This document shows, one piece after another, positions 1 through 39,857 of a DNA stretch of 39,857 nucleotides. The stretch's first letter is position 1; every line of letters starts with the position of its first letter. Below the pieces are notes generated by a model that was not told the origin of the DNA, did not search any database, and saw nothing but the letters and a program-made list of their open reading frames with translations. The stretch comes from a virus: the IMG/VR virus record IMGVR_UViG_3300021438_000031, positions 1-39,857 of that record; one strand, 5' to 3'. The translations under genes were made by a program, and so were the position numbers.

Positions 1-29
1 GCAGGCCGCGTGCCAAACCCCGGAAGGAC

Positions 30-135
30 CCACCCCCCCCTTGGTGGCATGCCATTGTGGCACCACCCGTCGGTGGGGTGTCCATGCTACCCCCCACTTG
101 GTGGTATGCCATGATGTCATGCCCCGTTGTGGGGG
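30..135. repeat. Array of four short C-run/G-run hairpins
   Basis: Four inverted repeats follow one another: C8-TTGGTGG at 33-47, CCACC-CGTC-GGTGG at 63-76, a C6ACTTGGTGG unit at 90-104 and CCCC-GTTGT-GGGG at 122-134. Spacing is about 27-32 bases, and ATGCCAT/ATGTCAT-like joints lie between units. The same CCCCCC-TTGGT-GGGG unit recurs at 2213-2228. Together the two arrays flank the 416-1673 gene pair. Function unknown. Confidence 0.55.
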
Positions 136-218
136 ATGCTAGTGGTCGGCCGTTCACGTGTTCACGCGTGCACGTGTTGTACAGTTTGATGATTTTATGG
201 GCAACGGCAGACGCGTTG

Positions 219-250
219 ACGTTGACGCGTCAACGTGCTCGAGCACGTGC
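219..250. promoter_or_regulatory. Overlapping perfect palindromes, operator candidate
   Basis: ACGTTGACGCGTCAACGT at 219-236 is an 18-base perfect palindrome. It runs directly into GTGCTCGAGCAC (235-246) and GCACGTGC (243-250). The cluster sits about 75 bases upstream of a good plus-strand promoter, so a dimeric repressor or activator site is plausible. This part of the window is generally palindrome-rich, which lowers the specificity of the call. Confidence 0.4.
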
Positions 251-321
251 CGACACTCTCAAAACCTAAGTGTCCGATCGGATATTCTTTGAAGAAATCC
301 GCGGCATATTGTCGATACCCC

Positions 322-350
322 TTGCCATGTTATATCTGACTGGATATATT
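322..350 (+). promoter_or_regulatory. Sigma70-like promoter for the gp88-like gene
   Basis: A -35 box TTGCCA (322-327) and a -10 box TATATT (345-350) are separated by 17 bases; each box is one mismatch from consensus. The leader to the start codon at 416 would be about 58 bases, and it contains a TAAGGAA ribosome-binding site near 401-407. Confidence 0.6.
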
Positions 351-415
351 CATGACGTCGGCCGCGTGCTGCGGCCGCGAATGAGTTCAGAAACCACGAG
401 TAAGGAAATCCCACA

Positions 416-1348
416 ATGTCGACCACGTCAACGATCGTCAAAGCAGTTTCGGCCACCATGCTGGCATATGCAGAAGACTGGAACGGAAAAACAAAAAGCT
501 TGCTTGGAGAGAATGCCAAGCTCACCAAACTCCCCAACGGCGCGCCGGTCGTCGCGCAAGGTGTTTCAATGTCCCCGGGCATTCATTCGATTTTCGTGAA
601 TGTTTGCGCCCACCTCACAAAAGGTTGTTTCCACTCGTGCGTGTTGCATTTCGCCGGCCGCACGACCGGTCCGGCCGTTCGTGCAGCTGCTCGAGCTCGT
701 ACGGGGCTATGGCATTTCATGCCCGACGTTTTCTATGCCCGCCTGCGTGCTGAGCTCGTCGCGTTTTCGAAGCGGTGCGCAAAACTGGGGGTCGTCGGCT
801 ATATCCGGCTTAACACCGCTTCGGATATCGACCACGGGTCGGAACTGCCGACCAGCTTTCCGGAAATCGTGTTTTACCACTACACCAAGAGCATAAAGCG
901 GTGCATTCAATATGCCCGCGGGCTCCGGCCGGCAAACGAGCATTTTTCCTATTCCATTTCTGAGCGGACCACGTTTGCCGACGTGGAGCAGCTGCACGGG
1001 CTTCGCGTGAATATGATCATGGTCGTCGACGCGTGGTACCACCCGCAATACAAAATCCCCGGTACCGACGTGGCTGTCGGCCGTTTTGCTCCCCTTCCCG
1101 AATATGTCGAATTCAAGAGCCCGGCCGGAAAGATAATCCGTATTCGATGCATCGACGGGGACATTCATGATCTCCGCGTGCCGGATTTTGACGGCCGCGG
1201 GATTGTCGTCTGCTTGAGGCTTAAAGGTGGTAACGCGTCAAAGCAGAATGCCCGCACCACGGGCTTTGCAAAACCGTGGCAGCTGGGTGGTGAAAAGGTC
1301 GTCGGTGAGCTCACCCAGCGAGGGACGATTGTCGTGGACATGAAATAG
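416..1348 (+). CDS. gp88-like phage protein of unknown function
   Basis: A 310-residue protein resembling the widespread phage family often labelled gp88 or DUF7227-like (assignment from memory). Family features visible here are a Cys cluster C64-x6-C71-x3-C75 followed by a GR and AR-rich stretch, an RLNTASDID motif at 131-139 where relatives have RLN-TSDI, and FYHYTKS at 153-159 where relatives have FYDYTK. The three Cys could bind metal, but no catalytic activity is established. TAAGGAA lies 8 bases before the ATG. It is first in a short plus-strand group that faces the leftward early operon. The coding DNA is unusually dense in restriction-type palindromes (GGCCGG, CTCGAG, CAGCTG) compared with the rest of the window. 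Confidence 0.6.
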   Translation: MSTTSTIVKAVSATMLAYAEDWNGKTKSLLGENAKLTKLPNGAPVVAQGVSMSPGIHSIFVNVCAHLTKGCFHSCVLHFAGRTTGPAVRAAARARTGLWHFMPDVFYARLRAELVAFSKRCAKLGVVGYIRLNTASDIDHGSELPTSFPEIVFYHYTKSIKRCIQYARGLRPANEHFSYSISERTTFADVEQLHGLRVNMIMVVDAWYHPQYKIPGTDVAVGRFAPLPEYVEFKSPAGKIIRIRCIDGDIHDLRVPDFDGRGIVVCLRLKGGNASKQNARTTGFAKPWQLGGEKVVGELTQRGTIVVDMK

Positions 1349-1469
1349 CCGACGGCCGGCCGTTGTCCGCCCGGGCGCCTGCCCGGGCGGCATGCGGCAT
1401 GCCGTTGACGTCATGCCGGCCGGCCATCGTGGCCGGCCGTTCCCCATTCCACCCCTTGGAGACTTTTCC

Positions 1470-1673
1470 ATGCTACGGGAAACCTGTTGCGCAGATGGCG
1501 GAGCATGCGATTGTGTCGCATGCCGTCCGGAACCGTTGACGGCGGCGCATGTCGTCGCGGTGCTCGAGCGGTCGGGCGCCGAACTAGACTTCACGGAGCG
1601 CGATGAGCTCGAGCAGCTGACGCCCGAGCAGCTGGCCGACCAGCTGCAATACTTTGCCGACTTCCAAGGGTAG
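1470..1673 (+). CDS. Small Cys-rich hypothetical protein
   Basis: A 67-residue protein. The start at 1470 is chosen over an upstream in-frame ATG at 1392 because TTGGAG lies about 8 bases before it. The N-terminus has a Cys cluster (CC-x5-C-x-C-x2-C within residues 6-17), which could be a small metal-binding knuckle. An acidic, Leu/Gln-rich helix follows, ending QLADQLQYFADF. It is separated from the gp88-like gene by 121 bases with no clear promoter of its own. I do not recognise the family. Confidence 0.5.
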   Translation: MLRETCCADGGACDCVACRPEPLTAAHVVAVLERSGAELDFTERDELEQLTPEQLADQLQYFADFQG

Positions 1674-2114
1674 CCGAGCACGTGCACGCGTCGCGACGTC
1701 GGCCAGTGTGGCCGGCCGGGAGTGCACGTGCTCACGTGGCGACGTCCGGGGCCGTTGACGGCCCCGGGCAGGCGCCGGCATGCCCATAGACTTATAAACC
1801 GACAACGGCCGCATGCGGCCACGTGGCGACGCAGGGCAGGGCCTGCAGGCGCCCGGGCGTGCACGGCCGCACCATAACCGAACGACACGCGACGTCGGCC
1901 GGCAACGGCCGGCCGGGCACGTGCACGACGTCGACGGCCGGGCAGGCGCCCGGGCAGCTGCTCGAGCTCGTGCACGCAGAAAATCCGGCCTGCCGGCTTG
2001 ACCAGCTGCGCGCGCACAAGCCCAGACACGATCGCCAACACACAAAACAGGAAACGGGCAATGCTGCCCGGGGAATATGCACGCCGTGCGGCGGATGGCC
2101 GCGGCATGCCGTTT
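1674..2114. other. Gene-free palindrome-rich spacer
   Basis: I see no credible gene on either strand. The stretch is packed with overlapping self-complementary hexamers and octamers (CACGTG, GGCCGGCC, GACGTC, GCATGC, CTCGAG, GTCGAC). GCAGCTGCTCGAGCTCGT near 1956 repeats exactly a stretch inside the gp88-like gene near 683. Long minus-strand frames across it encode Arg/Ala/Pro-rich low-complexity text and are compositional artefacts. Confidence 0.5.
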
Positions 2115-2228
2115 CCCCTCGCGATAGGGGGTATCCCCTCGCATGGGGGTCCACCACCCTGCAGCAGGGCTACCCCCTTCCGATAGGGGCTACCCCCCCT
2201 CGCTGGGGTCAACCCCCCTTGGTGGGGG
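2115..2228. repeat. Tandem array of six short hairpins with ~20-base period
   Basis: Six CCCC(n)-loop-GGGG(n) inverted repeats begin at 2115, 2135, 2157, 2173, 2193 and 2213. Five have C-run arms of 4-7 bases; the third is CCCTGCAGCAGGG. Loops vary (TCGCGATA, TCGCAT, TTCCGATA, TCGC, TTGGT), and the joints are TAC, GTAT or TCAA. This is too regular for chance GC richness. A poly-A tract follows on the plus strand at 2230-2236. Confidence 0.7.
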
Positions 2229-2468
2229 AGAAAAAATTCCGACGACCGAATTTCCAAAGACTCTTGTAGGGCGATTCTTCTGACATTTTTTTTTGAAAAT
2301 CCGGCGGCGTGCACGACCAACAGATTGATCGGCAAACGCCCGCCAACTTCTCAGGAAAATATTTGTACCGCGATTGCAGTCCGCTGCCCAGAATTTTCGA
2401 CTGGATATTTTGCCGATCGTCGCCAATAATCCCACGTGTTCTTTCAACCACAACGAAAGGTTCTAGCC
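2229..2468. other. AT-richer leader before the small ORF pair
   Basis: These 240 bases hold no supported gene. Composition drops sharply in GC after the hairpin array, with a T9 run near 2285-2295. A promoter for the gene at 2469 is expected here, but I could not find a -35/-10 pair with good spacing. The ribosome-binding site GAAAGG lies about 8 bases before 2469. Confidence 0.35.
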
Positions 2469-2696
2469 ATGCCCAGCCCACCGTCGGATGAATTGCTCGT
2501 CGAGTTCCAGGGGAGGATGAGCTTTCTGGAAACCATGTGGGGGTGCCAAACCTCCTACGATGTCGACCTTGAAACCGGCCGCGGTTGGCTCGAGGTCAGG
2601 ATGCCGGGCACGGGCGCCGTGCTGCGGATCAACCGGTTCAACGTGAAGGACGTGATGGTGCCAGGGGAGGGCGGCGTGCAGCCGTCAATCAAATGA
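2469..2696 (+). CDS. Small hypothetical protein
   Basis: A 75-residue protein. The start at 2469 has GAAAGG upstream. An in-frame ATG at 2436 would add residues with no ribosome-binding site. The predicted fold is mixed: an N-terminal helix, then two beta-rich segments (YDVDLETGRGWLEV and RINRFNVKDVMV). Its stop overlaps the start of the next gene in an ATGA junction, so the two are translationally coupled. No family recognised. Confidence 0.6.
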   Translation: MPSPPSDELLVEFQGRMSFLETMWGCQTSYDVDLETGRGWLEVRMPGTGAVLRINRFNVKDVMVPGEGGVQPSIK

Positions 2697-2905
2697 CCAA
2701 GCCGCAGCTGATCGATCCGACCAAATACATCCGCGTGGGTACGGCTGCAGAACTGGCTGACGTGACGCGAGCCTACATCAATCGAATGATTGTGGCCGGC
2801 ACCCTTCCAGGAATCGAAATCGACGGCCAGCATTTCGTGCTGCGGTCGGACGCTGAGAACTTTAAGCGTCACCCGTCCGCGGGACGTCCTCGCCTGAAGA
2901 AGTGA
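2693..2905 (+). CDS. Excisionase/MerR-like helix-turn-helix protein
   Basis: A 70-residue DNA-binding protein. Residues 14-50 read as a HTH_17-type winged helix: VGTAAELADVTRAYINRMI, then a short wing GTLPGIEIDGQHFVLRSD. The C-terminal GRPRLKK is an AT-hook-like tail; the HTH protein at 12595-12828 ends in a similar GRPRGSK. It is coupled to the preceding gene by a 4-base ATGA overlap. Its 3' end overlaps the convergent nuclease gene by 44 bases. Likely roles are transcriptional control or directionality of integration; the sequence cannot separate these. Confidence 0.7.
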   Translation: MTKPQLIDPTKYIRVGTAAELADVTRAYINRMIVAGTLPGIEIDGQHFVLRSDAENFKRHPSAGRPRLKK

Positions 2906-3230
2906 CACGCACGATCTCGCGGGCCAACTCCACGAGCATCGCGGTCTCCACGATCACCACGCTCCCCCTCCGGTTAGCCTTGTGCCACACCACAGGAGTC
3001 TTGCCGGGGGGGGAATCTTTTTTCGCCTGCTCGAGGGCGGCCCACAGCTGCAGCCGTTCGACGCGTTTGGCCTCGACGTGTATCGCCACGCCGTCGAGCA
3101 CGACGTCGGGTGAATCCGGCCCGCCTTGGAACTGCACGCCACGGCGAGCGTCAACGCCGAGCAGCTGGCCGAGCTCGGCTGCACATTGCCGCTCGCCGCG
3201 TTTGCCCTTCTGCCGGCTCATGCGTCCCAT
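2862..3230 (-). CDS. PD-(D/E)XK Holliday-junction-resolvase-like nuclease
   Basis: A 122-residue protein with the layout of small phage resolvases and PD-(D/E)XK nucleases: a basic N-terminus (RQKGKRGERQ), a Gly-rich RRGVQFQGGPDSPDVV carrying the metal-binding Asp, then IHVEAKRVERL supplying the E-x-K pair, and a WHKANRRG basic patch. It would cleave branched DNA during phage replication and recombination. GGAGAGG lies 9 bases before the first ATG, and the upstream gene's TAG abuts it. It is the last gene of the leftward early operon. Confidence 0.75.
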   Translation of the reverse strand: MGRMSRQKGKRGERQCAAELGQLLGVDARRGVQFQGGPDSPDVVLDGVAIHVEAKRVERLQLWAALEQAKKDSPPGKTPVVWHKANRRGSVVIVETAMLVELAREIVRVTSSGEDVPRTGDA

Positions 3231-3470
3231 CTATGTCAGCCTCTCCAATAGCGAGCGGAGCGTGGCTCCAGGCTTACTCCCAATCAGCAGGTCGGCAGCA
3301 CCGAGAATCGCCGTCCGCTCCTCGTCGGTGAGCGTGGGCGAGCGGTAGAGCGGCTCAATACTCCAGTTCATTTCGTAGGCTGCCGCGCGGGCCTGCTCCT
3401 CCAGCGAATACACCGCCTCGCTGCCGTCTGTGTCGAACACGCGCCACGCTACAGGTGCCTCGCCGCTCAT
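3231..3470 (-). CDS. Small modular protein, AW-PLYR-PTLT/ATLRSLLERL type
   Basis: A 79-residue protein of unknown function. It has two segments shared with neighbours. An N-terminal module (PVAWRVFDTDG...IEPLYRSPTLT) matches residues near 120-170 of the 4075-4653 protein. A C-terminal module (LTDEERTAILGAADLL...ATLRSLLERL) recurs in the next three upstream genes. Such short proteins are common in phage early regions and are often annotated hypothetical. Its start overlaps the preceding stop by 4 bases. See the finding on module shuffling. Confidence 0.7.
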   Translation of the reverse strand: MSGEAPVAWRVFDTDGSEAVYSLEEQARAAAYEMNWSIEPLYRSPTLTDEERTAILGAADLLIGSKPGATLRSLLERLT

Positions 3471-3793
3471 TTCGTCCTTTCCAGCAGCGATCTAAGTATA
3501 GAGGCTGCACCTGACGGGAACCCGTCCATCTCCGCGTCATAGGCGTCGATGATTCGGGCAGCAGCTTCAATCGCCTCCCGCTCGTAGGTGGTTAGCGTTG
3601 GCTGCTTGCTAGGTAACGCCGAAACGTGTATCGCAGCAAGTGTCGGAGTTTCACCAAGCGGCACTTCACACCCGCCATACAAAGCAAACCTGCATCCATC
3701 TACGCACGCACTCGCAATCATTTCGGCGAACTCTTGCGAGCATGACAGCCTTCCGGCGAGCGATAGTCCCCATAAAACTGGGACGTCAGCCAT
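3467..3793 (-). CDS. Small modular protein, FALYG-PTLAAIH/RSLLER type
   Basis: A 108-residue protein. The start at 3793 follows GGAGGAACCA. Residues about 31-60 (FALYGG...TPTLAAIHVSAL) match the N-terminal segment of the 4650-5183 protein (FAVYGS...PTLAVIHLAVAL). Residues about 66-108 (LTTYEREAIEAAARII...LRSLLERT) are a divergent copy of the C-terminal module of the neighbouring genes. It looks like a chimera of two modules. Function unknown. Confidence 0.7.
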   Translation of the reverse strand: MADVPVLWGLSLAGRLSCSQEFAEMIASACVDGCRFALYGGCEVPLGETPTLAAIHVSALPSKQPTLTTYEREAIEAAARIIDAYDAEMDGFPSGAASILRSLLERTK

Positions 3794-4082
3794 TGGTTCC
3801 TCCAAGTCGTTGAAGCAGCGAGCGGAGCGTGGCGGCATCCTGCGAAAGCAAGTACGCCAAGTTGATTTCGGCTGCACTGCGAGACTTCGCCTCAAGAAAA
3901 TCCGCCTGCCGCGACACCACCTCCCGCTCCTCGTCGGTGAGCTTCAGCCGCTCCACCTCTCGTCGCAGTGCGGCTATCTCGGTCACCATCGCATCGTAGG
4001 CGCGCTCGCCTTCTTCTCGGATGGCCCGAAAGTCGGCGCGTCTTGCGTCGTTCATGTACTGCACTGGTTTTGCGTCATTCAT
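3786..4082 (-). CDS. Small coiled-coil modular protein
   Basis: A 98-residue protein with start at 4082 after GGAGGAACC. The N-terminal half is a charged helix (ADFRAIREEGERAYDAMV then EIAALRREVERLKL), probably a coiled coil. It runs into the shared C-terminal module LTDEEREVVSRQADFLEA...ATLRSLLQRLGGT. The last residues and the downstream ribosome-binding site are nearly identical at DNA level to the end of the upstream gene. Function unknown. Confidence 0.7.
   Translation of the reverse strand: MNDAKPVQYMNDARRADFRAIREEGERAYDAMVTEIAALRREVERLKLTDEEREVVSRQADFLEAKSRSAAEINLAYLLSQDAATLRSLLQRLGGTNG
3791..3834. repeat. 44-base direct repeat at gene junction, copy 1
   Basis: Matches 4080-4123 at 42 of 44 positions. 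The repeat covers, on the minus strand, the codons for ATLRSLLQRLGG, the Shine-Dalgarno GGAGGAACC and the next ATG. It therefore sits exactly at a gene-gene seam and could serve as a homologous recombination point for exchanging whole small ORFs. Confidence 0.85.
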
Positions 4083-4653
4083 CGGTTCCTCCAAGTCGTT
4101 GAAGCAGCGAGCGGAGTGTGGCGTATTTTTTCCCGGAATCACGGAGCTTTTCGGCCTGTGCCATCGCCCAATACAACGCATCAATCTCATTTTCGGTGAG
4201 CGTTGGGCGGCGGTAGAGCGGGACAACGCGACCAGCTATTACGTCCTGGAGATATTCATTCGCCACCTCTCGCCGGGTTGTAACCTCGTACACAATCTCA
4301 TGCTCTCGCCCAAAAATCACTGCCCACGCCAACGGCTCACTTTTCATATCAGATAAGACACGTTTTTCGTCGCTTTTCTCATACGATCTGGGCGCACTAC
4401 ACTTGCCCGGTGCAGCGTGCGTCGGCGGTGTACGGTACAGCGGCACCACATCGCCGTTGCAGTCGGCGGCGATCTCCAGTGCCTCATCAATAGCGTCTGG
4501 GCCGTAGGACGAGTCGTATTCACCGTTTAGGTACACCGCGTAGGCGTCGATGAACGGCTGCGGGCTATCGACTTCGCCACGCACAATAGCCTCTAGGCTA
4601 TCGGCAACGTGCCGGATGCGGGCGACGAGTTCAGGGCCGATTTCGCGTGTCAT
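4075..4653 (-). CDS. Larger modular protein, probable fusion of small cassette ORFs
   Basis: A 192-residue protein with start at 4653, overlapping the upstream stop as ATGA. It carries PLYR motifs twice. The first is at the end of an N-terminal domain (residues about 70-90, ADCNGDVVPLYRTPPTH). The second is in a complete module that begins MKSEPLAWAVIFGREHEIVYEV near residue 115 and continues VVPLYRRPTLTENEIDALYWAM to ATLRSLLQRLGGT. An internal Met begins that second half, which alone resembles the 3231-3470 protein. This fits fusion of two ORFs or duplication with later divergence. Confidence 0.7.
   Translation of the reverse strand: MTREIGPELVARIRHVADSLEAIVRGEVDSPQPFIDAYAVYLNGEYDSSYGPDAIDEALEIAADCNGDVVPLYRTPPTHAAPGKCSAPRSYEKSDEKRVLSDMKSEPLAWAVIFGREHEIVYEVTTRREVANEYLQDVIAGRVVPLYRRPTLTENEIDALYWAMAQAEKLRDSGKKYATLRSLLQRLGGTDE
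4080..4123. repeat. 44-base direct repeat at gene junction, copy 2
   Basis: Partner of the repeat at 3791-3834, differing at only two positions. It covers the 3' end of the gene ending at 4075, the ribosome-binding site and the start of the gene at 4082. A weaker version of the same codons lies at 3235-3265. Confidence 0.85.
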
Positions 4654-5183
4654 CGCTCCTCCTGTGCACGCTGGTAACTGGCTGCGGCTGGCAGCGGACG
4701 CCAAAACTCAACGTAGTAGCAAAGGTCGCGGCCAGTGTTGTCCTCCCACCTGTTTCGCTGCATTTTGCCGCGATCATAAAAAGTCCGCTTGCGTCTGGCT
4801 ACATTCATGACCACACCGCATGACGAGAAGGACTGCACTAGGACTCGCCTACCGATGCGCGGAAGCTTCTCCCATGTTGGCGTCCAGCCGCTCATCTCGC
4901 CTCCCATTCTGGCCCGTTCGACAAGCTGGTCAGTCTCGTGCATCTCCAGAGTCAGGCCGCGATCGAGGACGACGCACGGCGGCAGGCCGGGGCTGGCCTT
5001 CCGCAGGTGATTCCAGCACTCTCGAATCGACTCGACTTGCTCGGGCTTCAGGGCGACGGCTAAGTGGATCACAGCGAGCGTCGGCTTTCGCTCGCTGCCG
5101 TAGACGGCGAACTCGCCGGCGTGTGGCACGCCGGCCGCAGAGCAGGCGGAACTGATGGACTGGATGATCTTGCGGCGGTTCAT
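4650..5183 (-). CDS. DUF551-domain protein with shared N-terminal module
   Basis: A 177-residue protein. The C-terminal about 80 residues (SGWTPTWEKLPRIGRRVLVQ...YYVEFWRPLPAA) match DUF551, a small phage domain of unknown function with W-LP-G-VLV and a terminal W-PLP. The N-terminal half carries FAVYGSERKPTLAVIHLAVAL, also found in the 3467-3793 protein, and a helix ending LTLEMHETDQLVERAR. It is coupled to its neighbours by ATGA overlaps on both sides. Confidence 0.75.
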   Translation of the reverse strand: MNRRKIIQSISSACSAAGVPHAGEFAVYGSERKPTLAVIHLAVALKPEQVESIRECWNHLRKASPGLPPCVVLDRGLTLEMHETDQLVERARMGGEMSGWTPTWEKLPRIGRRVLVQSFSSCGVVMNVARRKRTFYDRGKMQRNRWEDNTGRDLCYYVEFWRPLPAAASYQRAQEER

Positions 5184-5497
5184 TTGATCGCCTCATCAAT
5201 CCCCAAGACCTTGAACGTGACCCGCCGAAGGTCGGCGATGTGAGCCTGCGCGGCACGCATGGCTCCGGCAGACCCGGCACCCTCCGTCGGTCGCACGCCG
5301 GCGTTCCACAGGTCGTCCATCAAGACTTGTGCCTGCTCCATCCGAAGGCAGAGCAGCGGCTTCATCAAAGCGAACTCGCCGATCTTCCATTCGCCGTGAG
5401 AGGCAAACCAGCCGCAGTTGCGGCAACACTTCTCGTTCTTCTTCTGCTCATCGAAGTGCTTCTCGGCGAGCTTCATGAACTGATCGAAGTCGGTCAT
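5180..5497 (-). CDS. Hypothetical protein with Cys pair
   Basis: A 105-residue protein. The start at 5497 overlaps the upstream TGA; a start further upstream would run through the neighbouring gene. The sequence has a charged N-terminal helix (MTDFDQFMKLAEKHFDEQKK), a CC-x2-C cluster with one more Cys about 30 residues on, and a C-terminal helical half. A small metal site is possible. No family recognised. Confidence 0.65.
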   Translation of the reverse strand: MTDFDQFMKLAEKHFDEQKKNEKCCRNCGWFASHGEWKIGEFALMKPLLCLRMEQAQVLMDDLWNAGVRPTEGAGSAGAMRAAQAHIADLRRVTFKVLGIDEAIK

Positions 5498-5721
5498 GCA
5501 TGCGCTCCGATCCGTACCGTCCAGCCCATCTTTGTCGGGTGCGGGTGAGTTGAAACGTCGCAGCACCCAAACCGAGAGCCGCTCTCCATCCACGAAACGT
5601 AGTCGAACTGCGGAGGCACCTCCGCCAGCCAGTCCTCGTCGCCTCCGTGCGGACTCAGAGCCTGCAAGTCATACGGAGCGTCGTAAAAGCTCCAGACAGT
5701 GATCGGAAGTCGTTCGCCCAT
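5494..5721 (-). CDS. Small hypothetical protein
   Basis: A 75-residue protein rich in aromatic and acidic residues (MGERLPITVWSFYDAPYDLQ, then EDWLAEVPPQFDYVSWME). A GAAAGG ribosome-binding site sits 7 bases before the ATG. The composition resembles small phage proteins that interact with host proteins, but that is only an impression. Function unknown. Confidence 0.65.
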   Translation of the reverse strand: MGERLPITVWSFYDAPYDLQALSPHGGDEDWLAEVPPQFDYVSWMESGSRFGCCDVSTHPHPTKMGWTVRIGAHA

Positions 5722-5724
5722 AAG

Positions 5725-5829
5725 TCAGCCTTTCTTTCTCAGGCAGTAGTCCATGCTGAAAGCTTTGTCGCCGGGACCAGCAAGCAGCCCCGTCAACGCC
5801 GCAGCGGCGAACGTGTCGCGGTCGGTCAT
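5725..5829 (-). CDS. 34-residue phage protein, FAAAALTGLLA type
   Basis: A very short gene, MTDRDTFAAAALTGLLAGPG then DKAFSMDYCLRKKG. The N-terminal RD-FAAAALTGLLA segment is recognisable from many small phage proteins of unknown function that are usually longer (about 60-90 residues), so this one may be shortened. It lies between the stop of the 47-residue membrane protein and the next gene, with 3-base gaps on each side. Confidence 0.6.
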   Translation of the reverse strand: MTDRDTFAAAALTGLLAGPGDKAFSMDYCLRKKG

Positions 5830-5832
5830 CTT

Positions 5833-5976
5833 TCACCTCGCCGCCATGTACAACCCGATGTTGCTGAACGCATATCCCGCATACGCGATCGACAGGCCGA
5901 CCTTGCCACGCGCAGCCAGGTCCAACGCCACGAATAAATAAATCACGCCGCACAACGCAATTAGGTGGGGGGACAT
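5833..5976 (-). CDS. Small two-helix membrane protein
   Basis: A 47-residue protein, MSPHLIALCGVIYLFVALDL followed by AARGKVGLSIAYAGYAFSNI and GLYMAAR. Two hydrophobic segments (about 4-20 and 26-44) are joined by an ARGK loop. This pattern recurs in small phage inner-membrane proteins. It begins next to the stop of the LexA-like gene and ends 3 bases before the next start. Function unknown. Confidence 0.65.
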   Translation of the reverse strand: MSPHLIALCGVIYLFVALDLAARGKVGLSIAYAGYAFSNIGLYMAAR

Positions 5977-5977
5977 T

Positions 5978-6226
5978 TCAGCCTCCGATCACTCGCAGTG
6001 TACGCGCCTTGCCCGGACGCCAAATAACAACCCCGTCCCGGCGAAGCCGCTCAAGCTTCTGCTGGACGTCACCGACGTGTGTACCAGTTTCGGTGCACAG
6101 TTCACGCACCGTCGGCGGCAGGCCGTCGCCGGCGGCCGTCAGCCGCAGGATCGCGTCGACGAGCTCACGCTGCTTGGCCGTGGTGCCGGCCGACTTGGCC
6201 GCGGGGATCTGCTGCAGGGTGTTCAT
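5978..6226 (-). CDS. Stand-alone LexA-type winged-helix DNA-binding protein
   Basis: An 82-residue protein consisting only of the N-terminal LexA_DNA_bind domain: TAKQRELVDAILRLTAAGDG, PPTVRELCTETGTHVGDVQQ for helix-turn-helix, and KLERLRRDGVVIWRPGKART for the recognition-proximal helix and wing. The LexA Ser-Lys protease half and cleavage loop are absent, so self-cleavage cannot control it. It could compete at SOS-type operators or act as a phage repressor. It is coupled to the upstream DUF1376 gene by ATGA. Confidence 0.8.
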   Translation of the reverse strand: MNTLQQIPAAKSAGTTAKQRELVDAILRLTAAGDGLPPTVRELCTETGTHVGDVQQKLERLRRDGVVIWRPGKARTLRVIGG

Positions 6227-7050
6227 GCTGTTGCCTCTTGTTGTGCTCGAAACTTGCTGCCCCTCGTGGCATCCGTGAACTCGCCGCCCAATAGACGGGC
6301 GACGAATGACCCGCGGTCAGGATCTCGACCGCAGAACTGGCGAAGGGTGGGGGGTGTTTTGAATCCCGCACACGCCCCCTTCTTGATTTCGGGGATCGCG
6401 TTCAGTGCGTCGACAAGCCACCCAGGCTCGACCAGGCGGGCGAGAGCCTCGGCAGGTGGCTCAGATGACCTCCACTGCCGCTTCTCGCCCCAGGCGGCGT
6501 TCCACGCGTCCCTCAGCGTGCTCCAAGCCTGCCCTGTTTTCTCATCCAAACCAGCCGGAGGCGAAGGAGGAGGAGGAGGAGAATAAGACATGGTCATGGA
6601 AGCATCGCTGGAGCATGTGCGGTCGCATATGCCATCGCATATGCGATCGCATTCCGAATCTTCGTTTTCAGCCGAGTTATCAACATTGGCCTCCCCGGCG
6701 ACCGGCCCGCTGAATGCTTTTGCCGGAGCCACTTCGGTCCCCCTGCCGGCCCATCTCGCGGAGGCAGACTGACGAGCCCGCTCGCTCCGTTCGTGGGACA
6801 GGTGCCGCTCGTGCTCAAGGCGGACATTCCGTCGCCGGCCGCCCAGGCCGACGGGGAACTTCGATTCAATCGTCTTCCAGCATTTCGATACCCCTGGTGA
6901 GATCAGTTCGAGACGCTTCATGTCGTTGGGCAGCCCGTCCTGCTCCCACTGAGCGATTAGTAGCGTCGCGTAATGGCCGCGCTCCTCCGCAGACCACCCA
7001 AGGGTGGAGGCGAGAAAGTCGCGGCCGAAGAAGGGGAACCAGCTACTCAT
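6223..7050 (-). CDS. DUF1376-type phage replication protein
   Basis: A 275-residue protein. The N-terminal about 90 residues fit DUF1376 (WFPFFGRDFLASTLGWSAEE, RGHYATLLIAQWEQDGLPND), a domain found at the front of phage replication-initiation or primosome-type proteins. The middle is low-complexity, with a DRICDGICDRTC repeat and a poly-Pro stretch (SPPPPPSPPAG). A small C-terminal domain follows with W-x-AAWGEK and a Phe/Cys-rich end. The linker resembles the recombination-prone linkers in relatives. TGATG coupling joins it to the GIY-YIG gene. Confidence 0.7.
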   Translation of the reverse strand: MSSWFPFFGRDFLASTLGWSAEERGHYATLLIAQWEQDGLPNDMKRLELISPGVSKCWKTIESKFPVGLGGRRRNVRLEHERHLSHERSERARQSASARWAGRGTEVAPAKAFSGPVAGEANVDNSAENEDSECDRICDGICDRTCSSDASMTMSYSPPPPPSPPAGLDEKTGQAWSTLRDAWNAAWGEKRQWRSSEPPAEALARLVEPGWLVDALNAIPEIKKGACAGFKTPPTLRQFCGRDPDRGSFVARLLGGEFTDATRGSKFRAQQEATA

Positions 7051-7481
7051 CAGGCAAGCCCTCGCTCGTGGACGTCGCTAGTCGGCCAGTACCAAATGTG
7101 CTCGTGCTCTCGCTTCTCAACAAATACGCCGTCTATCTCGACGCCGTGCTTGACGGCCCAGGGATGCGTGGAGATTGCGTCACTGCTCTGCTCCATCTGG
7201 TCTTGTGCGTGGTGGTAATCAACCGCAAACCACTCGCCTGTCATGCGGAAGCTGCTTAGTTGCCTGTGGATGTGGTGCTCGACAAGGTGAGCAACTGACG
7301 CAACCTCGTAACGTGCGCCGGACCAGCAACGCACAGAAAACAAAAGCTGCAATGGGTGTGCGTTGCCAACTTGAAGACACTTCATTCGCCTGGCAATGTC
7401 CTTTGCCACGCCGAACTTCATGTTTCCAGTGCCGTCACTGATGCAGTAAACGTCGCAGGTCCAGATTGTTTCACCGGCCAT
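7050..7481 (-). CDS. GIY-YIG nuclease-superfamily protein (MUG113/T5orf172 type)
   Basis: A 143-residue protein; the start at 7481 is set by TGGAGGG 7 bases upstream. The N-terminal domain has VYCISDGTGNMKFGVAKDIA, then RRMKCLQVGNAHPLQLLFSV, the MUG113-style variant of GIY-YIG with K-x-G and the conserved Arg. The HHIHRQ...TGEWFAVD segment supplies the usual Glu and the GEWF box. Roles for such phage proteins range from homing-type nuclease to DNA processing. The C-terminal 40 residues are unassigned. Confidence 0.75.
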   Translation of the reverse strand: MAGETIWTCDVYCISDGTGNMKFGVAKDIARRMKCLQVGNAHPLQLLFSVRCWSGARYEVASVAHLVEHHIHRQLSSFRMTGEWFAVDYHHAQDQMEQSSDAISTHPWAVKHGVEIDGVFVEKREHEHIWYWPTSDVHERGLA

Positions 7482-7818
7482 CCGTGGCCCTCCATTCGTT
7501 CTCCAGCAATCCACCCGCATTACGCACCTCTTCCCCGGTGCACGTCGCGAGCCCGTCGTGCCGCAGATCGTTCAGCCGCTTGTTCACCTCATGCGGCACC
7601 AGCCCGCACCTGGCCGCGATCTCTGTCTGCCCGGCAGGCCCGAGCCGCAGAGCCTCGAGCACCTTCCACTTCTTGCCGGTGCGATTGATCTTGGCCGCTG
7701 CGTGAGAGGTGGGGGGGTCTGATTTCCTAGCCAGCACCTTCGGATCTCGGTACTCCATCCGCGCCGCCGAGAACAACGGCCCGAAGTCGACGGTGGTTGA
7801 ATAGTAATCGCTCACCAT
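7471..7818 (-). CDS. Winged-helix DNA-binding protein
   Basis: A 115-residue protein. DPPTSHAAAKINRTGKKWKV begins the SDP-TSH-AA family signature of phage winged-helix proteins. Then QTEIAARCGLVPHEVNKRLN and DLRHDGLATCTGEE give the helix-turn-helix and wing. The start at 7818 has GGAGGTGA directly upstream and overlaps the previous stop by 7 bases. Likely an early-region regulator or replication accessory factor. Confidence 0.7.
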   Translation of the reverse strand: MVSDYYSTTVDFGPLFSAARMEYRDPKVLARKSDPPTSHAAAKINRTGKKWKVLEALRLGPAGQTEIAARCGLVPHEVNKRLNDLRHDGLATCTGEEVRNAGGLLENEWRATDGR

Positions 7819-8048
7819 TCACCTCCGTACTTGTGGGCCATCCTGTTGCTCCACTCGTCCTGCCCGGCCTGGCTGTACCGTCCGACGCACCGCGCGAACG
7901 CAGGGTGCACAGGCGGCATCGCAGGTGCCGGCGCCTCCGGCGTCACCGGCTCCGGCTTTTCCGCCATAATCCTGTCCAGGTCCGCCTCTAGCCGGTTCCG
8001 CCGGCGGCGGGCCTCCATGCGATCCTCATCCGGTTCGATGTCATCCAT
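7812..8048 (-). CDS. Hypothetical early protein
   Basis: A 78-residue protein starting at 8048 after an AGGAG box. A charged N-terminal helix (EDRMEARRRRNRLEADLDRI) is followed by a Pro/Ala linker and a C-terminal ARCVGRYSQAGQDEWSNRMA segment. That last pattern occurs in other small phage proteins I cannot name. It lies between the SSB-like and winged-helix genes. Confidence 0.6.
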   Translation of the reverse strand: MDDIEPDEDRMEARRRRNRLEADLDRIMAEKPEPVTPEAPAPAMPPVHPAFARCVGRYSQAGQDEWSNRMAHKYGGEW

Positions 8049-8062
8049 GACAGTGCTCCTGG

Positions 8063-8563
8063 TTAAAACGGGACGTCGTCTGCACCACCACCACCGGCCA
8101 CAAACTCCGCCTTCGCCTTCTGTGCGAGCGTCTTTCTGGCCGGGGCCTGACGGATCTCCTTCGGCAGCGGCGCCGGGCCTGGCTTCCAAGCCACTACCTT
8201 CACGAACTCGTTGCCGGCCTTGCTGAGGGCCAGCACCGTCTCGACCGTGGCCATCTGCCCCTTGAGTTCGCGTTCGTCCCACTCGCCCCGAGGAGGGTCG
8301 ACGCGAGCCGCCCGGCACAGCTGCTCGACGCGGCCGCGCTGGTGGCACGGGATCGACTCCCAAAACGGCTTGTACTTCGCCGACACCTCGAGCTTCACGG
8401 CGAGCACCTTGCCCTCCGGGTTGCGGTCGCTCTTGGCCCAGTCCTTGTTCTGGATGCCCGCCCACTTGATCTCGGCCACGTGCGTCCCGTCGGGCACGAA
8501 GCCCTGCGGTTCACCGGATTCACCAGCCTCAAAATCGTCGTCGCCAAATTCGTCCCAATTCAC
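8063..8563 (-). CDS. SSB-like / DUF669-like single-strand DNA-binding protein
   Basis: A 166-residue protein beginning with GTG at 8563, preceded by GGAGG and overlapping the upstream stop as GTGA. The middle (GTHVAEIKWAGIQNK...VLAVKLEVSAKY...AWKPGPAPL) resembles DUF669-type phage ssDNA-binding proteins. The C-terminus ends in a Gly-rich linker and acidic ADDVPF, matching the D-D-x-P-F tip by which SSB proteins recruit partners. Co-occurrence with a Sak4-like recombinase in the same operon supports the role, since Sak4-type proteins work with a cognate SSB. Confidence 0.7.
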   Translation of the reverse strand: MNWDEFGDDDFEAGESGEPQGFVPDGTHVAEIKWAGIQNKDWAKSDRNPEGKVLAVKLEVSAKYKPFWESIPCHQRGRVEQLCRAARVDPPRGEWDERELKGQMATVETVLALSKAGNEFVKVVAWKPGPAPLPKEIRQAPARKTLAQKAKAEFVAGGGGADDVPF

Positions 8564-8769
8564 GACTGCACCTCCGGTTCGTGTGTCCTGTTGCCAACCC
8601 GCACGATGCGGTTGGCGTCACCGTTCATCAGTTCCTCGATCTGATCCTTGGCCTTGTCGAACGCGAGATCTCCAGACTCATATGCACGCGTAACGGCGGC
8701 GATCCGCCGCATGAGCTCGGCACGCTGGTCGTGCCTCACCTTCCACGGCGGGTTGTCAGTCCACGACAT
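8560..8769 (-). CDS. Small helical hypothetical protein
   Basis: A 69-residue protein starting at 8769 after AAGGAGGAGGTCGCCA, overlapping the methyltransferase gene by 14 bases. The sequence is mostly helical and charged (HDQRAELMRRIAAVTRAYES, DKAKDQIEELMNGD). No family recognised. Its position between the methyltransferase and SSB-like genes suggests an early role. Confidence 0.6.
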   Translation of the reverse strand: MSWTDNPPWKVRHDQRAELMRRIAAVTRAYESGDLAFDKAKDQIEELMNGDANRIVRVGNRTHEPEVQS

Positions 8770-10177
8770 TGGCGACCTCCTCCTTGAGTTGTGAAACCAT
8801 CGCAATCCGTTCCCCGATCCACCGCATGACAGGCACTGCCATTGAGTTGCCAAGAGCCTTGTAGCGAGGACCGTCTGCGGCTGGCTTGTTGCGGTAGGTG
8901 ACAAGCGTGTAGTCGTCCGGGAAACCTTGCAGACGCTCGCACTCGCGGGGCGTGAGGCGGCGGACGACCATGCCAACTAGCGCTTGAGGAATCTCATCCC
9001 CCGTGGCACTTCGCCCTTTCCTGAGCGTGTGCGTAACTTCGGCGCACGCTTGGTTGTATGCGTCAAACGCAACAGCAGGCACGGCATCTCCAAATGTCCC
9101 ATTTGGATTCCTGAGCGTATGCGTCACATCGGAGAATGATTGGTTGTACGTGTCGAACGCTACTGCCTGGCCCCGCTCAGACACCGTATAGGCCGGATCT
9201 CCGGCATGACCAATTCCGTGGCCAGGTGGACCACCAGATCCAGTTGCACGCCTGTTTGTTTCCTTGTCGCCGCGAGATGTTTGGCGCAGGTCAATCGGCG
9301 CTGCCACCGCCAGCGTGCAGCACCCGCCCTTCGATCCGCAAGCAATGGCATGCGTTGAGCCGTCGGTGCTGCTGATTGGGTCTTGAGTAGGGTGAAACGC
9401 AATGACACCAAAGCCCCGAGATTGCTTTTGCATGCCAGATGCCTGCAGCGATCCACACTTGCTTCCGATCATTGCACAGTTCTGAAAATCAACTGCTTGT
9501 GGTGCCGCAAGGACAACGTCATCCTGACCTCTTGATTCGCCGCACCGCTCTACGCCTCTGCCGATGCTTGTAAGGCTTGCCGTAGTTGCCCTGGTAATTC
9601 CTTTCCCCGCTTTTCCGCGCGACGGAGGATTCCCGAACACGCTTTCGCGCTCAAAAAGTACCGCTGCGGCACGACGCCAGTCTCCAGCGTGTGCGACAAC
9701 GAACACACGGCGACGGCGCTGGGCGACTCCAAACCACTGAGCGTCCAAAACTCTGTAGGCGAACCCATACCCGAGTTCGCCCAACGCCCCGAGGAAGGTG
9801 CCAAAATCCCGTCCTTTGCCGCTACTGAGGACGCCCGGGACGTTTTCCCAAACGATCCATTCGGGCTTGAGGACAGAAGCAAGCTGGACGAATCGGAGGG
9901 CCAAGTTGCCACGCGGGTCGTCCAAGCCGCCTCGCAGTCCTGCAACTGAGAAGGATTGGCACGGGGTTCCTCCGACCAGAAGCTCAACTGGGCCGAGCTC
10001 ATCAAGCATCTCCTCTGTGATCTTGGTCATGTCGCCCACGTTCTTGAAAGCAAAGTGGTGATCCACGACCGTTGCCGGAAACGGTTCGATCTCGCTCGTC
10101 CATGCGCACTCCCAGCCCAGATGCCGCCAGGCGACATGAGCCGCTCCGATGCCGTCGCAAACGCTTGCGTACCTCAC
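8756..10177 (-). CDS. dcm: C5 cytosine-specific DNA methyltransferase
   Basis: A 473-residue protein starting with GTG at 10177 after AAAGGAGG. Motif I-like YASVCDGIGAAHVAW, catalytic motif IV GGTPCQSFS (Cys73), motif VI ENVPG (111-115), motif VIII QRRRRVF (153-159), motif IX RLTPRECERLQGFPDDYT and motif X ALGNSMAVPV are all present. The enzyme should be active. Between motifs VIII and IX is an expanded target-recognition region with two tandem copies of an AFD-YNQ...VTHTLR unit. No restriction partner is adjacent, so protection from host restriction is the likely role. Target sequence unknown. Confidence 0.92.
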   Translation of the reverse strand: MRYASVCDGIGAAHVAWRHLGWECAWTSEIEPFPATVVDHHFAFKNVGDMTKITEEMLDELGPVELLVGGTPCQSFSVAGLRGGLDDPRGNLALRFVQLASVLKPEWIVWENVPGVLSSGKGRDFGTFLGALGELGYGFAYRVLDAQWFGVAQRRRRVFVVAHAGDWRRAAAVLFERESVFGNPPSRGKAGKGITRATTASLTSIGRGVERCGESRGQDDVVLAAPQAVDFQNCAMIGSKCGSLQASGMQKQSRGFGVIAFHPTQDPISSTDGSTHAIACGSKGGCCTLAVAAPIDLRQTSRGDKETNRRATGSGGPPGHGIGHAGDPAYTVSERGQAVAFDTYNQSFSDVTHTLRNPNGTFGDAVPAVAFDAYNQACAEVTHTLRKGRSATGDEIPQALVGMVVRRLTPRECERLQGFPDDYTLVTYRNKPAADGPRYKALGNSMAVPVMRWIGERIAMVSQLKEEVANVVD

Positions 10178-11088
10178 GCCACGACCTCCTTTGGTTCAGC
10201 GGCGTTACGCTTCGCAATCTCGGCGTCGAGCTTTGCCCGCCTCTCCGGCGTCAGGTCGCCGGAGGCAACGGCAGCGTCAGCCTCGTCGCAGATGGCCTCA
10301 AATTCCGCCACCGTCTTTGCGGCCCTGACACGGTCGAGCCACCCCGCGGCCTTCGGCTTCGCCGCGGCCGCACCGAAAATCCCGGCCAGCTGGCCGATCT
10401 CCATCGGCATCTCGGCCGGCAGGTCGAACCGGTTCTTCGCGTCCCACGCCGCGCTGTGCTCGGCGTGCATCACGCGATCCTTCCCGCCGGTGGCCTTCAG
10501 CCGGCCGTCGCTGCCCTCGACCAGCTTCGTGCGGTAGTTGCAAAACAGCAGCAGATCGCACCACTCGCGGAGCAGCGGCGCCGACTGCTTGGTCAGCTTG
10601 AGCTCATAGCGGTCGAAGCCGTCGGTCTGATCCGGGGGGGAGGTCCTTTTCACCGTCGAGTGAGCCACGAACACCACGTTGATGCCCTGGCCGATCAGCA
10701 CGTCGCACGACGCGAGGAACCGGGTCCAGTGCTCGGCCACCATCGTGTAGCCCTTGCCGAACCCGAAATCCTCGATCGATTTCTTTCCGCTCGTCTTGAG
10801 CAACCACTCGATCAGCAGCTTCTCCGACCAGTCGGCCGAGTCGATCACGATCGTCTTGAATCCCTGAGCGTTCACTGCGAGCTCAGTGAGCGCGAGCGTG
10901 AGGCTCTTCCAGTCGTGGATGGACGCACGGGCCACGTCGATGTGGTTCGTGCCGTCCTCCGTGTCGAGCACTAGGGGGGCTGGAAACTGCGTCGCAAGCG
11001 TCGTCTTCCCGATGCCCTCGATGCCGTAAATCGTCCCGCGAACCGCCGCCTGGCGGCGGCCGCGTGTGATCTGCAAAACTCCGCTCAT
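10174..11088 (-). CDS. Sak4-like RecA-fold ATPase (AAA_24)
   Basis: A 304-residue protein. Walker A GIEGIGKTT is at 22-30 and Walker B TIVIDSAD at 79-86; FVAHSTVKRT fits the family's motif after Walker B. This is the AAA_24 arrangement of phage Sak4 single-strand annealing/recombination proteins and related Erf-neighbour ATPases. The C-terminal 90 residues (WLDRVRAAKTVAEFEAICDE...) form a separate helical domain. AAGGAG precedes the ATG. The nearby SSB-like and resolvase-like genes complete a plausible phage recombination set. Confidence 0.82.
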   Translation of the reverse strand: MSGVLQITRGRRQAAVRGTIYGIEGIGKTTLATQFPAPLVLDTEDGTNHIDVARASIHDWKSLTLALTELAVNAQGFKTIVIDSADWSEKLLIEWLLKTSGKKSIEDFGFGKGYTMVAEHWTRFLASCDVLIGQGINVVFVAHSTVKRTSPPDQTDGFDRYELKLTKQSAPLLREWCDLLLFCNYRTKLVEGSDGRLKATGGKDRVMHAEHSAAWDAKNRFDLPAEMPMEIGQLAGIFGAAAAKPKAAGWLDRVRAAKTVAEFEAICDEADAAVASGDLTPERRAKLDAEIAKRNAAEPKEVVA

Positions 11089-11315
11089 GTCGAGCTCCTT
11101 TCGTCATTGCGAACAATGCGTGCAGCCTCGGCCAGCGCCGTCCTGAGCGCCAGAACATCACCGGGCTCCACGCGGTACAGCCCACGATCCAACTGCTCCA
11201 TGCCGGCGACCAGCACGCGAGCCATACGAAACACCCTGCCCATCGCGGCACCGCGGTCACAATTCCGCTGCGACCTCGACCTGGCTGCACGGTCAGGCAT
11301 GAAATTCGTCGCCAT
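11085..11315 (-). CDS. Small hypothetical protein downstream of csrA
   Basis: A 76-residue protein. ATG at 11315 is chosen because AAAGGAG lies 9 bases before it; an ATG at 11321 and a TTG at 11324 are alternatives. It overlaps the csrA 3' end by 23 bases. The C-terminal half is helical (GDVLALRTALAEAARIVRND). No family recognised. Confidence 0.55.
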   Translation of the reverse strand: MATNFMPDRAARSRSQRNCDRGAAMGRVFRMARVLVAGMEQLDRGLYRVEPGDVLALRTALAEAARIVRNDERSST

Positions 11316-11514
11316 CTGCATCAACTCCTTTCGGTTTCTTCTGAATCACCCACGGATCCATCCGCTCGAGCAACTCGTGCCTCAGCACCGTCACGCCCTG
11401 TGGGGCTTTGACGCCGAGCTTCACGCGTCCTCTCTCGATCGAGGTGACCATCACCTCGATGTCGAGTCCTTCAAACACAATCGCTTCATCAACTTTCCGA
11501 GAAAGAATCAGCAT
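11293..11514 (-). CDS. csrA: CsrA family RNA-binding translational regulator
   Basis: A 73-residue CsrA/RsmA homologue. MLILSRKVDEAIVFEGLDIE is the N-terminal strand with Leu4 and Arg6 conserved. RGRVKLGVKAPQGVTVLRHEL is the canonical core, with Arg45 at the position equivalent to RNA-contacting Arg44 in E. coli. One residue is inserted in the strand 1-2 loop, and the C-terminal tail KKPKGVDADGDEF is phage-specific. CsrA dimers bind GGA in hairpin loops, often over Shine-Dalgarno sites. AAGGAG sits 8 bases before its ATG. See the candidate site at 12499-12512. Confidence 0.93.
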   Translation of the reverse strand: MLILSRKVDEAIVFEGLDIEVMVTSIERGRVKLGVKAPQGVTVLRHELLERMDPWVIQKKPKGVDADGDEFHA

Positions 11515-11750
11515 CCGCGTCGCTCCTTCTTGGCCGCGAGCGCGGCGATACGCGCGAGCGTGTCGGCACCAGCGAGCACCTCGCCGAGCCCGTCACGCCA
11601 CGCGGTGAGTTCATCGATGGCGGCGCCGATGACGTCATACGCCACCATGCGGTCGCCTGCCTTGATGCGGCCGTCGATGTCCACATCTTCGGCCTCGTCG
11701 ACCGTGCAGTCGCCGGTGAGGTTCACGCACAGCGAGAGCCTGTCGGCCAT
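11508..11750 (-). CDS. Hypothetical acidic early protein
   Basis: An 80-residue protein from ATG 11750: MADRLSLCVNLTGDCTVDEA, an acidic DVDIDGRIKAGD segment, then a long helix ending LARIAALAAKKERRGC. The ribosome-binding site before 11750 is poor. The same frame stays open to an ATG at 12044 that has an excellent AGGAGG box, so a 178-residue Arg-rich version is possible (see findings). No family recognised. Confidence 0.5.
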   Translation of the reverse strand: MADRLSLCVNLTGDCTVDEAEDVDIDGRIKAGDRMVAYDVIGAAIDELTAWRDGLGEVLAGADTLARIAALAAKKERRGC

Positions 11751-11779
11751 CAGCAGGGCTGATCCGCTGGCGCCGCGGA

Positions 11780-11992
11780 TCAGTGCGTCCCGAGGATCGC
11801 TTCTGCCAGTGCCGCGTAGTGCTCCTGCACCACCCACTCCTCGCGGCCCTGGTTGAGCCTCCACTCCGGCCAATCCTTCCGAATGAGCTCGCACAGACGA
11901 GCGATCTCTGCCGGGCATGGGTCGTCGGGCCTTGTTGTTCCGCCGCCCCGTCGCCCGCGGTTTTGCGGCAGTCCGTTGTCGTCCGTGATCAC
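11780..11992 (-). CDS. Small hypothetical protein with GTG start
   Basis: A 70-residue protein starting with GTG at 11992, preceded by GAGGAGG with 5-base spacing. A Gly/Arg-rich N-terminus leads into ARLCELIRKDWPEWRLNQGR and an HYAALAEAIL helix. The IARLC-IR-W pattern recurs in small phage proteins. Third codon positions are strongly G/C, as expected for a real gene here, which supports this frame over the overlapping one. Confidence 0.6.
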   Translation of the reverse strand: MITDDNGLPQNRGRRGGGTTRPDDPCPAEIARLCELIRKDWPEWRLNQGREEWVVQEHYAALAEAILGTH

Positions 11993-12044
11993 GTGAGCCT
12001 CCTCGAGTTGCGGAGGTTGTCGGTTTGCGTCGCTTTGTCGGCAT

Positions 12045-12201
12045 CCGTTGCCTCCTAGTGATAAAGACCCGCTCGGCGTCGTGCTCTGCGGGATCCGTGC
12101 TTCCTTGCAATGCCGGCTCCGCCGGCTTCCTTCCGCCCAACGTCTCCGACGTCGAGCGGTCCTGTTCGTTCGTGGGGGTCAGTCCTGTTCGTGTGGGGCG
12201 C
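12045..12201 (-). promoter_or_regulatory. Probable 5' leader with repeated GGA motifs
   Basis: This stretch between the P2 promoter and the first starts of the csrA-containing group has no gene. On the minus strand it holds two direct copies of ACGAACAGGAC (plus positions 12159-12169 and 12182-12192), a GCCGGC-GGA-GCCGGC inverted repeat (12112-12126) that puts GGA in the loop, and further GGA triplets up to the AGGAGG near 12051. Multiple GGA motifs are what CsrA-controlled leaders contain, so autoregulation is possible. Confidence 0.4.
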
Positions 12202-12229
12202 AGTGTACGAGTGTTCAGTTATCCGTCAA
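12202..12229 (-). promoter_or_regulatory. Leftward promoter P2
   Basis: On the minus strand, TTGACG (12224-12229) is 5/6 to the -35 consensus and TACACT (12202-12207) is 4/6 to the -10, with a 16-base spacer. It would transcribe toward the genes from 11992 leftwards, including csrA. Confidence 0.5.
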
Positions 12230-12335
12230 GCGATTTTGTGCGAGCGCAAACTGCTGAAAAACAAGGACAAAAAGACTTCTAGAAATTTTCCCGCTAAGAC
12301 GTGCCCAACCGTGCCAAGCAATGATTGTCCGATCT

Positions 12336-12346
12336 CGTGCAAACCT
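12336..12346. repeat. CGTGCAAACCT repeat, possible operator
   Basis: CGTGCAAACCT occurs here, preceded by GATCT, and again at 12540-12550, preceded by GAT, inside the P1 spacer. Two copies 204 bases apart in the control region, one inside a promoter, suggest binding sites of one regulator. The match is short. Confidence 0.35.
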
Positions 12347-12497
12347 ATGCAGAAAAAAACTTTCCAATCAAAGCGATCAGAAAGTCCAACACGCCAGCAA
12401 TCGTTTGAGCGGCCTGCGTGTCGCTGCCAATCTCTTGGCCAAAACGCACAAGCACCAAACATCGCATGGCTTCGTTCCATCGAATGCGAGAGATCAT
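12345..12497 (-). CDS. Small protein with hydrophobic C-terminal helix
   Basis: A 50-residue protein starting at 12497. The N-terminus is basic (MISRIRWNEAMRCLVLVRFG) and the C-terminus is a membrane-type helix (QTIAGVLDFLIALIGKFFSA). It is the first gene after the strong P1 promoter, with a leader of about 25 bases. Its Shine-Dalgarno GGAG lies in the loop of a 5-base-pair hairpin, one base from the ATG stem side. Function unknown. Its position makes it the first early product, and the hairpin suggests translational control. Confidence 0.55.
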   Translation of the reverse strand: MISRIRWNEAMRCLVLVRFGQEIGSDTQAAQTIAGVLDFLIALIGKFFSA

Positions 12498-12498
12498 T

Positions 12499-12512
12499 GA
12501 CAACTCCTTGTC
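12499..12512 (-). promoter_or_regulatory. Hairpin with Shine-Dalgarno in loop, candidate CsrA site
   Basis: On the minus strand GACAAGGAGTTGTC folds as GACAA/TTGTC with loop GGAG. ACAAGGA matches the ACARGGA core of the CsrA consensus, and the GGA falls in the loop as the protein prefers. The same GGAG is the only good Shine-Dalgarno for the ATG at 12497. Binding would block ribosome loading. Confidence 0.6.
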
Positions 12513-12527
12513 GTTGACGCGGGGAAC

Positions 12528-12555
12528 ATTACACAAGATCGTGCAAACCTGTCAA
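12528..12555 (-). promoter_or_regulatory. Leftward early promoter P1
   Basis: On the minus strand a perfect -35 TTGACA (12550-12555) is followed after 16 bases by TGTAAT (12528-12533), 5/6 to the -10 consensus. The spacer contains AGGTTTGCACG, which recurs at 12336-12346, so it may overlap an operator. It is the best promoter seen in the window. Confidence 0.75.
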
Positions 12556-12594
12556 CAACAATCACAAAAAAACTTGAACATGTGAAACAGGCAG

Positions 12595-12828
12595 CTATTT
12601 GCTGCCTCGAGGCCGGCCGCCCTTTGACGGATCGTGCTCACGCGCGTCGCGATCCTTAAACTCGCGAACGCTCTTGGCCGAGAAGACCCAGCTGCCCTTG
12701 CCGTTGGCTAGACGCTTTCCGACAAGTCTCCCGGATTCAGCCCAGCGCCTGACGGTTGCCGTATCGACGTCAAACATCTTGGCGACCCTGTGCGTGTCGA
12801 ACACGTCGTCGTCTTCTGTTTTTGCCAT
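12595..12828 (-). CDS. Excisionase/MerR-type helix-turn-helix protein
   Basis: A 77-residue protein. DTHRVAKMFDVDTATVRRWA and ESGRLVGKRLANGKGSWVFS form a HTH_17-type winged helix, and the C-terminus KGGRPRGSK is an AT-hook-like tail shared with the protein at 2693-2905. It diverges from the integrase gene, so an excisionase or recombination-directionality role is likely; a repressor is the alternative. No Shine-Dalgarno is visible before the ATG, so it may be translated from a leaderless or very short leader transcript. Confidence 0.75.
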   Translation of the reverse strand: MAKTEDDDVFDTHRVAKMFDVDTATVRRWAESGRLVGKRLANGKGSWVFSAKSVREFKDRDAREHDPSKGGRPRGSK

Positions 12829-13073
12829 GAATGCATACTACGGCCGCAAATCGGCCGGTGAAAATGCGATGGATGCGCAAAAGTTGACACTTCGAACGCC
12901 GCCCCCGTAGGGTTGAGGCAGCCGGGAATTGTCGAGCGGAGGGCATGCAGGTGTACAAACGAACACCTGTATGGTATCTTCGGCATTCCACGGCATGGAG
13001 GCCGGTCTGATCGCGGCTGCGTTCAGCGGCAGTTGGCATGGATGTGTGCCCCAGCCGTTGCTGAGGTGCGCCG
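12829..13073. promoter_or_regulatory. Divergent control region of HTH gene and integrase
   Basis: A 245-base gap that must hold two divergent promoters. I see no convincing -35/-10 pair for either gene. An operator-like palindrome lies at 12948-12969 (separate entry). TTGACA at 12884-12889 on the plus strand lacks a good -10. GAGGTG precedes the integrase start. Confidence 0.4.
12948..12969. promoter_or_regulatory. Operator-like inverted repeat
   Basis: CAGGTGT-ACAAACGA-ACACCTG is a perfect 7-base inverted repeat with an 8-base spacer. Its centre-to-centre geometry is suited to a dimeric helix-turn-helix regulator. It lies about 105 bases before the integrase ATG and 120 before the divergent HTH start. 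Confidence 0.5.
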
Positions 13074-14033
13074 ATGACGATTCGCGAATTGCTCCTGGAC
13101 AGATACGCCCCGCTTCACATGCTCTCGGACCGGACCGTCGAGCTCTACCGGCACACGCTTGACAGGTTCCGCGACTACCTCGCGACGGTGCCCGGCAGGA
13201 TTGACCCTGAGCCCACGCTTGACGACCTTGACGACATAGTCGTCAGCAAGTTTCTGCGGTGGCGTGAGATCACTCCGCACCGCGGGAAGATCGCTGCCCG
13301 CAATAGCGTCCTCAAGGATCGCACGCAGTTGGTCGCCGTCTGGGCTTATGCAAGCAAGAAGAAACTCAAGAACAGCCGCGGAGAGCACGTTGAGTGGCCA
13401 TCGCTGCCACCGTACCGTGCGATTGAGCGCGTGCCGCGTGCATACACGGCCGATGATGTGGCTCGGCTTATCCGTTCCGCGAAGACTCGCAGCGACAAGT
13501 ACAAGGGCACGATCGCCGGCGTGCCGAACGCGTGGTGGTGGTCGACACAAATCTACGTGTCGTGGCTGACGGCCGAGCGTCTGGGCGCGATGCTGGCCCT
13601 GCGGTGGGAGCAGATCGACCTCGATGGGATGCAGATCACGTTTTTGGGACAGACGAGAAAAGGGAAGACGCGTGACATTGTGCGTCCTATCAACCGGCAG
13701 GCGGCCGACATGCTGGCCGCAGGGCAACGCCGCCCGGATGACATTGTCTGGCCGTGGGATCGTAGGCCGACCTCAATCTGGACGAGCCTGCGGCACCTAT
13801 GCAACCGTGCCGGAGTCACCTACAGGGGCTTCCACGGTTTTCGAAAAGCGAGCATCAGCTACTACCATGCGGCGGGGGGTGATGCCACTCGTCTCGCTGA
13901 TCACGATAGGCAGTCGACGACGCGAAAGAGCTATTTCGATCCAAATATCGTGAACGACGGCCCGCGTGCTCCGGACCTGCTGCCACCGCTCGACCTCGGC
14001 GAGGAAGATCCGCCGGAACGGCCGGCTGCGTGA
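13074..14033 (+). CDS. int: Tyrosine recombinase, phage integrase
   Basis: A 319-residue integrase that inserts the phage genome at an attachment site. The N-terminal about 100 residues form the core-binding SAM-like domain. The catalytic domain shows the first Arg in TAERLGAMLALRW (Arg169), a Lys in TRKGKTRDI (196/198), H-x-x-R as HGFR (254-257), a later His in DHDRQ (277) and the nucleophile Tyr287 in RKSYFDP. The hairpin TAERLG replaces the usual TGLR but keeps the Arg. It is on the plus strand, opposite to most genes. I cannot identify attP from one copy of the sequence. Confidence 0.93.
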   Translation: MTIRELLLDRYAPLHMLSDRTVELYRHTLDRFRDYLATVPGRIDPEPTLDDLDDIVVSKFLRWREITPHRGKIAARNSVLKDRTQLVAVWAYASKKKLKNSRGEHVEWPSLPPYRAIERVPRAYTADDVARLIRSAKTRSDKYKGTIAGVPNAWWWSTQIYVSWLTAERLGAMLALRWEQIDLDGMQITFLGQTRKGKTRDIVRPINRQAADMLAAGQRRPDDIVWPWDRRPTSIWTSLRHLCNRAGVTYRGFHGFRKASISYYHAAGGDATRLADHDRQSTTRKSYFDPNIVNDGPRAPDLLPPLDLGEEDPPERPAA

Positions 14034-14103
14034 GCGCACGTCCGTTCACTTCACCGCATAAACCCACAGGCATAGGATCGCCTCACCCAGAAGGAGGGAT
14101 CGT

Positions 14104-14313
14104 ATGTACTATCAGCAAAGACCAGATCCGATCGCTGCTTTTGTCAGCGGCGTCGCTCAGGTAACGATCGGCGTGTTCGTTGGCGGACTGCTTGCCGCGT
14201 TTGCGTTCAAGACGATCGTCACATGGGAGGCCAAGCAGGCCATGAAGGAAGCCGCGAAAGAAATTCGCAAAGCAGCGCAGGAACTCAAGTCGGTTCCGCG
14301 ATCTTCCGAGTGA
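14104..14313 (+). CDS. Small single-span membrane protein
   Basis: A 69-residue protein with GGAGG 8 bases before the ATG. A Gly/Ala/Val-rich membrane segment spans about residues 12-36 (VAQVTIGVFVGGLLAAFAFK), followed by an amphipathic charged helix AKQAMKEAAKEIRKAAQELK. The shape fits a small holin, an antiholin or a superinfection-exclusion protein, but nothing decides between them. It lies 70 bases after the integrase, and its 3' end overlaps the convergent gene by 29 bases. Confidence 0.6.
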   Translation: MYYQQRPDPIAAFVSGVAQVTIGVFVGGLLAAFAFKTIVTWEAKQAMKEAAKEIRKAAQELKSVPRSSE

Positions 14314-14659
14314 GCACCTTGAGGTTCACGCGGAACTCAGGCTCGCGGAACCAGATTTCGAGCAGCACTAGCCAGCACGCGTTTGCCGCCTTCGCCAGGA
14401 CCAGGTCCCAGTCCGGAGAGATCCCGTTCCGGGCCTCCCACTGCTCGCGGACCTGGGCGTGCAGCAGCTTGCCGACGTGCACCAGGTCGGCGTGGTTGCG
14501 GCCGCCTGAGCGGGCAATGATCCGCAGGTGCTCGTGCGGCCAGTGCCGGATGACCAGCCGCATGATCGCGCCCATGCGTTCGCGGCCGACGTCGTCGGCC
14601 ATCCGGCCGGCCATGCCGGCCACCTGCTCCGTAAGTCGCTCCAGGGGCTCCACGATCAC
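14285..14659 (-). CDS. Hypothetical helical protein
   Basis: A 124-residue protein starting with GTG at 14659, overlapping the upstream stop as GTGA. The sequence is predicted mostly helical: LERLTEQVAGMAGRMADDVG, then HADLVHVGKLLHAQVREQWE and LAKAANACWLVLLEIWFREP. It is the last gene of the small-membrane-protein run. No family recognised. Confidence 0.6.
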   Translation of the reverse strand: MIVEPLERLTEQVAGMAGRMADDVGRERMGAIMRLVIRHWPHEHLRIIARSGGRNHADLVHVGKLLHAQVREQWEARNGISPDWDLVLAKAANACWLVLLEIWFREPEFRVNLKVLTRKIAEPT

Positions 14660-14934
14660 CTCTTAGGGCAGGTCCCTGTCGGGCAGGCTTTGCACCGGCA
14701 CGCCCACCGGCTGCCGTCAGGACGCACCGTGTAGCCCTTGCCGCAGCAGTCGGGGCAGACGGCCGGGGCCGCCGGCTTCGCCTCTTCGCGAGGCGGGGCA
14801 GGAGGCTCGGCTGCCAGCGACGCATACGCCACGTTCACGGCACCGGCGGCTCGGGCACGCTCGTGCTCAAGCAGCTGCGGATCGGCAGAGGTGGCAGTCA
14901 GCACGTAGAGAATCCAGTGCCAGAGAGCGTTCAT
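14656..14934 (-). CDS. Membrane-anchored zinc-ribbon protein
   Basis: A 92-residue protein; ATG 14934 overlaps the upstream TGA (TGATG) with GAGG 8 bases before. A short hydrophobic N-terminus (MNALWHWILYVLTAT) precedes a Pro/Ala linker. A C-terminal CPDCCGKGYTVRPDGSRWAC, then C-x2-C and one more Cys, looks like a DnaJ-type zinc ribbon. Two GTG codons just upstream are alternative starts. Function unknown. Confidence 0.6.
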   Translation of the reverse strand: MNALWHWILYVLTATSADPQLLEHERARAAGAVNVAYASLAAEPPAPPREEAKPAAPAVCPDCCGKGYTVRPDGSRWACRCKACPTGTCPKR

Positions 14935-15215
14935 CACCACACCTCGTTCCTGAGTTGCTGGTGGCCGTCTGGGCCGAGGACCGCGTGAGCGAGATGAACC
15001 TCATCGGAATCCTGCGGGGCCGGCTCGGCGAACAGGAGGGCCGTCAGGCCGAACCGGGCAGCCACGCCGGCCACCCGGGCGAGGAACCGCAGGACGGGCC
15101 TTTCGGGCCGCGGCGGCGTCGGACGCAGCGGCGACTCTGGAGCGGTCGCCAGCCACCAGGTGAGAGCCACAGCGATCACGCCGGCAACGACAAGTTTCTT
15201 CTGCGAGTCAGGCAT
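14934..15215 (-). CDS. Small membrane protein
   Basis: A 93-residue protein starting at 15215 after GGAG. An N-terminal membrane segment (KLVVAGVIAVALTWWLATAP) is followed by a Pro-rich basic linker, a second hydrophobic stretch (FLARVAGVAARFGLTALLFA) and a polar C-terminus. It belongs to the run of small coupled membrane proteins around the protease. No family recognised. Confidence 0.6.
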   Translation of the reverse strand: MPDSQKKLVVAGVIAVALTWWLATAPESPLRPTPPRPERPVLRFLARVAGVAARFGLTALLFAEPAPQDSDEVHLAHAVLGPDGHQQLRNEVW

Positions 15216-15438
15216 TCGTTTCGCTCCAGATGCGGTGCAGATACAACACGGCAACAGCCCCGATGATTGACCCGACGAAGCCGGCCGGGCCGGTGCCGAA
15301 CGGCAGTCCGCCAGCGATGCTGCCGACCACGCCCACGGCGATCGTCGGCAGCCAGCCGGCGGGGATCTTCGACGGCAGGAGCGACCGGGCGATGCCGCCC
15401 ACGATCGCACCGAAAACTGCCCACAGGATCAGACTCAT
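15208..15438 (-). CDS. GlsB/YeaQ/YmgE-like small membrane protein
   Basis: A 76-residue protein; the start at 15438 overlaps the protease stop as ATGA. Three hydrophobic segments (ILWAVFGAIVGGIARSLLP, WLPTIAVGVVGSIAGG and GFVGSIIGAVAVLYLHRIW) with an I-G-G-I-A-R motif match the GlsB/YeaQ/YmgE family, bacterial inner-membrane proteins once called transglycosylase-associated. In a phage next to a protease it might serve as a holin-like protein; this is inference. Confidence 0.75.
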   Translation of the reverse strand: MSLILWAVFGAIVGGIARSLLPSKIPAGWLPTIAVGVVGSIAGGLPFGTGPAGFVGSIIGAVAVLYLHRIWSETNA

Positions 15439-16502
15439 AGTGCCAGCCCCCATTCAGCGTTTTGCAGATCACGCCACTCGTAGCTTGTGCCGATTGCCCA
15501 TGAGTCGCCCTGCTGCAGGGCGGCCTCGACGTCTGGACGCGACGCCCAAAAGCTGCCGTCGGGCTGGTCCGCAGGCCACTTCGGGCCTCCCACCCACTTC
15601 ACAAACCAGCTGTTTTGGATGAGCGCACCGTCGCGGCCGCCGCCGTTGTCTTTGTGCCGCACGGCCCACACCAGCATGGCATGGCCCCACGAGGTGCCGC
15701 GGCTCAGGAAACCGTCAGCATCACGCGTGCGTGGCGTCGGGCCGTACCCAACCTGTGAGCAGATGGCCACAGGCGTGCCACGCTCGACGGCTGCACAGAG
15801 TTCCTGCCACGTTTGGACCTGCACGCACTTCGCACGACGCTTCGCCGCCTCGCGGCCGAGCTCGAGCGGCACACCGTCACGCCCCCATAACCTGGACGTG
15901 GCGATCGAATAGGCGCGGAGGTCGAACGGCCCGTACTGCGTGCGATACAGCACGCCACCGATCGTCTTGTCCTTGCAGTTTCCTGTGAGCCAACGGGCGG
16001 CGGCGCCGCCATAGCTTCCATCACCACCGTAATTTCGCTCCATAGGAGGCAGGCGCGCCTGCGTGCGGCTTCCGCCGTAAATCGGCTCAGTCGCACATTC
16101 AAGCGGTGGCTCGCGAGTCTTGCCAGCGACGTGGTCCACGCATTCGGCCGCGTATTCTCCCAGCCCGAAAGCAAAGCTCACGCAGCTTCCGTGATCCCCC
16201 TGGTTCCAGCACTGCCACGGCTTCCCGTAGCGTTTCTGATGCGAGACGTTGACGGCTCTGTAGAGAAACGTGTCTCTCCCCGTAGCGTTCTTCATCGCGT
16301 CGGCACCGGCCTCGGCAAACGTCGGCTCGTTGAGCTCGCGAAGGAACTGCCGAACGCCCTCCGGGTTTGGGGTGTAGCCGAACGATGAGTCGACGCGACG
16401 CAGCAGTCGGTGCGTGTAGTGGTCGACGACCGCGCCGATGAGGGCGGCCAGCGCCACGAATGCAATCGCGCTCCATGTCCACATGGCCCGACGATAGGTC
16501 AT
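15435..16502 (-). CDS. Membrane-anchored papain-like (C1) cysteine protease
   Basis: A 355-residue protein. Residues 7-28 form an uncleaved-looking membrane anchor (MWTWSAIAFVALAALIGAVV). The protease part shows the papain set in order: Gln101 and Cys107 in NQGDHGSC, His274 in RGTSWGHAMLVWAV, and Asn297 in IQNSW. Many additional Cys (98, 121, 136, 176, 226, 236, 248) suggest disulfides and action outside the cytoplasm. It lies in the run of membrane proteins where a lysis cassette is expected, and no conventional endolysin is visible in the window. Its substrate could be host surface protein or peptidoglycan-associated peptide. Confidence 0.78.
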   Translation of the reverse strand: MTYRRAMWTWSAIAFVALAALIGAVVDHYTHRLLRRVDSSFGYTPNPEGVRQFLRELNEPTFAEAGADAMKNATGRDTFLYRAVNVSHQKRYGKPWQCWNQGDHGSCVSFAFGLGEYAAECVDHVAGKTREPPLECATEPIYGGSRTQARLPPMERNYGGDGSYGGAAARWLTGNCKDKTIGGVLYRTQYGPFDLRAYSIATSRLWGRDGVPLELGREAAKRRAKCVQVQTWQELCAAVERGTPVAICSQVGYGPTPRTRDADGFLSRGTSWGHAMLVWAVRHKDNGGGRDGALIQNSWFVKWVGGPKWPADQPDGSFWASRPDVEAALQQGDSWAIGTSYEWRDLQNAEWGLAL

Positions 16503-16747
16503 CAGTCAGCCTCCTCGCCGATCCGCCGCAATCTCGGAAGCACACGCGGCAGCACGGGGCCGGGGCCGTCGTCGTGCCGGCACTCACACGGCTTGATCTC
16601 TTCGCGAATCGCCTTGAGCTCGGCGTGAATCATGCCGAGCCACAGCGGGCAGGCAACGGCGGACAACGCCACGAGGATCACTGCGGCCAGGTTCGCCGCG
16701 TAGAACGAGTTGTCGATCAGTTCCCACAGGAAGTCGGAAAGCTTCAT
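16502..16747 (-). CDS. Small single-span membrane protein
   Basis: An 81-residue protein, coupled on both sides (ATGA before, TGATG after). One membrane segment (YAANLAAVILVALSAVACPL) is followed by an amphipathic helix AELKAIREEIKPCECRHDDG and a basic tail. Overall shape fits a class-III-like holin or spanin-like part, without proof. Confidence 0.6.
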   Translation of the reverse strand: MKLSDFLWELIDNSFYAANLAAVILVALSAVACPLWLGMIHAELKAIREEIKPCECRHDDGPGPVLPRVLPRLRRIGEEAD

Positions 16748-17193
16748 CTCACGGACTCCTCGGCCGCGGTGGCCAGCGAGCGGTAAGCCTCAACCCACTT
16801 TGCTCGAGCAGCTGCGTCAAGCGGGCCGCCCGACGTGCCGGCCACCTCGTCGAGGTATTTGCCGGCGGCCGCCACGGCATGCGGTTGCTCCTGCGTCAGT
16901 CGGCGGGGCAGGAACCGCCCCTCGGCCGCCGCCACCCGCACGTCTTCGATCTGCACGCCCGTGGTGATCCTTGGCTGTTGTTGGGCACCGTCGCTCTCCA
17001 GGGCTTCGGCGATGCCGTGGCAGAGGCCGGCGAACGCGGCTGCGTCTTCGGCTGCCTGCGGCCCGATCCATTTCCCACGGAGCGAGAACTCGCCGCCCGG
17101 GGCCGGCGTCGGCTGCGGGCCGTACTCAACGTAGGCCGCAAACGCAGCGCCGGCGAGCAGGACGGCCGCGACGATAATCTTCTCTCGACTCAT
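16744..17193 (-). CDS. Membrane-anchored hypothetical protein
   Basis: A 149-residue protein; the start at 17193 overlaps the upstream stop as ATGA. An N-terminal membrane anchor (KIIVAAVLLAGAAFAAYVEY) is followed by a helical extracytoplasmic-looking domain with AEDAAAFAGLCHGIAEALES and a C-terminal WVEAYRSLATAAEE helix. No family recognised. The context suggests an envelope role. Confidence 0.6.
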   Translation of the reverse strand: MSREKIIVAAVLLAGAAFAAYVEYGPQPTPAPGGEFSLRGKWIGPQAAEDAAAFAGLCHGIAEALESDGAQQQPRITTGVQIEDVRVAAAEGRFLPRRLTQEQPHAVAAAGKYLDEVAGTSGGPLDAAARAKWVEAYRSLATAAEESVR

Positions 17194-17456
17194 TTCTTGC
17201 TCCCATGCAGGAGGTCGAGCCACAGGACGTCGACGGCCTTCGCGGAGTCCTCGTCGAGGGCGTCGGTTGCCGCGAGCCGGTCGCGAACCTCGAGCAGACT
17301 GTCGATCGCGTCGCGGGCCGCCGGGGCGGGGGCTGGTGCGGATGCAGGTGCGGCCGTTGTCCGTAACAAATCCTCAACCGTCGGCAGGGAATTCGTAACA
17401 CCCTTCGGCCAGAACAGAAACGCGAGAGCGACGGCAACCAGCAGCAGCGTGATCAT
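17190..17456 (-). CDS. Small N-terminally anchored protein
   Basis: An 88-residue protein from ATG 17456 (ATGA overlap). The N-terminal segment MITLLLVAVALAFLFWPKG is a membrane anchor or signal. It is followed by a Pro/Ala linker and a C-terminal helix ending DVLWLDLLHGSKK. The shape is compatible with an inner-membrane spanin, but no lipobox partner is visible. Function unknown. Confidence 0.55.
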   Translation of the reverse strand: MITLLLVAVALAFLFWPKGVTNSLPTVEDLLRTTAAPASAPAPAPAARDAIDSLLEVRDRLAATDALDEDSAKAVDVLWLDLLHGSKK

Positions 17457-17809
17457 GCAGACCTCGTGATCGGGATGAGGGATTCGACGGCGCCGGACGC
17501 GATCGCGAGCACGAGCGTCCGCGTGGCAGGGCGGATGATGGACCAAAATGGGTACATGGTCAGCGGCACGCAGCGGTCGGCCACCGAGTCGAAAAGCGAC
17601 GCGACGGCCGTGAGCACCAGCGACTTCTTCTCAGGGCCTGACAGGCCGGAAATGTGGTCGAGGCCGGCGACGGCTTGGTAGAGCAGATCGACGAGCATCT
17701 GGCCGAACCGCTGCCACGTCATGCCAGACGCTGCCTGCGCGCGTGCGGACGCCAGAAACGCGGTGATCTGCGTCACCGTGGTGTGCAGGTTTTCGGTGGC
17801 CGCGACCAT
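17453..17809 (-). CDS. Hypothetical protein, possible holin-like
   Basis: A 118-residue protein; the start at 17809 overlaps the upstream TAA (TAATG). It is helical, with a QRFGQMLVDLLYQAVAGLDH segment, a conserved-looking LSGPEKKSLVLTAVASLFD block, and a hydrophobic C-terminus (TRTLVLAIASGAVESLIPIT). Similar proteins occur in phages next to lysis genes (from memory). Role uncertain. Confidence 0.55.
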   Translation of the reverse strand: MVAATENLHTTVTQITAFLASARAQAASGMTWQRFGQMLVDLLYQAVAGLDHISGLSGPEKKSLVLTAVASLFDSVADRCVPLTMYPFWSIIRPATRTLVLAIASGAVESLIPITRSA

Positions 17810-18315
17810 TAGGCATTGTCCGAGTAGGAGCCGACGCCAGCGATGGCTATGTCGAACGTAACGCTCCCGCCAGACGGGTTCGCGATGTAGAGCGTCTTAT
17901 TGCCGGCAGAGATGGCGACGCCGTCCTGATAGTCGGTCCATCGATAGCTGCCGCCGCGGTTGATGCGGGCCGCGTAGCCGGTCGTGTCGGCCTGCGAGAT
18001 CACCCCGTAAAGCAGGTAGCGGTTGGCCGCCGTCTCGTTGTTAACAACGATCACGTCGCGGAGCGTCGCGACCGTCACTTTTCCTTGGTAGCCAAAGGCC
18101 GACGCCGACAGGTTTGTCAGGTCCAGCGAATAGACCTGGCCTGCTGGCAGCGTCACCTCGGTGGCCCACGCCACGTTGGCCTGCCCGGCACCGGTGCCGT
18201 TGGCAACGGTCTGCGTCGACCGCACTTCGACGTCGCCCGTGACGCTACCGACCAGCTGCGTGTCGGCCAGCGAAAACGTGAGCCTAGTGTTGCCGGTGAG
18301 AGTGAGCGTGGGCAT
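17809..18315 (-). CDS. Beta-rich putative virion protein
   Basis: A 168-residue protein rich in Thr, Val, Gly and Ser with alternating hydrophobicity (LTLTGNTRLTFSLADTQLVG, GKVTVATLRDVIVVNNETAA). It ends in a NPSGGSVTFDIAIAGVGSYS strand block. It looks like a beta-sandwich structural or tail-associated protein rather than an enzyme. AGAGG precedes the ATG by about 6 bases. It marks the boundary between virion-type and membrane-type genes. Confidence 0.6.
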   Translation of the reverse strand: MPTLTLTGNTRLTFSLADTQLVGSVTGDVEVRSTQTVANGTGAGQANVAWATEVTLPAGQVYSLDLTNLSASAFGYQGKVTVATLRDVIVVNNETAANRYLLYGVISQADTTGYAARINRGGSYRWTDYQDGVAISAGNKTLYIANPSGGSVTFDIAIAGVGSYSDNA

Positions 18316-18318
18316 CGG

Positions 18319-18540
18319 CTACCTCTGAATCTTGCTGTGGTCGACGTTAAATCCGATGCGGCAGGCCCAGCAGCGGCAGGTGTTTTCTGCGGTCGCCGGC
18401 CGGGAGGTGATCACGCCGATCCCGGCCCTGCGGAGCGGCTGGTAGTGCACGTGCTCCTCACTGGGCGGAGCCAGCGGTTCGCGGCCGTTTGGCCCGTGCC
18501 GGAACAGCGTGTCGGCAAGTCGAGTGTGTTCTGACTTCAC
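18319..18540 (-). CDS. Small hypothetical protein with C-x2-C
   Basis: A 73-residue protein starting with GTG at 18540, preceded by AGGAG. It contains a C-x-C-x2-C cluster near the C-terminus (ENTCRCWACRIGFNVD) and a His/Pro-rich middle. A small metal site is possible. No family recognised; moderate doubt about its reality. Confidence 0.5.
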   Translation of the reverse strand: MKSEHTRLADTLFRHGPNGREPLAPPSEEHVHYQPLRRAGIGVITSRPATAENTCRCWACRIGFNVDHSKIQR

Positions 18541-18570
18541 ATGCTGCTCCTACCGTCATTGTACCTTTGT

Positions 18571-19395
18571 TCAGGTGGGCGGCGTGCAGCCCGGGCCGCG
18601 GAGTTTGCCGTCGTTCAGGTGCGGCCAGAGCTCGTGAGAGTGGCATGCCGCAAGCAGGTTCCAGGCTGCATGCCCGAGGTGCGGCTCGCTGCGGTCGCCG
18701 GCGAGGAACTGGTAGACGTGGGCGATCGCGTGGTTGAGCAGGTCGTGCACTGGCATGCCACGCTCCCAGTTAAAGTCGCTGTACTTCTCAGCACCTTCCG
18801 CACACGCTCGAGCTACCTCGCGAATGCCCACTGGCGAGACGAGGTCGTAGCGGAACTCCTCAAACGTGCTCGACCGCACGGCCCCTGTTCCGAACTTCGC
18901 CGTGGTGCCTGGCTGCGGCGTCACCGCAGCCTCGTTCAAGGCAGACGCATCTCCAAACACCCTGGATTCCAGAGGGTCTGCTGCATACGGATCGCGGAGA
19001 CGCTCGTGGAGCTCACGCTGCCTCTCCCTCACGCCGGCCCATGCAGCCTCCAGCTGCTCATGATCAATGCCTGAGACGTTGATCGCGTCTTCAAACACGG
19101 CCTCCGGCACCGGCTCGGCCGGCGTCAGCGTGCAGTCGGCGTATCCTTCTGGAAGGTTGAGGGCAGGGGGGGCGTGGCATTTCCCACCGTCGCAGCAACC
19201 GCTCCGTGCTTCAATGGCGGCCCGCATGGCCGCGTTGTCCTGCTCCAGTTCAGCGATCGTGCTCATCATCTGCTCCCGTTCCTTGAGAACCCTGGCCACG
19301 TCGGCCGCCAGCGCCCCGCTGGTGCCTGTCCATTGGCCCTGAAACCGATACGCCCGCCGGCGGGCTTCCGCGATGTATTCGTCCGTGAGTCTCAC
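18571..19395 (-). CDS. dATP/dGTP diphosphohydrolase-like protein (DUF5664)
   Basis: A 274-residue protein starting with GTG at 19395 (GTGA overlap). The C-terminal about 100 residues fit the phage dATP/dGTP diphosphohydrolase N-terminal-type domain: FRYDLVSPVGIREVARACAE, GAEKYSDFNWERGMP, LLNHAIAHVYQFLAGDRSEP and HLGHAAWNLLAACHSHELWP, an all-helical MazG-like fold with metal-binding Glu/Asp. The N-terminal 160 residues are a helical extension with a CC-x4-C cluster. It would hydrolyse purine deoxynucleotides, shaping the pool during infection. No PurZ-type gene is visible, so a 2-aminoadenine genome is not implied. Confidence 0.75.
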   Translation of the reverse strand: MRLTDEYIAEARRRAYRFQGQWTGTSGALAADVARVLKEREQMMSTIAELEQDNAAMRAAIEARSGCCDGGKCHAPPALNLPEGYADCTLTPAEPVPEAVFEDAINVSGIDHEQLEAAWAGVRERQRELHERLRDPYAADPLESRVFGDASALNEAAVTPQPGTTAKFGTGAVRSSTFEEFRYDLVSPVGIREVARACAEGAEKYSDFNWERGMPVHDLLNHAIAHVYQFLAGDRSEPHLGHAAWNLLAACHSHELWPHLNDGKLRGPGCTPPT

Positions 19396-20396
19396 GACGT
19401 CCGCACCACGCCGTCCTTCGTGATCCGCATGTTCTGAACGTCGAAGCTGCCGTCGGCGTGCACCTCGACAGTGGCAAAGCCGTGGTTGTATTTGTTGAGT
19501 CGTGCGTACTCAGGACGCAGGTCGGCGAGGCAGCCTGTCGACCAGCAGAATATTTCGTTGCCCCACATATCCGGTTCGCAGTGGCCCGAGGTGCGGTGGC
19601 CGTGGCCCTCAAGCACCGTGTGGCAAAGCCGCATGAAGGCACCGCGGGCCTGGTTTACCGGGGCCGTCATCCCATTGCCCTTCTCATGGCCGTGGAGCAC
19701 TGGCAGTTTTCCGAGCATCACGGGCAGCTGGTCGCCGACCATCGCGATGTCATAGAGGTTGCAGTGCAGCCAGACCTCCAAACACATCTCCGGCTGGAGC
19801 GATAGCTCTGCGGCATGCTGCCATAGCCAGTGCTGATAACGCTCCTCATGGTTGCCCTGCTTGTAGACCATCTTCACGCTTGGGAACTCGCTTCGCAGCC
19901 ACTTGAGCAGCTGCCTCACCTGAGCGAGCTCGGCACCAAAATCCCTGTTGGCAGGGTTCTTCACGTACCTACTGATTGAGTAAAAGTCCGCGATGTCTCC
20001 GTTGAGAAGCAGACCTACGATCTGCTTCTGCTTTAGATGCTCGACCGCGGCACGCAGGGCCACCTCGGAGTGGTACGGCACGTGGATGTCCGAGAGCACG
20101 CCCCACAGGCCTGGCAGTTTCGGATCGTATGGCTCCCACTTCGCTGCCCGGCTGGTTGGCATGGTCACGCCTTCTCCAGGCGAGCGTGACGGCCGCTGAA
20201 GGCCGGTGCTGCGTCGGCGACTCTTCTCTCCGCCCTGCCCCAGTATCTTGCGAATCCTAGTGCGAGCCGTTTCCAGCGTGATGGCACCGTTTGCCGCCTC
20301 AACAAGTCGCCTGGCAAGCGAGCGTGCTGGATGCTGCGGATATTCCGCGATGATCTGTCGGGCCATGCGCGCGATGTCGTCTGGCGGTTTCGGCAT
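19392..20396 (-). CDS. Calcineurin-like metallophosphoesterase
   Basis: A 334-residue protein. Residues 5-52 resemble a small helix-turn-helix-like region. The phosphoesterase motifs follow in order: LSDIHVPYH (Asp103, His105), LLNGDIADF (Asp134), YKQGNHEERY (Asn182, His183), LHGHE (His235/237) and GHGHRTS (His265/267). All metal ligands are present, so it should be an active phosphatase, nuclease or phosphodiesterase. AGGAGG precedes the ATG. It is translationally coupled to the diphosphohydrolase gene, suggesting a joint nucleotide-processing role. Confidence 0.85.
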   Translation of the reverse strand: MPKPPDDIARMARQIIAEYPQHPARSLARRLVEAANGAITLETARTRIRKILGQGGEKSRRRSTGLQRPSRSPGEGVTMPTSRAAKWEPYDPKLPGLWGVLSDIHVPYHSEVALRAAVEHLKQKQIVGLLLNGDIADFYSISRYVKNPANRDFGAELAQVRQLLKWLRSEFPSVKMVYKQGNHEERYQHWLWQHAAELSLQPEMCLEVWLHCNLYDIAMVGDQLPVMLGKLPVLHGHEKGNGMTAPVNQARGAFMRLCHTVLEGHGHRTSGHCEPDMWGNEIFCWSTGCLADLRPEYARLNKYNHGFATVEVHADGSFDVQNMRITKDGVVRTS

Positions 20397-20468
20397 CGGT
20401 CCTCCTGTTAGGGGGCGTAAAGGCAGTGTGCCAGAACCGGAATGGTGTGCAATAGCAGCGCGGAAGGC

Positions 20469-20876
20469 TTACCTTGCGTCTGCCTTGCCCCATTTGCCTG
20501 CCGGGCACTCCTGATCCGCCCAACTCAGCTTTGACACGTAGCCAGCCACCCTCGCCACGGGGCAGCCGCACAGGTTGCAGGCGTTGTCCTTGAGGTGCTC
20601 ACACGTCAGACAGATGTCATGACGGCGGATGATCTCTGCGTCACTCGCCATCGGCATCCCGGCGGCGACGTGCGAGACGGCGGCAGATGCGAAGTTTCTT
20701 ACTTTGGTGAGGAACGATGGAGCATCGGTGCGTGCGAGGTCGAGGGAGTCGGAGAGTGCCTTTACGGACTCCTCGCCAACAAACACGCCGACGCAATTCC
20801 TCGGAACTCCGGGCCACTTTGTGGCAATGCCGCACACGGAGCAGACGAATGTATTGCTGCCAAAAACGCAGTCCAC
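20469..20876 (-). CDS. Zinc-ribbon hypothetical protein
   Basis: A 135-residue protein beginning with GTG at 20876, with AGGA 9 bases before. An N-terminal CSVCG pair and a C-terminal R-x2-IC-x2-C...CNLCGCPVA...CPAGKW arrangement indicate two zinc-ribbon-type sites. The C-terminal pattern is common in phage proteins of unknown function. It lies 72 bases upstream of the phosphoesterase gene. Confidence 0.65.
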   Translation of the reverse strand: MDCVFGSNTFVCSVCGIATKWPGVPRNCVGVFVGEESVKALSDSLDLARTDAPSFLTKVRNFASAAVSHVAAGMPMASDAEIIRRHDICLTCEHLKDNACNLCGCPVARVAGYVSKLSWADQECPAGKWGKADAR

Positions 20877-20885
20877 GGGAGTTTC

Positions 20886-21914
20886 CTAGAAATACTCATA
20901 CTCTCCAGACGCATCAACGACGCTGACGGTCCCCATATTGAAATACTTGTAGATTTTTCCGAACCCACCTTGAGGACCATCGCCAATGACCATCCTCAAA
21001 TAGCCCCACACTGTGGCAGTAAGGCCGACATAGCAAAGCGGGCCAGCGTGGGCCGAGGTCATCACGGGCGGCGACGGCTGGTAAACGACTGGGTCAATAA
21101 TATCGCTGTCGTAAAGTGGCGTTTGCACGCCACCAAAAGCAGCGCGTGAATAAACGCTTACGCCGTTACAGGCCGTAACCGGAGAGCTTGATTTAACCCA
21201 GCCACTAGCGTAATAGCTCCAAGTCGTAGAGGTGTTTCTTGAAACTGCGAAGTGCATCCCGACGCCTTCCAGATCAAAATAGCTCCCGCCTGGCGACACA
21301 TAGTCGTAAACGCCGCAGTCAAATGGAACCTCAGTGTTGCTACGAGGGCCGCACGACACGGTGCCTGACTTCGATGTTGCAACGACCTGCCCTGATGCCG
21401 ATCCGCCAGGGATCATGCCGCCACATATAGCGTTATAGTAATCAGGCCACTGAAGGTCATACTGCAACAGGAGCGAACACGGCACTGTGCCCGAGCAAAA
21501 GCTGCGGCACCTGCACCCCTTGTCGCATCCTCGCGGGAGAGGGGTTGCTGACGTTATTTTGCGGCCTCCCGACCAGAACATTGAGCGAACATCGTCAACT
21601 CCGCTCGCCTGTCGCTCTGTCAAATCAAGGCATACTGGACTGACGATTCCGTCGTATTGATTTACCGGGCCGGTCTGATACGCCTCTAGCACGCAATACT
21701 TGCCAGTGCACGGATTCGGGCTGCACGTCGTTCCCACGCCCTTGAACACCTTGCCCGCGCCCTGGCACTGACACTGCGGCTTGACCGTGCACGTCGTCCC
21801 ATCGCAGCACGCGCCCTCTTTGCAGGCTTGCAGGCAGTCGGCCTCGGTGGCGTAGGACGTGCGACCTGTGGTCGTGACGCCGGAAAGCAGCGATGTGGAT
21901 TGGTAGCACGCCAT
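20886..21914 (-). CDS. Cys-rich putative distal tail protein
   Basis: A 342-residue protein (ATG 21914; a GTG at 21956 is a less likely start). The first 60 residues are crowded with Cys (ADCLQACKEGACCDGTTC, CQCQGAGKVFKG, CSPNPC), resembling a disulfide-rich knob. Another cluster, GCDKGCRCRSFCSGTVPC, lies near 130-150. The rest is Gly/Ser/Tyr-rich beta structure. It lies last in the virion gene order, so a tail tip or fibre role is likely. AT content is higher than in neighbouring early genes. Confidence 0.6.
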   Translation of the reverse strand: MACYQSTSLLSGVTTTGRTSYATEADCLQACKEGACCDGTTCTVKPQCQCQGAGKVFKGVGTTCSPNPCTGKYCVLEAYQTGPVNQYDGIVSPVCLDLTERQASGVDDVRSMFWSGGRKITSATPLPRGCDKGCRCRSFCSGTVPCSLLLQYDLQWPDYYNAICGGMIPGGSASGQVVATSKSGTVSCGPRSNTEVPFDCGVYDYVSPGGSYFDLEGVGMHFAVSRNTSTTWSYYASGWVKSSSPVTACNGVSVYSRAAFGGVQTPLYDSDIIDPVVYQPSPPVMTSAHAGPLCYVGLTATVWGYLRMVIGDGPQGGFGKIYKYFNMGTVSVVDASGEYEYF

Positions 21915-21916
21915 GG

Positions 21917-22633
21917 TCACGTTGCCGTCGTTGTGATGACAATATCGCAAAGCCACGAACGCGATGTTTCAAAAAGCTCCGCGCACAAAACAGAATTGAT
22001 TCGAGTGCTGAAACCGGCTGGAGAAAACGGAACTGTCGTAACAAAAAACAATCCTGCGTTTCCTGTGTAACCAGCGACGTTTAGTCGTCCAGCATAGTAG
22101 CCGCTAAAAATTGCCAACGACGCATCAAGCGATATTTTCATCGTGCATTCAAAGCCAGGCACTAACATGGCAAGAGAATCCAGCGGTCCTCCCGTAACGC
22201 CTGCAATGAGTGATGCAGTCACAGTTTGCGAATAACCGTAAAGGATGTAGCACGAACGCTCGCAATGCAGGCTGAGTTTGTATTCATCCCCTTTTTCGTA
22301 AACAAAAGTATCTGACGACGAGCCAGCATTAGTTCGTACAACGCCCGAAGGCCAATGATCCAAGCTAAGATCTGGAGACGTTGGAGCAATCAGAGGGACC
22401 GGAAACGAAACGCCACCTAAGTCGTCCAGAAACGGCTTGCCAGCGTCTGTTTTTGCAAGAGGCGTTATGCCGACCGGGGTTGCGTTTTCAATCGCAACAG
22501 AAACGGTCAAGTTGTGCTTAAAAACTTCTTGGCACACGTTGTCGCAATACCACCCGCCACAGCAGTTGCAGTCCTCGGCCACCTTGCCGTCCTTGACGAT
22601 GAGCCAGCCGTTTTTGGTGGCGAGGTTCGTCAT
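21917..22633 (-). CDS. Putative tail protein with Cys-rich N-terminus
   Basis: A 238-residue protein; the start at 22633 overlaps the upstream stop as ATGA. The N-terminus carries LIVKDGKVAEDCNCCGGWYC and DNVCQ, a tight Cys knot similar in style to the next gene's N-terminus. The rest is beta-rich (DEYKLSLHCERSCYILYGYS). It probably belongs to the same tail-tip assembly. Confidence 0.6.
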   Translation of the reverse strand: MTNLATKNGWLIVKDGKVAEDCNCCGGWYCDNVCQEVFKHNLTVSVAIENATPVGITPLAKTDAGKPFLDDLGGVSFPVPLIAPTSPDLSLDHWPSGVVRTNAGSSSDTFVYEKGDEYKLSLHCERSCYILYGYSQTVTASLIAGVTGGPLDSLAMLVPGFECTMKISLDASLAIFSGYYAGRLNVAGYTGNAGLFFVTTVPFSPAGFSTRINSVLCAELFETSRSWLCDIVITTTAT

Positions 22634-23355
22634 GTGCAGGCCGTTGTGGAGACCCACGCTAGGCCACCGTCTGCGGCGTGCGTGATCACTTGCTGTTTTG
22701 TTGAGTCGTATCCTGTCAGGCTGTGCCAGTCCCAGCCGACTAGCACCCACTCGTTTGCAACATATGCGATGAGGCAAGCGGAACCGGAAAGCGTGGCGAT
22801 GTAGTTCTTCGCCGTGTGCGTCGCACCCGACACCACGGCATCAGTGACGGTTGTCGTGTTGCCTTTTGTCCACGTTCCAGAGAACGTGCCGCGAATGATG
22901 CCAGCCTGCATCCGAATCAGCGCCCAGTTGGAATCCTTCCACAGAACATGAGCGCCAGATGCCTTGCCAAGATCGGACGCCTTCAATTGCACCACGCCAC
23001 CAACCGCCACCCGACCGATCTCGCCAGACGGTATCGGCTCTACAGCCACGCACCAGGCCGTTGTCGTGTCGCTTGGCGTGCCGCCGGCCACGACCGGCAG
23101 CTGCTCAAACTGGCCTGTGGCGTTGTCGCTGCTGCCTGGGACGATTTCCATGCCAGTGATCGCGAGCACGCCCCAGCGTGCAACCATCGACCCGGTGTTG
23201 TTCTTCGCCATGACCCACGTGTACGGAGTCGGCTGTTCGACGGCATCCGCGCCAGCGAATCCAATGCCTGGCGAGAGCAGTCGATTGAGCCCATTCACTT
23301 GGCTTGCAGCCAAGCGGATCGGATCCCCAGGGTTTACGTGCTGGCGAGGATCCAT
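22630..23355 (-). CDS. Putative virion (tail) protein
   Basis: A 241-residue protein following the tail gene at 23359. The segment QPTPYTWVMAKNNTGSMVAR followed by WGVLAITGMEI is a recognisable pattern of phage structural proteins of unknown role. The C-terminal half is beta-rich with a Gly/Thr composition (GTFSGTWTKGNTTTVTDAVV). The ribosome-binding site is weak. Confidence 0.6.
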   Translation of the reverse strand: MDPRQHVNPGDPIRLAASQVNGLNRLLSPGIGFAGADAVEQPTPYTWVMAKNNTGSMVARWGVLAITGMEIVPGSSDNATGQFEQLPVVAGGTPSDTTTAWCVAVEPIPSGEIGRVAVGGVVQLKASDLGKASGAHVLWKDSNWALIRMQAGIIRGTFSGTWTKGNTTTVTDAVVSGATHTAKNYIATLSGSACLIAYVANEWVLVGWDWHSLTGYDSTKQQVITHAADGGLAWVSTTACT

Positions 23356-23358
23356 GTG

Positions 23359-24306
23359 CTACCCAAAGAATGCCGTCACCGCGGCTGCGGCCGACGGCGA
23401 AGCTGGTTTTTTTCCAACCCTCTTTTTGCCAGGCGCTGAACTAGTGATCTTCAGCCCGGCCCAATCCTTGCTTTTGTAGATGTGGTTGAAGACGACACAG
23501 GCCGGGCGCTGCACTAGGAATCCGCTCCCGGTTGTGCTGGGCCGGTAGACGAACCACGCAAACTCCCACCCCTCCTTGGTCGTCGTTCCCATCGCTTTCA
23601 CATAGAACTCTGGATCATTGGCGCGGCAGTTGAAATCGAAAGTCACCGTGGTATACGGCTGGTCGCCGCTCCACTGGGCTCGAGCTCCCATAAACAAAGC
23701 CTCACCTGGGGCAAAGGCGCGGAATTGATTTAGGTTCACTGTCCCTGTGAGCGTGTACACGGATTTCACGAAATCGACAGACATTCCGATCTGTGCAGGC
23801 ATGATCCAGGTTTCGGAATACTTCATCGCCGGCACAACTCTGTCGATGCCCTGCACGGACGTGCCTTGGACATTAATGGCGCCACCGAAGTCTTCCGTGC
23901 CGTCGCCGCCGAAGACTCGCTCGCCGAGGCCGCTCGTGATGTGCTCGGTCGTTCCTGTCGTGTCCCATGCAATTGATCCCGGGACGAACTGAAAGTTGCT
24001 GTCGTTTTTATCGCCACCGTCATCTCCGCCGCCAGTGGCTGGCACGAGCGTGGTGTATTCGCCAGTGCACTCAAAACACTGTTTTCCTACCCCCTTAATG
24101 GCGAGGCTCTTTCGCCTCCAGTAGCCGACAGGAGACTGCCAGTAACGCGGCATGTAGTCCGCGATAGCGTCCTTGACCTCACCCATACCGCCCGGGCACT
24201 GGCCGATCAGATACCGTTTCGTGACATTCCACACCTCGCCAGACTCAAGGTCGTTCTCGACCGATCCGCTCTCACTGTCTCGTAATTCGTAGACCGTGTA
24301 GCTCAT
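23359..24306 (-). CDS. Putative distal tail / minor tail protein
   Basis: A 315-residue protein directly after the tape-measure gene (ATGA overlap), the usual place for the distal tail protein. It is beta-rich with blocks such as IMPAQIGMSVDFVKSVYTLT and PYTTVTFDFNCRANDPEFYV. A low-complexity basic C-terminus (KKRVGKKPASPSAAAAVTAF) ends it. The assignment is by position; no specific family motif is seen. Confidence 0.6.
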   Translation of the reverse strand: MSYTVYELRDSESGSVENDLESGEVWNVTKRYLIGQCPGGMGEVKDAIADYMPRYWQSPVGYWRRKSLAIKGVGKQCFECTGEYTTLVPATGGGDDGGDKNDSNFQFVPGSIAWDTTGTTEHITSGLGERVFGGDGTEDFGGAINVQGTSVQGIDRVVPAMKYSETWIMPAQIGMSVDFVKSVYTLTGTVNLNQFRAFAPGEALFMGARAQWSGDQPYTTVTFDFNCRANDPEFYVKAMGTTTKEGWEFAWFVYRPSTTGSGFLVQRPACVVFNHIYKSKDWAGLKITSSAPGKKRVGKKPASPSAAAAVTAFFG

Positions 24307-26864
24307 TGGAAAGCGAGCTCCGTGGTTTTCTTGTCGGCGATCTTGGTCAGCACTCCGAGCATCGACTTCGACACCTCGGTGCCGGCGTTAACCGCGGCCA
24401 CGATCTCGCTGCCGATCTGTCGGAAATCAATGCCCGTCTGCGATGCGTTCATCGCAGCCTGCACTCCTTGAGCAGCGGCCACCTGCACAGCTGGTGCTCG
24501 AGGTGCGATGGCATCCATCGCGACGGCTGGGGGCGCAGCATTTTGGGAGGCCCGAAATGCGTCGAGGGCCGCAAGGTCAGACTGCACCTGCTGAAGCTCT
24601 TGAACCTTCCTCTGCCTGTCGGCCTCTGGCTCATTTAATGAATTCAGGCCCATGCCACCCATAAGCTCTTCGGCACGCTTCGCCAAGCCGCCACGCTGGC
24701 CATCGTGTAGTTCACTGACTACCTTTCCTCTCTCAACAAGCTGCTTGACTGCTTCCGCAGTAGCTTCCGTGGCATCAGCTGTTCGCTTCGCCTCGTCTTC
24801 CAAGCTGGCAAACTCAGGACCGACCTCAAGGCCAAGGCCGCTCCAGTTGCTCGCAGAGGAGATGCCTTTGTCTTTCTTGTCCTTGGTTTCGTCGGGAGGC
24901 ATGAACGCCCCTGGAGGCGCGGCCGGGACCTTGGGCTTGACTGGCTGGCCCTTATTATCAACCGCCTCGGCAGGCTTTTGATCAGTCTTGCCGAACGCGC
25001 GATCCCTTGCCCTGGCTGCGTCCTTCCTGAGCTCCTTGATCGTGTCCTCAAAGCCAGCGTCGCGCCGCTTGATTTCTTCGTTGCGGCCTTGTGCTTCCTT
25101 TTCCCGCTCCTGCTTCCTCTGCTCTGCCCGAGCGTCCGCAGTTGGGGCACGCTTGCGGGCCTCCTCAACGCGTGCCTCAATTTTCTTGAGCGCGTCGCTC
25201 ATTCCGTTTACCGCAAAATCCCAATCGAACGCGGCACGGAAATACACGCCAAGGTTTTCAAACGCTGACTGCATCGTGAGTATGTCCTCACCGAAGAGCC
25301 CCATGAAACGGTCGAGCCCTTCGATCAGCATGTCGCCGATAAATCGCGAGGTAGCGATCACGGTGTTTTTCACGAAGTCGAACGCTTGAGCAAACGATTG
25401 GTGCATCTGCACCAGGGCGATCGCCAGATTGACGTTCATCACCTGCCACGCGGCACCGAAATCCAGCCGCATCAGCGCCGCCATGATCGCGTCGGTTTCC
25501 TCGCGAAACGCCGGCGAGAGCGTGCGAGCGATGACCACGCCGCCGGCGATCGCCGCCCCCATCGCGGCGATCGACAGGCCAATTGGCGAGAACAGGGCCG
25601 GGATGAGCGGCAGGATGGCTTGGATGACACGGAGGCCGGTGGCGAGCCCCTGAAGGGCGATGCCGGCGGCGATTGACGCGACACCAAGGCTGAACAGGGC
25701 AGCCGTGCCTCCGGCCACCACGGCCACGAGCGTGCCGTTGCGGCCTATGAACTCACCAACCACCTTGAGCAAATTGGTGAATCCCTGAACGGCCTGCGTG
25801 GCGATCGGCCCCATCGACTCAATCAGCTGCACCTTCAGCACGCCGAACTGGGCACCTAGCTGGGCAACGGCACCACCGAATGATCCCATTACCGCGGTTG
25901 CCTTGCCGAGCGCCGTGCCGCCTGAGTTCTGGATGGTGCCGAGCACTTCGTCGAACTTGTCGCGCATCGTAGAGAGAGACAGGGCAGCGTTTGCTCCGCG
26001 AATCTCAAAGATGTCTGTGAACAGTCGGATCTTGTCGACGTTGCTCATGTTCCCGGTCTTTTTTCCGAGATCCTCAAGCACGTCCATGAACGGCCGCATG
26101 CCACCGGCAGCATCTCGCGTGCTGACTCCTAGGGCGGCAATCTTGTCTTCCTCGTTCGCAATCGATTCGATCACGCGAGCCAGGCCGGTGCCGCCGAGTG
26201 AGCCACGGAGCCCAGCATCCGCAAGTGTGGCAATCGCCGCCGACACGTCGTCGAACGATTGCCCTGCCTCCTGAGCTTTCGGGCCGACAAACGACAAAGC
26301 CTCTCCGATGGAGTCGACGCTCGTCGTCGACGCGTTGGCCGTGGCCTGCAACTTGTCGGCGATCGTGCCGAAATCGTTGGTCGTCATGCCGAACTGGGCC
26401 ATCGTGCTGACTGCCACCTCGACGGCCCTGGCTAGATCCATGTTGTCGGCTGCAGCCACCGCGAGGATCGGTGAGATCGACTTCATCACACCCTCGGCGT
26501 CGAGGCCGGCTTTCGCGAGCTCGCCCATCGCAGTCGCAACCTCTTCCGGCGCCCGGCCGAACTGCACTGCGAAATTCTTGGCCGACGAATTCAGCTGCGA
26601 AAACTGCTGGCCGGTCGCCCCCGTGTTCGCCCGCACCCTCGCCATCTCCAGGCTGAACGCGGCCGCTGTGCGGGCCGCCATGACAAACGGCACCCCGAGG
26701 GCCGCCCCGCCCAGCGTCATGCTGGTGCCGGCCTGCCGCATCTGCGTGCCGAGCGTCATCAGCCTCGCCCGTATACGGCTCATGCCCTGCTGGAATTGCC
26801 CGTCGCGGGCGAAGATTTCCACGTAGGCTGAACCGGCACGAATTGCCCCTGCACTAGCCGCCAT
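24303..26864 (-). CDS. Tail length tape-measure protein
   Basis: An 853-residue protein. Residues about 60-340 match the PhageMin_Tail/TP901 core (GRAPEEVATAMGELAKAGLD, SFDDVSAAIATLADAGLRGS, DIFEIRGANAALSLSTM). A hydrophobic block at about 380-455 (FSLGVASIAAGIALQGLATG, SIAAMGAAIAGGVVIARTL) is the membrane-type segment expected of tape measures. A charged coiled coil follows near 560-620. The protein sets tail length and helps DNA delivery; its length implies a moderate siphovirus tail. GGAGGTG precedes the start, which overlaps the end of the frameshifted chaperone frame. Confidence 0.93.
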   Translation of the reverse strand: MAASAGAIRAGSAYVEIFARDGQFQQGMSRIRARLMTLGTQMRQAGTSMTLGGAALGVPFVMAARTAAAFSLEMARVRANTGATGQQFSQLNSSAKNFAVQFGRAPEEVATAMGELAKAGLDAEGVMKSISPILAVAAADNMDLARAVEVAVSTMAQFGMTTNDFGTIADKLQATANASTTSVDSIGEALSFVGPKAQEAGQSFDDVSAAIATLADAGLRGSLGGTGLARVIESIANEEDKIAALGVSTRDAAGGMRPFMDVLEDLGKKTGNMSNVDKIRLFTDIFEIRGANAALSLSTMRDKFDEVLGTIQNSGGTALGKATAVMGSFGGAVAQLGAQFGVLKVQLIESMGPIATQAVQGFTNLLKVVGEFIGRNGTLVAVVAGGTAALFSLGVASIAAGIALQGLATGLRVIQAILPLIPALFSPIGLSIAAMGAAIAGGVVIARTLSPAFREETDAIMAALMRLDFGAAWQVMNVNLAIALVQMHQSFAQAFDFVKNTVIATSRFIGDMLIEGLDRFMGLFGEDILTMQSAFENLGVYFRAAFDWDFAVNGMSDALKKIEARVEEARKRAPTADARAEQRKQEREKEAQGRNEEIKRRDAGFEDTIKELRKDAARARDRAFGKTDQKPAEAVDNKGQPVKPKVPAAPPGAFMPPDETKDKKDKGISSASNWSGLGLEVGPEFASLEDEAKRTADATEATAEAVKQLVERGKVVSELHDGQRGGLAKRAEELMGGMGLNSLNEPEADRQRKVQELQQVQSDLAALDAFRASQNAAPPAVAMDAIAPRAPAVQVAAAQGVQAAMNASQTGIDFRQIGSEIVAAVNAGTEVSKSMLGVLTKIADKKTTELAFQ

Positions 26865-27288
26865 GTGGCACCTCCGGCTTCACGGGGCGGAACCCGAATG
26901 CCATGAGGATGTCTGGCGTGGCCTCCATCGGCTTCGGCTTTGGCACCTTGTAGAACGGATGGAACGTGTACATGGTCGGTGCAGGCTCGCCGCTTTCGTC
27001 GGAATGGTGGATCTGAGCCCACAGGCTCATGAGCGTCGCCGTGTGCGTCCAGTTTTCGTGCTGCCGGCCGTCGGAGAGCCAGACGAGCTCTCGGAGGGTG
27101 AAGCTCCAGGGTTCAACGCCGGCGATGCCGGCGAGATGGAACCCGAGCTCCCAGGCATCTGCAGGGCCGCCTCGAAGTCTGACTGGAGCGCCTTCTCGAT
27201 CGCGGCAGCCGCAGCCGTCTCCATCTTCTTCTCCGTCTCCCGAAGCTTCTGGATCACCTTCTTCACCAGCCCCTTGCGGGGCTCTTGG
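26854..27288 (-). CDS. Tail assembly chaperone, -1 frame extension (T-like)
   Basis: This frame has no usable start, ends just inside the tape-measure gene, and is open across the end of the 27027-27584 gene. Its last 100 residues look like a gpT-type domain (ADAWELGFHLAGIAGVEPWS, FTLRELVWLSDG, ATLMSLWAQIHH, FHPFYKVPKPKPM). Siphophages make such a product by -1 slippage out of the G-like gene. Fused at the heptamer 27288-27294 it would give a 243-residue protein. The first 45 codons of this stretch have poor third-position GC, so the exact slip point is uncertain. Confidence 0.7.
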   Translation of the reverse strand, partial: PRAPQGAGEEGDPEASGDGEEDGDGCGCRDREGAPVRLRGGPADAWELGFHLAGIAGVEPWSFTLRELVWLSDGRQHENWTHTATLMSLWAQIHHSDESGEPAPTMYTFHPFYKVPKPKPMEATPDILMAFGFRPVKPEVPHGG

Positions 27289-27584
27289 AAAAAATCGGAT
27301 ACCTGGTCGACAAGCCGTTCGACGGCTTCCTTGAGCACGCCCCCGTCGCACGACGCAAAAAACTCCTCGTCGGCCATGTCTAGGGCCGCCAGCTGCGGCC
27401 GCACGATGGCACAGATCACCTCGAGCACCTTGATGTCGTCGGCGACCCAGCCCGAGAGCGACTCCTTGTCGAGGTTGCAGATGTCGAGCACGTTCACGCC
27501 GCACAGGTCGCGAACCCGCTTGACGGTGAGGTAGTTCACCTCCACAAGCCACTGCTTGCCGTCAAGCGTTTTGAAAGTCGCCAT
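27027..27584 (-). CDS. Tail assembly chaperone (G-like)
   Basis: A 185-residue protein starting at 27584, immediately upstream of the tape-measure gene and downstream of tail-tube-like genes, the standard chaperone position. The N-terminal half (FKTLDGKQWLVEVNYLTVKR, VRDLCGVNVLDICNLD) matches phage tail-assembly chaperones that begin with this W-VEV-VKRVR pattern. The C-terminus is a helix plus a Ser/Pro/Gly tail, which overlaps the T-like frame. It keeps the tape measure soluble before tail polymerisation. Confidence 0.78.
   Translation of the reverse strand: MATFKTLDGKQWLVEVNYLTVKRVRDLCGVNVLDICNLDKESLSGWVADDIKVLEVICAIVRPQLAALDMADEEFFASCDGGVLKEAVERLVDQVSDFFQEPRKGLVKKVIQKLRETEKKMETAAAAAIEKALQSDFEAALQMPGSSGSISPASPALNPGASPSESSSGSPTAGSTKTGRTRRRS
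27288..27294 (-). promoter_or_regulatory. Candidate -1 ribosomal slippery heptamer
   Basis: On the minus strand T-TTT-TTC is in register with the G-like gene (codons for Phe98-Phe99), a perfect X-XXY-YYZ. A -1 slip enters the T-like frame, which is open to 26854. It is the only canonical heptamer I found in the overlap of the two frames. Confidence 0.6.
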
Positions 27585-27940
27585 TAGTTGTACGGCCAGA
27601 GTTTGAGGATGATTTCGTATGCCATCACGCCGTTGAACTGGCCGGCGAGCTTGACCTTGTGCACAAGAAATTTCGCAGTCGCACCGTCCACTGCGATCGT
27701 CACCGGTGCCGGCGGGAACTGATTCCATTTCGCCATGAACCGGCGCACGTCTTCGGCGTGCCAGACCTGCAGCGTGACAGTGTTCGCTTCCGTGAGCGTG
27801 AGCTCGCCGCGGGCGGACCCGTTCCACGGCGTCACGTCTACCGTGTCGAGATCAAGATCAATGTCGAAGTCGCGGACACCGTTCAGCACGACCCCATCAG
27901 CGGTGACAGGTTGCTTCCGAGCGAGGCGGACCTTTGGCAC
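27584..27940 (-). CDS. Tail-tube-like protein, paralogue 1
   Basis: A 118-residue protein beginning with GTG at 27940 after GAGGTGA. GVRDFDIDLDLDTVDVTPWN resembles the N-terminal strand pair of phage tail-tube proteins (V-DV-L-D-EVDVT). The rest is beta-rich, ending MAYEIILKLWP. The same opening pattern appears in the next two genes. It may be a tube protein, a cap or a duplicated decoration of the tube. Confidence 0.6.
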   Translation of the reverse strand: MPKVRLARKQPVTADGVVLNGVRDFDIDLDLDTVDVTPWNGSARGELTLTEANTVTLQVWHAEDVRRFMAKWNQFPPAPVTIAVDGATAKFLVHKVKLAGQFNGVMAYEIILKLWPYN

Positions 27941-27955
27941 AGGTCACCTCGGCAA

Positions 27956-28288
27956 TTAGGATGCGTCCGCTGCCGGTGCGTATGTGATCGTGTACTCGTG
28001 GCGACCCTTCGGGCTTACCTTGTCCTTGACGTCGAGCACGACGCAGCCGACGGCGCTCATGCCGCCGACGGTGACGGGGCCGGTCTGTCCGACGGTGGCC
28101 GAGTGACTCGTAGCCGTCACCTCAACGGTCACGTCGAGAAGGCCGCATCCGACCTGCTTCTCCGTGTCGCCAAATACGGTGACGTCCACTTCGTCGCCGC
28201 TGGCGTTGAGGTCAACGTCGATGACGTTGTCAAGAGACACGCCAGGTGCCGTGATCAGTGAGTTCTTTCCAAGTTTGTATTTGGCCAT
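27956..28288 (-). CDS. Tail-tube-like protein, paralogue 2
   Basis: A 110-residue protein with GAGGG before the ATG. SLDNVIDVDLNASGDEVDVT and a following GLLDVTVEVTATSH strand parallel the other two paralogues. It is shorter than usual tail-tube proteins (about 130-200 residues). All-beta and of unknown exact role. Confidence 0.6.
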   Translation of the reverse strand: MAKYKLGKNSLITAPGVSLDNVIDVDLNASGDEVDVTVFGDTEKQVGCGLLDVTVEVTATSHSATVGQTGPVTVGGMSAVGCVVLDVKDKVSPKGRHEYTITYAPAADAS

Positions 28289-28301
28289 TTAACCCTCAGT
28301 G

Positions 28302-28667
28302 CTAGATGGTGACCTGGTCGCCAGCATCAAGAGCGATGCCCGGCTTGATCGTGACGCTCACGGCTTCAGCCCCGCCGATCGGCTGCGTTCTCTTGGCACT
28401 GGTCAGAACGCCGGTGATCGCGAATGCAGTTCCACCGCTCGGCGTTACAGTAACCGTGACGGCCCTGCCGTAGGACTGCGTCGTGTCGCCGAGCACGGTG
28501 GCCTCAAGCGTGCGTGCCTGCAGGCCGGCGACGGTCCGCTTGTAGACCCCAGTGGACCCCTTGGTCGTGGCATCCACCTTCTCGCTCTCAATTGTCATGG
28601 AGACGTCTTGCACGCCCGTCAGGCCCGAAATCGTCGTGTCTTTTCCGAGCAGAATCGTGGTTGCCAT
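28302..28667 (-). CDS. Tail-tube-like protein, paralogue 3 (major tail protein candidate)
   Basis: A 121-residue protein; the start at 28667 follows GAGGAAG. LTGVQDVSMTIESEKVDATT, KGSTGVYKRTVAGLQARTLE and ATVLGD fit the phage major tail protein pattern best of the three. It is the first tail gene after the tail-completion genes, where the tube gene normally lies. Polymerisation around the tape measure would form the tube. Confidence 0.65.
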   Translation of the reverse strand: MATTILLGKDTTISGLTGVQDVSMTIESEKVDATTKGSTGVYKRTVAGLQARTLEATVLGDTTQSYGRAVTVTVTPSGGTAFAITGVLTSAKRTQPIGGAEAVSVTIKPGIALDAGDQVTI

Positions 28668-28718
28668 AGCTTCCTCACGTTGGGTGGGCACCTATTGCCA
28701 GTATACCTGAACGGTTGA

Positions 28719-29438
28719 TCACCCACTGCGGAAGCGGCCCTCAAACTCCTTGGGGATGCGGCCTCGGCGGATGCCCTCAAGCATGGCAGGGAACATGAAC
28801 GGGCGTGCCGGGTATGGGAACGTCTTGCGGAAGCTGGTGATCTGCCAGTTGTTTCTGTTCTTCGGCCCCTTGCCGACCCGATACCACGAAATAATGCCCT
28901 TGTATCCGCGGTCATACTTCGGGATCCACGCCCACGCGGCCATCTGCTGCGTTCCGCCGTGCTCATGCAAGGCCGCAATGTAAGGAGCACCGTCCATAAA
29001 CGCACCGACGACAACGGATTCAGTCGATGGATCGTATTGGTACGTTATTGATCGCCGCAGTGTGCCAAAGTGCGTGTGAGGTGGAGTTCCAGCTTGGCTC
29101 GGAGGGCGAAACTTTATTTCGTAGATGCGTTCGCGGATTTTCCGCTTCGTGCGTTCGTTGATGTCTGTCCTTGAAAGCAGTTGCCTAAGGCTGCCTGGAG
29201 CCACTCCGCGCATGACCTTCAGCTGCGGGCGTGCAAGGCCTTGCTTGATTATCGACCGTCGACTGATCTGCATCACTACAGATCCAGCACGGTACAAGCT
29301 CCAGTAGATAGCCCTGTCGAGCGTCTTCTGCACGCCCGCACGGTCAAAGAAAAAGTCGAAGTTGATCCGCATCGGTATCGTCTGGCCGGCCAGCCCGGCG
29401 CCAAGCGGATTCCGACCAGCAGGAAGGAGGATGCTCAT
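28719..29438 (-). CDS. HK97 gp10-like tail completion protein
   Basis: A 239-residue protein; the start at 29438 overlaps the upstream stop as ATGA. QKTLDRAIYWSLYRAGSVVM, an internal IAALHEHGGTQ and the terminal ARPFMFPAMLEGI carry the HK97-gp10 signature (RPFM-PAL). It is large for the family (usually 110-170 residues) because of a central insertion (about 60-150). It works at the head-tail joint or tail terminus. Confidence 0.72.
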   Translation of the reverse strand: MSILLPAGRNPLGAGLAGQTIPMRINFDFFFDRAGVQKTLDRAIYWSLYRAGSVVMQISRRSIIKQGLARPQLKVMRGVAPGSLRQLLSRTDINERTKRKIRERIYEIKFRPPSQAGTPPHTHFGTLRRSITYQYDPSTESVVVGAFMDGAPYIAALHEHGGTQQMAAWAWIPKYDRGYKGIISWYRVGKGPKNRNNWQITSFRKTFPYPARPFMFPAMLEGIRRGRIPKEFEGRFRSG

Positions 29439-29926
29439 GTTCCGGTTGGCCCCGTCGGCACCCACTTGTCCACCGGCACGGCCCACTCCACGCTGATCTG
29501 CGACATGAACACGTTGCGGGCCTCGAGCAATTCTGGATCGTAGGGAAGAGGATTGCCGACCTCTGTCCAATCGGTGAACTCCGGCAGTCCCGTCGGCCGG
29601 ATGTAATTTGACCGAATAGCGTCGATGATCTCCTGGCAGAGATCCTCAAGCACCTCGATCTCGGCTTCGCTTCCGACGTGCTGGGCGACGACGATACCGC
29701 TGGTCACGTCTGCCACCTCCATGCCCTTCGTCTCTGTTTTCATCGTGTACGGCCCTGGCACCACCGACACACGCAGGTATCCGAGATCCTCCAGCCCGTA
29801 GTCTGGTTTTCGCTGCATGACGGCCGAGATGGTGCCGCCGGGCACGGTCTGCCACGTGAACGCGGACAGGGCGGCGGCCAGCTGCGTGGCGACGTTTCGA
29901 GATATGTGCGGAATGGTCGATGGCAT
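29435..29926 (-). CDS. Tail terminator/neck-type protein
   Basis: A 163-residue protein from ATG 29926 after AGGAG. The layout (helix NVATQLAAALSAFTW, then strands with YLRVSVVPGPYTMKTETKGM, a helix EIEVLEDLCQEIIDAIRSNY and a C-terminal VFMSQISVEWAVPV) fits small alpha/beta tail-terminator proteins (gpU-like). The gene lies just upstream of the gp10-like gene, as in siphoviruses. It follows the glycosyltransferase gene by one base. Confidence 0.6.
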   Translation of the reverse strand: MPSTIPHISRNVATQLAAALSAFTWQTVPGGTISAVMQRKPDYGLEDLGYLRVSVVPGPYTMKTETKGMEVADVTSGIVVAQHVGSEAEIEVLEDLCQEIIDAIRSNYIRPTGLPEFTDWTEVGNPLPYDPELLEARNVFMSQISVEWAVPVDKWVPTGPTGT

Positions 29927-29927
29927 A

Positions 29928-30986
29928 TCAACGCTCCTGCGGGCCGGGAATGTGCGTGGTGAGCTCGAGCTCCAATCGGGCGACCGCTGCGGCCGTTTCC
30001 TGCGACGCGTGCCGCCGGAATGCCTCGCGGGCGTGCTCAAGGGCCTCCTGCTTCAGCCCGAGGCTGTAGGCCGCTGTGGCGGCCATCTCAGGGGCACGGT
30101 GCCCGTAGGCCACCGGGTCGCTGGTGTGCGTCTGGCGGTCTGGCGGGGCGAGCGACGCCCGGCGTGCCCAGTGCAGGGCACCAACGGCGTCGCCGGCATC
30201 CCAGCACGCCTCGCCGAGGGCCAGGTAGCCCTCCGGCTCGTGCGGCGACTCCTCAATCGTTCGCAGGAGCCAGTTGCCGGCCTTCTCGGGCTGCCGGCGG
30301 GCCAGCACCCGATACGCATATGCCCGCTCGCATGCGGCCCCGCCGGGGAGCGTGAGGTAGTGCTCAAACGCTTCCACGATCCCTGGCTGGTCGTGGTAGT
30401 CGAGCTCGCGTGCCAAGTACCAATTCATGCGGGCGTCGTGTGGTGCCTCGCGAACGGCCTGCTGGAGCAGCGACAGGTCACTCTTGTGCTGCTTCCCGGG
30501 CTGCCTGTGGTGCCGGATGAGCGTCTGCTCGCAGTGCGTCTGCACTTCGCCGCCGTGCCACCGTACGAGGCCCTCGTGTGTGGCCCCGGTCCATCGGTAG
30601 CCGGATCGCATGTGAATGCGGTCGCTCTTGAACCGCAGGGCGTCGCTCCACTGATACCAATAACGCAGCTTCGTCGTCTCAGGCTTCCACGCCGCCTCCA
30701 GGGCGTCCCGCCAGCCAGGCTCAAGCACCTCGTCGAGGTCCAGCCGGATCGCCACGTCAACGTGGCTCGGCAGATGCTGCATGGAGAGATTGTGGGCGTC
30801 GTCCCATCTCCACGGGACGACGTTGCCGCGGGCCACCGTCACGCTCTCGGCCTCGAGCAGTTGCACTGTGTCGTCGGTTGATCCGGTGTCGGTGACGACC
30901 CGCACGTCGGCGTCGCGACACGACGCCTCCCACGCCGCGACGTTTCCGGCCTCGTTCTTCGCGAGTGCGTAGATGCCGACGATCAT
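29928..30986 (-). CDS. Family 2 glycosyltransferase with TPR-like C-terminus
   Basis: A 352-residue protein. NEAGNVAAWEASCRD (from residue 11) and VVTDTGSTDDTVQLLE are GT2 nucleotide-sugar-binding motifs. RLDLDEVLEPGW (82-92) supplies the DxD metal site, and GATHEGL continues the catalytic domain. The last 170 residues are TPR-like helices (YLALGEACWDAGDAVGALHW, AAYSLGLKQEALEHAREAF), as in protein-modifying SunS-type glycosyltransferases. No membrane segment is present, so it probably acts in the cytoplasm on protein or small acceptors. Start ATG 30986 overlaps the upstream stop with GGAGG before. Confidence 0.85.
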   Translation of the reverse strand: MIVGIYALAKNEAGNVAAWEASCRDADVRVVTDTGSTDDTVQLLEAESVTVARGNVVPWRWDDAHNLSMQHLPSHVDVAIRLDLDEVLEPGWRDALEAAWKPETTKLRYWYQWSDALRFKSDRIHMRSGYRWTGATHEGLVRWHGGEVQTHCEQTLIRHHRQPGKQHKSDLSLLQQAVREAPHDARMNWYLARELDYHDQPGIVEAFEHYLTLPGGAACERAYAYRVLARRQPEKAGNWLLRTIEESPHEPEGYLALGEACWDAGDAVGALHWARRASLAPPDRQTHTSDPVAYGHRAPEMAATAAYSLGLKQEALEHAREAFRRHASQETAAAVARLELELTTHIPGPQER

Positions 30987-31540
30987 CAATCCTCCACAAG
31001 CACGGCGGCCTTTCGCAGCCCGTCGTGAAAATAGACAGGCTCTCGACCCGTCTCCTCGCAGAACTCCTCGACGGCCCGCTCCACCTCTGGGTTGCAGCAG
31101 TCGTCCGCTAGGATCACAGGCACGTGGGCCACCAACCGCAGGTCGGCCAGTGCCCCCTGGTAGGAATGGTCGCCGTCCACGTGAGCGAAGTCGGCCGGAG
31201 GCAGCTGCCGCAGGTCGTGGCTGTTGGTGACGATCAGCTGAGCATCGATCCCGAGCGAGTCGACAACGCTCTGCCAGTGCTGCAAGCACGCGGGACTGTC
31301 GGCGTCGATGGCACCATCAACGCAGAGGAATTTTGCATCCGGCGCCACGACGTGAAACGACACAAGCGAGTAGCCGCACCGAGTGCCGATCTCAATCACG
31401 CGAGCCGGCTTGTATTCGCGGCACACGCGAGCCTTGGCAGCGTAGTGCGACACTGCCTCCGGCGAACACGGAAACCAGTCTCCCGGCATCCAGTGCATCC
31501 GCAGACGGTCGCCGACCTGGTCCTCAATCGCATCACCCAT
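30986..31540 (-). CDS. Class I SAM-dependent methyltransferase
   Basis: A 184-residue Rossmann methyltransferase (Methyltransf_24 type). RVIEIGTRCGYSLVSF (48-62) is the SAM-binding motif I, LCVDGAID the acidic end of strand 2, and DFAHVDGDHSYQGALADL the post-catalytic HVDGDH signature of the sugar/small-molecule O-methyltransferase type. It lies between the glycosyltransferase and the propeller-type protein, suggesting methylation of a sugar. GGAGGATC precedes the ATG. Confidence 0.82.
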   Translation of the reverse strand: MGDAIEDQVGDRLRMHWMPGDWFPCSPEAVSHYAAKARVCREYKPARVIEIGTRCGYSLVSFHVVAPDAKFLCVDGAIDADSPACLQHWQSVVDSLGIDAQLIVTNSHDLRQLPPADFAHVDGDHSYQGALADLRLVAHVPVILADDCCNPEVERAVEEFCEETGREPVYFHDGLRKAAVLVED

Positions 31541-32594
31541 TTGATCCTCCGATCATTCCGAGCACCTCAAGCAGGCTCATCTCTGCCAGCCACGCCTCCG
31601 CATCCCTGACGCCGAACGTGGCCACCAGCTGGTCGCCACGCCGGGCGAGCCCGGCCGCAAACTCAATCGCCCGCGTTTCGCGACACGCGAAAGCCGGCGA
31701 CCATCCGAGAATGTCGCAACTGTCACCAAACAGCACGAACCGGTGCTCGTAAATGCGGCCGCCGTCGTCGTCCGCCACCTCGTGGACCAGGGCGAGCCAT
31801 CGGCCGTCGCCGACGTCCACAAGTTGCGAGCCGCCGCGCCAGCCGCGTGCAATCGCCGGCGACTCCCCCCTGCGGTCGATCTTCCACGCATTTCCGTTGC
31901 GTGAAACAAATGCCGTGCGGCCTTGTTCCCAGCACGAGTACAGAAACACTTCAGCGCCGACAATCGGCATCCAGTTCTTTTCGTGCCGCCCGCTGACAGG
32001 CTCGTCGAGTAGCGTGGCGTCGATCATGCTGCCCATGTATGGCAGCAGCGTGGCCGTGGCAATCCTGCACGTCCCGTCGTGGCCTGCCCAGTTGCGGACT
32101 GTCGCGCTCACGCGAAGCTCGCCATTAATCGCATTGAGCCGACAGTCCTCAAAGCCGTCCACTGGATAGTCGGATTTTGGGTATATCGCATCCGGTATTG
32201 CAGATTGCGATAAAACGGACAGATCGGCATCAAGCGTGCACAGCACGTTGATAGTGCGAATCCTATCGCAGTCTGTCGGCGGGATAGCGTATCGGCCATC
32301 GACGATGCGGTAATTGCTCGACCGCACAATCGCCAGATAGCCGTCGTCGTGAGCAACGATCGTCGGGTTGAATGTGGACCAGCCGTCGATCGCCGGCTCA
32401 ACCGCAAAACGCCGCAGCTTGCATCCGACGAGATCGTCGATCGTCTGCGTGTACCAGCTGCGGTTTCGACGCACGAGCCGCTCCTTCTCTGGAGTCAGGT
32501 CCATGCCGAGCAGTCGCTCGCACGCCCGCCTGCCGGCGTCGAACTCGCCCGCGTAGTACGCGTGCACGGCCAGCTGGTGCAGGTGCTCAAGCAT
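31533..32594 (-). CDS. GH130/GH43-like beta-propeller protein with TPR N-terminus
   Basis: A 353-residue protein; ATG 32594 has GAGG 6 bases before. Residues 1-50 form a short TPR-like pair. The rest reads as a five-bladed glycosidase-type propeller: YLAIVRSSNYRIVDGRY, GFEDCRL (compare the EDPR box of GH130), EKNWMPIVGAEVFLYSCWEQ, GGSQLVDVG and RIYEHRFVLFGDSCDILGWS. It ends EFAAGLARRGDQLVATFGVR. Related proteins accompany glycosyltransferases in bacterial glycan clusters. Phosphorylase, glycosidase or glycan-binding activity cannot be separated from sequence. Confidence 0.68.
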   Translation of the reverse strand: MLEHLHQLAVHAYYAGEFDAGRRACERLLGMDLTPEKERLVRRNRSWYTQTIDDLVGCKLRRFAVEPAIDGWSTFNPTIVAHDDGYLAIVRSSNYRIVDGRYAIPPTDCDRIRTINVLCTLDADLSVLSQSAIPDAIYPKSDYPVDGFEDCRLNAINGELRVSATVRNWAGHDGTCRIATATLLPYMGSMIDATLLDEPVSGRHEKNWMPIVGAEVFLYSCWEQGRTAFVSRNGNAWKIDRRGESPAIARGWRGGSQLVDVGDGRWLALVHEVADDDGGRIYEHRFVLFGDSCDILGWSPAFACRETRAIEFAAGLARRGDQLVATFGVRDAEAWLAEMSLLEVLGMIGGSNG

Positions 32595-32601
32595 CAAAGC
32601 C

Positions 32602-33249
32602 TCACGACGCGGCCGCAGACTTGATCGCGGCCCTGAGAGTGGCGTTACTGCCGACGGCAGCGATCACGTCGTTGATCGTTAGCGAGCCTGTCGGCCCCGT
32701 GGGACCGAGCAGTGAAGTCCCGGCCGGCCACGCCCCTGCGGCCTTTGGGCCGTAGATCGTTTTGTCGCTGACGTTGAACGCGAAGTCTCCATCGCGGCCG
32801 ACGTTTGTATTCGGCGTGCCGCCAACGGCCACAATGGCGGCACCGGTGGCACCAGTCGGGCCTGTGCTGCCGTCGGCACCTGATGGGCCTGTGTAGCTCT
32901 GGCCAGCCGGGCCTGTGGCACCGGTGACCCCGGAAGGCCCCTGAGCACCAGACTGAAGCTGCAGCGGCGAGCCCCACAGGCCGTCGGCCTTCGGGCCGTA
33001 CAACCTGCCGTTGGTGACGTCGAGGTAGAAGTCGCGGCTGTTGCCAAAGCCAGCAGACGGCGCCCCAGAACCGCCGTAGAACTGCGAGCCATCAGAACCT
33101 GTCGGCCCTGTCACTCCGGTGGCTGGAAGCCACGCCGACCCGCTCCACGCGAGCACCTGGTTGGCGGCTGGAGCGGTTGCGGAAACGGCACGCCCCTGCA
33201 GATAAGTGGCGTTTCCGGTGAGCGTGGCTGGAATGCTGAAATATGGCAT
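32602..33249 (-). CDS. Short collagen-like tail fibre protein
   Basis: A 215-residue protein; the start at 33249 follows AGGAG. The N-terminal adaptor (MPYFSIPATLTGNATYLQGR, QVLAWSGSAWLP) is paralogous to the start of the 36832-38691 fibre. Short Gly-X-Y runs with GPTG and GATG follow, interrupted by two LYGPKADGLWG / IYGPKAAGAWP blocks. The C-terminus is a small helical cap (INDVIAAVGSNATLRAAIKS). It lacks the fn3 and tip domains of its paralogue. Confidence 0.78.
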   Translation of the reverse strand: MPYFSIPATLTGNATYLQGRAVSATAPAANQVLAWSGSAWLPATGVTGPTGSDGSQFYGGSGAPSAGFGNSRDFYLDVTNGRLYGPKADGLWGSPLQLQSGAQGPSGVTGATGPAGQSYTGPSGADGSTGPTGATGAAIVAVGGTPNTNVGRDGDFAFNVSDKTIYGPKAAGAWPAGTSLLGPTGPTGSLTINDVIAAVGSNATLRAAIKSAAAS

Positions 33250-33308
33250 GTCGTTGCTCCTAGAGTGTTTTGCCACGGATGCCGGCGGCGGCAAATAGAG
33301 CAATGCAG

Positions 33309-33662
33309 CTAGATAACTGACGCCTCGCGGAACGCGGCATCAACGTCATCCTCAGTGAGTCCGAGAGCCGCCGCCAAAGGCACAAGCATCGGATGCGATC
33401 TCTCGACATACGGAGCGTAGTCCCACTCGACTCTCACCGAGTCACGCTGTAGCTGGTCTTGGATCGCGTCGATGGCGGCGTCAACGGCCGCGAGCGCGAT
33501 GCCATTCCGAATCAACCAGAGACGAATCTGGCGTGCGGAAACGCTTTCGGGAACTGCCGTCGGTTCGTCTGCGGCCTGATTAACGCCGACAAGTTCACCG
33601 GCATCGTCTCGCACTTCCCAAGTGCGAAGTCCATCAACAACGCCTATGTATGTCGTGTGCAT
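33309..33662 (-). CDS. Fibre-associated hypothetical protein
   Basis: A 117-residue protein. The second half (VSARQIRLWLIRNGIALAAV, DAAIDAIQDQL, RVEWDYAPYVERSHPMLVPL) follows a pattern I know from proteins encoded next to tail fibres in many phages, ending in LGLTEDDVDAAFREA. These may be fibre chaperones or attachment proteins. The ribosome-binding site is weak. Confidence 0.6.
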   Translation of the reverse strand: MHTTYIGVVDGLRTWEVRDDAGELVGVNQAADEPTAVPESVSARQIRLWLIRNGIALAAVDAAIDAIQDQLQRDSVRVEWDYAPYVERSHPMLVPLAAALGLTEDDVDAAFREASVI

Positions 33663-33664
33663 GA

Positions 33665-34423
33665 TTAGCTCAGTCGAAAAAATGCGTAGGTGCCTGACAC
33701 AGAGACAGATGTCAGCGTGGCGAGATCGGTCTGCGATAGTCGCTGCCCACTAATGCGCGGCGTTATGCCCCACACATACGCATTGCCTGACTTCCCTGCG
33801 AGGTTCGGCACCGTGGTGCCGACGACAATAACGCCCACGGCGTAACGAGTCCCAGCAACAAGCGAATAGCTGGCTGGATAACCGCCGGTCGTATCGAGCG
33901 ATCGCGTGTAGGTAGTGTTTGTCGCCGCAAATAGCGTGGTGTCGTTGGCAGTTCGCGCGACCAGCGTCACGTTCTGGTCATCGGCGACTGTGTACAGGCC
34001 CATGCGAGCAAGCGTCAGACCTGACCCTGCCGTGTTTCCGCTGATGGCAGCGATCTGCGTAATCGTCAGCGAGACAAGGGGGGTGAAGTATGTCAACAAA
34101 ACCGTGCCTGACGTTGCAGTTACATTGCTAGCGGTAATGTCCTCTCTCGTTACAACATCGACCGTACCCGTCGGTTGCGACCATTTCAGAAGCATTCCCG
34201 GCAGGAGCGGCACGTTGGCGCTGAGTCGAGCGTCTGCCAATGTCCCGCTTGTGACCTGACTCGCAGCGATTGCAATCGGATCGCCGCCGCTCGCGGAGTG
34301 GCTCGACGCATGGGTCGCGACGTTGGTCGCCAAGTCCCATGCCGATCCAATCCATGTGTATGTGCGGCCGTTTTGCGCGGATGTCTGGCCGACGGTCGGT
34401 GATGAGGGGAAGGAGAGTGGCAT
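33665..34423 (-). CDS. Tail fibre / receptor-binding type protein
   Basis: A 252-residue protein. It opens with PLSFPSSPTVGQTSAQNGRT and YTWIGSAWDL, the common fibre-tip motif found in cyanophage and other tail fibres. A SGGDPIAIAASQVTSGTLAD segment and a beta-rich C-terminal domain follow. It probably forms a trimeric tip. No Shine-Dalgarno is obvious before the ATG. Confidence 0.68.
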   Translation of the reverse strand: MPLSFPSSPTVGQTSAQNGRTYTWIGSAWDLATNVATHASSHSASGGDPIAIAASQVTSGTLADARLSANVPLLPGMLLKWSQPTGTVDVVTREDITASNVTATSGTVLLTYFTPLVSLTITQIAAISGNTAGSGLTLARMGLYTVADDQNVTLVARTANDTTLFAATNTTYTRSLDTTGGYPASYSLVAGTRYAVGVIVVGTTVPNLAGKSGNAYVWGITPRISGQRLSQTDLATLTSVSVSGTYAFFRLS

Positions 34424-34425
34424 AG

Positions 34426-36336
34426 TTAAAAGTTAGGGAACGCAGCAGTGGGGACAGAGAATGAGGCACCTGTGTATCTCGCTACGCCAACTGTGACTCT
34501 AAAATCATCAATGTAACCACTAAAGCCGTTTGTTCCGTTTGATCCCAACAGCAGCGTTCCGCTTGCTGGTGAAATTGTTTGCGTATACGACACTTGCAGC
34601 GTATCTCTCACGCCGTTGACGTATGCAGAAAACACTCCATTTGATCGAACCAGAGCAATATGAACCCATTGATTCTGCGGGACTACTGCGCTTGTTCCAT
34701 CAAATCGCCCGCCGCTTGACGCAACAACAAATCCGTGATATCCGCCTCTATCCAAGTACCACACAAAATCTTGATATGCACTGAAGTTAGCCCTGCCCTC
34801 AAGCAATGTGTACGAACTTGCCGAACCAGTCATGTATACCCAGCACTCCATAGTGAAGTTGCCGGAAAATGAAAAACCCGATGAATTGAAAGACAAGGAC
34901 TTGCTAAGTGAATCAAGCAAAAGACTCTTGCCGCCCCATTTACTTTGCGCAGTCGTTTGAGATGCGCCGCCATTTGCCGTGATTGTTTTCGGCGTACCGC
35001 TTGAATCGGTAAACGTGCTGCCTGTGCCGTCCATGCGGAGTAGGATCGCCACCGACGAGAAATATGGATCGCCACCTGCGGTTATGCTGTTACTGTTTGA
35101 CGAGTAACTTCCAGTGCCGACACCGTTCACCGCAGCCACGCGAAAAACGTAGCTCGTTCCATTGGTTAATCCGGTAACCGTTGTGCTTGTTGCGGTAGAC
35201 GTTCCGTCTGCAAATGTCGTCCAAGACGACCCGGAGTTGGAAGAGTATTGAACGATGTAATCCGTCACTGGAACCGCTACAGTTGGAGCAGTCCAAGACA
35301 GCGATGCCTGCGTGTCTCCAGTAACCGCCGTCACGCCAGTCGGTGCGGCTGGCAGAAACAAATCCCACCGCGTGTCGGCCACGCTGCCGCCAACCGAGCC
35401 GAGTTCAGAATAGGCGTTTGACCACTGGTAAACCTTGCCAGTGTCGGTCGCGAGATACAAAATCGAGGCGTTACCTGTTGCAGGGAACGATGAGGTGGTG
35501 CTGTAGAACGCCGCATCGTTAGCGCCGGCCGCTCCCGTTGGTCCCGTCGCGCCGGTGACTCCTGTTGGACCAGCGACCGTGGACGCAGCCCCAGCACTTC
35601 CTGTCGGTCCTGTTACGTTCGACGCCGGTCCTGTTGGGCCAGTTACTGTCGATGCAGCACCTTGCGCACCTGTTGCGCCAGTGCTCCCAGTAGGCCCGGT
35701 GCTTCCTGCTGCACCTGCTTGACCAGATGCGCCAGTCGGACCTGTGACTGTTGACGCAGCGCCGGCTGGCCCGGCAGCACCCTGCTGGCCGGTTGCGCCA
35801 GTTGGTCCCGTGATGCTTGAACCTGACGCTCCTGTAGCGCCGGTTGCACCAGTAGCACCAACGCTTCCGGCAGCTCCATCATTTCCTCGCGCGCCTGTTG
35901 GACCGGTGACGCTTGCACCAACCGCACCAACCGCGCCGGTAGGTCCTGTCGCACCAGCGGCACCATCACTTCCGCGAGATCCAGCCGGCCCAGTTGCGCC
36001 GATGCTTCCTGTAGCGCCAGTAGGACCTGTCACCGTGGACGCGGCACCAGAGGCACCCGTTGGGCCAGTGCTGCCCTGCTGGCCAGCCGCCCCTGTTGGG
36101 CCGGTAATGCTCTGGCCCGCAGCACCATCGACGCCGCGGGCACCAGTTGGGCCGGTGGCTCCGACGCCGCGAGCTCCGGTGGCACCGACGTCGCCTCGAG
36201 GTCCCGTTGGTCCGACGCCAGCCAGCTGCACGGCAAACGCCTGCCCGTTCGTGATTGTCGGCGCGACGCCAGTCGCCCCCGTGACGCTCACGGCAAACGG
36301 AGTCGGCCCTGTGACGCTGACGCGAATATCGCTCAC
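34426..36336 (-). CDS. Collagen-like fibre with fn3 and LamG domains
   Basis: A 636-residue protein starting with GTG at 36336 (GTGA overlap). Domains in order: a short N-terminal beta segment, a collagen-like Gly-X-Y region (about 35-290) dominated by GPTG/GATG triplets, a fibronectin type III domain (about 325-420, [20 protein letters not shown]), and a C-terminal LamG/concanavalin-like domain (about 425-636, [32 protein letters not shown]) that likely binds host sugars. The LamG half is distinctly AT-richer than its neighbours, suggesting acquisition. Thr in the Y position would be available for O-glycosylation. Confidence 0.88.
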
Positions 36337-36680
36337 GGCGCCCTCACCGTGAACGTGCCCGAAATCGCTGCTCGATTGAGAGCAGACGACCGGAGGAACC
36401 AGCGGTAGCTCTTGGCAAGCGAAAGCCCTTTAACGGTTGCCGCCGATAGCGAGAGCGTGATCGTACCGATAGAGTCGTCGACGCGAGCGATCGACCAGGT
36501 TGCTGCAGGGGCCGGGTTCGCCGCGATAGCTGCCGCGTAGCCTGTCGGCGTGTCTTCGTAGATCACTGCCGTGAGCGTGTCGCCTGCCGTCGAGAATCCA
36601 AGCGATCCAATGATGGACAAGCCGTCGGCGTGGGCCACCACGACATTGAGCTCGCCTGGTAATTGGCTGTATGTGCTCAT
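36333..36680 (-). CDS. Beta-rich structural protein
   Basis: A 115-residue protein ([59 protein letters not shown]). The pattern matches small phage proteins with a Y-x-LPG-LN opening and a terminal beta-strand that ends TGTFTV, often encoded between fibre genes. ATGA overlaps join it to both neighbours. Function unknown, probably a fibre connector. Confidence 0.6.
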
Positions 36681-36832
36681 CTCGTCACTCCCTCAATCGC
36701 CGCCCCGATCTCGCACGCCAGATTTGCGGCATCGTCGCTCTCGGCCCAACGGATGAGCCGCGTCAACACAAACGGCCCGACCAACGCGAGCGCGGCGTAG
36801 GCCAAGGCGACTGTGATCGTTTCGCTGTCCAT
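36677..36832 (-). CDS. Small single-span membrane protein
   Basis: A 51-residue protein, [51 protein letters not shown]. Residues about 6-25 form a membrane helix followed by an amphipathic segment. ATG 36832 overlaps the upstream TAA and its TGA overlaps the next ATG, so it is translationally locked into the fibre operon. A membrane protein inside a fibre cluster is odd; it could be a holin or exclusion factor. Confidence 0.65.
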   Translation of the reverse strand: MDSETITVALAYAALALVGPFVLTRLIRWAESDDAANLACEIGAAIEGVTR

Positions 36833-38691
36833 TAGACAACCCATACGCTGACGTTAGAAAAAGACGTGAGACTGCTGTTTGAGTAGAACGTGATGACATC
36901 ACCAGCAGTAACCGCAAACGAGCGAGCAGTGACCGTAGTGCCGTCGCTCAAAGCACCACCTTGACTTACGCCGTTCTTCAAAATATTGCCCGCATTACTA
37001 TCCAAATTGTCGTCGTAGAATGTCACTGTAACATATGCTGTTCCGCTGGCTGTTGCGGTGAACGCATACGCGCCAGAGGAAACGCCAGACGCTGAACCAT
37101 TTGCCGCTGACGCCAACCCGTCCGCATTGCTATTGAGCACTCGAGAAGCTCGCGTAAACGGAGACGCGGCAGTGCCAGACCCCGTGAACGTGCTGGGCGA
37201 TCCGTTGCGGCGAGTGACGGTGAGCTTTGAAGTCACAACCTCGGCAAGTTGCACCGCACTCAGTCCAGCATATGAATCGTTCGCGCCATCGGGCTTGAGC
37301 GTCCAGCGATATGTTGAGTAATTTGCTGGTGCCGCAAGAGTAAATGTTTTTGTCTGCCCAGAGCTCGACCACGACACCGCTTGAGTGTCGAGCAGTGTAA
37401 ACGTAGTGCCGTCGTTGCTGCCCGATAGCTCCCAGCTAGAGATGCTGTTCTGCCAACTGGCTGTGTCGGCAGTCATTGCGTAACCGCCGATATAAGATTG
37501 TGCGCCATTTGCAAACGTGTATTGAAAATACCGCTGCGGCGAGTCGTACGGGTTCCGTGCGGTTTGGTATGCCGTGCTTCCATTTGCATCAAACAGATTC
37601 CACACAGCACCGCCGCCAACCGTATTTGCTTCTGCCGTTCCGTCAGACGTGTTGCTCGTCAGCGTGGGGATTGCGCGGAACACGGTTGCGGACGGCGTCA
37701 CGCTATTTGAGGCAGTCGAGTAGCTGCCAGTGCCCAAGGCGTTCACGCCCGCCACGCGGATTATGTATGCCGTGCCGTTGCTAAGTGATGTCACTACGGC
37801 ACTCGTCGCCGTTGACAGCGTACTTCCCCAGCCCGTCCACGACGATCCAGAATTTGTGCTGTACTGGATGAAGTAATTTTGAATGGGAGTCTGTGCCGAC
37901 ACTGTAGGAGCCGTCCACGACACAGTCGCCTGAGCGTTGCCAGCCACAGCCGTCGCGCCGGTCGGTGCCGGCGGTAGAAACAGCGAGCGTAGGAGCGAGT
38001 CTTCGCCCGAGCCGCCGCCGCCAGGCCCAGTCGGACCCGTCACTGTTGATGCAGGCCCAGTCGGGCCTGTGACGCTTTGCCCTGCAGGCCCAGCACTTCC
38101 AGTCGGCCCGGTGACTGTGGACGCTGCTCCAGTTGGGCCTGTTGAGCCAATTCCATTAGCTCCGGTTGGACCTGTCACCGTCGACGCAGCGCCGGTAGGC
38201 CCTGTTGAGCCGACGCCAGCTGCGCCAGTCGGCCCCGTGCTTCCGGTCGGCCCCGTGACGTTTGATGCGGCTCCAGTGGCACCGGTAACCGACGGTCCTG
38301 TGTAACCCGTGGGGCCAGTTGCGCCGGCACCTGTAGGGCCTGTGTAGCCGATGCCGGCAGGCCCCGTCGGCCCCTGCTGGCCGGTCTGTAACTGCAGGCC
38401 GTATCCCCACGCGTTGTTTGCCTTCGGGCCGTAAAGCACGCCCGCGTTGAAATCGATGTAGTAGTCGCCAGATCGGCCGAGTCCCACAAGCGGTCCAGTC
38501 GAGCCGCTGTAGATCATCCGGCCGTCAACGCCGGCAGCACCAGTCGGCCCCGTCGTGCCCGACAGCGGTGCCCACGATGAGCCGTCCCACGTCAGCACCT
38601 GGCCGCCGGTCGGGCCGGTAGCCGCCACGGCGCGGCCCTGCAGCTGCGTCGCGTTGCCGCTCGTCGGTGATTGAATGCTGAAGTACGGCAT
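36832..38691 (-). CDS. Collagen-like fibre with fn3 and discoidin-type domains
   Basis: A 619-residue protein; ATG 38691 overlaps the connector stop (TGATG). Domains: an N-terminal adaptor (MPYFSIQSPTSGNATQLQGR ... LYGPKANNAWGYGLQLQTG), collagen-like [15 protein letters not shown] repeats (about 102-230), a fibronectin III domain (about 245-345), an F5/8-type-C-like discoidin domain (about 350-500, GGGAVWNLFDANGSTAYQT, WELSGSNDGTTFTLLD), and a C-terminal jelly-roll-like domain. The adaptor and fn3 are paralogous to those of neighbouring fibres while the tip differs, as expected from host-range domain swapping. Confidence 0.88.
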   Translation of the reverse strand: MPYFSIQSPTSGNATQLQGRAVAATGPTGGQVLTWDGSSWAPLSGTTGPTGAAGVDGRMIYSGSTGPLVGLGRSGDYYIDFNAGVLYGPKANNAWGYGLQLQTGQQGPTGPAGIGYTGPTGAGATGPTGYTGPSVTGATGAASNVTGPTGSTGPTGAAGVGSTGPTGAASTVTGPTGANGIGSTGPTGAASTVTGPTGSAGPAGQSVTGPTGPASTVTGPTGPGGGGSGEDSLLRSLFLPPAPTGATAVAGNAQATVSWTAPTVSAQTPIQNYFIQYSTNSGSSWTGWGSTLSTATSAVVTSLSNGTAYIIRVAGVNALGTGSYSTASNSVTPSATVFRAIPTLTSNTSDGTAEANTVGGGAVWNLFDANGSTAYQTARNPYDSPQRYFQYTFANGAQSYIGGYAMTADTASWQNSISSWELSGSNDGTTFTLLDTQAVSWSSSGQTKTFTLAAPANYSTYRWTLKPDGANDSYAGLSAVQLAEVVTSKLTVTRRNGSPSTFTGSGTAASPFTRASRVLNSNADGLASAANGSASGVSSGAYAFTATASGTAYVTVTFYDDNLDSNAGNILKNGVSQGGALSDGTTVTARSFAVTAGDVITFYSNSSLTSFSNVSVWVV

Positions 38692-39044
38692 CAAGGCACC
38701 AGCTGGGTGTGAATCTTGCGGATCTTCTGCTGACGGTCGGCCCACACCCACGCGTTGCCGCTGAACGGCGCGAACACCTCGTAGACCGTGCCATCAGCGT
38801 CGATCACGCGGTCGCCCTTCTTCGGCACGGCCGACAGGTAGTCGGTCGAGATGAAGAAGTCGCGACTCTCAATGCGAGTGATCGAGCCTGCCTGATCCAT
38901 CGACTCGTGGCGCGTCATGCCGACCATTGCCGGCGTCGACACGGGCACGAGCGACGCGAGGCTCTTGTACTCCACCTGCACCGAGAGGTGCCGATCGGCC
39001 TGCTGCCGGAACCACGCTGCGCCCTGCGAGATGAGATCCTGCAT
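38691..39044 (-). CDS. Head-tail connector / stopper-like protein
   Basis: A 117-residue protein. SRDFFISTDYLSAVPKKGDR, VIDADGTVYEVFAPF and a terminal IRKIHTQLV match the phage head-tail joining pattern (F-I--L---P--GD-I-D-DG--YEV--...RIHT). It lies two genes after the major capsid gene as expected. It would close the portal or join the tail. No Shine-Dalgarno is obvious, so translation may depend on coupling or a structured leader. Confidence 0.68.
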   Translation of the reverse strand: MQDLISQGAAWFRQQADRHLSVQVEYKSLASLVPVSTPAMVGMTRHESMDQAGSITRIESRDFFISTDYLSAVPKKGDRVIDADGTVYEVFAPFSGNAWVWADRQQKIRKIHTQLVP

Positions 39045-39091
39045 GACTGCGTGTTACCGTGAGAAAGCCGAACTCCAAATAGAGCCACCGA

Positions 39092-39128
39092 GGCCGTGCG
39101 GCCGGCACGATTGCCGAGCCGCACGGCC
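39092..39128. other. Strong hairpin between decoration and connector genes
   Basis: GGCCGTGCGGC (39092-39102) pairs with GCCGCACGGCC (39118-39128), and the inner CGGCA/TGCCG adds five pairs around a CGAT loop with one bulged A. No U-run follows on the minus strand, so it is not a canonical intrinsic terminator. It is more likely an mRNA-stability or attenuation element. No gene lies in 39045-39144. Confidence 0.65.
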
Positions 39129-39144
39129 CCTAGAGCGAACTGCG

Positions 39145-39468
39145 TCAGGCACCTGGAACGAGCAGCACGTGCACCGTGTTGTCGGTGGTCGCCGGCTTCG
39201 CAGCCACATAGCCCATCGCGGTGCCGGTGGCACCGGTCACGGCCAGGCCGTTGTAGAGCGAAACCTTGCTGCCCTGGGCGTAATCGGTCCCGGCGCCGGT
39301 CGGCTTCGGGACAGAGAAAATGCCCTCCACGTTCAGGTTGCCGAGCTCGTTCGCAGCGATGGGCCGCGAGGCCACGCCGACGATCGAACCAACCACAACC
39401 GCCTCGCCCGCCGCCACGCCCGTGGTGGGCGTGTAGCGGATCTTGTCGCCTTCGTACTCGTGAGCCAC
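39145..39468 (-). CDS. Capsid decoration protein (DUF2190 type)
   Basis: A 107-residue protein. MAHEYEGDKIRYTPTTGVAA, GEAVVVGSIVGVASRPIAAN and GVFSVPKPTG-like GIFSVPKPTG fit DUF2190, the small beta-tulip or cement proteins that stabilise capsids. KVSLYNGLAVTGATGTAMGYV and a terminal HVLLVPGA complete the family pattern. AGAGGTGATCC precedes the ATG. The gene is flanked on both sides by strong hairpins, hinting at separate control of its dosage. Confidence 0.82.
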   Translation of the reverse strand: MAHEYEGDKIRYTPTTGVAAGEAVVVGSIVGVASRPIAANELGNLNVEGIFSVPKPTGAGTDYAQGSKVSLYNGLAVTGATGTAMGYVAAKPATTDNTVHVLLVPGA

Positions 39469-39511
39469 GGATCACCTCTTTCTTGAAAATGGAAACTGTT
39501 TGGATCGTCAT

Positions 39512-39547
39512 GCCGGCCGGCGGCGCTTGGGCACGCCGCCGACCGGC
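39512..39547. other. Strong hairpin between capsid and decoration genes
   Basis: GCCGGCCGGCGGCG (39512-39525) and CGCCGCCGACCGGC (39534-39547) form a 14-base stem with one G-U pair and an 8-base loop. On the minus strand it follows the capsid stop codon by about 18 bases. No U-tract follows, so processing, 3'-end protection or partial termination are the options. Confidence 0.7.
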
Positions 39548-39564
39548 CACGTTTTGCATCACGC

Positions 39565-39857
39565 TCAGGCCGTCGCCATCCGGTAGCAACCGTTCTTCTC
39601 GGCCTTGGCCACGCCCCACGACCAGTGGCCGCGGACCATGATGCCGAGCGTGTTGAAGTCTGCGTCGGCCGACTCCACCATCGGCTGCCGCTGACCGTTC
39701 AGGAAGGCAACCTCCATCGCCGGGACCGCCCGGGGATCCGCCGCGAGCCACCATGTGCTGGCACTCGACAGGTAGGCCGAGCTCACGACCCGATACCGGC
39801 CGGCGAACACGTTGGCGTTGCCGCGAACAGTGTCGGAGCCGGTGATCAGCAGGCTCG
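39565..39857 (-). CDS. Major capsid protein, C-terminal part (cut by window edge)
   Basis: The frame is open to the window edge, so the 5' part is missing. The visible 96 residues (NVFAGRYRVVSSAYLSSAST, WWLAADPRAVPAMEVAFLNG, QRQPMVESADADFNTLGIMV, RGHWSWGVAKAEKNGCYRMA) match the C-terminus of gpT-like/HK97-fold phage major head proteins, including the common W-LAAD--A---IEVAFL-G--P--E pattern. It is the capsid shell subunit, transcribed ahead of the decoration and connector genes. Confidence 0.78.
   Translation of the reverse strand, partial: SLLITGSDTVRGNANVFAGRYRVVSSAYLSSASTWWLAADPRAVPAMEVAFLNGQRQPMVESADADFNTLGIMVRGHWSWGVAKAEKNGCYRMATA

Follow-up and report, generated by a model that had tools for sequence, protein, structure and literature searches.

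The window analysed here is a complete virus record of 39,857 bp (IMGVR_UViG_3300021438_000031) that belongs to a family of temperate phages with cellular relatives exclusively in Planctomycetota. It encodes an integrase, a small HTH/excisionase-like protein, CsrA, a Sak4-like ATPase, a cytosine methylase, and tail genes, and its region of interest had no blastn match among annotated phages. Among genome assemblies, eight contain a relative of the small gene described below; all eight are labelled as Planctomycetota/Planctomycetaceae or Kuenenia, and each carries 3–6 csrA copies. The first-pass annotation had listed an intact phage csrA on the minus strand (11293–11514; 73 aa), and this is borne out: the product matches Pfam PF02599 (E 1.9e-17; 63.4 bits, cut-off 27) as well as solved CsrA/RsmE chains, it retains the RNA-contacting arginine (E. 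coli R44; VTVLRHEL aligned to VAVHREEI), and dN/dS values of 0.12–0.27 within its clade indicate purifying selection. Carriage of csrA by phages is already known (PMC7366521, PMC8450108). The gene lies inside an operon headed by a structured RNA (see below) and is followed downstream by a Sak4-like single-stranded DNA annealing ATPase (10174–11088, minus strand; Pfam AAA_24, E 4e-50; PHROG 124).

The early leftward operon opens with a conserved gene for a protein of 50 residues (12345–12497, minus strand; core SLVLVRxGQExGxxS). That the start at 12497 opens a real gene, as previously annotated, is supported by a relative with 56% identity from a single search and by 142 relatives from an alignment-based search, 80 of which were retrieved; neither Pfam nor PHROG contained a match to the protein. 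The predicted promoter P1 can likewise be read directly in front of it on the minus strand (12528–12555), as TTGACA (12555–12550) and TGTAAT (12533–12528) separated by 16 nt. The P1 spacer holds a palindrome in relatives, for example TACCGATAnCGGTA, and reads TTGCACGATCTTGTGTAA in the window. Such palindromes occupy the −35/−10 spacers of small-gene or early promoters in L004, L005, L002, and L044 and are probably the operator of a phage repressor; in place of the palindrome, the window has the half-repeat AGGTTTGCACGA twice (12331–12352 and 12528–12555). A terminator-like hairpin of 14 pairs with a T-run (12357–12387) overlaps the end of the small gene.

The only Shine-Dalgarno sequence of this gene, GGAG, does sit in the loop of GACAA-GGAG-UUGUC (12512–12499, minus strand), an arrangement that the first-pass annotation had called a near-ideal CsrA hairpin. 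CsrA and RsmE contact the A two bases before GGA. Since the loop is a tetraloop, this A is buried in the stem, so the hairpin exposes a GGA that overlaps the Shine-Dalgarno sequence and yet departs from the ANGGAN hexaloop that CsrA prefers (PMC7652899), with the A residues before GGA paired. Nor does the structure stand out: its local fold gains no stability over dinucleotide-shuffled sequence (z = 0.38), and in 6 of 115 GGA-containing start contexts of the window, five or more pairs close a loop with GGA. Among 1,730 start contexts of related phages, GGA falls in a loop of 3–10 nt closed by at least five pairs in 4.6%, compared to 3.1% with shuffled flanks, and the tetraloop register shows no enrichment over all gene starts (9 versus 7.2 expected). 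The description as near-ideal is therefore not borne out. Conservation in relatives, set beforehand as the refuting test, gave a divided answer. L007, the sole relative sharing the architecture of the window, keeps the GGA in a loop at the same place with a different stem (CAACG-ACACGGAGGA-CGUUG); in four other csrA-bearing phages (L003, L004, L005, and L009), the small gene starts within the end of a primase-like gene and the hairpin is absent.

Could the hairpin at 12499–12512 nevertheless be a functional CsrA operator by itself? Its ACAAGGA, predicted to have the GGA mostly unpaired under a stem of probability 0.55–0.78 in transcripts starting at 12518–12527, would suit such a role, as would the loop retained in L007, the ANGGAN hexaloop found at the Shine-Dalgarno sequence of many relatives, and a second GGA hexaloop, UUCG-AUGGAA-CGAA (12471–12484, minus strand), 29 nt after the first GGA. 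The latter is kept in L007 with the loop AUGGAG; however, it lies within the small gene and is also coding, and in its sequence context it forms with a probability of 0.09–0.13. Together with the paired contact base, this makes an operator at this very site rather unlikely, and in view of the chance-level frequency and unconserved stem we reject the idea that the flagged hairpin is special. We regard it as a weak or degenerate version of the Shine-Dalgarno hairpin of its family.

That family hairpin is far better defined. Across small-gene starts less than 80% alike, drawn from the wider family, 17 of 47 place the Shine-Dalgarno sequence in an NNGGAN hexaloop closed by at least four pairs, versus 5.5 ± 1.8 with shuffled flanks (0/200 shuffles). 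With one exception the loops are AAGGAG or ACGGAG; phage stems read GGCC/GGCC, and chromosomal copies have GUCGUC/GGCGAC or CACC/GGUG. Phages with the canonical hexaloop are mostly devoid of csrA, and their cellular relatives carry the 3–6 copies mentioned above. CsrA gating of the early leftward operon, as proposed from the window alone, thus gains support at the level of the family but not from the window's own non-canonical, unconserved hairpin. It is a fair model, whose best support comes from the structured GGA-rich RNA and the integrase leader described below rather than from the flagged hairpin. On the other hand, we rejected the idea that CsrA-type start hairpins form a large regulon throughout the phage: the excess of 37 versus 8.1 counted by contexts shrinks to 21 versus 14.4 once related genes are counted once, and most of it comes from the small-gene family.

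Two further start hairpins came to light. Phages without csrA carry a ribosome-binding-site cassette, CACG-AAAGGATG(or AG)-CGTG, directly before the ATG of unrelated genes (L039, L041, L044, L045, L056, L059, L060, and L066). At three host csrA loci (L132, L133, and L137), fliW-like genes have their Shine-Dalgarno sequence in GGCA-AAGGAG-UGCC, a CsrA-type hairpin adjoining csrA.

The same early operon contains, 330 bases downstream of the flagged hairpin, a structured RNA of ~108 nt (12057–12164, minus strand) between the RNA/csrA promoter and the next start codon, in a block conserved across the whole csrA clade. From its 5′ end, it consists of AGGA, hairpin 1 with a GGA triloop, a CGGAAGGAA linker, hairpin 2 with another GGA triloop, a GC-AAGGAA-GC hexaloop, and a 3′ stem-loop with a U-rich tail. 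RNAalifold on eight csrA-clade sequences recovered the two GGA-triloop hairpins, the hexaloop (GC-ANGGAN-GC), and the 3′ stem-loop, with 99.6% of cells paired and three pairs doubly changed. In a 43-sequence alignment, 93.8% of cells were paired, versus 70.1% after shuffling (0/500) and 33–41% with slid partners, and double changes affected 26 of 28 pairs; this alignment was fitted to the covariance model, which biases the count towards structure, although the slid controls lie far lower. The prediction that RNAalifold itself made on these 43 rows comprised 24 pairs, 22 of them with double changes, and 65 distinct sequences from a separate search were 92.0% paired (versus 77.9%). A coding explanation for the region was discarded, as 1-nt indels in L007 and L009 break the frame, and Rfam held no matching family. 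Comparative sequence analysis hence establishes 12057–12164 as a member of a real RNA family with strong covariation.

What the family conserves in its loops is GGA. There are about seven conserved GGA motifs in the window RNA and 5–10 per RNA overall (mean 7.5, versus 3.7 in shuffled sequences), with five or more conserved sites—the 5′ end, the loop of hairpin 1, the linker, the loop of hairpin 2, and the hexaloop—amid stems that vary. Wherever phage rows contain hairpin 2 (40 rows), its loop is GGA, while all six of its pairs vary and its closing pair switches between C-G (23) and U-A (18). In the hexaloop (AAGGAA 11, AGGGAC 9, AAGGAC 7, ACGGAA 5, ACGGAC 3), A and GGA are fixed and the N positions vary, which is the CsrA/RsmE pattern; its closing pair covaries, and just two closing pairs are conserved. 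Hairpins 1 and 2 expose their GGA as a triloop, not as the preferred hexaloop. A DNA pattern that fixes the GGA of the linker, hairpin 2, and the hexaloop yielded a second set, of 88 viral contigs, in which these sites are thus non-independent; of the sites outside the pattern, the 5′ GGA and the GGA of hairpin 1 were each present in 63 of 65 sequences. GGA in loops is known as a CsrA site, also in multi-site sRNAs (PMC7652899, PMC9928087).

The RNA is present in more than 100 viral contigs. Most small-gene relatives gave a hit to the covariance model, located about 300–1,000 nt downstream of the small gene on the strand of the operon, and nearly all matches are oriented with the operon. The association holds in the opposite direction: among loci found via the RNA alone, outside the small-gene set and with enough upstream sequence, 40 of 46 have the small gene (47–50 aa) within 1.5 kb upstream. 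In most phages, the RNA is flanked by a stop codon and the following start, with 15–50 nt separating it from recT/Sak4-type genes downstream; 64 of 90 downstream genes fall in one linked group, and those sampled were RecT or AAA_24/Sak4-type. In the window's clade, it is the csrA operon that follows. The RNA has its own promoter in this csrA clade and is intercistronic elsewhere. Few of its parts are better conserved than the 3′ stem-loop, behind which U's are common; because this variable U-tract is poorly kept (absent in L049, L057, and L053), an independent small RNA is uncertain.

A strict tie between the RNA and phage csrA was rejected, since most RNA-bearing phages have no csrA nearby; the partner would then be host CsrA. 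An origin from a host Csr RNA was likewise dismissed: one of 297 host-class genomes has the RNA, before a Sak4-like gene and apparently in a prophage. L014 proved to be a chance match to a short DNA pattern. Two stretches from a host assembly (L168, 1501–1588; L169, 1501–1587) contain several GGA-triloop hairpins and match the RNA model weakly with a different layout; repeats, or else a Csr RNA of the host, could account for them.

The position of the RNA invites other explanations. A compact, multi-stem element that sits in an early operon before recombination genes and is tightly paired with a small gene (the 40 of 46 loci above) might be a put/nut-type element for processive antitermination, acting alone or with the 47–50-residue protein to allow read-through of the early operon. 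The put RNAs of HK022, which lie downstream of early promoters and consist of two stems in ~70 nt (PMC9378689), are likewise structured RNAs of an early phage operon, but no common sequence or structure was found, and the RNA described here lies hundreds of bases into the operon and has no Rfam match. It also keeps GGA in at least five structural contexts, with a hexaloop that fits the CsrA consensus. To our knowledge, conserved GGA loops are not a known feature of put RNA, and we consider antitermination unlikely. The highly conserved 3′ stem-loop, often with U's behind it, and the stop-to-start location in most phages would equally suit an intercistronic attenuator or an mRNA processing or stability element unrelated to CsrA. 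Yet in L049, L057, and L053, the U-tract is lost while the GGA loops persist, and six further GGA motifs would be superfluous for a pure terminator, leaving this option quite improbable. That the inverted repeats act as DNA—as operators, recombination sites, or replication sites, in keeping with the nearby replication/recombination genes and strong operator-like boxes—is very improbable, given that the loops are conserved and the stem sequences are not, that matches follow operon orientation, and that G-U pairs outnumber A-C pairs by 40 to 21 in the RNA alignment, which identifies the operon strand as the RNA strand.

The RNA/csrA operon is preceded by a candidate promoter on the minus strand (TTGACG-16-TACACT; 12202–12229), whose −10 box overlaps a LexA-like box, TGTACGAGTGTTCA (12204–12217), kept at the same position in most of the csrA clade. 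The underlying pattern, TGWAC-N4-GTWCA, occurs twice in the window, with 0.06 occurrences expected, and it recurs upstream of recA in three host genomes with a readable upstream region; a match with one mismatch lies upstream of lexA. From these positions, the pattern is probably the host LexA box, on which a literature search found no paper. The other perfect copy in the window, TGTACCTTTGTTCA (18560–18573), lies about 20 nt upstream of a leftward ORF (18319–18540). A one-mismatch box is found at the integrase promoter (12952–12965). At this promoter, 18 of 40 relatives have an exact box and 33 of 40 one with up to one mismatch (0.03 and 0.47 expected, respectively), and because of these 33 the integrase is probably SOS-controlled in the family.

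The tyrosine integrase itself (13074–14033, plus strand) is homologous across nearly the whole family, and its leader contains the one ANGGAN hexaloop hairpin on the plus strand of the window, CGGC-AUGGAG-GCCG (12991–13004). The strand that encodes the integrase has a single such hexaloop in seven of seven csrA-clade genomes: each time it is the leader's CGGC-ANGGAN-GCCG, and its loops (AUGGAG, AAGGAU, ACGGAU, and ACGGAG) differ at the N positions only. Other stems present the motif at the same leader site in L036 (UGUC-AUGGAA-GACA), L039 (UGGC-ACGGAC-GCCA), and L049 (UGGC-AUGGAU-GCCA). A second GGA hairpin of the leader, GGCA-UGGAUGUG-UGCC (13035–13050, plus strand), is conserved in L004, L009, and L025. 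The leader comes in two types, and for some members the fold predicted for the entire leader competes with the hexaloop hairpin.

Judged on sequence evidence, we put at about even the chance that the early leftward operon is under CsrA-type GGA control at the RNA level, with the ~108-nt multi-site RNA, not the flagged hairpin, as its main element. The wider proposition, to which we give somewhat less than even odds, is that temperate phages of Planctomycetota carry a structured RNA and a small protein, and that the RNA captures host CsrA via about seven GGA sites in a CsrB-like manner, tying CsrA to genes for recombination and lysogeny and, in a single lineage, also to the phage's own csrA under an SOS-type promoter. 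CsrA dimers—the host's and, in the csrA clade, also the phage's own—would bind two or more GGA sites of the RNA, and bound CsrA would set translation of, or read-through into, the recombination or csrA genes. When abundant, the early mRNA could titrate CsrA from other targets; the small-gene ribosome-binding site would be one of these and, for phages of the csrA clade, the integrase leader another. The LexA-like box on the RNA/csrA promoter of that clade would allow DNA damage to turn the circuit on. We infer CsrA binding, its effects on the recombination genes, csrA, and the integrase, as well as titration and SOS timing.

With CsrB, CsrC, RsmY, and RsmZ, the phage RNA shares an ANGGAN hexaloop, a 3′ stem-loop with U's, and numerous GGA motifs placed in hairpin loops as well as in linkers that are single-stranded. 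It differs from them in being short (~108 nt), in residing mostly within early mRNA before recT or Sak4-type genes, in its triloop GGA hairpins, in having no Rfam match, and in occurring in Planctomycetota phages. No report of a phage RNA with a CsrB-like GGA layout was found in the literature searched, which lay mostly outside subscription papers and is not proof of absence. The short GGA hairpins at or near the Shine-Dalgarno sequence in the small-gene family and in the integrase leader resemble CsrA-controlled leaders such as those of glgC, hcnA, and flagellin mRNA, unlike the window's flagged tetraloop with its unconserved stem. Mobile csrA genes in hosts that also have CsrA are familiar from phages and from plasmid RsmQ (PMC7366521, PMC8450108, PMC9928087), and binding to GGA loops is described for a plasmid homologue (PMC9928087). 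The window csrA differs from these in being preceded by a LexA-like promoter and by a GGA RNA that shows covariation, a combination on which the searched literature yielded no report.

For phage csrA, these results provide testable candidate targets within one lysogeny/early region: the multi-GGA RNA, the integrase leader, and the small-gene Shine-Dalgarno hairpin. The RNA family is firm whatever its ligand, being found in more than 100 viral contigs with a near-constant partner gene of 47–50 residues and no Rfam entry. If CsrA is the ligand, the Csr small RNAs would have a viral counterpart in this RNA, which would also give a first view of Csr control in Planctomycetota, and phages of planctomycete bacteria may use or titrate the CsrA of their hosts.
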